DNA of 64,000 bases from Candidatus Omnitrophota bacterium (lineage in GTDB: Bacteria > Omnitrophota > Omnitrophia > Omnitrophales > JACROU01). Made by a program: the position numbers and the translations under genes. The notes beneath the pieces were generated by a model. The model saw nothing but the letters and a program-made list of their open reading frames with translations. It had not been told where the DNA came from and did not search any database. Location: positions 124,001 to 188,000 of the forward strand of contig JAJDCD010000008.1 in the NCBI GenBank assembly GCA_029261035.1, given 5' to 3'. Positions 1-64,000 of this stretch are shown piece after piece; the first letter of the stretch is position 1; every line of letters starts with the position of its first letter.

Positions 1-1388
1 AGCTCTTCTCCATGAAATCCTCCAACAACAAGAACATAATTACCTTCGCCTTTTTTGTTTATCATGGATGAAACAGTTTCAAAAATAGCCTTATCTCTTT
101 TTTTTGCAATTCCATAAAATGCTTCAGGGACATTCCTAGAATCATAGACAAAGAAACCCTTACGATCTTCCGTTCTTAAAGACAGCCTATTGTCTGCTTT
201 GGAAAACATATATATTAGCTCTTGATTAAAATCAATTCTAGAATCTAAGGATTGGTATTTCTCAAATTCTGTTGGTGTGATCTCAAGAAACCAAATCTTT
301 TTTAATAATTTCACATAATCATTCAATCTTGACAACCTCTTTATAACAGACTCCGTCATATAAGGTTTTTTCAACAATTCATATAGTTGAATCATATTAC
401 GGTTGATCGTATCTGAAGAGATGGAAAGAAAAGCCAAATCCAGCATCAAGGCATAAAATAAAGCTGGGTATTTTTCTTCACTTACCTTTGATAAAAACAT
501 TGTTACTTGCTCTACATCCGATAATTTCTTTTCTTTATAATCTTTTTTAATCCAGTCTTTCAGTTCAATCTTTATCTTAGAAGAAAGCATTAAGTCTTGA
601 CTGAGCACAGTGATGTCATTTTGAAATGCTTGGTATGAATAACGAGATGCCGATTCCGTCAAAGATAAAAATTGTTTAAATTCTGGGCTCAGGCTGGATA
701 AATCCAGTTTTTCTATCTCTTTAGTATATTGCTTTAAAAATGAAATCAAATCGCCTCTGCCCTGTGATTGATTCCAATTTTTTTCTAACAAAATTAATTG
801 ACTTGGATACAAAGCCATTTTTAAAGAAGTAAGAATTTGGTTAACTTCACCAAAACTTTCTTTAGCTTTTACTTGTTTATAAACAAGTTCATTAAATGCT
901 TGTCGATGGATAGTATAAAATTCTGCTTGTTCAGCTCCTTGAAAAGAAACAGATGGGTGTTTAATAGAAAATAATTCAGATCCACCCAAAAGACCTTGTT
1001 GCATTAGAGAAAAACTCACTTGATCTCGAACAGGCTCCTCTAAAGCATGCCAAAACGAAGTGTCAACATCTCCAGAAGCACCCTCTTGGTATATACCGTC
1101 AATCTCTCCTTTTTTAAACTTCGCTTCTAGATATTGATAAATGCTTTCTTGTGTAGAAAAATTACAATGGAAATCTTGAACAATATCCACATGAATAGGA
1201 CTCTTCTTTTCGAATGAGTCCACAACATTCACGTAATTTTCCTGTAATGAGATCTCTTTTAAAGGCTGCATTAAAGGAAGTGCTTGCGGAATCATTGCTC
1301 CTTGAGAAAATGCTATATCTGTAACGGCAAACGTTAATACGAGTATCGAACTAATTATTTTTATTCCAAAAAAACGAGTTAAGCTCAT
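1..1388 (-). CDS. Secreted hypothetical protein of Omnitrophota type (ChaN/TIKI-like?), 3' end cut by window
   Basis: 462 codons are readable from an ATG at 1388 to the window edge without a stop. AGAGGTGA lies 6 bases upstream. The N-terminus is a signal peptide (hydrophobic stretch about residues 10-27, likely cut after AFS). The mature part has IHVDIVQDFHCNFSTQ, then IYQEGASGDVDTSFW, and near the edge YVLVVGGFHGEEL. The pattern of a histidine after a D/F, a glutamate in an EG(A)xG loop and a late GGFH resembles large Omnitrophota proteins that I associate with the ChaN/EreA/TIKI fold. The fold and any hydrolase or haem-binding role are inference; the family is not securely recognised. It is followed downstream by unseen sequence and preceded by 276 bp of AT-rich DNA in which I see no gene. 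Confidence 0.75.
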   Translation of the reverse strand, partial: MSLTRFFGIKIISSILVLTFAVTDIAFSQGAMIPQALPLMQPLKEISLQENYVNVVDSFEKKSPIHVDIVQDFHCNFSTQESIYQYLEAKFKKGEIDGIYQEGASGDVDTSFWHALEEPVRDQVSFSLMQQGLLGGSELFSIKHPSVSFQGAEQAEFYTIHRQAFNELVYKQVKAKESFGEVNQILTSLKMALYPSQLILLEKNWNQSQGRGDLISFLKQYTKEIEKLDLSSLSPEFKQFLSLTESASRYSYQAFQNDITVLSQDLMLSSKIKIELKDWIKKDYKEKKLSDVEQVTMFLSKVSEEKYPALFYALMLDLAFLSISSDTINRNMIQLYELLKKPYMTESVIKRLSRLNDYVKLLKKIWFLEITPTEFEKYQSLDSRIDFNQELIYMFSKADNRLSLRTEDRKGFFVYDSRNVPEAFYGIAKKRDKAIFETVSSMINKKGEGNYVLVVGGFHGEE

Positions 1389-1664
1389 TTTATTTCACCT
1401 CTCTATGATGTAATTATTCTTAAATGCTGCATGTCGACTTAATTAAAAGAATCCAACAATAAAGCTTATAAAAAATATGGGACATTTAAGTAATAAAATA
1501 ACAATTATGTAAGCTAATCCTTTGCCTGATATCTAATTCAGCTTATTAATTGCTAATAATAAACAATATGCATACCAAGTTTTAATCTTTTTTAAAATAT
1601 TTAAAAACAATTGTCTTAAATGCTTGTTTAGGAAGGATTTAGGTGTGAATTATAAATTTAAAGA

Positions 1665-2423
1665 CTATTTGGATTGTTGCCAGAATTCTTCTAATTGCTC
1701 TAGACTGTAATCGGTCCAGGGTTTTTTGGATTTATGAACAGATTCTTCTACGGCACTGAAACGCTTTCTGAATTTTGTAATAGCATCATTTAAGGCCAAC
1801 TCAGGATCTACCCCTATCTTTCTAGCTAGGTTAACTGCTGAAAACAAGAAATCTCCCATTTCTTCTTTAATCGCATTTACGTTTTTAGCAACCAATTCTA
1901 GTTTAAGCTCTTCTAATTCTTCTTCAACTTTTTCAATAACTTTCTCTGAGGAGTCCCAGTCAAAACCAACCTTCGAAACTCTCTTTTGAACTTTATACGC
2001 CAACATCAATGCCGGATAGTGAGTCTTAAGATCAGAAAGAATTTTCTTATCCGACCCATCATTTTTTCTTTCTTCCATCTTAGCGCTATTCCAATGATTG
2101 AGAGCTTCCTCAGGAGTTTCTGCTTTTTTATCTCCAAAGACATGTGGATGTCTTGAAATCATCTTTCCCATAGCTCTTGTTAATACTGATCCCTTCGAGA
2201 ATTGCTTATTCTCTTCAGCAATATTCATCATCATGGATATCACAATGAGCAAATCCCCTAACTCTTCCTCAATTTTTTGATTCTGATTCTCATTAATTGC
2301 CTCTAAGACTTCATAAGCTTCTTCCAACAGACATCGTCTCAAAGTCTCCAGCGTTTGCTTCCGGTCCCAAGGACATCCATCTTTACCACGAAGCTTTTTC
2401 ATAATCTTCATTAAATCATCCAC
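1665..2423 (-). CDS. mazG: Nucleoside triphosphate pyrophosphohydrolase MazG
   Basis: 252 aa, usual length for the two-domain housekeeping MazG, which hydrolyses (d)NTPs to NMP and pyrophosphate in the cytoplasm. Domain 1 (about 1-110) carries GCPWDRKQT and the helical metal-binding pair LLEEAYEVLE and EEELGDLL. Domain 2 (about 140-250) repeats the fold with KVGFDWDS, EEELEEL and KEEMGDFLF, the EExxE/ExxD magnesium ligands. The C-terminus ends in an FWQQ region, common in the family. It follows the PcrA-type helicase gene after a 32 bp gap, so it probably ends the transcript that starts at the glycine cleavage genes. No terminator hairpin is evident after its stop. Confidence 0.93.
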   Translation of the reverse strand: MDDLMKIMKKLRGKDGCPWDRKQTLETLRRCLLEEAYEVLEAINENQNQKIEEELGDLLIVISMMMNIAEENKQFSKGSVLTRAMGKMISRHPHVFGDKKAETPEEALNHWNSAKMEERKNDGSDKKILSDLKTHYPALMLAYKVQKRVSKVGFDWDSSEKVIEKVEEELEELKLELVAKNVNAIKEEMGDFLFSAVNLARKIGVDPELALNDAITKFRKRFSAVEESVHKSKKPWTDYSLEQLEEFWQQSK

Positions 2424-2455
2424 AAAACATCCTTTCTCTTCAACAACACATCCTT

Positions 2456-4513
2456 TTAATCGTATTGATCTTGTTTTTTAATTTCATCTAAATCAATATC
2501 AAGGTCAAAGTAATCCGTATCATCCTTTTGAACTTTATTACGAGGTTTAAATTCATCATCTCCATAACTAAATATACGAGGGATATACTCATACAACTCC
2601 GAAGGAATTTCACTTAAGAATCGAGAAGGGAGATTTTGAGCAGTAAACCCATACATGCGTCGAGAAGAAGCGTAACTTAAATGCAAATGCTCCATAGCTC
2701 TCGTTAACCCTACATAACATAATCTACGCTCTTCTTCTATTCCATTCCTATTGTCTCCATAAGAATTTACGTGTGGAAAAACTTCTTCCTCTAACCCAAC
2801 CATAAAAACAATGGGAAACTCAAGCCCCTTAGCTGTATGTAAAGTCATCATAGTTAAACAATCATCAGACTCACTCCATTGATCTAAATTCGTTTCTAAG
2901 CTAATACTTTCAAGAAAATCTTCCAGCCCAAAAGTCTCAGACTTTGAATCATGATTTTCTTCGTACTCCTGAACTACGGTAATAAATTCCTGAATATTTT
3001 CAATGCGTGATTTAGATTCTATCGTTCCCTCTTTTTGCAATTGCAATAAATAGCCAGATTGATCCAAAACTCTACGGATCAACTCCTCTATACTAAGACC
3101 CTTACGGTCAGCCTTAAAACGCTCCATCATTTGAGAAAACAACGCGATAGACTTCTTAGCCTTAGGTGTTAACGTAGGAATGCTATGAGCCCTTAAGAGA
3201 GCTTCGTAAAAAGAAAGGCCTAGTTGATTCTTTGTCTCGTTAACAATATCTAATGTTTTCTTACCAATACCTCTTGTCGGGTTATTTATAATCCGCTTCA
3301 AACTAACTTCATCTTCCGAGTTGACTAGCACTTTTAAGTAGGCTATTAAATCTTTAATTTCTTTACGGTCATAAAAGCGAACTCCTCCAACAATAACATA
3401 AGGAATATTTTGACGCCTTAAAGAATCCTCAATCACTCGAGATTGAGCATGAACACGATAAAAGACGACCATATCTTTCAGAGAATACCCTTTGGATTTA
3501 TAATGTTTTATTTGATTTACGATAAATAAAGATTCTTCCCTTTCGTCTGCTGCTTCATAAATATTTATTAAGTTTCCATCTTCACGATCCGACCATAAAG
3601 CTTTTGGCTTTCTGTTCGCGTTACGAGCTATCACATTATTAGCGGCTTTCAAAATATTATTCGTTGAACGGTAATTCTGTTCTAACTTAATAGCATGTGA
3701 ATCTAAGTAATCTTTTTCAAATTCCAAAATATTACGAATATCAGCACCTCTCCAAGCATAAATAGATTGGTCCGGATCTCCCACAACCGTAATATAGCCT
3801 TCGGGCCCCGTTAAAATTTTCACTAATTCATACTGTGCTTTGTTCGTATCTTGATATTCGTCTATCAAAACATGCGTGAATCTATTTTGATAATGCTTCC
3901 TGGCTTGCTCATTACTTTCTAAAAACTTAACGCATTTCATTATCAAATCTCCAAAATCAAAGGCCTTGAACTGCTCCATTTTCTCTTGGTATTTTTTATA
4001 TATCTTAGCGGTAATCGTTTCGTAATAATCAGAAGATTCTAATTCAATATCCATAGGGAGTTTCAACTGATCTTTAGCCCTGTTTATGGCTTCTCTTACG
4101 GACTTCGGATTCGTCTGCTTATCATTAATTCTTAACTCCTTCATACATTCCTTAATCAAGACAATCTGATCTTGATCATCATAAATATTAAATTCTGAAG
4201 GAATACCCTCTTGCCCTGCTTCCATTTTTAAGATTTTAAGACAAGTACTATGAAATGTTTGAATCCACACTTCTTTACCAACAAGCTTACGAACACGATT
4301 TCTCATTTCATTTGCAGCTTTATTCGTAAACGTAACGCCCATTATTTGAAATGGAGCCACACCTTGATGGATTAGATAGGCAATACGATGGGTTAGGATA
4401 CGCGTTTTGCCACTTCCCGCGCCTGCATGAACTAAAAGGCTTTTCCCCTCATAGACGACAGCTTCTTTTTGGGATGGATTTAAATTCTCTAGAATTTGTT
4501 CTTTGGATGGCAT
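2456..4513 (-). CDS. pcrA: UvrD/PcrA/Rep-type superfamily 1A DNA helicase
   Basis: 685 aa ATP-dependent 3'-5' helicase for repair and replication restart. Visible motifs in order: Q motif LNPSQKEAV (about 11-19); Walker A AGAGSGKTRILTHR (about 32); motif Ia GVTFTNKAANEMRNR; DFGDLI; motif II DEYQDTN (about 218); motif III VVGDPDQSIYAWRGAD; motif IV EQNYRST; motif V TLHTAKGLEFPIVFMVG (about 555); motif VI EERRLCYVGLTRA. The 685 aa length is slightly short because the C-terminal tail after the helicase core is brief and acidic (DLDIDLDEI near the end) instead of the usual Tudor-like PcrA tail. Whether it is PcrA, UvrD or Rep cannot be settled by eye. Confidence 0.92.
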   Translation of the reverse strand: MPSKEQILENLNPSQKEAVVYEGKSLLVHAGAGSGKTRILTHRIAYLIHQGVAPFQIMGVTFTNKAANEMRNRVRKLVGKEVWIQTFHSTCLKILKMEAGQEGIPSEFNIYDDQDQIVLIKECMKELRINDKQTNPKSVREAINRAKDQLKLPMDIELESSDYYETITAKIYKKYQEKMEQFKAFDFGDLIMKCVKFLESNEQARKHYQNRFTHVLIDEYQDTNKAQYELVKILTGPEGYITVVGDPDQSIYAWRGADIRNILEFEKDYLDSHAIKLEQNYRSTNNILKAANNVIARNANRKPKALWSDREDGNLINIYEAADEREESLFIVNQIKHYKSKGYSLKDMVVFYRVHAQSRVIEDSLRRQNIPYVIVGGVRFYDRKEIKDLIAYLKVLVNSEDEVSLKRIINNPTRGIGKKTLDIVNETKNQLGLSFYEALLRAHSIPTLTPKAKKSIALFSQMMERFKADRKGLSIEELIRRVLDQSGYLLQLQKEGTIESKSRIENIQEFITVVQEYEENHDSKSETFGLEDFLESISLETNLDQWSESDDCLTMMTLHTAKGLEFPIVFMVGLEEEVFPHVNSYGDNRNGIEEERRLCYVGLTRAMEHLHLSYASSRRMYGFTAQNLPSRFLSEIPSELYEYIPRIFSYGDDEFKPRNKVQKDDTDYFDLDIDLDEIKKQDQYD

Positions 4514-4594
4514 AGTTTACTCAAGAAGAGAAGGTTTTAATCCCCTCAACTTCTGCGTTGTCACAACCAGATGTTGGATAGAATTAAGAGTTGG

Positions 4595-4969
4595 TTAATA
4601 CTGTTCTAACGATTGCTGAAAACCTTGACGAAAAGCCGTTTCAAAAGCAAACACATTTCTGAAATCTTCTAAATTATCTTTGTCCGTTTTTCTTAAAATA
4701 CCCATTTCCACTAGATTAAAAACCACATATCCAAAATCAAGAGTTTCATTAATGCCCCAATGCTCAAAAACCTTAGGGGCTAAAAAACCATAAACATCAA
4801 TTCCATGACTTTTAATAGCATTTAAGAGCTCTGGACCAGAAACGTGACGCGGTGAATTTAATTCCTTAATCAATACCCTCAGACTTTCCAAAACAAATTG
4901 ATAAGCCTCTAAATGATACTGAGGATGCTCTTTCAGGTATTTGCGAATTTTAAGAATATCTTCTTCCAT
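4595..4969 (-). CDS. Minf_1886-family (TIGR04138-like) conserved hypothetical protein
   Basis: The reading frame is open from 5065, but I place the start at the ATG at 4969 (MEEDILKIRKYL), because GGAG lies 9 bases upstream and this removes an overlap with the preceding gene. That gives 124 aa. The pattern HPQYHLEAYQFVLESL, then RHVSGPELLNAIKSHGIDVYG, then VFEHWGINETLDFGYVVFNLVEMG and EDFRNVFAFETAF matches the family I know as an uncharacterised protein of Planctomycetes, Verrucomicrobia and Omnitrophota. It is cytoplasmic, mostly helical, with no catalytic motif I can name. Function unknown. It sits between the lipoate transferase and the helicase. Confidence 0.8.
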   Translation of the reverse strand: MEEDILKIRKYLKEHPQYHLEAYQFVLESLRVLIKELNSPRHVSGPELLNAIKSHGIDVYGFLAPKVFEHWGINETLDFGYVVFNLVEMGILRKTDKDNLEDFRNVFAFETAFRQGFQQSLEQY

Positions 4970-5000
4970 GAACATACACTCCAAATAATGTGCTTCTAAA

Positions 5001-5735
5001 TTAACATCTAAAATTCCAACTAAAAGCCTGGTATTTCTCTTTAGATAATTCCCTTGCCTCTTCAAGCTCTTTCAAAGACATATCGATCAAAACAAATTCG
5101 GTATTAAAAGTCTTTTTGAATCCGTCTAAAATAGCTTTTTTAGTTTTATCAAATAGATCAAAAAAATCTTCGTCACTCTTATGAAGTAACGTTAAGTCAA
5201 TACTTCCTTGATGCAACAAATAGTCCGCAGCTCTTTTCTGAGCAGCTCCACCCAATTTTTCTTTACCAATCATTAAATCATCAGGAACAGGCGATTCAAA
5301 ACAAAGAGAACCATTATTATGTTTTCCCTTTTTATTTAAATCTAATTTGAGCCCTAAACTCTTTAAACCTGTAACCAAAGTTTCGTGAATTAAACGGTAG
5401 GATTTAATCACAGAGGCAAACTCTGTATATTCTTTCGTGGGAATAATCAGGGAATATGTAAGGTCTTGGCCATGAAAAACAGCTCCACCACCCGTAATGC
5501 GCCGACAGAGTTCATAACCTTGTTTCTTATATCCTTCGAGGCCTACAAGCTCTTTTATCTTTTGACTATACCCAAGAGTCAATGCATTCCTATAGAAACC
5601 GTACACCCTAAGAACTGGGTATTTTTGAGCTTGTTGCACTGCCCTATTCAGTAAAACTTCATCAACAGCCATATTGTAGCTGCTTTCATTAAAACCACTA
5701 TCTAAAAACCCCCAGCTATTTTTCTTACCCAGCAT
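5001..5735 (-). CDS. Lipoate-protein ligase / octanoyltransferase (LplA/LipM-like)
   Basis: Chosen start is the ATG at 5735 (MLGKKNSWGFLDSG), with GGAG 9 bases upstream; the frame extends to 5774, deep inside gcvPB. This gives 244 aa and an 11 bp overlap with gcvPB. BPL/LplA/LipB-fold signatures: RRITGGGAVFHGQDLTYSLI, the acyl-adenylate or acyl-transfer lysine in KLGGAAQKR, and HQGSIDL. A cysteine in GSLCFESPVPDDL stands where LipM-type octanoyltransferases carry their catalytic cysteine, so it may move octanoate from acyl-ACP onto GcvH instead of activating free lipoate. Its position directly after the glycine cleavage genes fits a role in loading GcvH. The exact reaction (ligase or transferase) is unresolved. 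Confidence 0.85.
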   Translation of the reverse strand: MLGKKNSWGFLDSGFNESSYNMAVDEVLLNRAVQQAQKYPVLRVYGFYRNALTLGYSQKIKELVGLEGYKKQGYELCRRITGGGAVFHGQDLTYSLIIPTKEYTEFASVIKSYRLIHETLVTGLKSLGLKLDLNKKGKHNNGSLCFESPVPDDLMIGKEKLGGAAQKRAADYLLHQGSIDLTLLHKSDEDFFDLFDKTKKAILDGFKKTFNTEFVLIDMSLKELEEARELSKEKYQAFSWNFRC

Positions 5736-7248
5736 GAACAGGAACTCCAGTTGTAGAAATAGATGAAGAGCCATTATTATCTTTAGAAGCTCGATAGTCT
5801 TTGTAAGTTAGAATAGGATTCCTTGCCGCCTTAACCTCATCGGGTCTGGAAATAGCTAATGTAAAAGGAGCTTCATGTAATCGTTCAGGGAACTCAACAG
5901 CTTCATCTGCTATCGTAAGCATAACTTTTACAAACTGATCCAAAGTAGCTTTTGACTCTGTTTCTGTAGGCTCAATCATCATCGCCTCAGCCACAATCAG
6001 AGGAAAGTATATCGTTGGTGCATGGATACCAAAATCTAATAATCTTTTAGCAATATCCGTAGCATGAACACCTAAATCATTTTGCTTCACTGCTTGAGCC
6101 ACAAACTCATGCATACAAAACCCAGGAAAAGGTACTGTGAAATGTTCTTCAATTTTCTTTTTTAGGTAATTTGCATTAATAATAGCGTCTTGGCTTACCT
6201 GCTTCAAACCCTCTCTTCCCAAATGGGCAATATAAACATAAGCTCTAACAAGAACTCCTATATTCCCTAAAAAAGCTCGCAGTTTTCCGATAGAATCTGG
6301 AATATCCTCATCCCAAGAGTAAACACCCTTTTCTTCTTTAACTAAAGGAGTTGGTAAATAAGGGATTAAATGTTTTTTCACTCCAACAGGACCAGCTCCA
6401 GGTCCACCACCTCCGTGTGGAGTAGAAAATGTTTTATGCAAATTTAAATGAACGATATCAAAACCCATATCGCCAGGACGTGCAATACCTAAAAGAGCAT
6501 TCATATTTGCTCCGTCATAATAGAGCAATCCACCTACATCATGAATAGCCTTTTGAATCTGTTGGATATCATCCTCAAACAAACCAATGGTATTTGGATT
6601 CGTTAACATCAAACAAGCTGTTTCATCATTAATCAAACTCTTCAAATGTGCTAGATCAACCCTACCTCGCTCATCCGACTTAACTTCAACCACATTAAAA
6701 CCAAACAAAGCGGCACTTGCAGGATTCGTCCCATGACTCGAGTCTGGTACCAATACATTTTTACGTTTCATATCTCCTCTAGCCTCATGATAAGACTTCA
6801 CAAGCATCATTCCACACAACTCCCCATGTGCTCCTGCAGCAGGTTGTAATGTGAAACGGTCCATCCCTGTTATTTCCTTCAAGGAGCTTTCAAGATCAAA
6901 AAGAAGTTTCATAATCCCCTGCAAACTATCTTCCGGTTGCAATGGATGAATATTAGCAAACCCATCAAAGCGAGCTGCATCTTCATTAATTTTTGGATTA
7001 TATTTCATCGTACAACTTCCTAGAGGATAAAAATTAGTATCTACTGAAAAGTTCTTTTGAGACAAGTTCACATAATGTCTTACTAATTCCGGTTCCGATA
7101 CAGAAGGCAAATCCATTTCAGGGTCTCTCATCAAAGATTCAGGAACCAACTTAGAGATATCGCTAGAATCAAAATGAGAATGAGGTAGGCTAAATCCTTT
7201 TTTTCCTTCTTGGCTCAGTTCATAAACTAAAGGGGTTTCTTTATTCAT
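5725..7248 (-). CDS. gcvPB: Glycine dehydrogenase (decarboxylating) subunit 2, P-protein PLP subunit
   Basis: 507 aa, the C-terminal half of a split P protein. It decarboxylates glycine and passes aminomethyl to lipoyl-GcvH. The PLP-binding lysine is in HLNLHKTFSTPHGGGGPG; other family landmarks are FYPLGSCTMKYNPK, TLQPAAGAHGELCG, SSHGTNPASAA and LTNPNTIGLFE. The C-terminal RPDEVKAARNPILTYKDY is also typical. It follows gcvPA after 9 bp, and its stop overlaps the lipoate transferase start. Length matches other subunit-2 proteins. Confidence 0.96.
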   Translation of the reverse strand: MNKETPLVYELSQEGKKGFSLPHSHFDSSDISKLVPESLMRDPEMDLPSVSEPELVRHYVNLSQKNFSVDTNFYPLGSCTMKYNPKINEDAARFDGFANIHPLQPEDSLQGIMKLLFDLESSLKEITGMDRFTLQPAAGAHGELCGMMLVKSYHEARGDMKRKNVLVPDSSHGTNPASAALFGFNVVEVKSDERGRVDLAHLKSLINDETACLMLTNPNTIGLFEDDIQQIQKAIHDVGGLLYYDGANMNALLGIARPGDMGFDIVHLNLHKTFSTPHGGGGPGAGPVGVKKHLIPYLPTPLVKEEKGVYSWDEDIPDSIGKLRAFLGNIGVLVRAYVYIAHLGREGLKQVSQDAIINANYLKKKIEEHFTVPFPGFCMHEFVAQAVKQNDLGVHATDIAKRLLDFGIHAPTIYFPLIVAEAMMIEPTETESKATLDQFVKVMLTIADEAVEFPERLHEAPFTLAISRPDEVKAARNPILTYKDYRASKDNNGSSSISTTGVPVHAG

Positions 7249-7257
7249 AACATTTCC

Positions 7258-8607
7258 TTATGACAAGATTTGTTTCATTGCATTAACAAATTTATCTAAA
7301 TCTTCTTTCGTTTTTGTTTCTGTTGCACAGATTAATAAGCAGTCCTTAAACTCAGAGTAAAACCGTCCCAAATCAACACCACCAAAAATTTTAAAATCTT
7401 TAAGTTGTTTTTGTATATCAGAAACTGATACATTTTTAGAACGAATCACAAATTCATTAAACGATGTGCCTGAAAATACAATTTCAAGACCCTTCACTTT
7501 AGATAGCTGTTCTTTTAAATACAGTGCCGATCTAAAATTATATTCCGACACTTTACGAACACCCTCTTTCCCCATAGCGGAAAGGTAAACACAGGCTGCA
7601 AGAGCTAAAAGAGCCTGATTCGTACAAATATTGGATCCCGCTTTTTCTCTTCTAATATGCTGTTCTCTAGCTTGAAGTGTAAGAGTAAAACATCTATTTC
7701 CATTCCGATCCGTTGTCATCCCCGCTAAACGTCCAGGAATTTTACGCATCAACGCTTTCTTCACAGCAAAAAATCCAAGCGCTGGGCCACCTAACGCCAT
7801 TGGGACACCCAAACTCTGACCTTCACCAACAGCAATATCAGCCCCCCATTGTCCCGGCCCTTTAAACAAGCCACAAGAAATAGGATTAACGGCAGCCACT
7901 AAAAGAGCTCCGACTTCATGAACTTTTTCTGTAATTTTTTCAAAATCCTCAACAACACCAAAAAAATTGGGTGTTTGAACAATAAGAGCTGCAACCTCTT
8001 TATCTAAAGAAGCCAATAACTGAGTTTGATCTAAAAACCCTTTTTCGCTCCAGTTAATTTCTTCGATAACATAGTCATCTCCAGACAAATAAGTCTGAAT
8101 CGTACTTCTATAATCAGGGTGTAACGATTTTGATACGAGAATTTTATTTCTTCTCGTATGTCTCAATGCAAGAAGGGCTGCTTCTGCGGTAGCAGATGCC
8201 CCATCATAATTCGAGGCATTTGAAAGATCCATCCCCGTTAACTCAGACATCATGCTCTGATATTCAAAAATAGTTTGAAGAGTTCCCTGAGAAGCTTCAG
8301 CTTGATAGGGCGTATATGCGGTATAAAACTCTCCTCGAGATAGCATATGGTTCACAATACTTGGAATGAAATGTTCATAGCACCCTGCTCCTAAATAAGA
8401 CATGAAATCTGAAGTAGACTGATTTGTTTGAGCCAATGCTTTAGTTTTCCTCATCAACTCTAATTCATTAAGTCCATCAGGTATATTCAGGTCACTGATT
8501 CTTAAATCTTTAGGCACAAATTCAATTAATTGTTCAAAAGAATCCACACCCAATTCTTTGAGCATCTCCGAACGATCTGTTTCTGTTAAAGGTAACCAAT
8601 TGCTCAT
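7258..8607 (-). CDS. gcvPA: Glycine dehydrogenase (decarboxylating) subunit 1
   Basis: 449 aa, the N-terminal half of the split glycine decarboxylase, which pairs with GcvPB. Recognisable segments: FMSYLGAGCYEHFIPSIV near residue 68, YTPYQAEASQGTLQTIFEYQ, NASNYDGASATAEAALLA, GQWGADIAVGEGQSLG, and GRLAGMTTDRNGNRCFTLTL, followed by EQHIRREKAGSNICTNQ. This half lacks the PLP lysine, as expected. It follows gcvH by 11 bp, so the cleavage genes form one transcript. Confidence 0.96.
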   Translation of the reverse strand: MSNWLPLTETDRSEMLKELGVDSFEQLIEFVPKDLRISDLNIPDGLNELELMRKTKALAQTNQSTSDFMSYLGAGCYEHFIPSIVNHMLSRGEFYTAYTPYQAEASQGTLQTIFEYQSMMSELTGMDLSNASNYDGASATAEAALLALRHTRRNKILVSKSLHPDYRSTIQTYLSGDDYVIEEINWSEKGFLDQTQLLASLDKEVAALIVQTPNFFGVVEDFEKITEKVHEVGALLVAAVNPISCGLFKGPGQWGADIAVGEGQSLGVPMALGGPALGFFAVKKALMRKIPGRLAGMTTDRNGNRCFTLTLQAREQHIRREKAGSNICTNQALLALAACVYLSAMGKEGVRKVSEYNFRSALYLKEQLSKVKGLEIVFSGTSFNEFVIRSKNVSVSDIQKQLKDFKIFGGVDLGRFYSEFKDCLLICATETKTKEDLDKFVNAMKQILS

Positions 8608-8618
8608 ATTTATCCTCT

Positions 8619-9008
8619 TTACTTTGCTTCTTGGCTTAATAGCTGTTCATACTCTTTATTTGACAGCAAATTGTCCAACTCACTTACATTTGAAGGCGTA
8701 ACTGAAAAAAACCAACCTTCGCCATAAGGGTCTCTATTAATTAAACCAGGATCCGCTTCCAACTGCTTATTAAATTCAACTACTGTTCCCGAAACAGGGG
8801 CATAAATATCAAAAGCCGCTTTCACCGATTCAACAATACAAATTGCTTTAGATTGTTGAGTCTCTTGCTCTTCAGCAGGCAACTCTACATAAACAACATC
8901 CGATAATTCTTTTTGTGCATATTCTGTAATACCCACTACAATTTTATCGCCATCCTGCTTTGCCCACTCATGAGATTTAGAATATTTAAGTTCTGATGGG
9001 AAATTCAT
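8619..9008 (-). CDS. gcvH: Glycine cleavage system H protein
   Basis: 129 aa lipoyl carrier that shuttles the aminomethyl group between P and T proteins. The lipoylated lysine is K63 in VESVKAAFDIYAPV; SHEWAK near the start, GITEYAQKELSDVVYVELP, NRDPYGEGWFF and the hybrid-motif fold are all present at full length. It follows gcvT by 33 bp with an AAGGAG-type ribosome site. No gene for the L protein (dihydrolipoamide dehydrogenase) is in the window, so that partner must come from elsewhere. Confidence 0.97.
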   Translation of the reverse strand: MNFPSELKYSKSHEWAKQDGDKIVVGITEYAQKELSDVVYVELPAEEQETQQSKAICIVESVKAAFDIYAPVSGTVVEFNKQLEADPGLINRDPYGEGWFFSVTPSNVSELDNLLSNKEYEQLLSQEAK

Positions 9009-9041
9009 AAACTACTCCTTAATTTTAAACACAATATTAAA

Positions 9042-10139
9042 TTAGACTGTTTTATAAAACGGAATTTTAATCACTTTAGCTTTGCAAGGTTGCTCTCGAA
9101 CGACAATATCAATTTCTGTATCCAACCCTGAGAATTCGGACTGTATTAAAGCAAGCCCAACACTTTTCTTTAAAGTTGGGCTATGAGTCCCGCTGGTTAC
9201 CCAACCAATATCTTTTCCATCTTTTTGAACGCGGTATTCTTCTCTTGCCAATCCACGATCCAACATTTCAAAACCAACAAGCTTTCTTTCTAATCCATTT
9301 TCTTTCTGCTCTAACAATGCTTGTTTACCAATAAAATTTTCTTTTTCAAAATCAATTGTCCATTTCAAACCTGCTTCCAGAGGGGAAATGGTATCGTTCA
9401 TATCGTGTCCATGTAAAAGTAAACAAGATTCCAAACGCAAAGTGTCTCTCGCCCCAAAACCAATGGGTTTTAGATCAAAAGATTCCCCTGTCTTCAAAAT
9501 AGCATCATACAGAGAAACCGAGATTTCTTTATCAAAAAAGAACTCAAAACCATCTTCTCCAGTATAGCCGGTTCTAGAAAGAACAACTTCGCTTCCCTCG
9601 AACTGAATTGTCTTAAAATTAAAACGTTTTAGAGAGGTAAACTCTGAACCTAAAAACTGCTCTATAAATTCTGGACTTCGAGGCCCTTGAACTGCCAAAA
9701 TACCTCTGTCCGAACTAATATTCGATAACTCAACCCCTTCAGGAAGATGGGACTCCATCCACGTTACATCTTTTTCAATGTTTGCAGCATTTACAATAAC
9801 CAAATAATTATCTTCTTCTAATTCAGATACAATCAAATCATCTATAATCCCACCCTCTTCATTAAGCATTGGGCTATAAACAGCCTTTCCAGGCTCTAAC
9901 TTCCAAATTTTATTAGGCAAGAGATTATTCAAAAACTCTTTCGCTTGCGCCCCTTTAATTCTTAACTCACCCATATGAGATACATCAAAGACACCTACAT
10001 TAGTTCGGACGCATTGGTGTTCTTCTAAAATACTAGAAAAATAGACTGGAACTTCCCATTGGGAAAATTGAATAAAACGAGCTCCAAGAGCTTCTTGTCG
10101 AGCATACAAAGGCAATTTAATCGAAGATTCTGTTGTCAT
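9042..10139 (-). CDS. gcvT: Aminomethyltransferase, glycine cleavage T protein
   Basis: 365 aa from the ATG at 10139 (MTTESSIKLPLYARQEALGA), preceded by AAGGAAAG. The frame stays open to 10250, but the extra 37 residues are unlike the family and fall in the leader. The protein transfers the methylene from GcvH-bound aminomethyl to tetrahydrofolate. Signatures: GVFDVSHMGELRIKG, LTEEGGIIDDLIV-like block here MLNEEGGIIDDLIV, NAANIEKD, RTGYTGEDGFEFF, GARDTLRLES, LEAGLKWTIDFEKENFIG and WVTSGTHSPTLKKSVGLAL. It is the first gene of the gcv operon, behind a long leader. Confidence 0.95.
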   Translation of the reverse strand: MTTESSIKLPLYARQEALGARFIQFSQWEVPVYFSSILEEHQCVRTNVGVFDVSHMGELRIKGAQAKEFLNNLLPNKIWKLEPGKAVYSPMLNEEGGIIDDLIVSELEEDNYLVIVNAANIEKDVTWMESHLPEGVELSNISSDRGILAVQGPRSPEFIEQFLGSEFTSLKRFNFKTIQFEGSEVVLSRTGYTGEDGFEFFFDKEISVSLYDAILKTGESFDLKPIGFGARDTLRLESCLLLHGHDMNDTISPLEAGLKWTIDFEKENFIGKQALLEQKENGLERKLVGFEMLDRGLAREEYRVQKDGKDIGWVTSGTHSPTLKKSVGLALIQSEFSGLDTEIDIVVREQPCKAKVIKIPFYKTV

Positions 10140-10518
10140 CCTATTTCTTTCCTTAAGTTCAAATACTCTAATATGATTTTTAGGTCTGGCAGGTAAAGGA
10201 GGCATTATAGCTGAAGGAGGGTAAAAATAAAGCCAAAAATTTAATACCAAGCCACAACGTCAGCTTCAAATTGATTACTCTTGTTTGGCTGTAAAGACTT
10301 TAGGACCGAGTGTGCCGGGTTAAAAACCTGGCACACAACTACTTCAAACCCTTGATAAGGCTATATATAATCAAACAATTTTAGCCTTTTAGGGGGTGTA
10401 AAATTACGAGCGGCCTATTTTCTAGAATGTTCAAAGTTTGAGATCCTCCACCAAGCGTTACAGCTCCCTTTTAAGGAAATGGGGGTCTTGAGCCCTATAA
10501 TAATTTAAAATGAAATTA
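10140..10518 (-). other. 379 bp leader/intergenic region upstream of gcvT with hairpins
   Basis: No coding frame with a ribosome site. Besides the long palindrome at 10310-10336 it holds a 7 bp stem at 10357-10363/10382-10388 and C-rich stretches (ACCCCC twice on the minus strand). I looked for a glycine riboswitch, THF riboswitch, SAM-I, TPP and cobalamin cores, SRP RNA, tmRNA and RNase P landmarks and found none. The region must hold the gcv promoter; it could also hold an unrecognised structured RNA or the end signal of ftsA. Confidence 0.5.
10310..10336. repeat. 12 bp stem palindrome, possible REP-like element
   Basis: GTGTGCCGGGTT at 10310-10321 pairs with AACCTGGCACAC at 10325-10336 around a 3-base loop; one pair is G-T. 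There is no T-run on either side, so it is a poor intrinsic terminator. The shape (short, GC-rich palindrome between genes in AT-rich DNA) is that of repetitive extragenic palindromes, but only one copy is in the window. Confidence 0.6.
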
Positions 10519-11763
10519 TTAGAAATAATCCCTAATAAGCGTCTTAAAGAATCGAAAGAATTTGGATATCAAATTATCCCCTTCTTTAAACTCATTCTCT
10601 CTAATTCTTTGATCTGACAAAAAGTGCAACGCCCCTAGATAAGAGGCGTATTGAGGCTGCAAAATAGCATCTAGTTTTGTTTTAATTCTAGAAGGATGAA
10701 CCATCCGAACAGGTCTTTGCAATTCCTGGCTCGTATATTCTAAAAACCCCTCCAATTTAGCTCCTCCACCCGAAACAACGATTTGCTTAATTTCTCCCTC
10801 AAGAGACTCTATTCTATCCGTTTCAATCTTTATAAGCTCTAAAAAGTCATCAATAGCCTCTTTGAGAATTGGCTGCAAGTCTTTAAACGTTAATTCTTGT
10901 AACCGCACCGTTCCAAAGTTTTGAGAACTAGGAATTATCTCATCATGAAAAGATGTGTGAGCATCTGATTGAATAGATCCAAATTGCTCTTTAATCCTTA
11001 CAGCTTCTTTTTCTGATATATTCAAACGCTCTTTAATTCTATCGGTCCAACTCTCACCACCAAAGTTCAACATCGAAGATCTTCTAATGCGGCTGCCTTG
11101 CATAAAAACAAGAGAAGTCAACCGTCCTCCGATATCCAAAAATAAAGTACTCTCTTTTTTTTCCTCTTCACTCAACAATCCCAAACTACCACACAGCCCT
11201 CTTGAAAGAATACTCTTAATCTGAATCCCCAACTTACCAAAGGTATGGTGAAGTTGACTCCAGTTATCCATGTCAACCGTTTCCATAATTATATCTACAG
11301 CCAAACGAGTCCCTTCTAAGCCTACAGGATTTCTAATTCCGGACAAATCGTTAACCATAAAGCTCTGAGGAATAGTAAATGTAATCTGGTCTTTTAAAGG
11401 AAGGGTCGCGCAATCTCTTGTCTGTCTAATTACTTTCTCAACATCTGAAAAACGAATTTTTTTCAACCGATTAAAATAAAGAGAAGTAGAAAGTGCATAA
11501 GTACTGGTCAAAGCGCTTTCTAAAATAATATAGGATGGGAATTTCAGAAATTCCTTCTGAGTACCAATCCCAGACTTCAAACGTCTAATATCTTGTAAAG
11601 CTAATTCAGGATCCACAATATTCCCATACTCAAAACCTGTCGGCTCCACTTCATTAACCTTTACAACATCAAAAAATAAGGAGTCTGAAGACTTCACTCT
11701 GATAGCGACAAGCTTTGTCGATCCAATACAAAACAAAAATAAATTTTCCATTTGTGGTCCCAT
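10519..11763 (-). CDS. ftsA: Cell division protein FtsA
   Basis: 414 aa actin-like protein that tethers FtsZ to the membrane. Visible: the N-terminal phosphate loop in CIGSTKLVAIRV, the SHS2-type 1C domain (about 85-160) with NDLSGIRNPVGLEG, the second phosphate loop LFLDIGGRLTSLVFM, the adenosine motif IVVSGGGAKLEGF, and YASYLGALHFL. The extreme C-terminus LISKFFRFFKTLIRDYF is the amphipathic membrane-targeting helix. Start ATG at 11763 has AAGGA 5-6 bases upstream. It follows ftsQ by 17 bp. Unusually no ftsZ follows; the next gene is gcvT. Confidence 0.9.
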   Translation of the reverse strand: MGPQMENLFLFCIGSTKLVAIRVKSSDSLFFDVVKVNEVEPTGFEYGNIVDPELALQDIRRLKSGIGTQKEFLKFPSYIILESALTSTYALSTSLYFNRLKKIRFSDVEKVIRQTRDCATLPLKDQITFTIPQSFMVNDLSGIRNPVGLEGTRLAVDIIMETVDMDNWSQLHHTFGKLGIQIKSILSRGLCGSLGLLSEEEKKESTLFLDIGGRLTSLVFMQGSRIRRSSMLNFGGESWTDRIKERLNISEKEAVRIKEQFGSIQSDAHTSFHDEIIPSSQNFGTVRLQELTFKDLQPILKEAIDDFLELIKIETDRIESLEGEIKQIVVSGGGAKLEGFLEYTSQELQRPVRMVHPSRIKTKLDAILQPQYASYLGALHFLSDQRIRENEFKEGDNLISKFFRFFKTLIRDYF

Positions 11764-11780
11764 ATTATTCCTTGAAATAA

Positions 11781-12638
11781 TTATTTTTTCATTTTCACAA
11801 CAACATCTTTATATTGCAAATCAAGATATTCGATATTTTCACGGTCATTAGAATTGAGAATGTGTTTCATAGAGTTAATTTTCTTTAAATTCCTAATATA
11901 ATTTTCGCCTAAATAAATTTTTAGACCATCTCCGAGAAAAACACTAAAGTTCCCCAAACGATCCAAACTTAATTTTTCGACAGATTCTGTTGCTAAAACA
12001 CTTTGTGTTCTTAAAAATTCATATAATTTCCTAAATGAAAGTAAGCTACTAGAAGAATAGTTATCCCCCACCTTTAAATCTACCGGCCTTAAGTTCTCTT
12101 CTTCAATTAATACAAGTTCCGGCAAAGAACTTAAACTTGTTTTAGGTAAAATCATACCGTTTTCGTCAATCGCATAAAATCGATCTTGTTTTATTGAATA
12201 TATTTGAAATGCTTCAAAACGTCTCAAAGCTATAATTTCTATTGTACTAGGCAAGATTCTTCGAACTTGAACAGTTTTTATTTGAGGATTCTTTTCAATT
12301 TTACGGGCCGCTTTTTGAATATCCGCCGTTAAAATATTGTCCCCCAACTTCAAACCACTCATTTTTTCGATTTCTTTTGCTGTAAATGTTAAATCCGTCT
12401 TAACACGAATCACATTTAATTGAAAGTGAGGGTCTGCATATAAATGCGTTTGCAACCCATAATAAATAGCTCCAACAAAAGCTACAAAGAGAAAGAAAGG
12501 TGCCAATCTAAATAACAAGATACCTACGAACGCAAATAGTCGCATAATTCCTTTGAAAAAGTTAGGCAATAAGTTAGACGACGCTTTTGAACGTCTTTTT
12601 CTTCTCGGTTTTGATTTTGACTTTCTTTTTTTCGGCAT
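11781..12638 (-). CDS. ftsQ: Cell division protein FtsQ (POTRA domain)
   Basis: 285 aa bitopic inner-membrane divisome protein. A very basic cytoplasmic tail (about 17 K/R in the first 20 residues) is followed by a membrane segment at about 33-62, then the POTRA domain (about 75-145: FQLNVIRVKTDLTFTAKEIE, GDNILTADI, KNPQIKTVQVRRILPSTIEI) and the FtsQ beta domain (YAIDENGMILP onward). The family normally links FtsA/Z to FtsL/B/I in the periplasm. It lies between ddl and ftsA, its classical position. Confidence 0.87.
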   Translation of the reverse strand: MPKKRKSKSKPRRKRRSKASSNLLPNFFKGIMRLFAFVGILLFRLAPFFLFVAFVGAIYYGLQTHLYADPHFQLNVIRVKTDLTFTAKEIEKMSGLKLGDNILTADIQKAARKIEKNPQIKTVQVRRILPSTIEIIALRRFEAFQIYSIKQDRFYAIDENGMILPKTSLSSLPELVLIEEENLRPVDLKVGDNYSSSSLLSFRKLYEFLRTQSVLATESVEKLSLDRLGNFSVFLGDGLKIYLGENYIRNLKKINSMKHILNSNDRENIEYLDLQYKDVVVKMKK

Positions 12639-12663
12639 TCCTAAATACTCCTATTAAATTAGA

Positions 12664-13605
12664 TTAACAACTCTTCTGAAAATATCTATTTTTAGCACTT
12701 TCTAAAATTTTCAAACACACATCGCCTAAATCGTACCCCTCAACCTGTGCTGCTTTAGGTAACAGGCTCACATCGGTAAAACCCGGAATCGTATTCACCT
12801 CTAATACGAATGGGTTTTCCATTTCATCTAACATAATATCAACTCTAGAAAAATCGCTTAATTTCAAACTCTTATGCGCTTTTAATGCCAACTCCGAAAT
12901 TAAAGCAATTTTCTCTTTAGTTAAATCTTTTGGAAAAATATACTTTGTTAAGCCTTTAGTGTATTTAGCTTCATAATCATAAAATAAATGGCTCGGTATT
13001 AGCTCTATCAGAGGCAAAACCTTATCTTCCAAAATACCGACGGTCACTTCTCTACCCAGAATCGCTTTTTCGATTAATAATTTTTGATACTTCCCCAGAA
13101 GCCCAGGCATTTTAATTTTCAATTCATCTTCATTTTCTATCCTCAATACCCCAACACTAGAACCTTCTTCCAGAGGTTTTGCAAAAAAAGGAAAATCAAA
13201 ACTAAAACCCGCTAGAGTATCTGTTGTTCCCAAAACAGAATAAGCAGGCGTTGGAATACCTTCTTTCTCAAATACTCGTTTCGCTCTCAGTTTGTTAAAA
13301 GCCAACGAACTCGCTTCTGGATCAGAACCAGAGAAAAGAATATTCAATTCTCTTAAATATTTTTGTATTTGGCCATCTTCACCCCCCTTACCGTGCAGGG
13401 CAATAAATACAATGTCAATGTCTACAGCCTCTATTTCTTTTATTAAAGTATCCTTCTCACAATTTTCTAAAACGATGTCAACAACATTACAACCTTTATT
13501 TCTTAAAGCTTCAGAAACCGCTTTTCCTGATATAAGGGAAATGGGTCTCTCGCTGGAGTTACCTCCCATCAAAACACCTATAGAACCCAATTCATTATAA
13601 CTCAC
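12664..13605 (-). CDS. ddl: D-alanine--D-alanine ligase
   Basis: 313 aa ATP-grasp enzyme making the D-Ala-D-Ala dipeptide for MurF. GGNSSERPISLISG at the start, FIALHGKGGEDGQIQ, FAKPLEEGSSVGVLRI, and the metal-site strand VLEVNTIPGFTDVSLLPKAA are canonical. The start is a GTG at 13605 with GAGG 7 bases upstream. It lies 10 bp after murB and 25 bp before ftsQ. Confidence 0.96.
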   Translation of the reverse strand: MSYNELGSIGVLMGGNSSERPISLISGKAVSEALRNKGCNVVDIVLENCEKDTLIKEIEAVDIDIVFIALHGKGGEDGQIQKYLRELNILFSGSDPEASSLAFNKLRAKRVFEKEGIPTPAYSVLGTTDTLAGFSFDFPFFAKPLEEGSSVGVLRIENEDELKIKMPGLLGKYQKLLIEKAILGREVTVGILEDKVLPLIELIPSHLFYDYEAKYTKGLTKYIFPKDLTKEKIALISELALKAHKSLKLSDFSRVDIMLDEMENPFVLEVNTIPGFTDVSLLPKAAQVEGYDLGDVCLKILESAKNRYFQKSC

Positions 13606-13614
13606 TCCGTAACC

Positions 13615-14523
13615 TCATTTAAAATTAACATATCTAATTTCTTCCTTAAGAGAAAATCCAAACTCATCCAAAACCTTTTTCTTCACTAATTTAATTAGCT
13701 CCAACATTTCCTCTGATCTAGCTCCACCTAAATTCACAAAAAAATTAGCATGCTTTTCAGATACCTGAACATTTCCCAAACGGTACCCTTTCAAACCAAC
13801 TTTTTCTATCAATTGCCCCGCTGAAAACTCTGAATTAGAAGGGTTTTTAAAAACAGAACCCGCCGTAAGGCTCTGGAGGTCTTGAATCTTTGAACGATAT
13901 TGATAGTTTTCTAATATTTCTTTTTGGACAATTTCCTTTTCCTTGGGCTCACACTTTAACTTAACACGAATAATCAAAAAGTTTCTTAAATTTGAATTTC
14001 GATAACTAAATTCTAAATCTTTTTCTGTAAACAACTTCTCCTTTCCTTCAGGAGTTAATGCTAAAACTTCTGTAACAAAACGTCCAATTTCACTTTTCTT
14101 ATCAACAGATCGCCCAAAACCTGCATTTTGAGCAACAGAACCTCCAACCGTACCTGGGATAGAAGACAAAAATTCAAGACCACCCAAATTTTCTTCGGCA
14201 CACCGAAGAACAAAATTTGAATTTAAAACACCTGCAGAAACTTCAACTTCATTCCCTGAAACTTCAAAATGATTTTTATCTAAATTTAAAAGACTGATTA
14301 CAACCCCAGAATACTCTTCATCCGAAAACAGAACATTACTTCCTCTTCCTAACACATAAAAAGCAAGTTTCTCTTTCATGCAAAAATGCATGACCTCAAC
14401 CAATTGATCTAACTGAGTAGGTGAAGCAAAGTATCGAGCATTCCCTCCCATCTTCCAACTCGTATGCTTTGACAGCGGTTCCCATTCTAATAATTTAAGT
14501 CTCGATTCTTTGAGAAAAGTCAT
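13615..14523 (-). CDS. murB: UDP-N-acetylenolpyruvoylglucosamine reductase
   Basis: 302 aa FAD enzyme reducing UDP-GlcNAc-enolpyruvate to UDP-MurNAc. FAD-binding landmarks: HTSWKMGGNARYF, VLGRGSNVLFSDE, EFLSSIPGTVGGSVAQNAG. The catalytic serine is in AGSVFKNP, and the C-terminal glutamate region follows in the type II (short, Bacillus-like) arrangement without the E. coli tyrosine loop. It overlaps the 3' end of murC by 29 bp. Confidence 0.96.
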   Translation of the reverse strand: MTFLKESRLKLLEWEPLSKHTSWKMGGNARYFASPTQLDQLVEVMHFCMKEKLAFYVLGRGSNVLFSDEEYSGVVISLLNLDKNHFEVSGNEVEVSAGVLNSNFVLRCAEENLGGLEFLSSIPGTVGGSVAQNAGFGRSVDKKSEIGRFVTEVLALTPEGKEKLFTEKDLEFSYRNSNLRNFLIIRVKLKCEPKEKEIVQKEILENYQYRSKIQDLQSLTAGSVFKNPSNSEFSAGQLIEKVGLKGYRLGNVQVSEKHANFFVNLGGARSEEMLELIKLVKKKVLDEFGFSLKEEIRYVNFK

Positions 14524-15904
14524 TCGCTAGTTCTCCAATATCTCCAGCGCCCAAAAAGGCGACAACATCAAATTGATTCAAACCTTCTTCTAAGAAATCT
14601 AAAACATGATTTCTAGATAAAACCCTAACATCTGGATGATTTGTAGCCTTTATAGAATCATAAAGAACTTCAACCCCTTGTTTTTTTTCAACCGATTCTC
14701 CAGCAGAGTAAACATCCGTCAAAATAACTCTTTCCGCTAAACTGAATGAGCTTCCAAACTCTTCTAAAAAATGCTTCATTCTAGAAAATCGATGCGGCTG
14801 AAAAACAACACACATTCTTTTACTGCCTGTTTGCTTTAAAGCATTAAGAGATGCCCCTACTTCTGTTGGATGATGAGCATAATCATCTACAACAAGCATG
14901 TCTCCAGAGTTGTATTTAATTTCCAACCGACGTCCCGTCCCAACAAATTTCTTCATCACTTCTGCTATTTTTTCTGCAGAATAACCTAATTGCTGCAATA
15001 GAGCGATGCTCGCCATGGAGTTTAAAACATTATGTTGCCCTGGAACAGATAAACAAATCTTTGTTAAAAATTTACTCTTATGATAAAGATGATAAGATGA
15101 ATGAAAACCATCATAGAGAATATCTTTTGCATAAAAATCATACCTACTATCCAAACCGTACGAAACAGCCTCTACATTTAATCGAGAGACAATTTGAGTT
15201 AAGTTCTGATCTTCGCCACAATAAATAATCTGCCCTGTCTTGCTGACATTAGAAACCAAAGTCTCAAAACTAACAATGAGCTCTTCTAAAGAGTTGTAAT
15301 GATCCATATGCTCTTCTTCTAAATTCGTTAAAATTAAATGAGACGGCTTATAAAGTTCGTGAGAACCATCACTTTCATCTAGCTCTGCTACAAATAGGTT
15401 TTTATTTCCAAAAATAACATTATCTCCTACATTCAAAATTTTCCCTCCAACAAGACATGTAGGATCCACTCCGAGCTCTGTCATTAAATATGAAGTCATT
15501 GCCGATGTTGTTGTTTTTCCATGAGTGCCTGCAATTCCTATACAAGACTTACTATTCATTATGTAGCTTAAAATTTGAGCTCTATGAAATAAAGGAACTC
15601 CTTGACTGTGAGCTTCCATAATTTCGGGATGAGTTTTACGTATCGCTGAAGAAAAAACAACCAGATCAATCTTTCCTAAGTCTGGACGTACTGGATTTAA
15701 TGTAATACTAGCCCCCATTTCTATCAAAGAATCCAAATGAACACTTTGCTTTTCGTCAGAGCCAACAACACGATGCCCTAAATGGATTAACACCTTTGCA
15801 ATTGCACTCATACCCACCCCTCCGATACCAATAAAATAAATGTTTTGAGGGGATTGGAACAAAGATGCTAAAAACAGTTCCTCTTTTTCATCTAAAGCTT
15901 TCAT
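14495..15904 (-). CDS. murC: UDP-N-acetylmuramate--L-alanine ligase
   Basis: 469 aa Mur ligase adding the first amino acid to UDP-MurNAc. N-terminal Rossmann motif FIGIGGVGMSAIAKVLI, ATP loop GIAGTHGKTTTSAMTSY, NLEEEHMDHYNS, GQHNVLNSMASIA, and the C-terminal DDYAHHPTEV and FQPHRFSRM block are all present. It lies 11 bp after murG and overlaps murB. Confidence 0.97.
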   Translation of the reverse strand: MKALDEKEELFLASLFQSPQNIYFIGIGGVGMSAIAKVLIHLGHRVVGSDEKQSVHLDSLIEMGASITLNPVRPDLGKIDLVVFSSAIRKTHPEIMEAHSQGVPLFHRAQILSYIMNSKSCIGIAGTHGKTTTSAMTSYLMTELGVDPTCLVGGKILNVGDNVIFGNKNLFVAELDESDGSHELYKPSHLILTNLEEEHMDHYNSLEELIVSFETLVSNVSKTGQIIYCGEDQNLTQIVSRLNVEAVSYGLDSRYDFYAKDILYDGFHSSYHLYHKSKFLTKICLSVPGQHNVLNSMASIALLQQLGYSAEKIAEVMKKFVGTGRRLEIKYNSGDMLVVDDYAHHPTEVGASLNALKQTGSKRMCVVFQPHRFSRMKHFLEEFGSSFSLAERVILTDVYSAGESVEKKQGVEVLYDSIKATNHPDVRVLSRNHVLDFLEEGLNQFDVVAFLGAGDIGELANDFSQRIET

Positions 15905-15914
15905 AAGTTACTCC

Positions 15915-17057
15915 TTAAAAATTATTGGATAAAACTTCACTATCTTTAGGAAGGCGGACTAATTTAGGATCTATTAGCCCCAAAGCGCACTCGGATAAAG
16001 TATCGCCATCATCAACTTTTAAACTATTTGCAATATTTTTTTTCATTTGCATCAATTGCTGAGGGTCTTGAATGACACTCTTTAATATATCGACCAATTC
16101 CTGGATTTTTGTATCAGATTCCTCTATACACCATGCCGCTTTTCTTTCTGCTAGGACTATGGCATTTTCCAATTGATGAGCCTTCGCATAAGGATAAGGG
16201 ATTAAAATACTGGGTATTTTAAAATGAACTAATTCAAACAAAGTCCCCGCTCCCGCCCTAGAGATAACCATATCCGCTTCTAAATACAATTTACTCATTC
16301 CATTAGAATAAGAAAGTACCTCCGCATTTACTGCCAAATTGCTATATTCCGTTTTAACAGCATCCAAATCAGAGGGCCCAGAAATATGAGTTACATGGAT
16401 GCTTCGTCGTTCAATAGAACCTAGCTGAGTCAAAGCTTTTAAAAGCATCCTATTGAGCCCCCTCGCACCTTGAGACCCGCCCATCACAAGTATATTTAAT
16501 TTTTGATTTCTTTTACTCGAAGATTTGTTTGGAAAAGCTTGAGAAGAAAAACGAATTAGATTTCCTGTCCAAACGGCTTTAGAAACAGACTTAAAAGAGC
16601 TTGTCTGTCGAAAACTTAAGGCAACGCAGTCAACCCAACCGCTTAACAAACGATTAGCTCTCCCCATGACCATATTTTGTTCATGAATCAATGTGGGTAT
16701 TTTTTTTAGCCTAGCAGCCAAAAGCACTGGGAAAGAAAGGTAACTTCCAAAACCAACAACAAGCTTTGGCTTAATTTCATTTATCAATTTTAAAGATAAA
16801 AAGAAAGCTCTAATTAAAGACGTAGAAAAAACAAAGAAGTGTAGGCTAAACAGACCTTTCCAAGCAAAGTAAGGAAAAACATGACAATTTTTAATATCGT
16901 TATCACTCAACTGATTCTCTAACAATTCCGTTGCTACGCGTTCACTCAATATTTTATGAACAACTAAATCAGAATTCTTTCTCTCCATCACTTCGGAAAA
17001 TTGAAGAGCCGGATAAAAATGCCCTCCAGTACGCCCCGTCACCACAAGGATATTCAA
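15915..17057 (-). CDS. murG: Undecaprenyldiphospho-muramoylpentapeptide beta-N-acetylglucosaminyltransferase
   Basis: 380 aa GT28 enzyme converting lipid I to lipid II at the inner membrane. The first glycine loop is VTGRTGGHFYPAL (G of the usual GGTGGH replaced by R in the third place); the second is VMGGSQGARGLN; the donor site has SRAGAGTLFELVHFKIPSILIPYPYA and AHQLENA. Start is TTG at 17057 with GGAG 7 bases upstream. A 165 bp gap separates it from ftsW, unusual within this cluster; it holds a perfect TTGACA (17157-17162, minus) but no convincing -10. Confidence 0.94.
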   Translation of the reverse strand: MNILVVTGRTGGHFYPALQFSEVMERKNSDLVVHKILSERVATELLENQLSDNDIKNCHVFPYFAWKGLFSLHFFVFSTSLIRAFFLSLKLINEIKPKLVVGFGSYLSFPVLLAARLKKIPTLIHEQNMVMGRANRLLSGWVDCVALSFRQTSSFKSVSKAVWTGNLIRFSSQAFPNKSSSKRNQKLNILVMGGSQGARGLNRMLLKALTQLGSIERRSIHVTHISGPSDLDAVKTEYSNLAVNAEVLSYSNGMSKLYLEADMVISRAGAGTLFELVHFKIPSILIPYPYAKAHQLENAIVLAERKAAWCIEESDTKIQELVDILKSVIQDPQQLMQMKKNIANSLKVDDGDTLSECALGLIDPKLVRLPKDSEVLSNNF

Positions 17058-17222
17058 TAACTTTCTCCACTTATTTTTTAACTATTAATCTCTTATTTAA
17101 AAACAACATTTATTCCCGAAGCATCTTTACTCTAAAAAAAATAATTCAATGCCATTTGTCAAACCAAGTACTCTCAAGTTTACGCGCAAACAATGAGGTG
17201 AAATAACTTCGCAAACAACCTT

Positions 17223-18356
17223 CTATCCAATCCAATCTTCAACAGGCACCACATTCACCTCTTTTTGAGATTGCTTATCAATCGCCAAAAGCAGTCCCAT
17301 AGCCATCATACTACAGATCAGGGAGGAACCACCATAGCTTATAAAAGGTAACGGCAACCCCTTTGTAGGGATCATTCCGATAGACACTAACATATTAATA
17401 ATAGACTGAAGAGATACCATAATCACAACTGCCGAAGAAAGCAACTTTCTAAAAGGCTCCTCTTGTCTTAAAACAATTTTACTTCCTTGAATCAAAAGAA
17501 AAACAAAGACAGACAATACAGACAAAGTACCCAACAGCCCTAGCTCTTCACCAACGATCGAGAAAATGAAATCGGTGTAACTTTGTGGTAAATAAAATAA
17601 TTTCTGAACACTTTCCCCCAAACCAACCCCTGTAACTCCTCCTAAACCAAAAGATAAGAAGGATTGAATAATTTGAAAACCAGAACCTTGAGGATCTGCC
17701 CAAGGGTTTAAAAATGACACTACGCGGGCTACTCTATAAGGCGCTTGAATCACAGCAAAAACAAAAGCCGGTATTGCTGCAAGAATAGCAAAAACAACAT
17801 AACGAATTCGTATTCCACTTAAAAAAAATAATATAGAAGAAGTTAAAAACAAAAATACGATAGAACCTAAATCAGGTTGTAGAATTAGAAAAACAAATAG
17901 ACTTCCCAAAACAATCATTGGAGGCACAAACACAGCAAAACTGCCTAATTGAATTAATTTTAGTTTGCGGCTTAAATAATCAGAGAAGTATATCGCAACT
18001 GCAATCTTCACAATTTCAACTGGTTGAAAGGTAAAACCAAATAACGATACCCAACGTTGAGCACCTCCACTTGATTTTCCTAGAAATGGTAAAAAGACAG
18101 TCAGAAGTAATGCCCCCGAAATTAACAGGATTACTTTAGACCTCTTTTTTATCCAATTAACATCTATCATGGACACAGATATCATAGCAATCAGACCAAT
18201 AAATAAGTACAGACACTGCCTCTTTAAAAAGTAAAAGCTATCGTCATAGTATTTATCTGCATAAACTGCACTAGCGCTATAAATCATTACAGTTCCAATA
18301 GCATTTAGAATCAGAATTGCTATAAAAATACTCTTTCCTTCTTTACTCAAAGACAT
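17223..18356 (-). CDS. ftsW: Lipid II polymerase FtsW (SEDS family)
   Basis: 377 aa polytopic SEDS glycosyltransferase (about 10 membrane segments) for septal peptidoglycan. Landmarks: AQRWVSLFGFTFQPVEIVKI, LQPDLGSIVFLF, PYRVARVVSFLNPWADPQGSGFQ, FSIVGEELGLLG and GMIPTKGLPLPFISYGGSSL. The long periplasmic loop between the PYR..W block and SYTDFIFS carries the expected conserved residues. It sits between murD and murG as in other dcw clusters; its usual transpeptidase partner FtsI is not in the window. Confidence 0.95.
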   Translation of the reverse strand: MSLSKEGKSIFIAILILNAIGTVMIYSASAVYADKYYDDSFYFLKRQCLYLFIGLIAMISVSMIDVNWIKKRSKVILLISGALLLTVFLPFLGKSSGGAQRWVSLFGFTFQPVEIVKIAVAIYFSDYLSRKLKLIQLGSFAVFVPPMIVLGSLFVFLILQPDLGSIVFLFLTSSILFFLSGIRIRYVVFAILAAIPAFVFAVIQAPYRVARVVSFLNPWADPQGSGFQIIQSFLSFGLGGVTGVGLGESVQKLFYLPQSYTDFIFSIVGEELGLLGTLSVLSVFVFLLIQGSKIVLRQEEPFRKLLSSAVVIMVSLQSIINMLVSIGMIPTKGLPLPFISYGGSSLICSMMAMGLLLAIDKQSQKEVNVVPVEDWIG

Positions 18357-18368
18357 CTTCTCATCCTT

Positions 18369-19631
18369 TTAATTTACTACTGCTTTTACTCTGCTTTTTA
18401 CACAATCTTTAAAAAAATGGCCTCTATCCTCATAATTTTTAAATTGATCAAAACTAGCGCAACCAGGAGAAAACAACACAACATCCCCTTTTACGACAAG
18501 GGCCTCTGCTGAGTTGACCGCTTCCCTCACATTAGAAACCATAGTTATTCTACAAAGATTATTAAAGGAGGCCTTCAACTCTTCTCTAGATTCTCCGAAC
18601 AAAATAAGTTCTTTTACTTTTTTAGATATTATAGGAGCAAGAGAACTGAAATCACTCCCTTTATTTCTTCCGCCAGCTATTAGGATAACTTTTCCACTTT
18701 GATTCTCTAACGCATACTTTAGCGAGGCTGGGTTCGTTGATTTTGAATCATTGATAAAAAGAAAGTCCTCCGCTTCTACAATTTCTAAACGATGTTCAAT
18801 CGGCTTTGAAGATTTTAAAACTTCTTCAGCTTCTTTTAAGTCAAAACCAAATACCTCTCCTAATTTTAGAACAGCGTCTTCATTTAGGTTTAATTTTGTT
18901 TCAGCGTTATTAAAGAATATTTTTTTAGCTAAAACTTTCTCTCCATACTTTTCTGTCACATCATCCCTTTCATTTAAAATCGCAACATCTTGAAGTGTCT
19001 GATTTTTAAATATTTTCATCTTTGAAGCGCAGTAATTCTCAAAGTTAATGTGCCAATTCAAATGGTCAGGTTCACAGTTTAATAAAAAGGCAACATTAGG
19101 ATGAAATAAATGAGTGAACTCTAATTGAAACGAGCTCAATTCAATAACAGCAATACCTTCTGTTCGTCCTTTTCTAATCTCTCCTATAAAAGGGTTCCCA
19201 ATATTACCTGAAGAAAAAGCATTAAATTTAAAATGATTTAAAAGCTGAGTCGCTAGAATTGTAGAGGTTGTCTTCCCATTTGTTCCCGTAATTCCCACTA
19301 TCTTTCCAGAAAAAAAACGGTAGGCCAACTCAATCTCACTCATCAGAAAACAAGATCGTTGTTTTAATACTTTAACGATATCAGAATGAGGCGGTATTCC
19401 AGGAGAAAGAATCACATTTTCACAGTTCACCAAACGATCCACATCATGTTTCCCCAAATCAACACAGATACCCGAGTTTTCCAATTGAGTCTTAGCTCTT
19501 AACAAGTCTTCACTCGTCATACCATCTGTTGCGTAAACCTCAGCTCCCTGCTCTCTCAAAAACAGAGCTGATTCAATCCCACTAATACCTAGCCCTAAAA
19601 CTCCAAATTTTTTTCCTTTCAATAATTTCAT
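18369..19631 (-). CDS. murD: UDP-N-acetylmuramoylalanine--D-glutamate ligase
   Basis: 420 aa Mur ligase adding D-glutamate. N-terminal loop VLGLGISGIESALFL, ATP loop GITGTNGKTTSTILATQLL, ELSSFQLEF, LNCEPDHLNWH, FINDSKSTNPASLKYAL, LIAGGRNKGSDFSSL and the C-terminal LFSPGCASFDQFKNYEDRGHF stretch are diagnostic. It precedes ftsW by 12 bp. Confidence 0.97.
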   Translation of the reverse strand: MKLLKGKKFGVLGLGISGIESALFLREQGAEVYATDGMTSEDLLRAKTQLENSGICVDLGKHDVDRLVNCENVILSPGIPPHSDIVKVLKQRSCFLMSEIELAYRFFSGKIVGITGTNGKTTSTILATQLLNHFKFNAFSSGNIGNPFIGEIRKGRTEGIAVIELSSFQLEFTHLFHPNVAFLLNCEPDHLNWHINFENYCASKMKIFKNQTLQDVAILNERDDVTEKYGEKVLAKKIFFNNAETKLNLNEDAVLKLGEVFGFDLKEAEEVLKSSKPIEHRLEIVEAEDFLFINDSKSTNPASLKYALENQSGKVILIAGGRNKGSDFSSLAPIISKKVKELILFGESREELKASFNNLCRITMVSNVREAVNSAEALVVKGDVVLFSPGCASFDQFKNYEDRGHFFKDCVKSRVKAVVN

Positions 19632-19674
19632 ATCAATCCCCGAAATTAAACCCTTCGTTAGAAAGACTTAAACC

Positions 19675-20763
19675 TTATTGAATCTTCAATGTACTTAAAC
19701 CAATAATGGCAAGAATAAATGCAATAATCCACAAACGAATTGTCACTTTAGACTCTGACCAACCCTTTAACTGCAAATGATGATGAAATGGAGACATTAA
19801 AAAAATACGTTTTTTAAAAAATTTAAATGAAAAAACTTGAATCATAACCGAGAGCGCTTCCCAAACAAAAATCCCCCCGACAATAACCAACAACAACTCT
19901 TTTTTAATAAATATGGCTATAGCCCCTAAAACGCCCCCCAAAGACAAAGAACCTGTGTCGCCCATAAATACAGAGGCTGGGTAACTATTAAACCACAAAA
20001 ACCCAGCACTTGCTCCCACAATAGCCGAGCAAAAAACAGCAAGCTCACTACTATAACTTAAATAAGGGATTCCTAAATACTCTGCAATTTCAACATGCCC
20101 AGAAATATAACTCACAATAACAAAAGTTCCTGCAGAAAAAATTAAACACCCTATAGCCAACCCGTCTAATCCATCTGTTAAATTTAGAGCATTCGAAGTT
20201 CCTAAAATAACGCACAAAACAAAAGGAATAAGTAAAACCCCGATAAAAATTGCGTAATTTTTTAAAAATGGGATATATATGTCGTTGCTAAATCCTTGAT
20301 CCATATATAAGTATACCCCCAAAGCAATACTTAAAATAAATTGTCCTAAAAGCTTTGTGTAAAAAGCAAGGCCCTTTGAACTTTGAGAGCGTATTTTTAA
20401 AAAATCATCCAAAAAGCCAACACAACCAAACCACAACAAAACAAGTAAAGAAAAAATAATGTACTTATTAGAAAAGTTCCCCCAAAGAGCTACCGCTACA
20501 GTAATGCTTAATAAAATAAGCAACCCGCCCATCGTCGGGACATCCCCTTTCCCTTCGTAAAAACCGTGAATCTTTTCCGCGTGCTGCCTCTTGTTGCACG
20601 CAACGACATTTAAATATCGAAGCCACTCTATTATTTTTGGGCCTAGAATCAAGGTAATTAAAAATGCAGTTACTGCAGCTCCTGCTGAACGAAAAGTAAT
20701 ATACTTAAATAGATTAAAAACGATCGAATAATCTTTTAATGGGTATAAGAATGCATAAAACAT
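19675..20763 (-). CDS. mraY: Phospho-N-acetylmuramoyl-pentapeptide-transferase
   Basis: 362 aa, ten predicted membrane segments; makes lipid I from UDP-MurNAc-pentapeptide. Family blocks: KYITFRSAGAAVTAFLI, KGDVPTMGGLLIL, GFLDDFLKI (Asp pair), NALNLTDGLDGLAIG, FMGDTGSLSLGGVLGAIA, and FFKKRIFLMSPFHHHLQLKGW. It starts 28 bp inside the end of murF, so translation is probably coupled. Confidence 0.97.
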   Translation of the reverse strand: MFYAFLYPLKDYSIVFNLFKYITFRSAGAAVTAFLITLILGPKIIEWLRYLNVVACNKRQHAEKIHGFYEGKGDVPTMGGLLILLSITVAVALWGNFSNKYIIFSLLVLLWFGCVGFLDDFLKIRSQSSKGLAFYTKLLGQFILSIALGVYLYMDQGFSNDIYIPFLKNYAIFIGVLLIPFVLCVILGTSNALNLTDGLDGLAIGCLIFSAGTFVIVSYISGHVEIAEYLGIPYLSYSSELAVFCSAIVGASAGFLWFNSYPASVFMGDTGSLSLGGVLGAIAIFIKKELLLVIVGGIFVWEALSVMIQVFSFKFFKKRIFLMSPFHHHLQLKGWSESKVTIRLWIIAFILAIIGLSTLKIQ

Positions 20764-22163
20764 TGAATCACTTCCTCTAGCTTCATAGACCTAGAACCTT
20801 TAAATAAAACCCAGTCTCCAGTTCTTATAAAAGATTCTAAAAATTGACTTACTTCCTCATTGGTATCAAAACTATAAACAATAGAACGTGCATCAGAATT
20901 ACTCCGAATCCCTTTTGCCAATATCTTCATAAGTGGGCCAACAGTAACAAATACATCAATAGGCTTTAAAGCAAACGTTTCCCCTAAAGACTGGTGATAT
21001 TCCTCTTCTTTTTCCCCTAGCTCTTTCATATCTCCACAAACAACTATCTTCCTTGCCCCTTGCTCAATACCTTCAAAAGATTCTACAGCTAAACGAAAAG
21101 ACATAGGATTTGAATTATAAGCATCGTGAACAAAAGTTATACCCTTAGGTAAATCAATCACCTGGTAACGTTGCTCCGGAAACTCAAAGCTTTTTAACCC
21201 ATTTTGAATTTTTGACATTTCCAACCCAAAACTCAAAGCCAATGCTATCGCGGCAACCACATTCATCACATTAAATTGCGCTAACGTCTTTATTTCAAAT
21301 AAATATTGATCATTAACAAGAAATGTTGTTTTTTGCCCCACTGTTCGAACAGAAGAAATTTTAAAATCATTATGCGGCTTAACTCCAAATGTAATCACAG
21401 AGCCTTTATGTCCTTTAACACTATCTAACAAGCGATCATCATCACCGTTAACAACAACTTTCCCTTCATTCTCAAACACTTTTTTTGCCAATTCACTTTT
21501 AGTCTGATAGATATTTTCTAAAGTCTCAAAACCTTCCAAATGACATGGGTGTACATTTGTAATAATACCTGCATTGGGTTGCAATATTTCTGAAAGCTCA
21601 CCAATTTCTCCTAAATAACTTGCCCCTAGTTCAGCTAAAATAATCTGATGATTTTCTTCTAACTTAGACAGCGTTATTGGCAAACCTAAATAATTGTTTT
21701 GATTCCCCTTACTTACCAATAGGTTCCATTCTATATTTAACAGATAGGACAACACCTCTTTAGTCGTGGTTTTACCACAACTCCCTGTAATTCCAATACA
21801 AATCCCTGAAAATTGGGCTCGAAAAAACAATCCTAAACTTTGCAACGCGCTAACAGTGTCTTTAACTACAATAAAAGAAATACCTTCAAGTTCTTTTTTC
21901 TCCACTAGGCTCATAGAATTAAAATGCTTTTCATCGACAACACATCCAACACACCCCAGCCTTTCCGCCGTTCTAAGAAAATCATGACCATCCGAAGACT
22001 GCCCTCGAATTGCAAAAAAAAGATCTCCTTTCTTCAAGGTTCTAGTATCAATTGAAATACATTTATACGGAACCTCTTTACGCAAAATAGAAGGAAACCA
22101 CTTGCCTTTTATAGCCTTTGACAATACTTCTAATGAATAACTTGTTTTTTGTTCTTCAACCAT
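20736..22163 (-). CDS. murF: UDP-N-acetylmuramoyl-tripeptide--D-alanyl-D-alanine ligase
   Basis: 475 aa Mur ligase that attaches D-Ala-D-Ala. SIDTRTLKKGDLFFAIRG near the start, ATP loop GITGSCGKTTTKEVLSYLL, NYLGLPITLS, ELGASYLGEIGELSEI, NAGIITNVHPCHLEGF, and FVHDAYNSNPMSF are typical. Both ends overlap neighbours: 34 bp with murE and 28 bp with mraY. Confidence 0.96.
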   Translation of the reverse strand: MVEEQKTSYSLEVLSKAIKGKWFPSILRKEVPYKCISIDTRTLKKGDLFFAIRGQSSDGHDFLRTAERLGCVGCVVDEKHFNSMSLVEKKELEGISFIVVKDTVSALQSLGLFFRAQFSGICIGITGSCGKTTTKEVLSYLLNIEWNLLVSKGNQNNYLGLPITLSKLEENHQIILAELGASYLGEIGELSEILQPNAGIITNVHPCHLEGFETLENIYQTKSELAKKVFENEGKVVVNGDDDRLLDSVKGHKGSVITFGVKPHNDFKISSVRTVGQKTTFLVNDQYLFEIKTLAQFNVMNVVAAIALALSFGLEMSKIQNGLKSFEFPEQRYQVIDLPKGITFVHDAYNSNPMSFRLAVESFEGIEQGARKIVVCGDMKELGEKEEEYHQSLGETFALKPIDVFVTVGPLMKILAKGIRSNSDARSIVYSFDTNEEVSQFLESFIRTGDWVLFKGSRSMKLEEVIQCFMHSYTH

Positions 22164-23596
22164 TGAGAAACAACCTTTTTGTCTGAAAAAGGCAAATATT
22201 CTTTGCCAATTATTTGATAATCCTCATGCCCTTTGCCAAGAATAAGAACAACATCTCCCTGCTTAGCTTCATTAAGAGCTTTTTCAATAGCCTCTTCTCT
22301 ATTTTCTATATAAAAATAACTTTCTCCTTCAATCAACCCACGAATACCTTCATCCACATCACTCATAATTTGATCAGGAGATTCTGTCCTAGGGTTATCT
22401 TGTGTTAAAAACAATACATCAGAATACTGACTAGCATATTGCCCCATATCTTTTCTTTTAGTTCTATCCCTATCTCCACCACAGCCAAACACCGTAATAA
22501 TTCTAGACTCCTTCAAAGGCTCTAAGGATTTAAATACTTGATAAAATGCATCCGGGGTATGAGCATAATCTATAAATACATACAACCCCAGTTCATTTCT
22601 TTGGAATTCAAGTCGCCCTGGGACTAAAGGAAATGTTTTAAGCGCTTTAACACAATCATCTAAAACAACCTCCATCGAAAGACAAGCACTAAAAGCTAAC
22701 AAAACATTATATATATTATGAAGACAAATCAAAGGACTCTCTACAGTTACTACCTTATTTTTAAAACACAAATCAAACTGACTGTCTTTCAACGAAAGTT
22801 TTATATTTTTCGCATAGACATCAAAAGATGAGTCTAAACCAATTTTTATAGAATCTGGGTAATTCTTTATTAGCTTTTGACCATATTCATCATCTCCATT
22901 GATACACCTCTGTTTAACAGAAGGAAATAGATCAAACAACTTTTTTTTCGCTTTAAAATAAGAATCCATAGTTCCGTGATAATCAAGATGATCTTGACTT
23001 AAATTCGTAAAAAGAGCTGCATCGAACTCTATATCAGAAACCCTGCCCTGACTCAAAGCATGACTTGAAACTTCCATAACACAATAAGGAACGTTGTCAT
23101 GAACCATTTCACTCAGCAATTGATTTAAAAGCAATACCCCTGGAGTTGTGTTATTTACTTTCCTTACATTCTTTCCCCAAGAAGCTTCTAATGTCCCTAT
23201 AACACCACAATCAGATACTGAATTTAAAATATGTTGAATTAAAGCTGCTGTCGTTGTCTTTCCGTTTGTTCCGGTAACACCCATAATTTTAATCTTTGAA
23301 GATGGTCTATCAAAAAAAAGAGAACTCCATAAAGTGAGAATTTCTTTTGTGTCAGAAACCAATATTTGGGGTATTTTTATATCTAACAATTTCTCAACAA
23401 CAAGAAACGATGCCCCTAAACTTATTGCTTCTTTAGAATAATCATGGCCATCTACGCAGCTCCCAGAAACAGCAATAAAACAGGAGCCTTTTTTAACTAC
23501 TGAAGAAGAATCTGTAAAATGAACCACAGACTGATCTAAATCCAGATGTCCGTGAATGGAATATTTTTGTTTATTTAATAACTCTTTTAATTTCAT
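22130..23596 (-). CDS. murE: UDP-N-acetylmuramoyl-tripeptide synthetase, meso-diaminopimelate type
   Basis: 488 aa Mur ligase adding the third residue. TDSSSVVKKGSCFIAVSG, ATP loop GVTGTNGKTTTAALIQHIL, NTTPGVLLLNQLL, MEVSSHALSQGRV and FIDYAHTPDAF are present. The specificity motif reads DNPR (in LTQDNPRTESP), which in known MurE enzymes marks meso-diaminopimelate as substrate, fitting a Gram-negative wall. It is the most upstream dcw gene here; ftsI, ftsL, rsmH and mraZ do not precede it, and an AMP nucleosidase gene lies 3 bp upstream. Confidence 0.96.
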   Translation of the reverse strand: MKLKELLNKQKYSIHGHLDLDQSVVHFTDSSSVVKKGSCFIAVSGSCVDGHDYSKEAISLGASFLVVEKLLDIKIPQILVSDTKEILTLWSSLFFDRPSSKIKIMGVTGTNGKTTTAALIQHILNSVSDCGVIGTLEASWGKNVRKVNNTTPGVLLLNQLLSEMVHDNVPYCVMEVSSHALSQGRVSDIEFDAALFTNLSQDHLDYHGTMDSYFKAKKKLFDLFPSVKQRCINGDDEYGQKLIKNYPDSIKIGLDSSFDVYAKNIKLSLKDSQFDLCFKNKVVTVESPLICLHNIYNVLLAFSACLSMEVVLDDCVKALKTFPLVPGRLEFQRNELGLYVFIDYAHTPDAFYQVFKSLEPLKESRIITVFGCGGDRDRTKRKDMGQYASQYSDVLFLTQDNPRTESPDQIMSDVDEGIRGLIEGESYFYIENREEAIEKALNEAKQGDVVLILGKGHEDYQIIGKEYLPFSDKKVVSQWLKNKKQVIH

Positions 23597-23599
23597 TTT

Positions 23600-24400
23600 C
23601 TACCACTCAAAATGCCTTAAATCCATTTCAGGCTTTAAAGCTTGTATTTTTATTAATGTTTCAATCCCTATATCCAAATGTTTCTGTGCATATGTAGAAA
23701 AAACCTCTTTCGAACTCTGCAATGTTTTTATTCCCTTTTTCTTTAGTGGTAGATCAGAAACCAAAAGCAAAGCACCTATGGGAATCTTCTTTTTAAAACC
23801 CGCAATAAATAAAGTAGAACATTCCATCTCAATACCCATTGCTTTCTCATCTTTCAAGGATATTTTGAATTTTTGATCAAATTCCCAAAAACGATAATCT
23901 GTACTATGAATCACACCCGTTTTAAACTTAACATTCCACTTCGATAAAACTTCAGATAAAATCATCTGGATTTTAAATGTTGGAAGTGCTGGAACACGTT
24001 TTGGCATATAAAATTCACTTGTTCCTTCATTTCGAATCGCGGCCATTGGCAAAATAAACTCGCCCTTCTTCACCTGAGGATGAAGCCCTCCACACATCCC
24101 CAACATCAATACTGTTTTAGGTTGTACGTACGAAAGAATATCAATCACAAGTGCTGCAGTTGGAGCTCCCATTCTAAAATTGACCATACTTATCTTACGG
24201 TCAGGATCGTGAGCAACATCCATAATGCTTCCATGGGTGACTGACACATTCTTTTGCTTAACAAATAAATCAAAATAGTAATTAAAATTGGTAAGCAAAA
24301 CAAAAGAGTGAAATTCTTTAGACGAAGACCCTGTATATCTTTTCAGCATTTGCAATGCGATATCACGGCGATTTTCACTTGGAGGAGTTTTTACGTTCAT
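23600..24400 (-). CDS. amn: AMP nucleosidase-like / purine nucleoside phosphorylase superfamily protein
   Basis: 266 aa from the ATG at 24400 (MNVKTPPSENRRDIALQML), preceded by AAGGTG; an upstream TTG at 24418 is less likely. It equals the catalytic domain of AMP nucleosidase, which splits AMP to adenine and ribose 5-phosphate. Shared blocks: VTHGSIMDVAHDPDRKISM, NFRMGAPTAALVIDIL, VLMLGMCGGLHPQVKKGEF, PMAAIRNEGTS, and the substrate-binding GIEMECSTLFIAGF. The N-terminal regulatory domain of the E. coli enzyme is absent, as in the short Bacteroidetes-type proteins. The gene is in the murE transcript, an odd place for purine salvage. Confidence 0.82.
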   Translation of the reverse strand: MNVKTPPSENRRDIALQMLKRYTGSSSKEFHSFVLLTNFNYYFDLFVKQKNVSVTHGSIMDVAHDPDRKISMVNFRMGAPTAALVIDILSYVQPKTVLMLGMCGGLHPQVKKGEFILPMAAIRNEGTSEFYMPKRVPALPTFKIQMILSEVLSKWNVKFKTGVIHSTDYRFWEFDQKFKISLKDEKAMGIEMECSTLFIAGFKKKIPIGALLLVSDLPLKKKGIKTLQSSKEVFSTYAQKHLDIGIETLIKIQALKPEMDLRHFEW

Positions 24401-24458
24401 TAAGCACCTTGAGATCAAAAACGTATTAGAATAAAATAATTAATCTATTTAAAAAATT

Positions 24459-24872
24459 TTACTGAATTACATCTGTTAAGGCAACAACTCGACGAACTTT
24501 GCTTTCACGGATTACATCCATTATTTCAATAATTTTTCCATAAGAAACATCTTGATCCGCTTTCAAAACCACTGAGGCTTCAGTATTATTTTGAGCAATT
24601 TTTTTAAGCTCTACTAATAAACCCTGACTTAATAACTGGCGATCATTAAGAAAGATAACCCCTTCTTTGTTAAGGGTTACAACGAACTCTTCAACCTGTC
24701 CAGAAGTAGCAGTTTTCGACTCAGGTAAATCCACCTGCAATGCTGGCTGTTCAACAAATGTCGTTGTAACAACAAAAAACAACAAAAGCATAAACATAAC
24801 ATCAATCAAAGAAGTAATATTTACCTGAGCTTTCCTTCGATTTCTTTTATAAGTATTAACTTCACTTAACAT
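24459..24872 (-). CDS. TolR/ExbD-family biopolymer transport protein
   Basis: 137 aa. One membrane segment at about 20-42 contains the proton-path aspartate in ITSLIDVMFMLLLFFVVTT; the periplasmic domain (about 50-137) has VVTLNKEGVIFLND and VVLKADQDVSYGKIIEIMDVI, as in ExbD/TolR. It works with the TolQ-like protein encoded immediately upstream (10 bp overlap) to convert proton-motive force into motion of the TonB/TolA-like protein. The presence of a Pal-type lipoprotein in the same cluster favours TolR over ExbD. Confidence 0.93.
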   Translation of the reverse strand: MLSEVNTYKRNRRKAQVNITSLIDVMFMLLLFFVVTTTFVEQPALQVDLPESKTATSGQVEEFVVTLNKEGVIFLNDRQLLSQGLLVELKKIAQNNTEASVVLKADQDVSYGKIIEIMDVIRESKVRRVVALTDVIQ

Positions 24873-25470
24873 AGAGAGGCTTTAATTTTAAGATATAACG
24901 CTGACAATTTGTGTCTAATAAATGAATTAAAGAATCAACTTTTCTAGAAAAAATACCATAAGCTACTAAAGCGGGTACAGCAACCATCAAACCTCCAATA
25001 GTTGTCAGCAAGGCTTTTGAAATCCCAGAAGAAAAAACACTCGCCTGTCCGACACCTTGATTAACTATCGTATTAAATACATCAACCATACCTAAAACAG
25101 TTCCCAGAAGACCCAATAAGGGCGCCACAGCAGCTATAATAGATAGACCTTCCAGACCCTTTTCTAGAAGATAAACCTCTTTATTTAAAAAAGTAGCTAA
25201 AAGTCTATTTTGAACGGATGATTCCTCACCTCTATTCTTGTGCAAAGAAGTAAGAATCGTCGCTAAAGCACTGGGGTAAAGCCTTATTTGCTCCGAGATA
25301 TCTTCAGTGTTCTCTTGGTGGTATAAAAGTTGACAAAGAGCTGAGGGAGCAATTTTTTCTTCCTGCAATTGAATCAGCCGATCAATAATAATCGTCACTA
25401 AAAAAACAGAACAAACAAACAGTGGAAACATCATAAAACCACCCTGACTTACATACCTTATAACATCCAT
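24862..25470 (-). CDS. TolQ/ExbB/MotA-family proton channel protein
   Basis: 202 aa from the ATG at 25470 (MDVIRYVSQGGFMMFPLFV), which has AGGAGA 6 bases upstream; the open frame reaches 25506 but that would overlap the preceding gene. Three membrane segments (about 12-32, 105-130, 150-175). The conserved channel block reads LGLLGTVLGMVDVFNTI and GISKALLTTIGGLMVAVPALVAYGIF. Forms the stator with the TolR/ExbD-like protein. Confidence 0.93.
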   Translation of the reverse strand: MDVIRYVSQGGFMMFPLFVCSVFLVTIIIDRLIQLQEEKIAPSALCQLLYHQENTEDISEQIRLYPSALATILTSLHKNRGEESSVQNRLLATFLNKEVYLLEKGLEGLSIIAAVAPLLGLLGTVLGMVDVFNTIVNQGVGQASVFSSGISKALLTTIGGLMVAVPALVAYGIFSRKVDSLIHLLDTNCQRYILKLKPLYVK

Positions 25471-25480
25471 AAAAAATCTC

Positions 25481-26458
25481 CTAATTGTAAAGAAATGTAA
25501 AAACAACTGCTAAATAATTCTCATCTAACTCTTCTAATATTTCATTGGGCAATCTCGGAAATGGAGAAGCTTTCTTAATTGAGGCCCTAGAAAAATCTTT
25601 AACAAACTCTTCCCCATCAGAGTAAAGAACATAAACTCCAGGAACAGATCCATCTTGATAAACTCGATATTGTACAACGACTTTGCTAGGCTTAAAACTA
25701 TTGAATTTTAAACTCACAAATGGAAACCAAGCCTCAAAAATCTGCCCTCTCATTAAGGCTAAATATGGTGCTAATATATTTTCCTTAGTCTCCAAAGAAA
25801 GTTTGCCCACTTGCTCTACCTCAGCCCCTAAATTCTTAAGCATTTTATTCATGCGAGCCTGACTTTCAGGGGACGCAACCTTTTTCTCTATAGGAGGAGC
25901 CTTCTTCCGTTCTTCTTTAGGCACTTCAAGTTTTCTTATCCCTAACAAATCTTCTTCTTTCTCTTTCTTCAGAAGTTCTTTTTCAAATTCCTTTAATCGA
26001 TCGTATTCTTTTTGTAAATCCTCTAATTCTTCCTCAAGCTCTTTTTCTTTCTCATTAAGCTCTTCTGCTTTCTGAGGGATTTGCTCCGGGCTTTCAAGCA
26101 AAGAAACCAAAGAACCATCAAGAGTTCTCCCATTGCTATTTTCCAACGACGGAGTTATTCCATCGCCCTCAAGCTCAGGGGTAAATGAATCTCCCAATTG
26201 TTCCTTTTCAGAACTTGCTTTTGAATTTTGCTGACTAATATATTTTTCTCTATCATTATCTAGCATTGTCTCATCCTTCTCTTTCTTAGAGTCTACAAAC
26301 TCTAAAACAACAGACTTTTCTTGAGGAGGATTCAACCATTTAAAAGACAATGAATTCAAATAAGAAAGAGTAATATCACTTGCGAAAATAGCCCCTATGT
26401 GTAAAAACAAAGAAATAAATAACGCTATAAGAAAAAATCGGTTTTCTTTATGCAGCAT
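25481..26458 (-). CDS. TonB/TolA-like energy-transducing periplasmic protein
   Basis: 325 aa. Membrane anchor at about 7-27 (FFLIALFISLFLHIGAIF, with the S/H pair seen in TonB/TolA anchors), a charged coiled coil at about 125-180 rich in E and K, and a C-terminal TonB-like domain (about 225-325) with VVVQYRVYQDGSVPGVYVLYSDG and FSRASIKKASPFPRLP. This is the part that contacts outer-membrane partners. TolA versus TonB cannot be told from sequence alone; the pal gene nearby favours TolA. It lies 10 bp upstream of the TolQ-like start. Confidence 0.85.
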   Translation of the reverse strand: MLHKENRFFLIALFISLFLHIGAIFASDITLSYLNSLSFKWLNPPQEKSVVLEFVDSKKEKDETMLDNDREKYISQQNSKASSEKEQLGDSFTPELEGDGITPSLENSNGRTLDGSLVSLLESPEQIPQKAEELNEKEKELEEELEDLQKEYDRLKEFEKELLKKEKEEDLLGIRKLEVPKEERKKAPPIEKKVASPESQARMNKMLKNLGAEVEQVGKLSLETKENILAPYLALMRGQIFEAWFPFVSLKFNSFKPSKVVVQYRVYQDGSVPGVYVLYSDGEEFVKDFSRASIKKASPFPRLPNEILEELDENYLAVVFTFLYN

Positions 26459-27128
26459 GGCTCGTGAAATTTATTTTAATTAAATCGGATTGAAAATTAA
26501 TTGAAGGACTAAACCAATTACCATTAAGCGAAAAACTTATTTGTTTTTTTGTACTCAAATTGTCATTAAACAAGTTTTCTGAGATGAAATTAGGTAAAAC
26601 TTTAAGGAAATCATCTTGCACAAAAAGAGAGAAATAAAGATCAAGGTTTTTCTTTTGCTGCATGCTCCCAGCTAGAAAAATATCACCCATATCTCCAGAC
26701 AATCTCAAATATTTAAAATTAATTTTTTTATCTGGAGAAAATAAGACTGTTGTGTCCAGATCATCAAATTGGAGTTGTTCTAAATCTACAGGGCTATTAT
26801 TAAATATCGACTTTGCTTCTAAAAGAATATTACGAGCATATATGCTCAAACTAATCTGACCTGCTAATAATTCTAATACATTATACTGAACAGAGGCTTT
26901 ACCTACATTAATTTCAGTAAATCCTTCTTTTTTAATTGTCAGTTGATCAAATGTGACTTTTGTAAAACTAGAGTTTTCTTTTTTTAGATAGGAAATAGAT
27001 ATCTCACCTTTTTGTTCTAAAAGAAAAACTAGCAGTGAACTTGTAGCATAAGGAAGAAGGTAACAAAAACTCCATAACAAAACTAAACTAAAAAGACTTA
27101 TTGTAAAACATCTTCTAATATTAATCAT
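26448..27128 (-). CDS. Membrane-anchored protein with AsmA/GspN-like beta-rich periplasmic region
   Basis: 226 aa. One N-terminal membrane segment (about 8-37), then strand-rich sequence such as VTFDQLTIKKEGFTEINVGKA and LELLAGQISLSIYARNILLEA, followed by KYLRLSGDMGDIFLAGSM. The L-x-G-x-I/L-x-L rhythm is that of AsmA-like and GspN proteins; no catalytic residues are visible. It overlaps the TolA/TonB-like gene by 11 bp, so it belongs to the same operon and occupies the place where tolB lies in proteobacterial tol-pal operons. Function is not known; a role in envelope lipid transport or assembly is a guess. Confidence 0.55.
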   Translation of the reverse strand: MINIRRCFTISLFSLVLLWSFCYLLPYATSSLLVFLLEQKGEISISYLKKENSSFTKVTFDQLTIKKEGFTEINVGKASVQYNVLELLAGQISLSIYARNILLEAKSIFNNSPVDLEQLQFDDLDTTVLFSPDKKINFKYLRLSGDMGDIFLAGSMQQKKNLDLYFSLFVQDDFLKVLPNFISENLFNDNLSTKKQISFSLNGNWFSPSINFQSDLIKINFTSHAA

Positions 27129-27177
27129 GTGGAGGTTCTATTACCTTCCTTTCTTATGAATCGGAATGGTCTTAAAT

Positions 27178-27822
27178 CTAGGAATCTATTGTTCTTGGAG
27201 AAATTAGAATTTCCACCCTTCTATTTTTCGCCTTATTTTCACGTGAATCATTAGCTACAACAGGACTAAACTCCCCGTAGCCAGCAACAACAAACTGCTT
27301 CGGATTCAATTTTACTGAACCTAAAAAGTAATGAACCACTTCTAATGCTCGAGCTGTTGAAAGCTCAAAGTTCGATTTGAACCCAGAGTAACGAATAGGG
27401 TCGGCGTCCGTATGCCCTTCAACAAACACCCTATTTTCAGGAGTAAGTTCTGAAATCACAGTAGCAACTTCATTTAAAGATCCTAAAGCCGAAGATTTTA
27501 ATGTTGCCTTGCCAGAATCAAATAAAATTTGATCCAACAATGTAACAACCAAGCCACGAGCACCTAACTTAACAGAAAAATCATTAGCACTCAGCTGCTC
27601 TTTCAATTTTGCTTCTAACTCATCTCTTACTTGCTGTAAATCAACTTCCGATTTACGAACATCGTCCACTTCTTGATTTAATAATGAAATTTCATTAAGT
27701 AATCGTTGAATCATATCCGCTTGCTGCTTATTTACATTCTCAAGTTCTTTAGTGCTTGCACAACCCGTCACAAGAGAAGAAAACAATAAAACTGAAAATA
27801 AAAACAAAATAGTCTTTTTCAT
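27178..27822 (-). CDS. pal: OmpA/Pal-type peptidoglycan-binding lipoprotein
   Basis: 214 aa from the ATG at 27822 (MKKTILFLF), with AGAGGTG 6 bases upstream. Lipobox LVTGC at about residue 19-23 gives a lipid-anchored outer-membrane protein. A coiled coil follows (about 25-75), then the OmpA C-like domain with ILFDSGKATLKSSAL, VFVEGHTDADPI, FELSTARALEVVHYF, AGYGEFSPVVAND and the NRRVEILI end that binds diaminopimelate. The coiled-coil insertion makes it longer than classical Pal (about 170 aa). First gene of the Tol-like cluster. Confidence 0.9.
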   Translation of the reverse strand: MKKTILFLFSVLLFSSLVTGCASTKELENVNKQQADMIQRLLNEISLLNQEVDDVRKSEVDLQQVRDELEAKLKEQLSANDFSVKLGARGLVVTLLDQILFDSGKATLKSSALGSLNEVATVISELTPENRVFVEGHTDADPIRYSGFKSNFELSTARALEVVHYFLGSVKLNPKQFVVAGYGEFSPVVANDSRENKAKNRRVEILISPRTIDS

Positions 27823-27875
27823 AAAAAACACCTCTACGTTCTATTAGAAGCACCCTACCAAATGGGAATTTCTAA

Positions 27876-28001
27876 TTAAGTTAAAAATCGAATTAAACAC
27901 AACAAAGAAATTATTGCCATCAAAAAGGATAGTACGAGTAGAAAAATAAAAACCTTTGGCAAATCCACTTTCTCTTCGGGAGCTTTAATTTTAATAGCCA
28001 T
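27876..28001 (-). CDS. 41-aa single-pass membrane peptide
   Basis: Short frame starting ATG at 28001 with a strong AAAGGAG 7 bases upstream. Residues 1-15 are polar and charged (MAIKIKAPEEKVDLP), residues about 16-36 form one hydrophobic helix, and it ends LIRFLT. It lies 13 bp after the HD-GYP gene and 53 bp before pal, in line with the operon. I recognise no family. The strong ribosome site and the clean N-in type topology support it as a real gene. Confidence 0.6.
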   Translation of the reverse strand: MAIKIKAPEEKVDLPKVFIFLLVLSFLMAIISLLCLIRFLT

Positions 28002-28014
28002 TGATTTTCTCCTT

Positions 28015-29511
28015 TTAAATTGCTCTATCTTCTCGAATTCTTCTTTCCATCACATTCATAAATGCCTCTACAACATCAGGATCAAACTGACTCCCTGCAT
28101 TTCCTTCAATTTCTCGAATTGCCTCTGTAGGCATCATCGGCTTCCTATAAGTTCGCTTTGAAATCATTGCTACATAAGAATCAACAACAGCAACAATTCT
28201 TGCTCCCATCGGAATTTCAGACTCTTTCAAACCATCAGGATAACCTTTACCATCATGACGTTCGTGATGATGTAAAATAATGGGTATCAAGGGCCTTAAA
28301 GACGGAATCTTTTTTAGTATCTCAGCGCCTAATTTAGGATGTTTTTTTATTTTATCCAGCTCAGTCCGAGTTAACTCAGACTCTTTTTCTAAAATATCCT
28401 TAGGAGTTCCAACATGCCCAGCATCTAACAAGTACGTCGCTCTATATACATGCGTCAACTCTTCACTTCTAAGATTTAGTTCTTTCCCTACTTCAAAGGC
28501 TAAATCTCCTAGAAGCTTGTGATGCTTTTGGTTAACATTATAGCCTAAATTCATCAATTCGTTTATTGTTTTAATACTCCCTAGAGTCAATTCTTCACTT
28601 TCTTCGTATAATTGAGCATTCTTAATGGCTACAACGGCCTGCTCAGACAACGTCTTTAAAATCTCTAAGTCAGCCTCTCCAAAGGAATTATTACTAATTT
28701 TATTATGTACGGAAATAACGCCTACAAGATCATCTTCAAAAAGAGGTACCGCAATACATTTTGAGCTGGAAAAGAATTCACTCGTCGCTCCGACTTTACC
28801 CTCAACCCCATGTCCAATGCGATGCTTAATGTGCTTTTTAGATCCAGAGTCACCCAAAACCACCTTAGGCACCAAATACTTCCCTGTAGAATCTACTAAC
28901 ATTACCGTACAACCTTTAGCTTTTAATACTTGGGCACATAGCCTAGCAATTCTCGGCAGCAAATCGTCTAACCTAAGAGATGAGCGTATTACACGATGTA
29001 AAGAATGGAGGGTTGATAAAGCTAAAGCTCTAGGGTGAACGGTTTCATAAACATTATTCAATTCGTAATTTTTATAAGCAAGTTGAACTAAAGTATTTAA
29101 ATAATTACTAAAAGCATTAAACAAATCCTTTTTCTTGCTTAAGCGAGGCGCTGCTACTAAAACAACATAACCCTTAACTTGATTTAGATAAGTCAAAGAA
29201 AGAGAAACACAATTTAAACCCTTTAAAGAAAATTCATACGGATAGTTCTCTTGTATTTTAGCCCTATGTTCTATGACTGTGTCATAAATAGCATCTTTAT
29301 ACTCTTTTTGTTGTTTACGAGAACCTGTCTTGGAAGGCCAAACTTTTTTACAACATAAAGTTTTCATTTTTTGAACGGGCTCATCTGAAGTCAGAATCAA
29401 CCACGCACAAACGTCTCCAAATAAATGAAGAAACGACTCATACCCTTCTGTCCAATCTTCATTTTCAGAGAAAAACTTTTCTAATACATGTTTTGACTTC
29501 TTACTTGTCAT
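28015..29511 (-). CDS. GAF and HD-GYP domain protein with degenerate HD motif
   Basis: 498 aa from the ATG at 29511 (MTSKKSKHVLEKFF), with AGGAGA 7 bases upstream; an earlier TTG is less likely. Residues about 1-150 are a divergent sensor-like region, about 160-310 a GAF domain (LHRVIRSSLRLDDLLPRIA to AVVAIKNAQLYEE), and about 315-495 an HD-GYP domain. The GYP part is intact (HHHERHDGKGYPDGLKESE), as is GSQFDPDVVEAF. The first metal motif, normally LHDIGKIG, reads LLDAGHVG: the histidine and the lysine are lost. HD-GYP enzymes hydrolyse cyclic di-GMP; this one may be inactive or altered. Possible job: GAF-gated signalling. Confidence 0.85.
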   Translation of the reverse strand: MTSKKSKHVLEKFFSENEDWTEGYESFLHLFGDVCAWLILTSDEPVQKMKTLCCKKVWPSKTGSRKQQKEYKDAIYDTVIEHRAKIQENYPYEFSLKGLNCVSLSLTYLNQVKGYVVLVAAPRLSKKKDLFNAFSNYLNTLVQLAYKNYELNNVYETVHPRALALSTLHSLHRVIRSSLRLDDLLPRIARLCAQVLKAKGCTVMLVDSTGKYLVPKVVLGDSGSKKHIKHRIGHGVEGKVGATSEFFSSSKCIAVPLFEDDLVGVISVHNKISNNSFGEADLEILKTLSEQAVVAIKNAQLYEESEELTLGSIKTINELMNLGYNVNQKHHKLLGDLAFEVGKELNLRSEELTHVYRATYLLDAGHVGTPKDILEKESELTRTELDKIKKHPKLGAEILKKIPSLRPLIPIILHHHERHDGKGYPDGLKESEIPMGARIVAVVDSYVAMISKRTYRKPMMPTEAIREIEGNAGSQFDPDVVEAFMNVMERRIREDRAI

Positions 29512-29697
29512 GTGACGGTCTCCTGATGCGGTCAATCAAAATAAGTCAACGCCAATTTTATCATAAAAAACTGAAGTAAGCGGAGCGGGATTTACAGCTA
29601 AACGTTAAATATGAGACTGAAACAGTAAAAATCAACTCATTATGGCTTAATTTGACCTATTTTCAGATTCCACAAACTCATATCTAAGTATCTAGTT

Positions 29698-30810
29698 CTA
29701 TACTCTTTCAAAAGGTTGGAATAGTTTGGAATATTCCTCAAGGGCAAAACGGTCCGTCATCCCTGAAAGGTAGTCACATATAGCACGATGGAGCCCTTCA
29801 TTTTCAGACCGGCGTCTTACAAAATCAGGAAGCTGTCCAGGACACTCTTCATATACTCTAAAAATCTCTGCCAACAACCTCTTACCCTTATTTGTCATAC
29901 GAACAACCCTGTAATGCTGATACAAATCTTTTTTGAGAAAATCTTGAAGTTCATTCTTTAACACATTAAAACCTTTAGAAAACGCAGCTACAGGTTCTGA
30001 AACTTTTTTTAAATCCTCTAAACTTTTTATTTTAAAATTTTCTATATTCTTTTGTGTCTGCTCAAGCAAGTCTCCAACCATTCGATTCATCAGCATACGA
30101 ATAACAAGACGGTTTCTATGGGATTGACTAATATCAGGATAGATCTTAAAAGTCTCTTTTAAAGACTCATTCCATATAGAGACATTCTCACATTGACCTG
30201 GGAGAATCAGTCCCGATCTAAGACCATCATCTAAATCATGGCAATCATAAGCAATTTCATCGCACAGATCAGATAGATTAGCTTCAAGAAAATAACACTC
30301 ATCTTCATGTTTTTGTAAACCCAGCCTAACTTCATATGTTAAATTCAATCCATGAAAATCAGGATAACTATCCTCTAAAACCTCAACCACTCGTAAGCTC
30401 TGTTTATTGTGCTCAAAACCACCGTGATCACGCATCAACTCATAAAGAGCGTCCTCGCCAGCATGGCCAAAAGGGCCGTGCCCTAAATCATGAGCCAAAG
30501 CTATCGCTTCGGTCAAGTCTTCATTAAGTCTTAATGCTCTAGATAAAGTTTTAGCAATTTGGGAAACTTCCAAGGTGTGTGTTAAACGAGTTCTATAATG
30601 ATCCCCTTCGTGATTAACAAAAACTTGTGTTTTGTATTCTAGACGACGAAAAGCAGAGCTATGAATAACACGGTCACGATCCCGCTGAAAAACAGTTCTC
30701 AAATCATGCTCAGGTTCTTTAAATTGACGCCCCTGACTTTCGGAACTTCTCATCGCATAAGGTGCCAATGATTGATTTTCTTTTTCTTCTAAATAGCTTC
30801 TAACGCTCAT
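29698..30810 (-). CDS. dgt: Deoxyguanosinetriphosphate triphosphohydrolase-like HD protein
   Basis: 370 aa. dNTPase of the HD superfamily: DRDRVIHSSAFRRLEYKTQVF, the first metal histidine in RLTHTLEVSQIAKTL, then the HD pair in ALAHDLGHGPFGHAGE, and YDCHDLDDGLRSG with the last ligand. Length and order match the short dGTPase-like proteins. Such enzymes cleave dNTPs to nucleoside and triphosphate, trimming dNTP pools; the preferred nucleotide cannot be read here. It lies 34 bp after the AAA ATPase gene. Confidence 0.93.
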   Translation of the reverse strand: MSVRSYLEEKENQSLAPYAMRSSESQGRQFKEPEHDLRTVFQRDRDRVIHSSAFRRLEYKTQVFVNHEGDHYRTRLTHTLEVSQIAKTLSRALRLNEDLTEAIALAHDLGHGPFGHAGEDALYELMRDHGGFEHNKQSLRVVEVLEDSYPDFHGLNLTYEVRLGLQKHEDECYFLEANLSDLCDEIAYDCHDLDDGLRSGLILPGQCENVSIWNESLKETFKIYPDISQSHRNRLVIRMLMNRMVGDLLEQTQKNIENFKIKSLEDLKKVSEPVAAFSKGFNVLKNELQDFLKKDLYQHYRVVRMTNKGKRLLAEIFRVYEECPGQLPDFVRRRSENEGLHRAICDYLSGMTDRFALEEYSKLFQPFERV

Positions 30811-30844
30811 ACATTACCACTTTCATTAAAATATGGATTCATAC

Positions 30845-32473
30845 TTAAATAATAACTTTTGGACGTTCGTAAACATCAAGCAAACGGTTAAGGCTTTTCA
30901 AATCCCAAACACTAATTTTAGCATTTTTAGCCATTAGAATTGCATTCAAATCAATCCCTCCTAAAGCTACCATAATCTTCCTTGCACCTTTCGTTTTTTC
31001 TTCTTTTGTCTCATTAAGAAAAAAATGAATGTCATCTTCTTTTATTGGATCATTCGATATTTGGCAAATCCAAGATCCTTTAGCGGCCAGTCCCTTGACA
31101 GGAAAAATGCGCCCATTAGAAGTCTTTGAAACCACTCGATCAAAAGCAGTGCAAATCAACTTACTCGAACCTATTTGCACAACCTCCCCCCTAAACTGAG
31201 AAAACAACTCTTCAACTCGTTGAGGAATATCTTTCTGTTGTTCCTGCAAGAAATGAGCATAGCTTAAATCCAATTGCCTAATAAAATACTGAGTCCTTCT
31301 CTCCATATCCGTCTCAACACCCAAAACTCCTACCATCACAACTTGTTTCAACCAAAATTTCAAGAGTAAATCAGAAATCAAAAAAATACGCCCTTCTTTA
31401 TGAATCACTTCTTCATCCAATAAAAGCTGAAGACTCTTTTTTACATCAACCACTTTTCTCCCAAGATATTGAGCTAACCGAGAAATCTTCCTATGCCCTA
31501 ATGCAATTCCAACTAATATTTGTATGGGGTGTATTAAGTTCTTAGCTCTATGAGATAAAGTGTATAGACTCTCAAAATACTGATGTATCCGTCCAGAACT
31601 ATTAAGAAGCTCATCAACACAGGTCTGAAAGAAAATTTCTCTATCAAATATAGTCTTATTCCTTTGCTTTAAAAGCTCACACCCTCTTTCAAGCATAACG
31701 GACATATAAAAAGGATGGGAGTCCGTAAAATGAATTATAAAATTCTCTAAAGTCAAATCAAGTTGAAAAGGATGGATTTTACTCTTAACGTATTTCCTTG
31801 CAGAACTATAATCCAATGTGGAAATTTCCAAGATTTCAAAATTACCAAAAAGTAAATTCAACTTTTCTCTAAAAACCGCCTTTGTTTTCAAAGGCTTAGA
31901 ACTAGCAACAACATACATGGTATCTTTATCTACCATAATTTGCTTTCCTAAGGCTCCAAATGGATTTCTCAATGAAAGAGTGTCAATATAATTAAAAGCA
32001 TCCAATACAAGGATAATTTGGCATCCTGTCTCTTCACGGATAATATTAGGTAATTCAAGGACCTTTTTATAAGCCTCTTCTAATTGCTTCTTATTTACTA
32101 ATTTTAAAGAAGCCCTCATATAATCAACTGTTTTAGGAACATATTTTTTTGCGGTTTGAATTAAACTAGTTACATCCCAAGGAATATTTTCATCTTTAAG
32201 TTTAAGCAAACTCATTAATGAACTAGCCATAAAGCGCTTAATAAATAACTCCAAAGAACCTTGAGGAACTTCTACAAAAATTGGAATCGTTTCTTTATCA
32301 CTGGACTCTGAAATGAACTGTCTAAGAATAGAGGACTTACCAACAGCAGGAGGACCCACAAGGGCCATGTTTTGACGATACCCTTTTTTAAAAGCAACTA
32401 GCCGTTTATTTAAAAGGGCCAACATATCTTCTCTTACTAAAAAATCAGAGCCCCAAACGGGATCAGTAGCCAT
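30845..32473 (-). CDS. AAA/STAND-like ATPase of unknown role
   Basis: 542 aa. Walker A in ALVGPPAVGKSSILRQFI (about 37-54), Walker B in CQIILVLDAFNYID (about 150), and a sensor-like VVASSKPLKTKAVF. Residues about 290-380 look like a winged-helix bundle (QILVGIALGHRKISRLAQYLGR, then LLDEEVIHKEGRIFLIS and KFWLKQVV), the layout of archaeal-type ATPases (Arch_ATPase/DUF234-like). The C-terminal 140 residues end in VALGGIDLNAILMAKNAKISVWDLKSLNRLLDVY, which looks like a nuclease-fold-like (PD-D/ExK or SIR-like) tail, but I do not see a full catalytic set. Found between dgt and a lone receiver. Confidence 0.65.
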   Translation of the reverse strand: MATDPVWGSDFLVREDMLALLNKRLVAFKKGYRQNMALVGPPAVGKSSILRQFISESSDKETIPIFVEVPQGSLELFIKRFMASSLMSLLKLKDENIPWDVTSLIQTAKKYVPKTVDYMRASLKLVNKKQLEEAYKKVLELPNIIREETGCQIILVLDAFNYIDTLSLRNPFGALGKQIMVDKDTMYVVASSKPLKTKAVFREKLNLLFGNFEILEISTLDYSSARKYVKSKIHPFQLDLTLENFIIHFTDSHPFYMSVMLERGCELLKQRNKTIFDREIFFQTCVDELLNSSGRIHQYFESLYTLSHRAKNLIHPIQILVGIALGHRKISRLAQYLGRKVVDVKKSLQLLLDEEVIHKEGRIFLISDLLLKFWLKQVVMVGVLGVETDMERRTQYFIRQLDLSYAHFLQEQQKDIPQRVEELFSQFRGEVVQIGSSKLICTAFDRVVSKTSNGRIFPVKGLAAKGSWICQISNDPIKEDDIHFFLNETKEEKTKGARKIMVALGGIDLNAILMAKNAKISVWDLKSLNRLLDVYERPKVII

Positions 32474-32601
32474 ATAAACTCTTTAACTTTTATGGTTATT
32501 TTCTTAAAAACATAAAATAACACGGATTTAAAATTATTAAAAAAGGGGTAACTTTATACCAAATTAAGGCAAGATTATCAATCGGAATTTTAATGAAGGA
32601 A

Positions 32602-32979
32602 TTAACCTGCAGAAACAGCTTTTTCAATCATATCGAGCAGAATCTTAGAATCAAAGGGTTTTTCTATAAATCCTTGTATGTTTTCTAATTCAAAGAGATC
32701 CCCTATCATCTTCTTACGCTTTGCTGTCAGTATAATTACGGGTAATTTTGCCGTATTTTCGTTCTTTCTCAGAGTCTTTAAAACAGTCAACCCATCCATA
32801 CCAGGCATCATAACATCCAATATCATTAGATCAGGATTAGACTCTTCAATCTTTTTCAAAGCTTCTTCTCCAGAACCCGCAGTGATCACCTCATACCCAT
32901 TGGATTCTAAACGAATCTGAACCACTTCTCTGATATCCTCTTCATCATCGACAAACAATACTTTTTTGCCAGCACTCAT
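32602..32979 (-). CDS. Single-domain response regulator (CheY-like receiver)
   Basis: 125 aa, receiver only. Acidic pocket VDDEED, phosphorylation aspartate in LMILDVMMPGMDGL (about residue 54), switch threonine in ILTAKRK and the lysine in EKPF are all present. No output domain, so it must act by protein contact. Likely partners nearby are the AAA ATPase and the GAF/HD-GYP protein; no histidine kinase is in the window. Confidence 0.93.
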   Translation of the reverse strand: MSAGKKVLFVDDEEDIREVVQIRLESNGYEVITAGSGEEALKKIEESNPDLMILDVMMPGMDGLTVLKTLRKNENTAKLPVIILTAKRKKMIGDLFELENIQGFIEKPFDSKILLDMIEKAVSAG

Positions 32980-33041
32980 AAGGACTCCCTATTAAATTCA
33001 AAAAATGTTATATAACTTTATCGGCTATACAACATCGAACA

Positions 33042-34772
33042 TTAACCTTTTAAACGAGTTACAAACATTCTCGACTCATTTATAAGTTTACCTGCTCTAG
33101 TTTTTATATGCAAACGCTCATATAAATAGAATAGAGACAGTATTATTTCCATCGTTACTATAATCCAAAGAGTTCCTGAGTGATACCCCTCAAAATGATA
33201 AAAGGATACTATTTCAGTTAAAAATTGATGGGTATAAGCCCAATAAAGCGCTACCATTAAAAAAGATATCGAATTAAAAACCAAAAAATCCTCATCTCGA
33301 ACCCACCCCCATTTGCGTGAAGTTATCAACATCTGCAAAGTTAAAAGAACCGAAACACCCAACATTTCTCTAGGTGTCCACAACCAAAACACACCCATAA
33401 CTTTTGATTGATAACAGGCACCAAAAAATACACTCATTAGCAAAAGAAAAAAGCCGAGTTGAATATAAGTCTTTAAAAATAAAAGAATAGTTTTCACGAA
33501 ATACTGATTTTTATTTGATGCCCAAAAATATACTAAAGCAATATGAGATAACACAAAACATAAACTCAGTATTGAAAATCCTGCTAAGAGACTCATCAAA
33601 TAAGAAAAAAACCAATAGGAATGAAAGTGATGAAGATTAAAAGCTTCAATATATGGGTTTAATTTAACAAACTCCATATCAATTAAAAAAAACAAAATAA
33701 ACCCTATTATAGAAGCGCTTAAAACGTACAATGTCCTATTAAATGCCTTACGAGTTAATATAATAATTAAAGCAATACTTCCCGGAACCCAAAGCATCAA
33801 CTCATAGCCGTTCGTAACAGGAAGAACTCCCCTCAAATACCACCTCCAAGCGAATAAAGACAGTGTTAAAATAAAAAGAAGTGAAAAACCCACTCTACCC
33901 AGGGTCAAACACCCCTTATTTTTAGTAAGAAGATAAGCGCTAAATACGGCAATTAAAAAAAGATTGAAAATCCAAAATATTCTCAAAAATCGTATCTGAT
34001 GATAATTTGCATTCCATCGACTCTTCACATAAGGAAGTTCAGTATTAGATAAAAGAGCAACATCCTTCTGTAATTGAATAAGCAAATTTGAAAAACGAGA
34101 AACAGCCTCCCCCTCTCCTCTTCTAAAAGACTGTAGTAGCTCTCCAAAAATCATTAAAAATTCATATCGTATATTTTCAGGCAATTCAGGATCTAAAGTA
34201 TGTCCTGGCAATAAATCAGTAATAGATAACCATTCATTTTTGTTTTTTTGAGTAAATGGAACAATGGACATAGATGTATTTTGAGCAATCCCATAAAACA
34301 ACCTCAATTGCTCATAAAGATTCAGCACTGCCTTTTCTGATTTATTTAGAACAACACCTTCATCCTGACGCTTTAAAACTTCTTTATAATAATGTTGGTA
34401 CATCTCGTTATGAGCAAGCTCCAAAGGTGAAAAGAGTTTTTCTTTAGCACTTGATTGTAATATCTTCTTTAAGGAGTCATTCTGAATAGAAATAATCTTC
34501 TTATTTTCATACTTTTTAGGTTCAAGAATCCAAGAAACACATTTTTGAACTGCTTCAATAGAAGAAACATGAATCTCACCTTCAATAAAAAACAAAGCCT
34601 CCTTTAGGAATACAGTTAAAGGTTTTAGCTCTGATCCATCTTGAATAATAATTTTTTTTAGATTTTTAATATCATTTTTTTCAACAAGGGCATATGATTC
34701 ACTTACGAAAGATGTGATGAGAAGCAAATTGAAGAACGTAAGAAAAAAGGATCTCACAAGAATCTTGTTCAA
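33042..34772 (-). CDS. ccsA: Cytochrome c biogenesis protein CcsA/ResC-like
   Basis: 576 aa. Residues about 1-30 are a signal/membrane segment; about 30-260 are periplasmic; the rest holds 7-9 membrane segments with the haem-handling region. The tryptophan-rich signature reads GVFWLWTPREMLG, where the family usually has WGxxWxWDPKE, so the aspartate is replaced by T. Conserved histidines occur in NLHHFHSYWFFSY and near the C-terminus. The start is TTG at 34772, overlapping the resB stop. Together with ResB it ligates haem to apocytochrome c on the periplasmic side. Confidence 0.82.
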   Translation of the reverse strand: MNKILVRSFFLTFFNLLLITSFVSESYALVEKNDIKNLKKIIIQDGSELKPLTVFLKEALFFIEGEIHVSSIEAVQKCVSWILEPKKYENKKIISIQNDSLKKILQSSAKEKLFSPLELAHNEMYQHYYKEVLKRQDEGVVLNKSEKAVLNLYEQLRLFYGIAQNTSMSIVPFTQKNKNEWLSITDLLPGHTLDPELPENIRYEFLMIFGELLQSFRRGEGEAVSRFSNLLIQLQKDVALLSNTELPYVKSRWNANYHQIRFLRIFWIFNLFLIAVFSAYLLTKNKGCLTLGRVGFSLLFILTLSLFAWRWYLRGVLPVTNGYELMLWVPGSIALIIILTRKAFNRTLYVLSASIIGFILFFLIDMEFVKLNPYIEAFNLHHFHSYWFFSYLMSLLAGFSILSLCFVLSHIALVYFWASNKNQYFVKTILLFLKTYIQLGFFLLLMSVFFGACYQSKVMGVFWLWTPREMLGVSVLLTLQMLITSRKWGWVRDEDFLVFNSISFLMVALYWAYTHQFLTEIVSFYHFEGYHSGTLWIIVTMEIILSLFYLYERLHIKTRAGKLINESRMFVTRLKG

Positions 34773-36259
34773 AGCAAAAACTCTTCTTTTTTTTCAATTT
34801 GAATTTCAGTTTGAGTTGAGCTATTTGATCGCAGGACAAAAGATGTCGTACGTCTCTTTTTGAGATCTCTAGACTCCCAATAAGGCAAGAAATAAACTTG
34901 AAGAAAAACACCTAAGAGGATACAAAATCCTCCCACTAATTTCACATATAACAAAGGGTCTTTCTTAACGGATAAAAACAACTCATTATTTTCTGAAGGA
35001 ATCAGAGATAAATGAAACCCTCTATGCCAAAATGGTAATTGAAATAAACTTTTCTTGCCTGCATCAGTTTGACTCAATTGGATAATAGGAAACAAAACTT
35101 CAGATTGTTTTTCTAAAGTCGCTCCTATTTCAAATGGAAGGTCTTTTTTACGATGAAAATACTCTAATTTAATTTTCTGGCCAAAAACAGAAAGGTTCTT
35201 TACTCTATTCAATTGAACCCAAACATTTTGCCTCGTCTTACCTTGAGTAAACTCCAAGAGAAGAGCTTCTTCTATTTTCTGTCCAAAAGGCACAAACTCA
35301 TTTCGTGTAACATAATTTTCTTTCACCCTAATATTGTCATTCACATCATCAATTGAAAATTTCACGTCTTTCCACCCCGTCCTATATTCTTTTTCTAAAA
35401 AAATAGGCCCAGACTGAGTGAACACCCCATCAACCATCAGACGATAAAACAAATTGCCTTCTGGTGAAAATACGATCCACAAAGCATTTGAATGGTTTTG
35501 AAACAACTCATCCTTTCTATCTCTTAAAAAATACGTCAACTCATCCTTGGTTTGAGCTGTAAGTAAATAAATTTTAGCAAAATCTGAAGAAAAAACTTTA
35601 TCCACCATCCCTCCAAAAGACACCCAATCATTAAACTCACCTTCAGCACTAAACAAATGGAGCAAAATCCCAGAATCCCCATCATCAACCCCAACAGCAA
35701 CATTTTTTTCAAGAACTGCATTTGGAACGATTTTTTTTATTTTAACTTTTAATTTCTCACCTGAATTCAAACGAAGGTTTTCAACTTTATTTAACTTGGA
35801 ATTTAGAAGAAAAGTTTGTTCTTCTGAATTAACTTGGACTTTAAGCTCTTTTTCATCTAACAAAACCTCTTTGACAGTCTCCCCGGGTCTAAGGGCAACC
35901 CTACCTTCATACGCCATGTAATGAGAAGCAAATAAAGCAATGACAATATAAGCAAAACCTAATTGAAAAATCCAATAGCCTGAGGTTCTAAGTGATAAAG
36001 GAAATCGAGATCTTAATAGAATAATACCTTGAAGAAATAAAACAGCTGTTATGATGAGAAACAATGATTTTGGTACAGAAAAGAAACTTGCTGAAATTAA
36101 CAAAAGACACAAACAGCCCCATAAAACAAATGTCGTACCCAAGGAGCATGCCAGGTTTTTGAATAGAAATAGAAAAACTTGATTTAAGTTTATCCGAGGC
36201 TTTTTATTCCACATAGAGAATAAATAAGCGTGTAAATTATGATAAATCTTTTTCATCAT
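34769..36259 (-). CDS. resB: Cytochrome c biogenesis protein ResB-like
   Basis: 496 aa. Three to four membrane segments near the N-terminus (about 30-120) and one near 450, with a long periplasmic domain rich in beta structure between them, ending in DPLLYVKLVGGFCILLGVFLQVYF. The topology and the block FPLSLRTSGYWIFQLGFAYIV are typical of ResB/Ccs1 proteins, which hold apocytochrome and haem for CcsA. It ends in an overlap with ccsA (TTGA), so the two are translationally coupled. Confidence 0.82.
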   Translation of the reverse strand: MMKKIYHNLHAYLFSMWNKKPRINLNQVFLFLFKNLACSLGTTFVLWGCLCLLLISASFFSVPKSLFLIITAVLFLQGIILLRSRFPLSLRTSGYWIFQLGFAYIVIALFASHYMAYEGRVALRPGETVKEVLLDEKELKVQVNSEEQTFLLNSKLNKVENLRLNSGEKLKVKIKKIVPNAVLEKNVAVGVDDGDSGILLHLFSAEGEFNDWVSFGGMVDKVFSSDFAKIYLLTAQTKDELTYFLRDRKDELFQNHSNALWIVFSPEGNLFYRLMVDGVFTQSGPIFLEKEYRTGWKDVKFSIDDVNDNIRVKENYVTRNEFVPFGQKIEEALLLEFTQGKTRQNVWVQLNRVKNLSVFGQKIKLEYFHRKKDLPFEIGATLEKQSEVLFPIIQLSQTDAGKKSLFQLPFWHRGFHLSLIPSENNELFLSVKKDPLLYVKLVGGFCILLGVFLQVYFLPYWESRDLKKRRTTSFVLRSNSSTQTEIQIEKKEEFLL

Positions 36260-36286
36260 AATAAAATCTCGAAATGAAAAGAATGA

Positions 36287-37222
36287 TTAAGAAACAGAAA
36301 TTGGTGTTTGAACTTCAGCTTTTGACTCTAACCAACCAACATAGTCTTTAACAGCTTCTTTAAAATTATATTTAGATTTAAATCCAAGAATTTTATTCGA
36401 AGATGCCATTTCAGCACGTGTATCATTTTGGTAGAAAGCATATGGGTTATCAAAGTATTCAGGCTCAAACTTGGTTCCCAAACCTTCATTAAGAGCTTCA
36501 ATCAACTCGTTAAATGAAGTACCTCGCCCTGTCCCCACATTAAAAACCCCACTTCTTTTAGCTTCTAAAGCTGCTAAATTTGCACGCACAACATCTTTCA
36601 CATAAATATGATCTCTTTTTTGTTCTCCAAATTTAAAAATCCTAGGATTTTTACCTTCTTTCATCTGAAGATAAAGTTGGTAGATCATACTTGCTGCTTT
36701 TTCCTTGTGCTGTTCATGCGGACCAAAAACATTAAAATACCGTAGCCCAACAATCACATTAGGATATAACTTCATAACATCATAAACAAATTGATCCATT
36801 AAATATTTAGAAAATGCATATGGATTTAAAGGATTTAACCCCTTATCTTCTACCTGAGGAGATTCACTATTACCATACACCCCTGCACTAGAAGCATAAA
36901 CCAAACGTGCTTTATGTTTTAAACCAAATTCCAATATACGATGAAAACCTTCAAAATTCTCTTGGATCATAAATTTTTGATCCATAATTGTAGTATCGGT
37001 AATCGCTGCTTCATGGAAAATTACATTAGGCTTAGGAACACGGCTATCGAAATCTACATCCAATACAGACTCAGCAATAACCTCGCCCTTAAAACCTATT
37101 AAATTCTTAAAAGTCCCTGTAGAAAAGTTATCAATAATAGTAACTTTAAAGCCTAAACGTTCTAATTCTAATGCGATCTGAGAACCTATAAATCCAGCTC
37201 CCCCTGTTACTAATGCTCTCAT
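36287..37222 (-). CDS. hldD: ADP-L-glycero-D-manno-heptose 6-epimerase
   Basis: 311 aa short-chain epimerase of LPS inner-core heptose synthesis. NAD loop VTGGAGFIGSQIALELE, catalytic serine in YASSAGVYGNSE, and the Y-x3-K pair in NPYAFSKYLMD. The block VFGPHEQHKEKAASMIYQL distinguishes HldD from GalE. It implies heptose-containing lipopolysaccharide. AAGGAG lies upstream of the ATG. Confidence 0.93.
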   Translation of the reverse strand: MRALVTGGAGFIGSQIALELERLGFKVTIIDNFSTGTFKNLIGFKGEVIAESVLDVDFDSRVPKPNVIFHEAAITDTTIMDQKFMIQENFEGFHRILEFGLKHKARLVYASSAGVYGNSESPQVEDKGLNPLNPYAFSKYLMDQFVYDVMKLYPNVIVGLRYFNVFGPHEQHKEKAASMIYQLYLQMKEGKNPRIFKFGEQKRDHIYVKDVVRANLAALEAKRSGVFNVGTGRGTSFNELIEALNEGLGTKFEPEYFDNPYAFYQNDTRAEMASSNKILGFKSKYNFKEAVKDYVGWLESKAEVQTPISVS

Positions 37223-37269
37223 AGAAGTATCTCCTTCTTAATTCATGAAATTTGGGCACATTTTACCTG

Positions 37270-37275
37270 ATTATA
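37270..37275 (-). promoter_or_regulatory. Candidate -10 box upstream of hldD
   Basis: Minus-strand TATAAT lies about 48 bases before the hldD start in the 82 bp gap after lnt. The sequence 17 bp upstream (ATTTAA) is a weak -35. Confidence 0.3.
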
Positions 37276-37304
37276 CTCAAAAACTAAAGAGATTAAATAG
37301 TCCT

Positions 37305-38915
37305 TTATTTCAACTTCTTCCTTTTCATAAATCCTTGAAAAGAAAGAAGAAATGCTAATACAGGAAACAAAAAGCCAAGTTTGAGGTAAAAAGTCTCTGT
37401 CGTCGAAACAGGAATAGGCCTGGTAATTCCCCCTGTCACAAAGATATCCGTACCTGATTTATCCTTAATCTGATCAACCACTATTCCCTTAGGCGATATT
37501 AGGGCAGAAACACCGGTATTTGCAGAGTGAATAACCCACCGCCCTGTCTCCACTGCCCTTAAAATTGAAGGCTGCAAATGCTGATATGGAGCTGAACTCT
37601 TCTTAAACCAGGCATCATTCGTAATAACAACAATAATTTGAGCTCCCAACCATGCCAGATCTCTTGAAAAAGATGGGAATACATTTTCAAAACAAATAAG
37701 AGGACCCACTTTCACTTTGTTGGCAGACTTATCATTACTAGAATCTAAACCATTCCCTAGAGGAATTTCAAATGTTTTCAACTCGCTTCCACTCGAAAAA
37801 TCGCTAACCCCTAATTGATATGCCAAACTTTCTAAAGGAAACAATAAAAAACGAAAGGGTAAATACTCACCAAATGGAACAAGAGCCATTTTGTCATATC
37901 TATTCAAAATAGAACCCTCTCTACCAATATAGTAAGCGCTATTGTAGTAATCTGTCTCGCTTTCTTGAGTCAAAGCACCAACAAGAAAAGGAACATTAAT
38001 TTGAGTGATCTCTTCTAGAAAGGTGGGGCTTCTTTCTAAATTTAAATATCCAGGATAAGCTGCCTCTGGCCATATGATTAGATCAGGCCCATCAAAAGCA
38101 GCTAACTCCGATAATTTTAAATGTTTTTCAATAATAATATTTTTTAATCGACGATCCCATTTTGACTCTTGTGGAATATTCCCTTGAATAAGAGCCACCC
38201 GAAAAATGGGTCCTCTGAGCTCTTTCATGATTTGAGCTTTACCAGATTGGAAAGAGAAAAATAAGAGAACAACAGTAACTAAACTTAAGAACCCCACAAT
38301 AACAAATCTATGAATCGCAGAACCTCGATGCGTAATTAAACGGTAAAGCATATACAAAAAACTATTCCCCAACGCCACTAAAAAAGAAACTCCATACACT
38401 CCTGTCCAGCGAGCTGTCTGTAACAGGCTATACATTTCAGTTTGAGAATAACCCAGCAAGTTCCACCCAAAGCCCATGATTGGGATTTCAGAACGAATCC
38501 ATTCCACCAAAACCCACAAGGATGGGATGGCAATATATAAACGAACATTGCTCCAAAAACAAACCCCGCAATAATGTTTTTGAAATAATTCCCAGATCAA
38601 TAAAGCAAGCAAACCATAAAACATACTTTCAAAACAAACAACAAACAACAAACCAAAAAAAGTTACATGCCGAATCCAAAAAATTGAAATTGCAAAAAAA
38701 ACAAAAGCAAATATAAAACCTGCCAGGAATGCATTTCTTCTATTCTCTATCGTTTGCAATAGAATAAAAAGTGGGACTAAAGCAATCCAGGCAACGGGCC
38801 AGAAACTCATCATTGGAAATGCAAAAGATAAAATGACACCACTCACCACTGGAAGCCAAAAACTTCTTAAAAAAGAAGAGGGTTGTTTTGAAATAGAGTT
38901 ATCTGTGAAAGTCAT
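37305..38915 (-). CDS. lnt: Apolipoprotein N-acyltransferase
   Basis: 536 aa inner-membrane enzyme that adds the third acyl chain to lipoproteins. About seven membrane segments in residues 1-240, then a nitrilase domain with the catalytic triad visible: glutamate in IIWPEAAYPG, lysine in YDKMALVPFGEYLPF, cysteine in GPLICFENVFPSF. A last membrane segment lies near the C-terminus (about 508-528). Fits the lipoproteins Pal and LptE in this window. Confidence 0.95.
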   Translation of the reverse strand: MTFTDNSISKQPSSFLRSFWLPVVSGVILSFAFPMMSFWPVAWIALVPLFILLQTIENRRNAFLAGFIFAFVFFAISIFWIRHVTFFGLLFVVCFESMFYGLLALLIWELFQKHYCGVCFWSNVRLYIAIPSLWVLVEWIRSEIPIMGFGWNLLGYSQTEMYSLLQTARWTGVYGVSFLVALGNSFLYMLYRLITHRGSAIHRFVIVGFLSLVTVVLLFFSFQSGKAQIMKELRGPIFRVALIQGNIPQESKWDRRLKNIIIEKHLKLSELAAFDGPDLIIWPEAAYPGYLNLERSPTFLEEITQINVPFLVGALTQESETDYYNSAYYIGREGSILNRYDKMALVPFGEYLPFRFLLFPLESLAYQLGVSDFSSGSELKTFEIPLGNGLDSSNDKSANKVKVGPLICFENVFPSFSRDLAWLGAQIIVVITNDAWFKKSSAPYQHLQPSILRAVETGRWVIHSANTGVSALISPKGIVVDQIKDKSGTDIFVTGGITRPIPVSTTETFYLKLGFLFPVLAFLLSFQGFMKRKKLK

Positions 38916-38957
38916 AGGATTTCCAAAAAGACAGAGCCGTCAAAAATCGGCAGCTTA

Positions 38958-41543
38958 CTAGCCGTGACATTTTTTATACTTTTTACCACTACCACAAGGA
39001 CAAGGGTCATTTCTGCCCACCTTAGGCCCTGCTTTAACTGGCGCTGGGGAACCCCCCACAGCCGCTTGAGAAGAATCTAACATTGTTGGAGCTGATTCAG
39101 CATCAGAAATAGGCGATCCAATTTGAGACATACTGGAAGCCTCTGGGTGAACTGTTTTCTGAGGACTTGCCCCAAATACATTAGACATTTCTTTGCTTTG
39201 AGCAGCCTCCGCTTTGAAGACGAACTCAATAGCTTCATGCTTAATGCTTTCTATCATTTCTTCAAAAAGATTAAAAGCCTCTCTAGAATATTCAACAAGA
39301 GGATCTCTCTGACCATAAGCTCTTAAATGAATCCCTTCTTTCAAATTATCGATAGAATAAAGGTGGTCTTTCCATTTAGAATCGATCATTTGTAGCAAGA
39401 TATACTTAGACATGTACAACATAACTTCAGAACTGAGTCTTTTTTCCTTTTCATCGTAAAAAGCCTCTATCTTTTTTGTCAAAACGTCTTCAAGATCTGA
39501 AGTAGAATATTCAACTAAATCAATATCTTTAAGATCAAAATTAAACTTTGATTTAAAAACCTCTGAAAATTTATCATAATCCCAATCCTGAGGATCAATA
39601 TTGTCATTAAAATACTCTTCGATCAGCTCGCTTAAAATTTCCTCAATCATTTCAAATAAATGCTTTTTTAAATTTTCACTTTCCAAAACTGTATTTCTCT
39701 CATCATATATAACTTCTCTCTGTTTATTCATGACATTGTCATACTCAAGTAACATTTTACGAATATCAAAGTTCCTAGCTTCAACTCTTCTCTGAGCTTT
39801 TTCTAAAGCACGAGTAACGAGCGGATGTTCAATCTCTTGACCTTCTTCCATCCCCATTTTCTGCATTAAACCCGAAATCCGATCAGAACCAAAAATACGC
39901 ATCAAGGAATCTTCTAAGGAAATAAAAAATTTCGTAGACCCAGGGTCCCCCTGCCTTCCAGATCGACCTCTCAACTGATTGTCAATCCGACGGGACTCAT
40001 GCCTCTCCGTTCCAATTACGTGCAACCCACCCGCTTCATGAACGCCTTCTCCTAAAACAATATCCGTTCCTCTACCAGCCATATTTGTTGAGATTGTGAC
40101 ATTCCCTGGCTGTCCTGCTCTAGAAATAATCTCAGCTTCTTGCTCATGATATTTAGCATTAAGAACGGAGTGAGGTAAATTTTTCCGTTTCAAAACCTGA
40201 CTCAATTTTTCCGAGTTTTGAATCGAAATAGTTCCGACCAAAACAGGCTTCCCTAATTTATGCATTTCGATAATATTGTCTACAACAGCATTAAACTTCT
40301 CATGTTCTGTTCGGTAGATACAGTCAGAATAATCTTTTCTAATATTAGCTTTGTTAGTAGGAATAACAACTACTTCGAGTTTGTAAATTTTTTCAAATTC
40401 AACAGCCTCTGTAGATGCCGTTCCTGTCATTCCACTTAATTTTTTATACATACGAAAATAATTTTGGAAGGTGACAGTTGCTAAAGTTTGATTTTCTCGC
40501 TCAATACGCACATTTTCTTTAGCTTCAAGAGCTTGGTGTAGACCATCAGAAAAACGTCGACCCGGCATAAGTCGTCCTGTGAATTCATCCACAATCACAA
40601 CCTGATTCTCTTTTATCACATAATCAATATCTCTTTTGAAAAGAACATGCGCTTTTAACGCTTGATTAATGTGATGAATTAAATCGATCTGAGTATTTTC
40701 ATATAAGTTTTTATTACCAAGCAAAGACTCACAGCTTTTAACACCTTCCTCAGTCAGTGTTACCGTATTTGATTTTTCATCAATGGTGTAATCAGAATCT
40801 AGCTTAAGACTGGGTATAATTTTGTTAATCTGATAATACTTATCTGTGGATTCATCTGCAGGACCCGAAATAATCAGCGGTGTTCGAGCTTCGTCAATCA
40901 GAATAGAGTCAACTTCGTCTACAATAGCAAAATTTTGTTTTTTCATTCTTCGGCTATTAATGTCGTATTCCATATTATCGCGCAAGAAATCAAAGCCATA
41001 TTCGTTATTTGTGCCGAAAGTTATATCCGAATTATAAGCGCGCTGTCTTTCTTCAGCATCAATATCATGCTGAATCACACCAACAGTAAGCCCCAAAAAC
41101 TCATAAATAGGCCCCATCCATTCCCTATCACGATTTGCTAAGTAGTCATTTACTGTGACCACATGAACCCCTTTACCCTCTAATGCGTTAAGATAAACAG
41201 GACATGTTGCTACTAGGGTTTTACCTTCCCCTGTAGACATCTCAGTAACACGTCCTTGATGCAAAAACACCCCGCCCAAAAGCTGCACATCAAAATGACG
41301 CATATTAAGTAACCTACGTGAAACTTCACGAACAACGGCAAATGATTCCACAATCAAATCATCCAAGGTCTCCCCAGCTTTTAATCGTTTTCTAAATTCA
41401 TCCGTCTTTGCCTTTAAAGCATCATCACTTAAAGCTTTAATTTCAGGCTCCAGCTGATTCATTTTATCCACCAAAGGCTGGACTTTCTTAATCACACGAT
41501 CATTCTGAGATCCAAATACTTTTTTTAATAATCCACCAATCAT
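38958..41543 (-). CDS. secA: Preprotein translocase ATPase SecA
   Basis: 861 aa motor of the Sec pathway. Walker A in [14 protein letters not shown], Walker B with [70 protein letters not shown], and [10 protein letters not shown] are all present. The C-terminal metal-binding tail [14 protein letters not shown], which binds zinc and SecB, is intact after a low-complexity linker. Full length; lies 14 bp downstream of prfB. Confidence 0.98.
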
Positions 41544-41556
41544 TATAAAGCCACCT

Positions 41557-42667
41557 TTATTTTCTCATTCGACTTTTTAAAAATGCTTCAATAAATAAAT
41601 CAATATCTCCATCCATAACACGAGTCACATCCGAAGTTTCGGATTGAGTCCTATGGTCCTTAACTAAAGAGTAAGGTTGAAAAACATAGGATCTAATCTG
41701 CGACCCCCACGATATTTCCATTTTCTCACTATACTTCTCTTGAGTTCGAGCATTGTCCTCTTTACGCTTAACTTCATACAAGCGCGCTTTAAGAACCTTT
41801 AAAGCAGATTGCTTATTTTTAAACTGAGAGCGTTCATTTTGACACTGAACAACAACCCCTGACTCAATATGAGTAATTCTTACAGCACTGGAAGTTTTAT
41901 TGACATGCTGACCACCAGCACCCCCTGCTCGATAAGTATCAATACGAATATCAGCTTCCTTAATTTCAATCTCTGTTAAATCTCGCACATCTGCAACAAC
42001 ATCGACAGAAGCAAAAGAAGTATGCCTTCTTTTATTACTATCAAAAGGAGAGATTCTAACCAAACGATGAACACCAGCCTCTGCTTTTAAATACCCATAA
42101 CCAAAAGTTCCACGAATAAAAAAAGTGATATTTTTTATCCCAGCCTCTTCACCATTTAACTGATCAAAAACCTCTAATTTAAATCCCTTCCGTTCAGCCC
42201 ATCGAGAATACAGACGAAATAACATCTGGACCCAATCACAAGACTCTGTACCTCCTGCTCCTGCATTAATACTCATCAAAGCATCACACACATCCACAGG
42301 ATCTGAAAGCAATAGCTTAAACTCTAAAGAATCAACTTCCTTTTCTAGGTTTTTAATTTCGTCTGCAAACTCATTCAAAGACTGAGCATCATCATCAGAA
42401 ACCAAGGACATCAGCTCAAACAAATCTTTTAATTGTTTTTCTGCTTTCTCAAAAGGGTCAACCAAAGATTTTAAAATCTTCATCTGAGAAACAACTTCTT
42501 GAGCCGACTTACTGTCATCCCAAAAATTAGGCTCGGCAATTTTACTATTCAACAACTCTATCTGCTTCTGCTTATCTCCAAGGTCAAAGACACCCCCTAA
42601 GTTCAGATAACGTTTTCTGAACTTTCTCTAATCGCTCATTAAGTTCTTCTGGATTCTGAGGATCCAT
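41557..42667 (-). CDS. prfB: Peptide chain release factor 2, made by programmed +1 frameshift
   Basis: The gene starts ATG at 42667 (GGAGG upstream) and encodes 27 codons in the first frame ([17 protein letters not shown]...) up to CTT at 42589-42587, followed by the in-frame stop TGA at 42586-42584. Shifting by +1 at CTT TGA C continues in the long frame with [16 protein letters not shown] to the stop at 41557, giving 369 aa. The GGQ motif is in [20 protein letters not shown] and the [15 protein letters not shown] block gives RF2 specificity for UGA and UAA. A gene caller that sees only the long frame misses the true N-terminus. Confidence 0.96.
42583..42598 (-). promoter_or_regulatory. prfB programmed frameshift signal
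   Basis: The minus strand reads AGGGGGTGTCTTTGAC. The internal Shine-Dalgarno AGGGGGT (42598-42592) is separated by two bases from the slippery CTT and the UGA stop with following C, the same spacing as in E. coli. In that model slow decoding of UGA at low RF2 lets the ribosome slip, so RF2 sets its own level. Confidence 0.95.
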
Positions 42668-42698
42668 AAGGCTAACCTCCAAGTTGCTTTTAAAATTG

Positions 42699-44114
42699 TT
42701 ACCCTAGCTCTTTTTTAATCTTACGCGCTAAACCATCTGATATACCCACAATTGAGCTTATTTCCTCAACCGAAGCTTTCTCTATTTTTTTGACAGACCC
42801 AAAATAATTTAAAAGAACTTTCTTACGAGTTTCTCCAACACCTTCAATTTTGTCCAAAACAGAGTCCGTCACCTTATTATCGCGTAATTTCCGATGATAC
42901 TCTATAGCAAATCGATGAGATTCATCCCTTACCTTCTGAAGCATATGTAACACAGGAGAATCTTTAGCTATATTTAAAGGCTTCGTAGAACCGACAGTGT
43001 AAATCTGTTCAAAGCGTTTTGCAATAGAAATTAAAGAAATTCCATCAAAACCCTCTTCTTGGAGCACTTTATAAACAGCATTCAAATGCCCCTTCCCACC
43101 ATCAATTAGAATAATATCAGGATCTAGCTCTTCCTTACTTTCTTTAAGGCGTCTCAGCATTCTACGAACCGCTTCTTGCATCATTGCATAATCGTTAATT
43201 TGCAGAACTGCTTTGATTTTATATCTTCTATAATCAAATTTATCCGGCATCTCACGATAAAAACTCACTTTAGATGCCACAGACTCACTTCCAAAAGTAT
43301 TAGATACGTCAAAACAGACAATTCTTTCTGGATATTTATTTAACTTTAAAATTTTCCTTAATTCTGATGTTGCCGACAATGTCACTGACTTTTCTGGTTT
43401 TTTTATATGGAATCGCTTTTTCTTTAAGTGGACCAAAGCCTGTATTTGCTCTTTATAAATTTGAGCTTCTTCAAAACAAAGCTCCTTTGCCGACGATTCC
43501 ATTCTAAGTTGAAGGTATTCCACCAAGTTTCTTTTTCCCCCACCTAAAAAATCAGAAACCTCATCCATTAGTTCTTTATATTCTTTTTTAATATCTGGGA
43601 AAATACAAGGAGCTACACATTGCCCAATATGGTAATACAAACAAGCTGTTTTAGGTAAAGTCATACATTTACGAATAGGGAAAATAGTATGAATTAACCT
43701 CAAGGCTTCTCTCAGCAAACGAGCGTCGGTAAAAGGTCCATAATACTTTGATTTCTTATCTTTTTTCTGCCTCGTCATCATCAACCTTGGGAAAGTTTCA
43801 TTTGTCATTTTCACCAAAGGAAAACTCTTATCATCTTTCTGACGTGTATTATATTTGGGTTTGTGCTTGTTGATCAGTTGAGCCTCTAACAACAGAGCTT
43901 CGATTTCAGTGGGTGTTTCAATATAATCCACATCTTGAATTCGAGTCACTAAAACTTGAATTTTGGGCGAATGTCCTTCTTTGATAAAATAGGAGGACAC
44001 TCTTCTTTTCAAAGAATTAGCTTTCCCTATATAAACAACCTCTCCTTCAGAGTCTTTCATCAAATAAACTCCAGGAGTCAGAGGTAATTTTTTTACTTTT
44101 TCTTTAATATCCAC
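42699..44114 (-). CDS. uvrC: Excinuclease ABC subunit C, short form
   Basis: 471 aa, about 130 shorter than usual UvrC (near 600). GIY-YIG endonuclease domain (about 10-90: TPGVYLMKDSEGEVVYIGKAN), cysteine-rich block (CMTLPKTACLYYHIGQCVAPC at about 150), UVR motif (about 200-240: LCFEEAQIYKEQIQALVHLKKKR), RNase H-like domain directly after (FDVSNTFGSESVASKV, NDYAMMQEAVRRM, ILIDGGKGHLNAV, HRFAIEYHRKLR, which carry the catalytic D, D, D and H) and a helix-hairpin-helix tail (KIEGVGETRKKVLLNYFGS). The missing stretch is the linker region between UVR and RNase H. The gene starts 22 bp inside murJ. Confidence 0.9.
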   Translation of the reverse strand: MDIKEKVKKLPLTPGVYLMKDSEGEVVYIGKANSLKRRVSSYFIKEGHSPKIQVLVTRIQDVDYIETPTEIEALLLEAQLINKHKPKYNTRQKDDKSFPLVKMTNETFPRLMMTRQKKDKKSKYYGPFTDARLLREALRLIHTIFPIRKCMTLPKTACLYYHIGQCVAPCIFPDIKKEYKELMDEVSDFLGGGKRNLVEYLQLRMESSAKELCFEEAQIYKEQIQALVHLKKKRFHIKKPEKSVTLSATSELRKILKLNKYPERIVCFDVSNTFGSESVASKVSFYREMPDKFDYRRYKIKAVLQINDYAMMQEAVRRMLRRLKESKEELDPDIILIDGGKGHLNAVYKVLQEEGFDGISLISIAKRFEQIYTVGSTKPLNIAKDSPVLHMLQKVRDESHRFAIEYHRKLRDNKVTDSVLDKIEGVGETRKKVLLNYFGSVKKIEKASVEEISSIVGISDGLARKIKKELG

Positions 44115-45655
44115 AAAAACAATCTCCTACTCTCCTCAACACGAAACAAGAAACTCAAAACCAAATAAACAATAACTCCACTCAATATAATCAACAAGAG
44201 ATTAAACAGTTGATTTAAAAAAGCAGCCTGAAAAAAAGAAAAAGCTACAATTCGATTTAATAAAACAACAACACCCCCCATCAAAACCGAAAGAAAAGCG
44301 ACACGGGTTAAATCAAAAACAATCTCTTTCACCCCAAAATCTCCCAATCGACCTCGAAGTATTATAAGAAGAAACAAAAAATGAAACAATCCTATTACCC
44401 CAGTAGAAACAGCAAGCCCTAAAGGCCCTCCCAGTTTTAAACATAAAAAATTTAACACCCCATTCAAAAAGAAACAAAACAAACCAATTTTCATAGGGGT
44501 TTTCATATCTTGAACACTATAAAAAGCAGAAACCAAAACTGGAACTGCAGAATAAAATAAAACACCACCCATATAACCCAAGAACATAGCTTGAGTCCTT
44601 AGAGTAGCTTCATAAGTAAAAGCTCCTCTTTGGAACAAAATCTGAATAATAGGTTCTGAGAGAACCATCATCCCAACCATTGAAGGGAATACAATAAAAA
44701 AAATTCCTTTTAATGAAATTCTTAATATTTCTTTTACTTTTTGAGAGGCTTGTGCTGCAGACAAACTTGAAAACTCGGGTAACAAGACAGTACTTAAGGC
44801 CGTAGCAAATATACTTAATGGAAACTGCATCAATCGAACAGAATACCAAAGACTTGAGCTTACTCCTTCTTGAGAAAAAAAACCAAAAATTAAATCCATA
44901 AAGAGATTCAATTGCAAAACAGACATTCCAATTACTGCCGGAAATAATAACGAAGTAAAACGCTTTAAATTTTCCCCTCCCCAATTGAGCAAGGGAAACA
45001 ATACATAACCTTTTCTTTTAACGGGAATCCACACACACAACATTTGAATAAGTCCAGAGAGTACTATGGAAGCACATAGCAATCGAAGAGTCTGCTCAGA
45101 AGTTTTTGATAAAAAAGAACAAACAAAGACAATCACAGAAACCCAGCAAACATTTAAAATAATAGGAGTAAAAGCAGGTATTAAAAATTGCTTCTCACTA
45201 AAAAGAATTCCCATACTTACTGAAATTAAAAACAAAACGACTACGTATGGGGCCAAGACCTTCAAAAATATCAAAAACCAAAGCGCATCTTCCTGAAAAC
45301 TAATTGTTCCTATCAATAACTCCACGACGCAATAAAAAACTAAAAGAAAAAGAAGGCCTACAAAGAGAAATAAACTCCCTACCTGCCTAGCAAAACGTTC
45401 CGCTTCATTCCTGCCTTCCGTTTCTAACAAATCAGTAAAAATAGGCACAAAAGCACTAGTCAAAACACCTTCAGACACCAGACGACGCAAAATGTTGGGG
45501 AAAGTAAAAGCAAACACAAAAGCATCCCATATACGGGAAAGACCAAAAAAGTGCGCACTTACCACATCCCGAATAAGTCCTGTCACTCTAGAGAGAAAAC
45601 TTAAAAAGGCCACCCATCCCGTATTTTTAATTATTGCTTTGTTGGAATCAGACAT
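44093..45655 (-). CDS. murJ: Lipid II flippase MurJ (MviN family)
   Basis: 520 aa, about 14 membrane segments. N-terminal blocks SRVTGLIRDVVSAHFFG and AFVFAFTFPNILRRLVSEGVLTSAFVPIF are the MurJ hallmark; FQRGAFTYEATLRTQ and AFYSVQDMKTPMKIG follow later. It moves lipid II across the inner membrane and complements MraY/MurG encoded 20-25 kb away. Divergent from rpsT across 184 bp. Confidence 0.95.
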   Translation of the reverse strand: MSDSNKAIIKNTGWVAFLSFLSRVTGLIRDVVSAHFFGLSRIWDAFVFAFTFPNILRRLVSEGVLTSAFVPIFTDLLETEGRNEAERFARQVGSLFLFVGLLFLLVFYCVVELLIGTISFQEDALWFLIFLKVLAPYVVVLFLISVSMGILFSEKQFLIPAFTPIILNVCWVSVIVFVCSFLSKTSEQTLRLLCASIVLSGLIQMLCVWIPVKRKGYVLFPLLNWGGENLKRFTSLLFPAVIGMSVLQLNLFMDLIFGFFSQEGVSSSLWYSVRLMQFPLSIFATALSTVLLPEFSSLSAAQASQKVKEILRISLKGIFFIVFPSMVGMMVLSEPIIQILFQRGAFTYEATLRTQAMFLGYMGGVLFYSAVPVLVSAFYSVQDMKTPMKIGLFCFFLNGVLNFLCLKLGGPLGLAVSTGVIGLFHFLFLLIILRGRLGDFGVKEIVFDLTRVAFLSVLMGGVVVLLNRIVAFSFFQAAFLNQLFNLLLIILSGVIVYLVLSFLFRVEESRRLFLWILKKK

Positions 45656-45740
45656 ACTTCAAAGACCTCCAAAAAGAAGATAAATTCAATGTAAGTCAAT
45701 ACTATATCATAAGATAAATCCATCAACCCAAACTCTTTTA

Positions 45741-45769
45741 TTGCATTCTTCTATCAGCTATGGTAAATT
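45741..45769 (+). promoter_or_regulatory. Candidate rpsT promoter
   Basis: TTGCAT (45741-45746), 17 bp, then TAAATT (45764-45769) preceded by TGG, an extended -10. It lies about 70 bp ahead of the rpsT start and is the best sigma-70-like match on the plus strand in the gap shared with murJ. Confidence 0.4.
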
Positions 45770-45784
45770 ACGTCCTCATTTTAA

Positions 45785-45800
45785 GGCTAAGTCGTTAGCC
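45785..45800 (+). promoter_or_regulatory. Hairpin in the rpsT leader
   Basis: GGCTAA and TTAGCC form a perfect 6 bp stem with a 4-base loop GTCG, 39 bases before the rpsT start and downstream of the candidate promoter. Ribosomal protein leaders often carry autoregulatory structures; whether this one binds S20 is unknown. Confidence 0.35.
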
Positions 45801-45839
45801 AAAATACCTATTGATTAGTGTTATAAAGGAGTTTTACGA

Positions 45840-46115
45840 ATGCCAAATTCACCATCAGCAACTAAAAGATTGAGAAGCGACGCCAGAAAAAGAAGCTTTA
45901 ATCAACTTGTTCTGTCAGAAATTAAAACGTTAAAGAAAAAATTAAAAGCTTCTATTGAAAGCAAAAATATAGAAGAGTCTAAAGTAACTGCAAAAACGCT
46001 TATTACTAAATTAGATAAAGGTGTCAAAAAAGGAACTCTTCCAAGAACAAAAGTGGATAGATTAAAATCCAGAATTCAAATAAGCATAAACAAGCTCACT
46101 CCTGCAAATTCTTAA
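45840..46115 (+). CDS. rpsT: 30S ribosomal protein S20
   Basis: 91 aa, the only plus-strand gene. MPNSPSATKRLRSDARKRSFN at the start, KTLITKLDKGVKKGTLPR in the middle and IQISINKL at the end match S20, an all-helical protein that binds 16S rRNA early in assembly. AAAGGAG sits 8 bases before the ATG. Ends in a strong terminator shared with the opposing holA transcript. Confidence 0.97.
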   Translation: MPNSPSATKRLRSDARKRSFNQLVLSEIKTLKKKLKASIESKNIEESKVTAKTLITKLDKGVKKGTLPRTKVDRLKSRIQISINKLTPANS

Positions 46116-46128
46116 TTTCAGTTTAAAT

Positions 46129-46164
46129 AAAAAAGCCCTACACAATTAAATGTAGGGCTTTTTT
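46129..46164. terminator. Bidirectional intrinsic terminator between rpsT and holA
   Basis: AAAAAAGCCCTACA (46129-46142) pairs with TGTAGGGCTTTTTT (46151-46164) over 14 bp, loop of 8. T-runs flank the stem on both strands, so it can end both converging transcripts. Confidence 0.93.
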
Positions 46165-46173
46165 GTTTTAAAA

Positions 46174-47181
46174 CTAACTCGTCCCCAACCTCAATAGCAA
46201 CATTTCCACTGCCGCTTTAACAGATACTTTTCCTGTTTTAATTGCTGCATCTGTTTCAAAAAGAAGCTTAAAAGTTCTCTTTAACTTTTGTTCATTAAAG
46301 GAAGATAACTGTTGAACAAACCGGTTTAGAAAATAAGGTCTTATATTTAACTTTCGACCCAACTCATCTCTAGACCCTCCAGAAAGTAAGAATTTTTTAC
46401 CTTCATATATCCGTTTCATCTGCCAATTCAAAAGACCTAAAAGCTCAGTGCTTTGATATGGATTTTCTTCGTAAAGATGAAAATAAATCTCAAACACCTC
46501 TGTGATATTTTTCTTAGACAAAGCCTCCGCTAGATCAAAACCTGTCGAATCATAAACCTGATCCCCCAAAGCTTCTACATGAGCCTCTGAAATAATTTCA
46601 TCTGCGGGTACGTTTAAACTTAATTTTTCTAAAGTACTATTTAAAAATAATAAATTATCAGAACAGGTCTCTTCCAGAATTTTAGCTGCACCGGGACTCA
46701 CTTTAAGATTCAAAGATCTAATTTTCTCACGAATAAATAATCGAATCTGCTCCTTTCGATTACTCCACCTCGACGAGCTTCCTTTATTCGGAGGCGCGTC
46801 CAGAACATTCGACTCTCCTTTTACAGAATCAACAAAAGTATAAATCTTCTTTTTCCCTTTAACAATTTCTCCTTCTAAAAAAATAAAAGAAAAATGGGAA
46901 GGGTTTTTAAAATATTTCTTCAACATCTCAAAATCCCCTTCTTTCATCAATTCTGCACCCTTGATCCAAATAATTTGTTTTTCTGAAAGGAAGGGGTATG
47001 TTAGAGCTTGCCTAAGAACAACTTCCCAATCTATGTCTTTCATGTAATAGAGGAAAACAGAGTCCTCTTCCCCTGATGAAAGAATTTGATGCTTCTTTTT
47101 CTGTAAACAGTTTTGAGTTAGATAAGGATCGCCTACGGCAAGGGTAAGTAAAGGAAGTGAGGTTGTACTTTTTTTAGTCAT
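46174..47181 (-). CDS. holA: DNA polymerase III delta subunit
   Basis: 335 aa clamp-loader subunit that opens the beta clamp. YPFLSEKQIIWIKGAELM, SFIFLEGEIVKGKKKIYTF, and a helical lid with FLNSTLEKLSLNVPADEII, VEALGDQVYDSTGFDLAEAL and LLNWQMKRIYEGKKFLLSGGS are family blocks. The usual Walker-like residues are absent, as is normal for delta. Follows lptE by 47 bp. Confidence 0.88.
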   Translation of the reverse strand: MTKKSTTSLPLLTLAVGDPYLTQNCLQKKKHQILSSGEEDSVFLYYMKDIDWEVVLRQALTYPFLSEKQIIWIKGAELMKEGDFEMLKKYFKNPSHFSFIFLEGEIVKGKKKIYTFVDSVKGESNVLDAPPNKGSSSRWSNRKEQIRLFIREKIRSLNLKVSPGAAKILEETCSDNLLFLNSTLEKLSLNVPADEIISEAHVEALGDQVYDSTGFDLAEALSKKNITEVFEIYFHLYEENPYQSTELLGLLNWQMKRIYEGKKFLLSGGSRDELGRKLNIRPYFLNRFVQQLSSFNEQKLKRTFKLLFETDAAIKTGKVSVKAAVEMLLLRLGTS

Positions 47182-47228
47182 AGTTAACGTTTAAAGTAGA
47201 TAAGATGAGTCGATTGAAAAGATAAACA

Positions 47229-47750
47229 CTACCAATCTTCCACAATTCGGTCAACAATATTACGAGCTAGTTTTTCAATTGCATTTCTAGCTGCTTGAGA
47301 TTCACTAATAGAGTTTGGTCCAGATAAAGAGTAAATAAAGCTACCACTAAAATTAGGTTCTGTCCAAATGACCTCTTGCGTTCTCAAATCTCTTAAAGTC
47401 AATTCAACAACAACAAATAATCGAAAACGATCAACCCGTTCTAAGTCATCATAACCAACAGCTTCTTGCTCAAAACGAAATAAACTGATATCAAGAACAG
47501 AGTCAGCTTGTTTTACATCTTTCAACCTTAAGTTCCCGTCAAAAATAACACGGTCTCGAACAGCGTTAGTGATAGATGTTTCTAACCCAGATTCATAAGT
47601 GTAAGAAGTTTTAATATTAATAGCATTAACAACAGCTGGAATTGCAATAGATGTAATTCCGTTAGGAAGATTCGCTTTTTGCGTATAACCACAACCTGAG
47701 ATCAAACTAACAAATAACAAAAGACCTAAGCACTTATATAGCTTGTTCAC
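47229..47750 (-). CDS. lptE: LPS-assembly lipoprotein LptE
   Basis: 173 aa. Lipobox LISGC at about residue 16-20 anchors it to the outer membrane, followed by GYTQKANLPNGITSIAIPAV, the LptE opening block. Later ETSITNAVRDRVIFDGNLRL and VVVELTLRDLRTQEVIW fit the family. It plugs the LptD barrel in LPS export. Start is GTG at 47750 with GGAGG 5 bases upstream. LptD is not in the window. Confidence 0.9.
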   Translation of the reverse strand: MNKLYKCLGLLLFVSLISGCGYTQKANLPNGITSIAIPAVVNAINIKTSYTYESGLETSITNAVRDRVIFDGNLRLKDVKQADSVLDISLFRFEQEAVGYDDLERVDRFRLFVVVELTLRDLRTQEVIWTEPNFSGSFIYSLSGPNSISESQAARNAIEKLARNIVDRIVEDW

Positions 47751-47800
47751 TCAAACCTCCAAAATTAACTAAAACTTAGATTAACAAAAACTTTCAAACT

Positions 47801-50800
47801 TTAACGAGCTACAGTTGCTTGCTCAGAACTCAAATTAGAAATAAGCTGAATCACTTCATTTAGACGCCCTTGAACCACTTGTTTTTCAGAAAGCAACAGT
47901 TCGTAACGGTCATCAGCACTCTTCCTCAACGACTGTATCGAACGATCCAGTTCTTCCAATTTCTTTCTAAAAACAGACTCTTGTTTTTCAAGAAGCTCTT
48001 TTTCTTCTTCAATAAATTTATTGATATCTTTATCAATTCCAATCAACTCTTTAGTAACATTGGATTTTTCTTTCTCTGCTTTCTTATCTCTCTTCAAGTC
48101 CTTTAGTTCTGAAAAAGAAATATTGTTAGCCTGCAAAGAATTTTGAATTTCTAATTGAAGCCTCTGCTTCAACTTCAATATGTTTTTATTTTTATTAATA
48201 ATCAACGATTTTACACCTTTAACCTCTTGACTCAATCGTTCGTATTCTACTTTCTTTTCATCTGAAAAAGCAGATTCTTGAATGACTGCTGGGGCTTGTT
48301 TTGATGAAATGGTCTCTGTCACAGCAACAGCTAAATCACTTTGACTTTGAGAAGAATATACTTCTGAGCCAGAAGATTTGCCCTCTAAGGCAAATGCTGC
48401 CAATCGAGAATTAATACCTGCCCATTCCTGCTCCAAGAAAGAAAGCTTTTGCGTTTCTTTATCCAGCTGATTAATCAAAGCTGTTTTCTTATCTTTGCGA
48501 GGGATGATTTTTGAAGCAAAATCAATTGTTTCTCCCAAAACATTCGAAGGTCTCTCAACCAGAACAGATCTAAACCTAAAGTTATTCATAGACTTTCCTT
48601 TTTTCTTCAATAGGTCTAAATTTTTATCGAGCTTTTCAATCTCTCGCCCTCTTGCCTCAATCATAATATTATCTAGCTCAATGGAGTCTTTAAGCTCTGA
48701 AATAAGAAAAGCTTCGTTTCCAGAAGCCTTAGAAACCTTAGCCGCTTCCTTGTTCATAATACTTTCTTCACTTCCCATTCCAAGAAAGAAGTACTTCACC
48801 CATTTTCCAGTTCCTTTAGCCGCCCCACCCACAGGTCCTAACATGCCTTGGTTCTGTCTCTCTTTGAGTAATTCGGCTAGCTCACTCAATTTATCCGTCT
48901 TCTGAGTTTGACGGTCCTCAATTTCTTCAATGCGTAACCGGATATCTTTTTCTACTTGCTTTATTTTTTTCTTAAGTGCAATGCGCTCCCGACGTTGCTC
49001 TAATGTCATATCTTTCATTTCAGCTGTTAATGAAATAGGCTCCTTATTTTCAAACTCAACACTATCTATAACTTTTTCATTTTCTTCTTCAGCTTCTGCC
49101 AATGCAACATCAGCAACCAACTCTTTTTCGAAAGATGTCTGAATGGTTTGTATCACATCCTTAGCTTTAGCAATACGCTGTTCAGTTTTCTGCCTTTGAT
49201 TCACTAAAGAAAGGAATGTTTCCCTTTCTGTCTGAGAGCTATTACCATCAAAAGGATTAATCTTTGTAATGGTCCCCCCTACAATTTCTGCAGGGTACTT
49301 AGCTAAGCTAATAGGTGCTTTAGCTATCTGACCTACTTTACCCAAAATAGAACTTCCAAATTTAGAAAACGATTCCTGTATCTCTTTATACTGAGATTTC
49401 AACTGGGACAATGTTTCCTCTTCTAAATCTAACTTCTGTTTCAATGTGCTAATTTGAGGATTTTGAGATAATACATCCTTAACCACAGGCTCGTCTTGTT
49501 CCAAAACTTCCAAACCCCAAGGGCCAACAGAAGCTAAACGAACTTTAAGGTTTTGCTTCTCTGAATACAACTCTTCTTTTTCAGATTTTAATTTTTGAAG
49601 TTTTTCATTCAACTTCTCAAGATCTTTTTCTTTATACCTCATAATAGCTTGTAGCTCTAACTCTTTCCCACCCATAAAAGGCATTTTTTCCAATAAACGG
49701 AACCTGTCTGTACGAACACCAAACTGCTCTTCCAATCGGATTAGGTCAGATTCTCTACGCGACAAAGAATACTTTTCAGCATCCAAACTATCCTGCCAAC
49801 GATCTAAAGCTTTTTGCAAACTATCTGATGGATTTTTTTTCAACAATTTCTTTTTCTTATTTAATGACTTTTGACGCTCACCTATTTCTTTTTTGTCTCT
49901 TTCAAGGGCATTTCTTCTTAGCTTTAAACTTTGTTTTTTATTCTTATCAAAGCTTGACTCTTCTTTGTCTAAAGTTTTTTGAAGTGATTTAATTTTATCC
50001 TTTTCGCCTTTTAACTGACTAGAGTCAAAGCCATCCCTAATCTCTATCGCCTCTTTACGAGCTTGCAAATCTCGCCTTTTAGCTTCCAGCTGTTGAGAAC
50101 GTTGTTCTAAAAATTCCCCGGGTTTTCTCAACTGATTAATTTTACTCTTAGCCTGTCTACCCCATTCCGTATCAGGATACAGACGAACAACATCCTCATA
50201 ATAAATAATTGCTGATTCTAAATAATTATCCTTTTCATAAAACTCACCTATTTTAAAATTCTTTTCAGCCGCTTTTTGCTTAATCACATTCTTTAATTTT
50301 ATCGCCTTATCAACGACAGGACTGTCAGGGTATTGTTTGATAAATTCATCAAAATTTTCAGAAGCTTTTTCTAAGCTTCTAAAATCACGGTCTGGACTCG
50401 AATTTCTCAAGAAAACACTTTCAGCCATTTCAAATCGAGCGTCATCCACCAAAACACTATCAGGATAATTATCAATTAAGGCTTGATACGCTTCTCCCGC
50501 TTTCCCAATCTCTTTGTTTTCTCTATAAGCTTGTGCTAAACGGTATTGAGCCTGGTCACCATAAGCGCTGTATGGAGAGGTTTCAACAATCTTTGAAAAC
50601 ACTTCAATAGCCTTGGTAATTGAAGGAACAACCCTCATTCCCAAAAACTTTTCTTTTTTACCACCCACATAAAGCATTCCAATATTAAATTGCTTTTCTA
50701 CCACTTCGTCCACACGTTCAGATTGCGGGTAATCTTCGATTATTTTCTGATAATTCTTAAAAGCCTTAAAGAAATTAGCATTCTCTTCCTGAATTTGCCC

Positions 50801-51070
50801 TAAGAAAAACAAAGATTCCGCAGCTAACACAGAAGATGGAAATTGTTTTATCAAATCTTCAAACTCATTCTGGGCTCGTTTATAGTTTTTCTCTTTATAG
50901 AACCCAAGGGAATATTTAAACTGTTCATCAGCAGAATCCTCAATAGAAGATTGTGGATTGATAAACTTCCCCTGTTCTGGGGACCAAACCCAATAAGCAG
51001 CTCCAGTAGAATTGATTCCAAAAGCAAATACTAAGATTAAAACAAGAACCTTCAATTTCTTAATTGACAT
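47801..51070 (-). CDS. Exported TPR (BamD-like) plus very long coiled-coil protein
   Basis: 1089 aa from the ATG at 51070 (MSIKKLKVLV), with AGAGGTG upstream; the frame is open to 51106. A signal peptide without lipobox cysteine (cut near AA-YWVW) leads to YWVWSPEQGKFINP, then tetratricopeptide repeats (about 40-320: EQFKYSLGFYKEKNYKRAQ, AESLFFLGQIQEENANFFK, AQYRLAQAYRENKEIGKAG, DARFEMAESVFL), like BamD/YbgF. Residues about 320-1085 are charged coiled coil broken by short hydrophobic, glycine- and proline-rich segments: KMPFMGGKELELQ, GSSILGKVGQIAKAPISLAK, GPVGGAAKGTGKWVKYFFLG, VLGETIDFASKIIP. The role is unknown; it looks like a long periplasmic strut or an envelope assembly scaffold. Confidence 0.75.
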   Translation of the reverse strand: MSIKKLKVLVLILVFAFGINSTGAAYWVWSPEQGKFINPQSSIEDSADEQFKYSLGFYKEKNYKRAQNEFEDLIKQFPSSVLAAESLFFLGQIQEENANFFKAFKNYQKIIEDYPQSERVDEVVEKQFNIGMLYVGGKKEKFLGMRVVPSITKAIEVFSKIVETSPYSAYGDQAQYRLAQAYRENKEIGKAGEAYQALIDNYPDSVLVDDARFEMAESVFLRNSSPDRDFRSLEKASENFDEFIKQYPDSPVVDKAIKLKNVIKQKAAEKNFKIGEFYEKDNYLESAIIYYEDVVRLYPDTEWGRQAKSKINQLRKPGEFLEQRSQQLEAKRRDLQARKEAIEIRDGFDSSQLKGEKDKIKSLQKTLDKEESSFDKNKKQSLKLRRNALERDKKEIGERQKSLNKKKKLLKKNPSDSLQKALDRWQDSLDAEKYSLSRRESDLIRLEEQFGVRTDRFRLLEKMPFMGGKELELQAIMRYKEKDLEKLNEKLQKLKSEKEELYSEKQNLKVRLASVGPWGLEVLEQDEPVVKDVLSQNPQISTLKQKLDLEEETLSQLKSQYKEIQESFSKFGSSILGKVGQIAKAPISLAKYPAEIVGGTITKINPFDGNSSQTERETFLSLVNQRQKTEQRIAKAKDVIQTIQTSFEKELVADVALAEAEEENEKVIDSVEFENKEPISLTAEMKDMTLEQRRERIALKKKIKQVEKDIRLRIEEIEDRQTQKTDKLSELAELLKERQNQGMLGPVGGAAKGTGKWVKYFFLGMGSEESIMNKEAAKVSKASGNEAFLISELKDSIELDNIMIEARGREIEKLDKNLDLLKKKGKSMNNFRFRSVLVERPSNVLGETIDFASKIIPRKDKKTALINQLDKETQKLSFLEQEWAGINSRLAAFALEGKSSGSEVYSSQSQSDLAVAVTETISSKQAPAVIQESAFSDEKKVEYERLSQEVKGVKSLIINKNKNILKLKQRLQLEIQNSLQANNISFSELKDLKRDKKAEKEKSNVTKELIGIDKDINKFIEEEKELLEKQESVFRKKLEELDRSIQSLRKSADDRYELLLSEKQVVQGRLNEVIQLISNLSSEQATVAR

Positions 51071-51116
51071 AGAAGAACACCTCTTTAAAATAAATTTGTC
51101 TTGCAAGTAAGCCTAT

Positions 51117-51125
51117 ATTATAACA
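51117..51125 (-). promoter_or_regulatory. Extended -10 promoter for the TPR/coiled-coil gene
   Basis: Minus strand reads TGTTATAAT (51125-51117), an extended -10 with a perfect TATAAT, about 47 bases before the ATG at 51070. No good -35 is needed for this class. Confidence 0.5.
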
Positions 51126-51174
51126 CTTTTTAGGTCCTTCCTCATATAGTTTATTATGGCTTTACAACAGGATA

Positions 51175-51207
51175 AAAAGGGTTAAAAGTAAAATTCTTAA
51201 CCCTTTT
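51175..51207 (-). terminator. Intrinsic terminator after comEC
   Basis: AAAAGGGTTAA (51175-51185) pairs with TTAACCCTTTT (51197-51207). Read on the minus strand the stem ends in CCCTTTTTA, and it lies 37 bases after the comEC stop. It is also symmetric enough to act from the other side. Confidence 0.8.
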
Positions 51208-51243
51208 ATTTTAAATAACTTAGAGCTCCCCCACCCCTATAGC

Positions 51244-53562
51244 TCATCTTCTCATTGGATTTATAGCATACCCATCCCTCATTTTAGTCAGTTTGAGTCC
51301 GCCATCCCTATTGAACTCAAAAACACCGACTCCTTGCCTTTCAAATAACTCCCGTACTTCCGACGATATTTTCAAAATTAAAATTTGCTTGGGTTTTAAA
51401 TCAAGAATTGAAGAAATAACGGGATCTTCAACATGACTAATGGAATCATGAAGATAGAGCACATCAAAAAAAGAATTTAAAGAACGGATGAATGAATTAT
51501 CCTTATAATCTAAGACGCAGATTCGAACGCCTTCAAAATCAAGAATAACACCCATCTCTTTCTTTAAGGGAAGAACCATATTCTTTTCATTTCCTGGAGT
51601 TAAAATATTTTTCAAGCTTCCCTTATCTTTCTTTATTGCTTTAATACTTCTCATAAACATTTCATCTTTTGGATAGGGCCATGGAAAATGAAGAGTTCGA
51701 ACAAAACCATAGTTCGTCAGTTTTTCAAGAGATCCCCAATAATTTTTGTTTTTAGATGTGACCCAAACATCCTCCAACGATCGAATCCCCCAATATTTTA
51801 ATATCGAACATATAGAATTTTTATTCTTAGGCCCCAGATTGATTAACGAACTCTCAAATGGTTTTTCTTTTAAAATTAAAATGGGGGCTTTTCCATGATA
51901 TAAAAACACGACACTTTTTTGATATTGGCTCCATGGAACTAGCATACATACTGAAATGATAACTATAGAAAATATCAGCATACTTTTTTTCCACAATTCC
52001 CATTGCCGATAACTTTGGAAACAAAAACACACAAAGCAACTATAATACATAACTACAAGCATTAGAGAAGGCCTGGATAAATAAAAATAAGAATTACTAG
52101 CTACAGACAAAACATCCACTACGACCAATGCCCCTTGAAGCAAACTCGCTGGCAACTTTCCTAGAAGAATGCCTAAGGGCAAAGACACAAAACTCAGAGG
52201 CAGAATAAAAAACAAAAGCATAAGAGAGAAAATTAAAATCGGGACAATAATAAGATTGCTAATCAAGCTCGTAACAGTAACCATATTAAAATACCAAAGA
52301 ATCAATGGCCACAATCCAAAAAAGACTACAATGCTTGCAATCGCCGTAGAGAGAAAAAATCGAATTACGTTCTTAGTGACAGGTTGTTGATTTATGAAAT
52401 GGGAATGCACATCAAAAAGAATAAAATAACGTTCTAACTCAGGTGTAATAAAAATTAAAAAAGCAACCGCCACAAAGGATAATTGAAGAGAAGGTGAAAA
52501 TAAAGATTGAGGGTTCATTAAAAGAATTAGAAATAATGCTAGAAAAATATTTGAAACAACTTCGCTTTTTCTTTGAATCAAAACTCCTACCATTACAGCA
52601 AAGATCATTATCCCAGCTCTCACAATTGGGATTTGAGATCCTACAAATGGTACATAGATTAAAATCACACAACAGCAAAAAAAGGCAGCGCTTTTTCTAC
52701 TGAATCCCATTAATAAGAAAAGGAAATAACACCCTCCCACAATAAGGGATATATGAAATCCACTGATCACTAAAACATGTATTGTTCCCGTATTTCTAAA
52801 GTCTTCTATAATATCTTTGGGGATATTTTTTTTATTTCCTGTTAACAGAGCTTTAAAAAGAGCACTTTCAGGCATTTGAAATATTTTATCTAGATGCTTC
52901 TCGAAGCTTATTCTAAGTCGCGAAAGATAGGGGGAAATACCTGATGCCTTATAAGAAAGAATGAGTACATTTTTCTTAGCTACGCTCAAAAGAACCGAGT
53001 TAATTCCTCTTTGACTTAAATACTCTTTATAGTCAAACTCCCCCAAATTCATTATTTCTCTTGGACGAGATAATTCCCCAAAAACTCGAACACGATCGTT
53101 TATTTGCGGAACCCGATTAGGCTGAATAACGGTAACACGAACTTTTCCACGAACTTCCCTTCTTAAAATAGATCCTTCCAGACGACCTAACTTAGGCTGC
53201 CACCAACCACTTGACTCTAAATCAAAAATGATTTTACGTCTCTTACCCTTTACTCTCTCATCAACAAAAGAAACAACATGCCCCTCTAAATAACCTTTTC
53301 CACTCTGAAGCTCTACAGATAAATCACCATTCTGTTTCATTGCATTGGAATAAAGGATTCCAAAAAAAATTAAGAACAAACAACATAACAGAAAAAATAA
53401 ACGCCACCCCTTAACTAATATTAAATAAAAAAATATTAATAGTAAAATACAGAAAGTGAGTAAGGGATGAAAAAAATCTGTATAACATTCTAAGAGTATT
53501 CCAAAAGAAAAACATAAGGTAGCCCAAACGACAGGACGTTGAACTGTCTCAAAACGCCACAT
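51244..53562 (-). CDS. comEC: ComEC/Rec2-family DNA uptake channel protein
   Basis: 772 aa. N-terminal membrane region and DUF4131-like domain (YLEGHVVSFVDERV, RVRVFGELSRPREIMNLGEFDYKEYL), then the competence core (TGTIHVLVISGFHISLIVGG, QIPIVRAGIMIF, NPQSLFSPSLQLSFVAV), with about ten membrane segments in total. The C-terminal beta-lactamase-like domain (about 540-772) is present but its metal residues (usual DxGQGD and HxDxDH) are replaced, for example by LYHGKAPILIL and SKNKNYW. ComEC passes single-stranded DNA through the inner membrane. The start ATG at 53562 overlaps the stop of an upstream small frame. Confidence 0.87.
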   Translation of the reverse strand: MWRFETVQRPVVWATLCFSFGILLECYTDFFHPLLTFCILLLIFFYLILVKGWRLFFLLCCLFLIFFGILYSNAMKQNGDLSVELQSGKGYLEGHVVSFVDERVKGKRRKIIFDLESSGWWQPKLGRLEGSILRREVRGKVRVTVIQPNRVPQINDRVRVFGELSRPREIMNLGEFDYKEYLSQRGINSVLLSVAKKNVLILSYKASGISPYLSRLRISFEKHLDKIFQMPESALFKALLTGNKKNIPKDIIEDFRNTGTIHVLVISGFHISLIVGGCYFLFLLMGFSRKSAAFFCCCVILIYVPFVGSQIPIVRAGIMIFAVMVGVLIQRKSEVVSNIFLALFLILLMNPQSLFSPSLQLSFVAVAFLIFITPELERYFILFDVHSHFINQQPVTKNVIRFFLSTAIASIVVFFGLWPLILWYFNMVTVTSLISNLIIVPILIFSLMLLFFILPLSFVSLPLGILLGKLPASLLQGALVVVDVLSVASNSYFYLSRPSLMLVVMYYSCFVCFCFQSYRQWELWKKSMLIFSIVIISVCMLVPWSQYQKSVVFLYHGKAPILILKEKPFESSLINLGPKNKNSICSILKYWGIRSLEDVWVTSKNKNYWGSLEKLTNYGFVRTLHFPWPYPKDEMFMRSIKAIKKDKGSLKNILTPGNEKNMVLPLKKEMGVILDFEGVRICVLDYKDNSFIRSLNSFFDVLYLHDSISHVEDPVISSILDLKPKQILILKISSEVRELFERQGVGVFEFNRDGGLKLTKMRDGYAINPMRR

Positions 53563-53657
53563 TACATTTTACGAATTAAAACAAGAAAATAAGAAGCAAA
53601 AAGAATAACAAAAATAGTTAGCCCTATCCATTTGTAATAGTAAAAGTCTCTATCCAT
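53562..53657 (-). CDS. 31-aa single-pass membrane peptide, coupled to comEC
   Basis: ATG at 53657 begins MDRDFYYYKWIG, a hydrophobic helix follows (about residues 10-28), then IRKM. The stop TAA shares one base with the comEC ATG (TAATG), a classic coupling arrangement. It begins 8 bases after the stop of the PC4-like gene. The ribosome site is weak (AAGGG, 11 bases upstream). No family recognised. Confidence 0.45.
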   Translation of the reverse strand: MDRDFYYYKWIGLTIFVILFASYFLVLIRKM

Positions 53658-53665
53658 TTTTACTA

Positions 53666-53899
53666 TTACCCTTGAAGTCTGCTTAATTCATTTTCAACAC
53701 GAGCAATTCCTTTTTTTAACTCGAAATAATATTTAGGATTAATCCTTAGAGCTTTCTTGGAAGGTCTATAATCTCCTTGTTCCTCTGCCTTAAAATAAAC
53801 TCTCTGATCTATAAAGGGTTTTCCTTCATAAACACCACAAACAATTCTAATCTCTTCTTGTTCATTAATCTGAAACGAGTGCAAAATCTTCTCTTCCAT
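53666..53899 (-). CDS. PC4/p15-like (YdbC-type) transcriptional coactivator-fold protein
   Basis: 77 aa from the ATG at 53899 (MEEKILHSFQIN), with AGGAGG 6 bases upstream. The sequence EEIRIVCGVYEGKPFIDQRVYF then YRPSKKALRINPKYYFELKKGI follows the PC4 pattern: strand, E/K-G-K-x-Y/F-[V/I]-D-[I/x]-R, then a P-[T/S]-K-K-G-like turn and a helix. These proteins bind single-stranded DNA as dimers. Being in front of comEC suggests a part in handling imported single strands, but this is inference. Confidence 0.75.
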   Translation of the reverse strand: MEEKILHSFQINEQEEIRIVCGVYEGKPFIDQRVYFKAEEQGDYRPSKKALRINPKYYFELKKGIARVENELSRLQG

Positions 53900-53943
53900 T
53901 ACCAACCTCCTATTTATATTATAAATAATTAATATTATTATTT

Positions 53944-53971
53944 ATTATATATAAATATAAAGAATAAGCAA
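53944..53971 (-). promoter_or_regulatory. Candidate promoter for the PC4-comEC operon
   Basis: Minus strand: TTGCTT (53971-53966), 16 bp, TATAAT (53949-53944), about 45 bases before the PC4-like start, inside a run of almost pure A/T. Only the -10 is a perfect match. Confidence 0.5.
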
Positions 53972-53972
53972 T

Positions 53973-54284
53973 TTATTTTTTAATTTTTAGGAATTTTACC
54001 TTAGAATAAACCCAAAGAATAACTACAAAAGTAATAAAAGAAAAGCCCATGAAGAAATCTTCTATCGGAATAGTCCCAATACGAAACCCTGATATAGCAT
54101 CTGATCCATAAAGAAATACGGGGCGTGAAGTAAGATAACCATTAACTATCAACTCTGCAAACATCATAACAGCAATAAAAATCAAAAACTTTAAATCCTT
54201 TAAAACATATGTCTTAAGAACTAAATCAAGAATAACAACAACAAGCACTGAGAGCAAGCCAAAGAGAGTATAACTAGGAATCAT
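53973..54284 (-). CDS. crtYd: Lycopene cyclase subunit, CrtYd-type
   Basis: 103 aa, three membrane segments. Heterodimeric lycopene cyclases consist of two such small proteins. The signature is NGYLTSRPVFLY then GFRIGTIPIEDFFMGFSFI, the second-half pattern (IPIED). It closes one psi end of lycopene into a beta ring together with CrtYc. It overlaps crtYc by 11 bp, is the last gene of the unit, and no terminator is visible in the short gap before the comEC promoter. Confidence 0.9.
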   Translation of the reverse strand: MIPSYTLFGLLSVLVVVILDLVLKTYVLKDLKFLIFIAVMMFAELIVNGYLTSRPVFLYGSDAISGFRIGTIPIEDFFMGFSFITFVVILWVYSKVKFLKIKK

Positions 54285-54603
54285 TTCGTTTCTCCCCTAG
54301 ACGCACTCTGAGTTGAATAACCTCATATGTAAATATAGAAATAAATCCCAGGAAAAGAAAAAATAGATACTCTTCAATAGGTAAACCCAATAGTTTTAAA
54401 CCCAATATATAATCTGGATTAAAACTCCAATGTCCTTGATGAGACGCAAAAATATCCCACAACAAATAAATTGTTGATGGCAATAAAATAGAAAACAACA
54501 TTGATTTCCAAAATCGATACAATTTCAGATCACGATGATTTGCAACAATAAGAGGTATGCTTATACAAAGTATTAAAACAATAAAATATAAATATTTAAT
54601 CAT
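54274..54603 (-). CDS. crtYc: Lycopene cyclase subunit, CrtYc-type
   Basis: 109 aa, three membrane segments. LWDIFASHQGHWSFNPDYILG followed by LLGLPIEEYLFFLFLG is the first-half signature (GLPIEE) of CrtYc/YdE-type cyclases. Start ATGA overlaps the cruF stop. In Myxococcus and Actinobacteria such pairs make gamma- or beta-carotene; with CruF also present a one-ring product is likely. Confidence 0.9.
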   Translation of the reverse strand: MIKYLYFIVLILCISIPLIVANHRDLKLYRFWKSMLFSILLPSTIYLLWDIFASHQGHWSFNPDYILGLKLLGLPIEEYLFFLFLGFISIFTYEVIQLRVRLGEKRNDS

Positions 54604-55346
54604 GAAACAGCCTGAGTTTTAATCTTTCTAATACAAACTATTGCCACAGAAATAAAAGCAAAGCTTAAAAAAGTAGGTAAATAAAAACCCTTCAATAAAA
54701 TACTCACACTAAACAAAAACCAAAGAAGAAAATAAACAACTCCAGGAACCCAGTCCAATTGATCCCAAGAGCGCTCCTCAGGAGTTTGAATAAAAAGCAA
54801 AAGACAGAAACCAAAAACAAACCAGCTTACATAGTTTGATTTAGGAATCACATTCCCCTCCCAGATCCAATAATTAAAAACAGATGTCGCAAATGGCTCT
54901 AATACAATATCAAAAGCCAAAACAAATATAGATGCAAAAAGCGCCAATAGAAGCGGAGAGGCTTTGCCCCTAAATAACTTTAAAACCAAACCATAAGAGC
55001 TAACTACAACCAAATACCACGCTAGGCCAATTAATATGGGGACACCATAGACAGAATAGCTCAAGGCATCTGTGTAAGTATATTGCCCAAAAGGGATTCC
55101 TGTATGCACTCCCAATAGCTCTATTCCAATAGCAGAAAGAACAATTAAAAAAAACTGAGAAAAAGCTCTAGACCAAGAAACGTTAAGCGCTGCCCATATA
55201 AAAATAAGTATAGAAAAGAGGATCAGTGAAACAGAAGACGTAAACGCCCATGTCTCTGGAAGCTTATCAAAAGCTACAAAGTAAAGACTGAATGGAAATA
55301 AAAAAATAGAGAGATAAGTTAAATATAAGCAAATTTTCTTAAGCAT
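54600..55346 (-). CDS. cruF: Carotenoid 1,2-hydratase of CruF family
   Basis: 248 aa, seven or eight membrane segments, DUF422-like. GVHTGIPFGQYTYTD, VPILIGLAWYLVVVSSY, FDIVLEPFATSVFNYWIWEG and the C-terminal PKSNYVSWFVFGFCLL match CruF, which adds water across the C1,2 double bond of a psi end (a tertiary hydroxyl). Overlaps the START-like gene by 8 bp and crtYc by 4 bp. Confidence 0.85.
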   Translation of the reverse strand: MLKKICLYLTYLSIFLFPFSLYFVAFDKLPETWAFTSSVSLILFSILIFIWAALNVSWSRAFSQFFLIVLSAIGIELLGVHTGIPFGQYTYTDALSYSVYGVPILIGLAWYLVVVSSYGLVLKLFRGKASPLLLALFASIFVLAFDIVLEPFATSVFNYWIWEGNVIPKSNYVSWFVFGFCLLLFIQTPEERSWDQLDWVPGVVYFLLWFLFSVSILLKGFYLPTFLSFAFISVAIVCIRKIKTQAVS

Positions 55347-55899
55347 TAACCGCTTCCAATTCTTCTTTTGAGTTTAGAATAAATTCATTTAACATTTTAT
55401 CCAACATCTCTTTAACGCGTTCACTCAAGAACTCTTCGCCCAATAAGGGGGCCATCCAATGAAATTTCAACCCATTAGAACGTGTGAATTTTAAATTCAT
55501 AGAAATATTTATTTGACTTTCATTATTCGGTTTAGGTTCTACTTTAATTTCACATCGCATAAAATCCTCTGATTCTTTAGGAGATGTGAATATCATATGA
55601 TTCGAATTTAAAACTTCTCTTTTAGAAATAAAGGTCCCTGTCATATCTCTAGCCATTGGCACAGGAATTTTTAAATCCCAAAGAAAATCCTCTCCCTTCA
55701 ATTGTTCGATACTCTCAATCCCTGGCAAGTTTCTAGAAATAAATTCAGGACTATTAAATGCCTGTAATTGATCCACGGAACGCGGCACTTCATATGTGAC
55801 AGAAGTATTCGCATTAACCACAAAATCTTTTGCATAGACACTCATAGGAATCAAACAAAAAAAACTAAAAAACAATAGACACCTTATTCCTCTAAACAT
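55339..55899 (-). CDS. Secreted START/SRPBCC-like protein
   Basis: 186 aa from the ATG at 55899 (MFRGIRCLLFFSFFC), AAGGAG 6 bases upstream; the ATG 15 bases earlier overlaps this site. A signal peptide (cut near YA-KD) leads to a domain with VTYEVPRSVDQLQAFNSPEFI, WDLKIPVPMARDMTGTFI and LKFTRSNGLKFHWMAPLLG, the alternation of strands and a last helix (EEFLSERVKEMLDKMLNEFI) expected from CoxG/START-like lipid-binding folds. It sits inside the carotenoid unit, so binding or transport of a carotenoid in the periplasm is a reasonable but untested guess. Confidence 0.55.
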   Translation of the reverse strand: MFRGIRCLLFFSFFCLIPMSVYAKDFVVNANTSVTYEVPRSVDQLQAFNSPEFISRNLPGIESIEQLKGEDFLWDLKIPVPMARDMTGTFISKREVLNSNHMIFTSPKESEDFMRCEIKVEPKPNNESQINISMNLKFTRSNGLKFHWMAPLLGEEFLSERVKEMLDKMLNEFILNSKEELEAVNA

Positions 55900-55913
55900 A
55901 ACATTCTCCTTCA

Positions 55914-56603
55914 TTAGTTAATCTTCAATGACCCAAAACTATCCACAATAGAAAACCGTGCAAACAACTCTTCCTTATACCAATTTTCATCTCGAGTTCT
56001 TTTAATAACTCTTTTATGATCTTTACTATTATAAGCAAACTCCATCAAAGACTCTTCATTGTCCCATACACTAAAAGTAGCCTGTCGAAACCACGGAATC
56101 TCCCCAAAACCAACAGAATGTCTCAGTCCTTTCATCGTCTCTAAGGAACGACTCACAGGCTCTACTTCGCTCCAAAATTGTGTCATACGACTCAAATGAA
56201 TCGTAGCACGTGTCAAAATAGCAATAGGCCCATCTCCTTGACCCATCTCACTCGCTAAAAACAGACCGTCTCCATCCCATTTTCCAGCAGAACGTGTCGG
56301 TTCTAAAGCAATCCATCCTAATTCTGTAGAACATTCTTCAAAGCGCTTATATATCCACGAGGTCTCTCTAAATCGCTCCCAATCCTCTTTTGACTCCCAT
56401 GTGGTAAACAAAACATACCGACTCCAATTTGGCTTCACACTAAACCCCAAACCACGCCCAGTGCCCCCCACCTTAGAAAACAAGAGCCCCTTAACCCGAC
56501 TCAACTCCAAAGGATCCAAACCCGCACGCACAAATGCCAAAGGAACAAACCTCTTAGGATACTTCACAACAACAAACACAGCAAAAGAACTCAATCTCGA
56601 CAT
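55914..56603 (-). CDS. crtA: Spheroidene monooxygenase-like carotenoid 2-ketolase CrtA
   Basis: 229 aa from the ATG at 56603 (MSRLSSFAVFVVVKYPKRF), with GAGG 7 bases upstream. GGTGRGLGFSVKPNWSRYVLF, then TRATIHLSRMTQFWSEVEPVS, then GEIPWFRQATFSVWDNEESL and RTRDENWYKEELFARFSIV give a close match to CrtA of purple bacteria, an oxygen-dependent haem enzyme that oxidises C-2 of the psi end. In purple bacteria it makes spheroidenone and is oxygen-linked. Its presence with CrtYc/Yd and CruF fits a keto end group on the open end. First gene of the second carotenoid unit. Confidence 0.88.
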   Translation of the reverse strand: MSRLSSFAVFVVVKYPKRFVPLAFVRAGLDPLELSRVKGLLFSKVGGTGRGLGFSVKPNWSRYVLFTTWESKEDWERFRETSWIYKRFEECSTELGWIALEPTRSAGKWDGDGLFLASEMGQGDGPIAILTRATIHLSRMTQFWSEVEPVSRSLETMKGLRHSVGFGEIPWFRQATFSVWDNEESLMEFAYNSKDHKRVIKRTRDENWYKEELFARFSIVDSFGSLKIN

Positions 56604-56732
56604 CAAACCGCCTCATTCGATATTATTAGACCCACCTATAAGACAATGGAAAAAGTAAATCCTAAAACAACTACTCCATCCCATCAAAGGCGTAATCCCA
56701 ATATTTCTAATAAATAGCAAAAACAAACAAGC

Positions 56733-56757
56733 ATTTCGTTATTCAAAATAACGAAAT
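56733..56757. promoter_or_regulatory. Perfect palindrome upstream of crtA, possible operator
   Basis: ATTTCGTTATT (56733-56743) and AATAACGAAAT (56747-56757) form an 11 bp perfect inverted repeat around CAA. It lies about 130 bp in front of crtA. Such length and symmetry suit a dimeric repressor site, but no regulator gene is in the window. Confidence 0.4.
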
Positions 56758-56770
56758 AACATTAAACCAA

Positions 56771-56804
56771 GGAAAGAAGAGCCCTCGATGGCGCTCTTCT
56801 TTCC
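56771..56804. repeat. 12 bp perfect inverted repeat upstream of crtA
   Basis: GGAAAGAAGAGC (56771-56782) pairs with GCTCTTCTTTCC (56793-56804), loop of 10. Neither strand has a proper T-run directly after the stem (minus continues TTGGTTTAAT), so it is weak as a terminator. Confidence 0.6.
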
Positions 56805-56835
56805 AACGCTCCACACTCCCATTTTACATTAAAGT

Positions 56836-56935
56836 CATAAAAAAGATCTTCCCGCCGCGAGTTCACAAAAGCGACAGGCACCTTAGGTGACGGTCACTTT
56901 TGTGCTGTCTGAGCGCCGGGAAGATCTTTTTTATG
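56836..56935. terminator. 100 bp palindrome overlapping the glycosyltransferase 3' end
   Basis: Outer arms 56836-56854 and 56917-56935 are a perfect 19 bp inverted repeat (CATAAAAAAGATCTTCCCG and its complement). Inside, 8 bp (CACAAAAG, 56864-56871, with 56897-56904) and 4 bp (CACC/GGTG at 56879-56889) continue the pairing. The right arm codes for the last residues of the glycosyltransferase and its stop codon. T-runs flank both sides, so it may terminate either strand; it also resembles REP-like mobile palindromes. Confidence 0.75.
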
Positions 56936-58063
56936 CCCAACCCCACTCAAATAAACCCTCCCCTTCCAAGAAGCCCCCCTCTTAAAAACAAATATTCTAA
57001 CAGAATTTAAAGCAATCACTAAAAACAGAATCATAGAAAATACATGAACAAAACAAGAAATAAGCCCTAACTTAAATCGAACCGCTAAAACAACCCTTAT
57101 AAAAATAGCCATCCCAACCATAATCACAGGAATAAAAATATCACCCCCCTTATAAACCCCTATCCCAATTTGAACATAAGGAAAAACAAAGAGAAAAAAA
57201 CAAAGCATCATAAAAGCAAATATCCCTGGCAAGGAAAAATTAAATCCCGGAAATAAATTTTTAGAAAAACCTTCAAATATCCCTGAAAAATCTTGATACA
57301 TACGACATTGAACCAAAGCGAACCCATCTTTTATTAATAATTTCGACTTTATCTCTTTAACTCTCCTTGCCAACCAAACATCCTCAACCAGCTGATCTCG
57401 CACAGCTAAATGCCCTCCAATTTCTTCATAAACAGCCTTTTCAAACAACATAAACTGTCCATTCCCCATAGACAAGCTTGGAGTTTTTAATTGCGTCACA
57501 AGCCCAAAAGGAAGAAATAAAAATTCCATAAAGTGGAGCATCGGTAAACACAAACGTTCCCACAAACTCCCCATTTTTATTTGTGTAATCAAAGTCAAAA
57601 GGCCCCCACGCTCTTCTTTTAGAGTTCTTACAGAAGCCTTTAAACTCCTTGGATGATGCTCCGTATCTGCATCTGTGAACAAAAGCAACTCCCCATGAGC
57701 CTCTAGAGAAAGTTGGTGACACGCATAACATTTTCCTAACCACCCTTCAGGAAGATGATCCCCAGAGATTAATCTTAACTTCTCTACCCCAGCTCCGACC
57801 CTATTCACGACCTCATAGGTTCTGTCTTCAGACCGATCATCATAAACTAAGATTTCAAAATTTGGATAATCTTGATTTATCACACTATTAAGACAACGCT
57901 CTATATTCTCTTCTTCATTTCTTGCGGGGATAAGGATAGAAACAAATGGGTAAATTTCTAACTCTTGTTTTAAACCTATTCTTTTAAGCGCGAATAGATT
58001 CCAAAGAAAAACAACAAAAAGACCCAATGAAATTGCTAATAATCCTAAATTAAAATAAATCAT
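56894..58063 (-). CDS. Carotenoid glycosyltransferase, GT2 family (CruC/CrtQ-like)
   Basis: 389 aa. N-terminal membrane anchor (about 1-25), GT-A domain with PFVSILIPARNEEENIERCL, ILVYDDRSEDRT, LLLFTDADTEHHPRSL and the acceptor block QLVEDVWLARRVKE, then three or four membrane segments (about 270-365). The layout equals CruC of green sulfur bacteria and CrtQ of Staphylococcus, which attach a sugar to a carotenoid hydroxyl at the membrane. The gene follows an acyltransferase by 6 bp. Its last 13 residues lie within the right arm of the 100 bp palindrome. Confidence 0.75.
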   Translation of the reverse strand: MIYFNLGLLAISLGLFVVFLWNLFALKRIGLKQELEIYPFVSILIPARNEEENIERCLNSVINQDYPNFEILVYDDRSEDRTYEVVNRVGAGVEKLRLISGDHLPEGWLGKCYACHQLSLEAHGELLLFTDADTEHHPRSLKASVRTLKEERGGLLTLITQIKMGSLWERLCLPMLHFMEFLFLPFGLVTQLKTPSLSMGNGQFMLFEKAVYEEIGGHLAVRDQLVEDVWLARRVKEIKSKLLIKDGFALVQCRMYQDFSGIFEGFSKNLFPGFNFSLPGIFAFMMLCFFLFVFPYVQIGIGVYKGGDIFIPVIMVGMAIFIRVVLAVRFKLGLISCFVHVFSMILFLVIALNSVRIFVFKRGASWKGRVYLSGVGHKKDLPGAQTAQK

Positions 58064-58069
58064 TCAAGT

Positions 58070-58813
58070 TTACCTTACCGAGTTTTGAGTTTTAGTACGA
58101 AATAAATCTACTTGAGAACTAATGGACTCTCTTCCTTTTTGAATTGTTATAAAATCTGAAAACTCTTTCTGAATCACAGCATCTCTTAATAGATCTAATT
58201 GAAAAATTAGTTTTTGATTCAGCTCTACATTTAATTCTTTCATATCTAAAAGAGAAGAATCTTCAATATATTGAACGGGTCCAAATTCTGTAAAAATCTC
58301 AGGTCGTTGCTCTTGAATAAATTCATAACGATGTGTCACTGGAACCAACTGAACTTTTCTTAATTTTTTTATGATATGAGTTACACCAGAAAAAAACTGA
58401 ATAGGCCTCGCATCATTTGGAGACATAACTCCTTGAGGATATATCCAGAGTGCATTTCTCCTTCCTTTAAGTTCTTCTACAGCATATTGAATGGATTGCA
58501 TTGCTTTTCTGCTATCACCGCGATCGACACTAAAAGCACCAATCCATCGAAAGAAAGCATATTTTCTTAGCTGTTTAATATCCATCATCAAGATCGTATC
58601 CAATTCAAACAACTTGTACGTCATATAAAAACAAAGAAGTCCATCCCACCAATTACTATGATTAGCATAAAAAATAATTGGAATATTTTTATCTAAACCT
58701 TTTAAATGCTCTAAACCTCGAACACGATGCGCATAGAAAAGTTTTGCAAGCGTACGTTGTGTCCACCATAAAAAGAATTTTTCAACAATAGGTAATTTAT
58801 TCGTTTTAATCAT
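58070..58813 (-). CDS. 1-acylglycerol-phosphate-type acyltransferase (CruD-like?)
   Basis: 247 aa PlsC-fold. Catalytic HX4D is in ANHSNWWDGLL, with FSVDRGDSRKAMQSI and WIYPQGVMSPND as motifs II and III. A short hydrophobic stretch near residue 10 suggests peripheral membrane contact. Next to a carotenoid glycosyltransferase and a CrtD-like desaturase, it is best read as the enzyme that acylates the sugar of a carotenoid glycoside, as CruD does. A general lysophospholipid acyltransferase cannot be excluded. Confidence 0.78.
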   Translation of the reverse strand: MIKTNKLPIVEKFFLWWTQRTLAKLFYAHRVRGLEHLKGLDKNIPIIFYANHSNWWDGLLCFYMTYKLFELDTILMMDIKQLRKYAFFRWIGAFSVDRGDSRKAMQSIQYAVEELKGRRNALWIYPQGVMSPNDARPIQFFSGVTHIIKKLRKVQLVPVTHRYEFIQEQRPEIFTEFGPVQYIEDSSLLDMKELNVELNQKLIFQLDLLRDAVIQKEFSDFITIQKGRESISSQVDLFRTKTQNSVR

Positions 58814-58820
58814 AAAACCC

Positions 58821-60326
58821 TCATGCGGATACTTTTAAGTCTTCTTGAACCAAATTTGAAACCATTTTAGCAGAAAGTAAGACGAGAGGAATACCTCCTC
58901 CAGGATGAGTACTTCCCCCGACAAAATAAAGCCCTTCAACCTCTTCACATCGATTAGAAGGTCTATTAAACGCAGACCATGGACTGTTCGAGGAAAGCCC
59001 ATATAAAGAACCTCTATAGGCCCCATAATTTTTTTCAAATTCTAACGGAGTCCATATTTTTTCGTAACAGATATTACTATTTAACCCGCTCAAACCGGCT
59101 ATTTCTAATTGATGAACAATCAAGTCTCTATACTTATACTTTTCTACGTCCCAATCAATCTTAGAACCTTCGCTTATGGAAGGAACGTTCACCAACACAA
59201 ACAAATTACTAGTCCCATCAGGAGCTAATGTAGCATCACTTTTCTTAGAGATACTCACATAAATTGTCGGCTCCGGGGCAGGAATCTTTTGCTCAAAAAG
59301 AGCCTCAAACTCTTCCTTATAATCTTTAGAGAAGAAAATATTATGGTGCGACAAATTCGGATATTCTTTTTTTACTCCAAGTTGCAAAACAAATCCGGAA
59401 GTGGACATATCATTGCTCTTCTCTAACTCTTTCAGGTTTTTATTTAATTGGGAAGAGGGAATTAATCTCTTATAAACTTGTAACGCATCTGTGTTTGCTA
59501 TTATCTTCTCTGCTTCCAAAACCGATCCATCTACTAATTCAACCCCTCTAACGGCTCCTTCTTCTACTAAAATCTCTTTAACCACTTGTTCTTTCCGGAT
59601 CTCTACACCAAGCTCCACTGCAAACTGTTCCAAAACCTCAACCAATTTGTACATTCCTCCTTTAGGATACCAACCGCCCATCGTATGTTCAATATAAGGG
59701 ATGATGGAAAAAGTTGCCGGAGTTTTATAAGGTGAAGAGCCATTATAAGTCGCAAAACGATTAAATACCTGTTTAAGTCTCTCATCTTTAAATGTGCTAG
59801 AAACCATTTGGCTTAAAGTTCGAAATGGATCCAACTTCCAAAATTGAAGAAGTGATTTCCAATGAGTAAGAAAAAACTTTGGGCCCCAGCTTCCATTACT
59901 CTCAAATAAAAATGGTTTTGAAGCAATAGAGTAAACCCGCTTCCCATGATTTAAAATTTTCTTAAAAGATTGCACCTCATCCGGGTTAAAAGCTTCCAGA
60001 TAAGAATATGTTTTATCCATATTATTAGAAATATCCAGCTGACTGCCATCTGAAAAAAAATAACGACACAGTGGATCGACTGGCATCAGATCTAAATAGT
60101 CTTCTATTCGTTTTCCTAAATTTTCAAACAAATCTTCCAAGACAAAAGGCATCGTTAATAAAGTTGGCCCACAATCAAAGGTAAAACCACCCTCTTTGAT
60201 TTGACTTAACTTCCCACCCAAATATCCGTTTTTTTCTAATAAAGTTACCTTATAGCCTGCGTGAGATAAATAAAGGCTACTAACAAGCCCTCCCAACCCA
60301 CCACCAACAATAAGCACTTTATTCAT
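58821..60326 (-). CDS. CrtI-family carotenoid desaturase, CrtD-like
   Basis: 501 aa. FAD loop VLIVGGGLGGLVSSLYLSHAG at the start, GGKLSQIKEGGFTFDCGPTLL, GGMYKLVEVLEQFAVELGVEI, and the C-terminal FNRPSNRCEEVEGLYFVGGSTHPGGGIPLVL. This ending with NRPSNR and GGSTHPGGGIP is typical of CrtD (C-3,4 desaturases acting after hydration) more than of CrtI. It would introduce the 3',4' double bond on the open end. It overlaps crtZ by 8 bp. The desaturase encoded at the right edge is the better candidate for CrtI proper. Confidence 0.82.
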   Translation of the reverse strand: MNKVLIVGGGLGGLVSSLYLSHAGYKVTLLEKNGYLGGKLSQIKEGGFTFDCGPTLLTMPFVLEDLFENLGKRIEDYLDLMPVDPLCRYFFSDGSQLDISNNMDKTYSYLEAFNPDEVQSFKKILNHGKRVYSIASKPFLFESNGSWGPKFFLTHWKSLLQFWKLDPFRTLSQMVSSTFKDERLKQVFNRFATYNGSSPYKTPATFSIIPYIEHTMGGWYPKGGMYKLVEVLEQFAVELGVEIRKEQVVKEILVEEGAVRGVELVDGSVLEAEKIIANTDALQVYKRLIPSSQLNKNLKELEKSNDMSTSGFVLQLGVKKEYPNLSHHNIFFSKDYKEEFEALFEQKIPAPEPTIYVSISKKSDATLAPDGTSNLFVLVNVPSISEGSKIDWDVEKYKYRDLIVHQLEIAGLSGLNSNICYEKIWTPLEFEKNYGAYRGSLYGLSSNSPWSAFNRPSNRCEEVEGLYFVGGSTHPGGGIPLVLLSAKMVSNLVQEDLKVSA

Positions 60327-60834
60327 GAGATGAGTTTTTTAAGGTTAGTTGATGATAACGTTTTTTTAATGCAGAAGGAACAATCGGAAACAACAATCCA
60401 TAAGGTTCTCCACCAAATAAATGATGAATACGATGAGAATGATAATGCCAAGAGAAAATATTTTTCTTTATACGAAAAAATGGGATTCTTCCATGAACCA
60501 CAATATCATGAATTAAAAAGTAAAGAAGCCCATATGCTGTAATACCAAAACCGAAAGAAATTAAATATTTCAAACTCGGAACAAAAATACCTAAAGCAAT
60601 AACAGACATAGTTATTAAAGCTGAAATTCCTGGATAAAAATCATTCAGCTCCCACCCATTGCTCTTAGGAGCAAAATTATGAATCAGCTTTTTCTGGCCT
60701 TCTCTTCGATTATGACTCGAATGATGACTGCGATGTAAAGGAACGCCAAATCCATGGAAGATGTAGCGATGAGACAAATAGGTGATAGGCTCCATAACAA
60801 CTAAACCTAAAAAGAACAAATAGACCTCAACCAT
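60319..60834 (-). CDS. crtZ: Beta-carotene hydroxylase CrtZ
   Basis: 171 aa membrane di-iron hydroxylase. All four histidine clusters are visible: HRYIFHGFGVPLHRSHHSSH, FLIHDIVVHGRIP and HYHSHRIHHLFGG, with NDFYPGI between. It adds the 3-hydroxyl to a beta ring. Three or four membrane segments. Start directly abuts the crtE stop; it overlaps the CrtD-like gene by 8 bp. Confidence 0.93.
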   Translation of the reverse strand: MVEVYLFFLGLVVMEPITYLSHRYIFHGFGVPLHRSHHSSHNRREGQKKLIHNFAPKSNGWELNDFYPGISALITMSVIALGIFVPSLKYLISFGFGITAYGLLYFLIHDIVVHGRIPFFRIKKNIFSWHYHSHRIHHLFGGEPYGLLFPIVPSALKKRYHQLTLKNSSHE

Positions 60835-61716
60835 TTAAGATCTCCTATTCATTAGATACTGAACAAATCCTTTTAGATTATCCTTAGCTTCAGAAGACTG
60901 AATCTGTTGCAAACACTGAATTGCTTCTGACAAGTATTCCTTAACCTTTTTCTCAGCAACATCAATCTTAGCCATTTCTCCATTAACTCCCAAAGTCCCT
61001 ACCCAGGTCGTTTTGTTGTTTTTCTCATCCAAACTAGTATCTTTACCTGTTTCTTGACTACAACCCACCAAATCAAGCAAATCATCTTGGATCTGAAAAG
61101 CAAAACCTAAGGACCGTCCGAAAGAACCAAACAAGTCGACATCTTCCTCAGGAGATCCTCCTATAATTGCTCCTGATTTTGCTGCAAAATAAATAAGGGA
61201 GGCCGTTTTCTTTTCAATAACTTCAAGAAGTGCTTCTGGGGTTAAAACTTTACTGTCGTTGACCCACTCTTCCAAAGCCTGGCCTTCACAAAGCTCTTTA
61301 TACGTCTGATTCATTAAATGCAGCACCGAAACATTATACGGCTCCTTCAGTCGAAACATTTCTTCATAAGCTAAAGAAACCAAGAAGTCTCCGCACAAAA
61401 GCCCCATCTTATCTCCATAAGCAGCATGCACTGTAGGCTGCCCTCTTCTCATCGAAGCAGAGTCCATCATATCATCATGAATCAGTGAAGCCGTATGCAG
61501 CAACTCTATTGCTACTGCCGCAGGAAGAGCTTCTGAAACATCGCCTCCTACAGCTTCAGAAGAAAGAAGGGTAATAATAGGACGAACACGTTTCCCTTGC
61601 TTTAACAAACTCTCCAAAGGTTCTTTCATTGGACTGGATCCTAATGATTCCGTAATAACATTCAGTCGAGTCTGAACTAATTCTCTATAACTATCTAAAA
61701 TGTCTGGGCAATTCAT
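60835..61716 (-). CDS. crtE: Geranylgeranyl diphosphate synthase
   Basis: 293 aa polyprenyl synthase. GKRVRPIITLLSSEA, first aspartate-rich motif in SLIHDDMMDSASMRRGQPT, second in GFAFQIQDDLLDLVG, and KKTASLIYFAAKSGAI. Makes C20 diphosphate for phytoene from IPP and shorter chains. Chain length is inferred from context (next to crtB); a C15 product is not excluded from sequence alone. Confidence 0.92.
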   Translation of the reverse strand: MNCPDILDSYRELVQTRLNVITESLGSSPMKEPLESLLKQGKRVRPIITLLSSEAVGGDVSEALPAAVAIELLHTASLIHDDMMDSASMRRGQPTVHAAYGDKMGLLCGDFLVSLAYEEMFRLKEPYNVSVLHLMNQTYKELCEGQALEEWVNDSKVLTPEALLEVIEKKTASLIYFAAKSGAIIGGSPEEDVDLFGSFGRSLGFAFQIQDDLLDLVGCSQETGKDTSLDEKNNKTTWVGTLGVNGEMAKIDVAEKKVKEYLSEAIQCLQQIQSSEAKDNLKGFVQYLMNRRS

Positions 61717-61742
61717 ATCTATGGATTACACTCCTATAAACT

Positions 61743-62624
61743 TTATGCTCTTTTGCTTTTAAAACAGAGTTGAACTAATAATAATACTTTTTTCCAAAAA
61801 GAGACATAAACTCTTCCGGACAACACATCATAGTTTTTCGCCTCAATCTCATCTAAAATCTTTTCATACAAACCACTCATAACACGAACACAAAAACGTG
61901 AGCTGACTCCATTCAACATTCCAATCCCTTTATCTGCTTCTCTATAAAACTGCCGTGCTCTTTGAATTTGAAATTTTCCAAAAGGAATAAATTTACTCGA
62001 TACATGTTTATGAGCAAACTCAGAAGCATCAACTCCGTAAGAACTCAATTCTTCTTGAGGTAAGTAGATACGTCCCATATCATAGTCTTCTTTTACGTCC
62101 CTTAAAATATTAGTTAACTGCATTGCTTTACCCAGTGAAATTGCATACGGATAAGCCTCTTTAGACGAAACTCCAAAAACATGACTCATAATCAATCCTA
62201 CAACAGAGGCAACTCTATAACAATACAAATCAAGCTCTTCCCACGTATTATACCGATGCTGGGTCAAATCCATCTCAACACCCTTAATCAAATCAACCCA
62301 GTATTCCTTTGGTATTTTATGAGAAATTACAACTTCTTGAAAAAGACGAAAGGGAGATTGCTTCTCAAGAATATCAGAATATACAGAATCCAATATTGCA
62401 TACAAAGCTGCTGCATATTTTTTCTTTTCTTCTAAGCTCGCTGTCTCTTCATCTAAAAGATCATCCGCATAACGACAAAAACTGTAAATCACATAAGCGG
62501 CCTTCCTCTTCTTAGACGACAGCATAAAGGATGCGAAATAAAAGGTTTTCGCGTGATGCCTCGTATATTTCGCAGAAGCTTTCATTAAATCCATCTCAGG
62601 ATAATCCGAAAGAAAAGGCTTCAT
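61743..62624 (-). CDS. crtB: Phytoene synthase
   Basis: 293 aa. Head-to-head condensation of two GGPP to phytoene. KTFYFASFMLSSKKRKAAYV, first aspartate motif in CRYADDLLDEE, VASVVGLIMSHVFG and the second in LTNILRDVKEDYDMGRIYLP. Starts within the crtI stop (ATGA). Confidence 0.95.
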   Translation of the reverse strand: MKPFLSDYPEMDLMKASAKYTRHHAKTFYFASFMLSSKKRKAAYVIYSFCRYADDLLDEETASLEEKKKYAAALYAILDSVYSDILEKQSPFRLFQEVVISHKIPKEYWVDLIKGVEMDLTQHRYNTWEELDLYCYRVASVVGLIMSHVFGVSSKEAYPYAISLGKAMQLTNILRDVKEDYDMGRIYLPQEELSSYGVDASEFAHKHVSSKFIPFGKFQIQRARQFYREADKGIGMLNGVSSRFCVRVMSGLYEKILDEIEAKNYDVLSGRVYVSFWKKVLLLVQLCFKSKRA

Positions 62625-64000
62625 AAATTAAAATCTTCCACGATACACTTATCCGTCGCCTCAGATGACAACAAGACGCCAGGCACGCCACCTCCAGGAT
62701 GAGTACCCGCCCCAACAAAATAGAGACGCTCGATATCTTCACTGCGATTATGAGGTCTAAAATAAGCGCTTTGCATCAATCGGGGTTCAATAGCAAAAGC
62801 ATTCCCTAAATGAGAGTTCAGTTTATTCTTAAAATCATCCGGTGTAAATACTTCCATCACCTCTATATTATCCTTCAGACCTTCCATCCCCATCTTTTCT
62901 TCTAAACGATCCAAAACTTTATTTGTAAAAGGCTCTATTTCTTTTTTCCAATCAATTCCACTTTTTAGATTAGGAACCGGAATCAACACATACAAACTTT
63001 CGCAACCCTTAGGAGCCATATTAGAATCACTTTTTGTTGGGGCATGTAAGTACATAGAAAACTCCTCAGGAATAATCTGCCGATCAAAAATATCTTTAAC
63101 TAATTCTTTATATTCTGAACCCAAAACAATCGTATGATGTTTCAGCTGAGGAAATTGTTTCTTAACACCCAAATAGAGCAAAACACAGCTCATGGTCATG
63201 TGAATTTTATCAATTCGTTTATCTGTCCACTTTTTTCTCCATTTAGAATCAATCAGATTCTTGTATACAATAGGAATATCAGCATTACACACAACACAAT
63301 CCGCCTTTAAAACTTCGTTTTCTAGCTCAATTCCTCGAGCAACTCCATCTTCAACGACAATTTTCTTTACTTCCGTATGAGTCCTTACCGTCCCCCCTAT
63401 TTCTTTAAAAACAGATTCCATCGCTTTTACTAAACTATACATTCCCCCTTTCGCAAACCACACTCCTCCTACTTTTTCAAGATAAGGAATCATCACATAG
63501 ACGCTAGGAGCCTTCCAAGGAGAACCTCCAATAAATAGCGGATGAAATGAAAACATAAACCGATGGAACTCATGTTTGAAATACTGAGCTGTAAAGGAAT
63601 AAACAGGTAGGAAAGCTTTCAACTTGATTGCCTGTGGAGCAAACTTAAGCATAGAACCCCAACTCATAAAAGGCTGCGCTCCTAAACCATCCGTAATAAT
63701 GGCATCATACACCCCTTTAATATCCTTAAAAAAAGCATCGTAACGATCTGCGTCTCTTTGACTATAACAAGCCATTTGGGATTTAATATTTTCAGCATTC
63801 CCATTGTAATCAATGTACTTACCATCACTAAAGTAGATTCTGTAATAAGGATCTAAGGACTCTAACTCAACATAATCTGAGAGTTTTTTTCCAGCCAAAG
63901 AAAAAAGCCGTTCTATAATAAAAGGAGCTGTAATTAAAGAAGGCCCCATATCAAAGGTGTAGCCTTCTTTCTTAAGTTGATAAGCCCGACCTCCAACCTG
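62621..64000 (-). CDS. crtI: Phytoene desaturase CrtI, 5' end cut by window
   Basis: 459 residues are readable; the frame is open to the right edge and the missing 5' part should hold the FAD loop. Near the edge QVGGRAYQLKKEGYTFDMGPS is the GGRA/FDxGPS block. Further on: SPWKAPSVYVMIPYLEKVGG, WFAKGGMYSLVKAMESVF, and the C-terminal YFRPHNRSEDIERLYFVGAG with THPGGGVPGVLLSSEA, the CrtI ending. Makes lycopene (or neurosporene) from phytoene. First gene of the carotenoid cluster visible here; more may lie beyond 64000. Confidence 0.93.
   Translation of the reverse strand, partial: QVGGRAYQLKKEGYTFDMGPSLITAPFIIERLFSLAGKKLSDYVELESLDPYYRIYFSDGKYIDYNGNAENIKSQMACYSQRDADRYDAFFKDIKGVYDAIITDGLGAQPFMSWGSMLKFAPQAIKLKAFLPVYSFTAQYFKHEFHRFMFSFHPLFIGGSPWKAPSVYVMIPYLEKVGGVWFAKGGMYSLVKAMESVFKEIGGTVRTHTEVKKIVVEDGVARGIELENEVLKADCVVCNADIPIVYKNLIDSKWRKKWTDKRIDKIHMTMSCVLLYLGVKKQFPQLKHHTIVLGSEYKELVKDIFDRQIIPEEFSMYLHAPTKSDSNMAPKGCESLYVLIPVPNLKSGIDWKKEIEPFTNKVLDRLEEKMGMEGLKDNIEVMEVFTPDDFKNKLNSHLGNAFAIEPRLMQSAYFRPHNRSEDIERLYFVGAGTHPGGGVPGVLLSSEATDKCIVEDFNL

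Follow-up and report, generated by a model that had tools for sequence, protein, structure and literature searches.

The window analyzed here, a 64,000-nucleotide stretch of the genome of a Candidatus Omnitrophota bacterium, carries at one end a cluster of carotenoid genes that, in our assessment, probably forms a complete operon, perhaps split into two transcripts, for an acylated myxol-type monocyclic C40 xanthophyll glycoside acting as a membrane antioxidant. As read from the sequence, the cluster is intact and spans positions 53973 to 64000 with every gene on the minus strand, in the order crtI-crtB-crtE-crtZ-crtD-cruD-cruC-(290-bp gap)-crtA-unknown-cruF-CrtY-type-CrtY-type (Table 1). Neighboring genes mostly overlap or are separated by 26 bp or less. 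All the genes named in the original prediction were found, adjacent and codirectional as it had described them. The crtI gene runs past the edge of the window and starts about 110 bp beyond it (about G000:C24:188111), giving a full length of 496 aa, and the ATG at 56603 is the better placement for the start of crtA. The gap between cruC and crtA contains inverted repeats and a terminator-like site, so the cluster may be expressed as two transcripts, with the gap as a possible boundary between them.

Table 1. Features of the carotenoid cluster, in window coordinates
Feature	Coordinates	Strand	Basis
crtI, phytoene desaturase (C40 type)	62621..64000, continues beyond window	-	TIGR02734 469 bits
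crtB, phytoene synthase	61743..62624	-	PF00494 255 bits, E 9e-76
crtE, geranylgeranyl diphosphate synthase (putative chain length)	60835..61716	-	PF00348 209 bits, E 8e-62
crtZ, beta-ring 3-hydroxylase	60319..60834	-	histidine motifs, Bacteroidota CrtZ match
crtD, 1'-hydroxycarotenoid 3',4'-desaturase	58821..60326	-	NF042421 373 bits
cruD, carotenoid glycoside acyltransferase (PlsC-type)	58070..58813	-	Chlorobia relatives, NHxxxxD
cruC, predicted carotenoid 1'-hydroxyl glycosyltransferase (GT2)	56894..58063	-	Chlorobia relatives, DxD
cruC-crtA gap	56607..56893	-	inverted repeats and terminator-like site
crtA family, 2'-monooxygenase, probably 2'-hydroxylase	55914..56603	-	NF045923, Bacteroidota relatives
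191-aa protein, role not assigned	55339..55914	-	signal-like N-terminus
cruF, carotenoid 1',2'-hydratase	54600..55346	-	PF04240 111 bits, E 8e-32; TIGR03460 88 bits
CrtYc/CrtYd-type lycopene beta-cyclase subunit	54274..54603	-	TIGR03462 64 bits, PF18916, PIEE
CrtYc/CrtYd-type lycopene beta-cyclase subunit	53973..54284	-	TIGR03462 57 bits, PF18916, PIED

In the pathway that we propose, CrtE, CrtB, and CrtI would produce lycopene, on which the two-subunit cyclase would close a single beta ring. CruF would hydrate the open end to give a 1'-hydroxyl, CrtD would introduce the 3',4' double bond, CrtA would hydroxylate C-2', and CrtZ would hydroxylate C-3 of the ring, yielding myxol, to which CruC would add a sugar at the 1'-hydroxyl and CruD an acyl group on that sugar. 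We infer this order of substrates, as we do the cellular role, in which the product would be a membrane-anchored antioxidant and membrane stiffener rather than a rhodopsin antenna.

The enzymes of the backbone and ring are assigned by family membership and conserved motifs. CrtI falls in a clade (support 100*) with the CrtI proteins of Deinococcus, Thermus, Roseobacter, and Chloroflexota, and CrtE is also matched by the NCBIfam prenyl-diphosphate-synthase models. The lycopene-cyclase domain (TIGR03462, PF18916) is present in each of the two small proteins, and both keep the PxE(E/D) motif, as PIEE in one and PIED in the other. CrtZ scores slightly too low against PF04116 (29.2 versus a cut-off of 31); it displays the motifs HRYIFH, HRSHH, HDIVVH, and HYHSH and matches the Robiginitalea CrtZ at 32% identity (65 bits). 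CruF belongs to the PF04240 family of membrane hydratases, well above the cut-off of 25 bits. The CrtD model NF042421 gives 373 bits for crtD as against 172 bits for crtI, the former being below the cut-off of 500 and hence not an equivalog call. In the phylogenetic tree, CrtD lies among the CruF-linked desaturases as the sister of the Chloroflexota proteins of loci L161 and L163 (support 91), and it is 47% identical to the CrtD of the Chloroflexota genome G523. By these sequence relationships, CrtD is a member of the CruF-linked 3',4'-desaturases, not of the phytoene desaturases. Together, the enzyme families and the CrtD relationships support a product with one ring, a 3-hydroxyl, a 1'-hydroxyl, and a 3',4'-ene, as originally predicted.

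A close described parallel for the myxol part of the route is the cluster of Nonlabens spongiae and Flavobacterium sp. P99-3, which shares crtI, crtB, crtZ, crtD, cruF, a cyclase, and a hydroxylating crtA with ours, and whose order crtI-crtB-crtZ-crtD-cruF-crtY is kept here, insertions aside (PMC11855829). In the Nonlabens cluster, whose genes were tested in E. coli, CrtA is a 2'-hydroxylase and the same core enzymes make myxol (PMC11855829). On the other hand, the Nonlabens/P99-3 cluster is without CruC and CruD, has crtE elsewhere in the genome, uses a single cyclase gene rather than two, and carries crtA on the opposite strand; its CrtI, judged from Robiginitalea, belongs to a clade other than that of our protein. 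As the nearest homologs of our CrtA are from Bacteroidota rather than among the purple-bacterial ketolases, and the Nonlabens CrtA in a like cluster is a 2'-hydroxylase, we predict a 2'-hydroxyl. The same scaffold with CrtA as a ketolase would have a spheroidenone-like end, in which the 3',4'-ene is conjugated with a 2'-oxo group; to this reading we assign a minor but real probability. The spheroidene monooxygenase model NF045923 is the sole NCBIfam match of crtA, but the score is under the cut-off (178 bits, E 1.5e-52, versus 300), and the protein is closer to its nearest Bacteroidota homologs (38 to 46% identity) than to the ketolases (33 to 36%). At eight diagnostic columns it has none of the ketolase states and six of those of the CruF-linked Bacteroidota group, these being states common to most CrtAs. 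The CrtA tree does not settle the matter: in a sample without the Nonlabens enzyme, where the window protein sits on a long branch, a clade with the Rhodobacterales ketolases was not rejected (AU p 0.15), whereas one with the sampled CruF-linked Bacteroidota CrtAs was (p 0.0025). No confirmed relative of CrtA was found in viral contigs. The scaffold of the original prediction is supported, its 2'-oxo group is doubtful because related CrtAs encoded in such clusters are 2'-hydroxylases (PMC11855829) and the sequence points in that direction, and an acylated myxol 1'-glycoside with a 2'-hydroxyl is favored with reasonable confidence.

The late steps point to a different source of parallels. The CruC/CruD pathway of Chlorobaculum tepidum was reportedly described by Maresca and Bryant in 2006; we know of no CrtA or CrtZ in that organism. 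In the genome that we take to be C. tepidum TLS (G711), the two relevant genes sit where CT1987 (cruC) and CT0967 (cruD) are expected: the window glycosyltransferase shares 43% identity with the first, and the acyltransferase 35% with the second, at 911,310. The glycosyltransferase is the top match in all 10 FMO-bearing Chlorobia genomes (identity 40 to 45%, E to 6e-100), and the acyltransferase in 9 of the 10. In the respective trees, the former lies on one side of a branch with the Chlorobia glycosyltransferases (support only 77/23), and the latter groups at 87/90 with the acyltransferases of Chlorobia and Chloroflexota, apart from other PlsC-like matches. The DxD motif is kept in the one and NHxxxxD, as NHSNWWD, in the other. 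These phylogenies, set beforehand as a check on the CruC/CruD assignment, place Chlorobia relatives beside each protein and uphold it, and with it the prediction that the product is glycosylated and acylated; the sugar and the acyl chain themselves are putative. HpnB and CruG were also considered as identities for the glycosyltransferase and rejected: the scores against both models are below cut-off (179 versus 379 bits for HpnB), and the HpnB-type reference lies on another branch.

C. tepidum makes OH-gamma-carotene glucoside laurate via CrtC, CruC, and CruD (PMC6166724), a 1'-hydroxycarotenoid glucoside ester like the product predicted here. It differs in having CrtC in place of CruF and an aromatic or unsubstituted ring, and its cruC and cruD are far apart, whereas they are adjacent in the window. 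Linkage of CrtD, CruD, CruC, and CruF is seen in Chloroflexota (loci L161 and L163; genomes G523 and G563), which supply the nearest CrtD and near relatives of CruC (42%) and CruD (40%). However, these are without adjoining CrtA or CrtZ, and crtI is unlinked. We count the gene sets reported for Herpetosiphon and Chloroflexus (PMC3368417, PMC4155588) with these systems. Related CruF-acyltransferase-glycosyltransferase loci are present in Niallia and Cytobacillus, and a Planococcus glycosyltransferase glucosylates the tertiary hydroxyl made by CruF (PMC8502411). CruC is predicted to add its sugar at the 1'-hydroxyl. The site is not certain, since CruC/CruD relatives in Thermus clusters have been assigned to ring 3-hydroxyl glycosides (PMC4021367), and a thermozeaxanthin-like sugar on the ring or a myxoxanthophyll-like sugar on the 2'-hydroxyl would be the alternatives, which we hold to be improbable. 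Thermus thermophilus has a related acyltransferase-glycosyltransferase pair (glycosyltransferase 35%) in the cluster assigned to thermozeaxanthins, but its glycosyltransferase falls in a separate starred group with Deinococcus. The NCBIfam CruG model, a 2'-O-glycosyltransferase, does match our protein, but at 114 bits, far under the cut-off of 600. The nearest relatives are instead the Chlorobia CruC-type and CruF-linked glycosyltransferases, which argues for the 1'-hydroxyl.

Pigments of the same general build are known from Rhodothermus marinus and Salinibacter ruber, whose salinixanthin and its 4-deoxo form are likewise monocyclic 1'-O-acylglucosides with a 2'-hydroxyl (PMC5822342). By comparison of formulas, peak 2 of R. 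marinus (C59H90O8, C61H94O8) corresponds to an acyl deoxymyxol hexoside, i.e., the predicted product minus the 3-hydroxyl. Unlike our product, salinixanthin has a ring made 4-keto by CrtO and without the 3-hydroxyl, and homologs of CrtA, CruF, and CrtD were not found in R. marinus (PMC5822342). Salinixanthin serves Salinibacter as the antenna of xanthorhodopsin (PMC5822342), and one of the Chloroflexota genomes with the linked locus (G523) holds a rhodopsin. An equivalent antenna role, raised in the original prediction, is nevertheless very improbable here: no microbial rhodopsin (PF01036) turned up in this genome, which is 95% complete, in a search that did recover one in G523 and in Robiginitalea. 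Moreover, salinixanthin includes the 4-keto ring, and CrtW, originally reported as absent, was not recognized among the six FA_desaturase proteins of the genome; five of these look by eye like acyl desaturases, and the sixth (L214), as well as L209, had no match to the CrtW models. Nor was a third CrtI/CrtO-type gene found among the strong matches in the genome. Mucilaginibacter conchicola MYSH2 (G384, L013) comes close to the enzyme set of the window, with CrtA, CrtD, CruF, a glycosyltransferase, two acyltransferases, CrtZ, a cyclase, CrtB, and a CrtI-type desaturase, but this set is scattered over at least three places as opposed to the single block of the window, and its glycosyltransferase (34%) and acyltransferase (31%) are more distant.

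Between crtA and cruF lies a gene that had been overlooked, coding for an apparently exported protein of 191 aa with an N-terminal signal-like stretch. It shows a faint CoxG/SRPBCC resemblance (PF06240, E 0.049, under the cut-off), and among 145 relatives the single faint match is a T2SS M/PilN-type protein; no homologs were found in plasmids. An AF2 model made without homologs was uninformative (pLDDT 36). Speculatively, and with low probability, it could be an exported START/SRPBCC-fold carotenoid carrier that would bind the acyl glycoside within the periplasm and hand it on to the outer membrane, in which case it would be a dedicated carotenoid-trafficking protein within a bacterial biosynthetic operon.

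Across the phylum sample, carotenoid genes occur in 49 of 384 genomes, and CrtI is absent from the listed genomes of the same family and order. CrtA is present in just one of the 384, so the operon looks to have been acquired separately. This sparse distribution might also be expected if the cluster had entered the assembly or the bin as foreign Bacteroidota or Chloroflexota DNA. Such contamination, too, we regard as highly unlikely, as the cluster lies inside a 466-kb contig with GC and GC skew continuous with the flanks, and its third-position GC (0.22 to 0.38) is close to that of the neighboring genes (0.24 to 0.33). Furthermore, no relative above 47% identity to a full-length cluster gene was found. 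In agreement with the original prediction, our literature search of open papers yielded no description of such a pathway in Omnitrophota.

The enzymes and the product class are already known elsewhere, and the operon leaves the general understanding of them unchanged; within its lineage, however, the set is a novelty and stands alone. The operon combines two chemistries, that of CruC/CruD as found in green sulfur bacteria and Chloroflexota and that of myxol as found in Flavobacteria, and, being compact, it could be expressed whole. For a phylum with few cultured members, it would represent a complete route, encoded at a single locus, to an acylated carotenoid glycoside with a 3-hydroxyl. Both CrtA and CrtZ belong to oxygen-dependent families, which implies a lifestyle with oxygen, and probably with light or oxidative stress, for this bacterium.

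The window spans C24:124001-188000 of a genome (2.70 Mb, 94.8% complete, 1.9% contaminated) that carries a carotenoid block of twelve minus-strand genes, whose family matches and motifs bear out the gene cluster of the original prediction. Its intergenic junctions measure -11 to +26 bp everywhere except at a 290-bp gap between the glycosyltransferase (GT) gene and crtA. Family assignment is clear for every gene except those of CrtZ, which falls slightly below the Pfam cut-off with the expected histidine motifs present, and of a 191-aa protein. The latter begins with a stretch resembling a signal peptide and weakly matches CoxG/SRPBCC (E 0.049); plasmids yielded no homologues, and 145 relatives a single faint match. 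The gap contains inverted repeats and a terminator-like site; because pattern scans of it yield no more than chance would, a split into two transcripts at this point is no more than a possibility. An imperfect palindrome resembling a REP-type element, AAAAGTGACCGTCACCTAAGGTGCCTGTCGCTTTT, overlaps the cruC stop codon and occurs once in the window.

Features of the carotenoid block in transcription order (window positions unless stated), and relatives in G711
Feature	Position	Remark
crtI	start ~C24:188111	start outside window
crtB
crtE
crtZ
crtD
AT (cruD)	58070-58813	acyltransferase
GT (cruC)	56894-58063	glycosyltransferase
Palindrome	56867-56901	REP-like
crtA		follows 290-bp gap
191-aa ORF	55339-55914
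cruF
Lycopene-cyclase-domain protein
Lycopene-cyclase-domain protein	53973	end of block
GT relative, G711	1,885,077-1,886,225
AT relative, G711	911,310-912,038

The identity of the GT and the acyltransferase (AT) as CruC and CruD, on which the predicted glycoside ester depends, is supported by comparison with green sulfur bacteria, recognized by the FMO protein (PF02327) in 95 of the 395 genomes of a phylum sample. All ten of those searched have one outstanding GT relative (40-45% identity, E 1e-86 to 6e-100), and nine have one clear AT match (30-36%). These GTs outscore those from every other group tried; the ATs score level with that of Chloroflexota. In G711, which we take to be Chlorobaculum tepidum TLS, the positions presumably fit those expected by gene number for CT1987 (cruC) and CT0967 (cruD). 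Phylogeny likewise places neither enzyme outside these families: in a careful tree, a branch of low support (77/23) sets the GT and its ten Chlorobia counterparts apart from the rest, and the AT groups with those of Chlorobia, Chloroflexota, and Mucilaginibacter (87/90). Two Chloroflexota loci (L161 and L163) have CrtD, AT, GT, and CruF adjoining one another, which agrees with the literature on Herpetosiphon and Chloroflexus, where glycosyltransferases acting on the 1'-OH and acyltransferases have been assigned (PMC3368417, PMC4155588). In a related cluster type, the Planococcus GT was shown to glucosylate the CruF-made tertiary hydroxyl (PMC8502411). Among other loci, L172, from another genome (G200) of the phylum to which the cluster's host belongs, combines CrtD, GT, CruF, and CrtI with an exported-looking DUF2141 protein, which is also annotated next to crtI in Palleronia (L203). 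Alphaproteobacterial plasmids carry crtI-crtI-AT-GT-type blocks (L200, L201, L203, L204), followed in L201 and L203 by a sulfotransferase, and these two might make sulfated carotenoid glycoside esters.

The product is expected to have a single ring, a single hydrated end, and a double bond at 3',4'. CrtD groups with desaturases linked to CruF, its closest neighbours in the tree being the L161/L163 pair (support 91; best identity 47%), and both cyclase proteins have the PxE(E/D) motif. In Nonlabens, a beta-carotene-capable cyclase yields a mainly monocyclic product when CruF is present (PMC11855829); by analogy, some zeaxanthin may form here as well.

The 2'-oxo group is the weakest part of the original prediction, and the CrtA product probably carries a 2'-hydroxyl instead. 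The closest CrtAs are from Bacteroidota (38-46%, versus 33-36% for purple-type ketolases). At eight columns consistently separating Rhodobacterales ketolases from CruF-linked Bacteroidota CrtAs, the window CrtA has the Bacteroidota state at six and the ketolase state at none; because most other CrtAs share those states, the columns show no more than that the enzyme does not belong to the derived ketolases. The Nonlabens cluster has the same core enzymes, and its CrtA converts 1'-hydroxytorulene to deoxymyxol, adding a hydroxyl and no ketone (PMC11855829). The tree, in which the window CrtA sits on a long branch, counts against the hydroxyl: a clade with ketolases is not rejected (p 0.15), whereas one with the sampled CruF-linked Bacteroidota CrtAs is (p 0.0025). 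In the Bacteroidota loci found, including that of Mucilaginibacter conchicola, crtA mostly stands alone, with no other recognized carotenoid gene within 10 kb.

The operon looks separately acquired and well settled, judging from its sequence context, its distribution, and the CrtI phylogeny. It sits on a 466-kb contig, and GC, GC skew, and third-position GC pass smoothly into the flanks. Among 384 genomes sampled from the phylum, CrtA occurs in this one only; CrtI-type desaturases occur in 49, none of them, this genome apart, from the same family or order. In a quick desaturase tree (CrtI/CrtD, SH-aLRT support only), the window CrtI joins Deinococcus, Thermus, Roseobacter, and Chloroflexota enzymes (100), and most sampled CrtI-type enzymes from the phylum's other genomes form a separate clade (100). 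No donor of the operon was found. What is notable is its compactness and the isolated crtA within the phylum sample. Its kind is already known, since Mucilaginibacter conchicola has nearly the same enzymes, but dispersed over several loci, and Rhodothermus marinus makes a compound (PMC5822342) that by our comparison matches acyl deoxymyxol hexoside in formula and so has one oxygen less than the predicted product.

A rhodopsin-antenna role, one of two functions originally named for products of this class, is unlikely: no PF01036 rhodopsin was found in this genome at its 94.8% completeness, and the same search was positive in the Chloroflexota genome G523 and in Robiginitalea. In line with the claimed absence of CrtW, no 4-ketolase was found among the six FA_desaturase-family proteins; one of these matches no NCBIfam model. 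The other five (L209-L213) look like acyl desaturases from their usual histidine boxes, which suggests an oxygen-using organism that adjusts its membrane fluidity. Glycosylated, acylated carotenoids are proposed to adapt membranes in Thermomicrobium, and membrane protection would be the default role of the pigment here.
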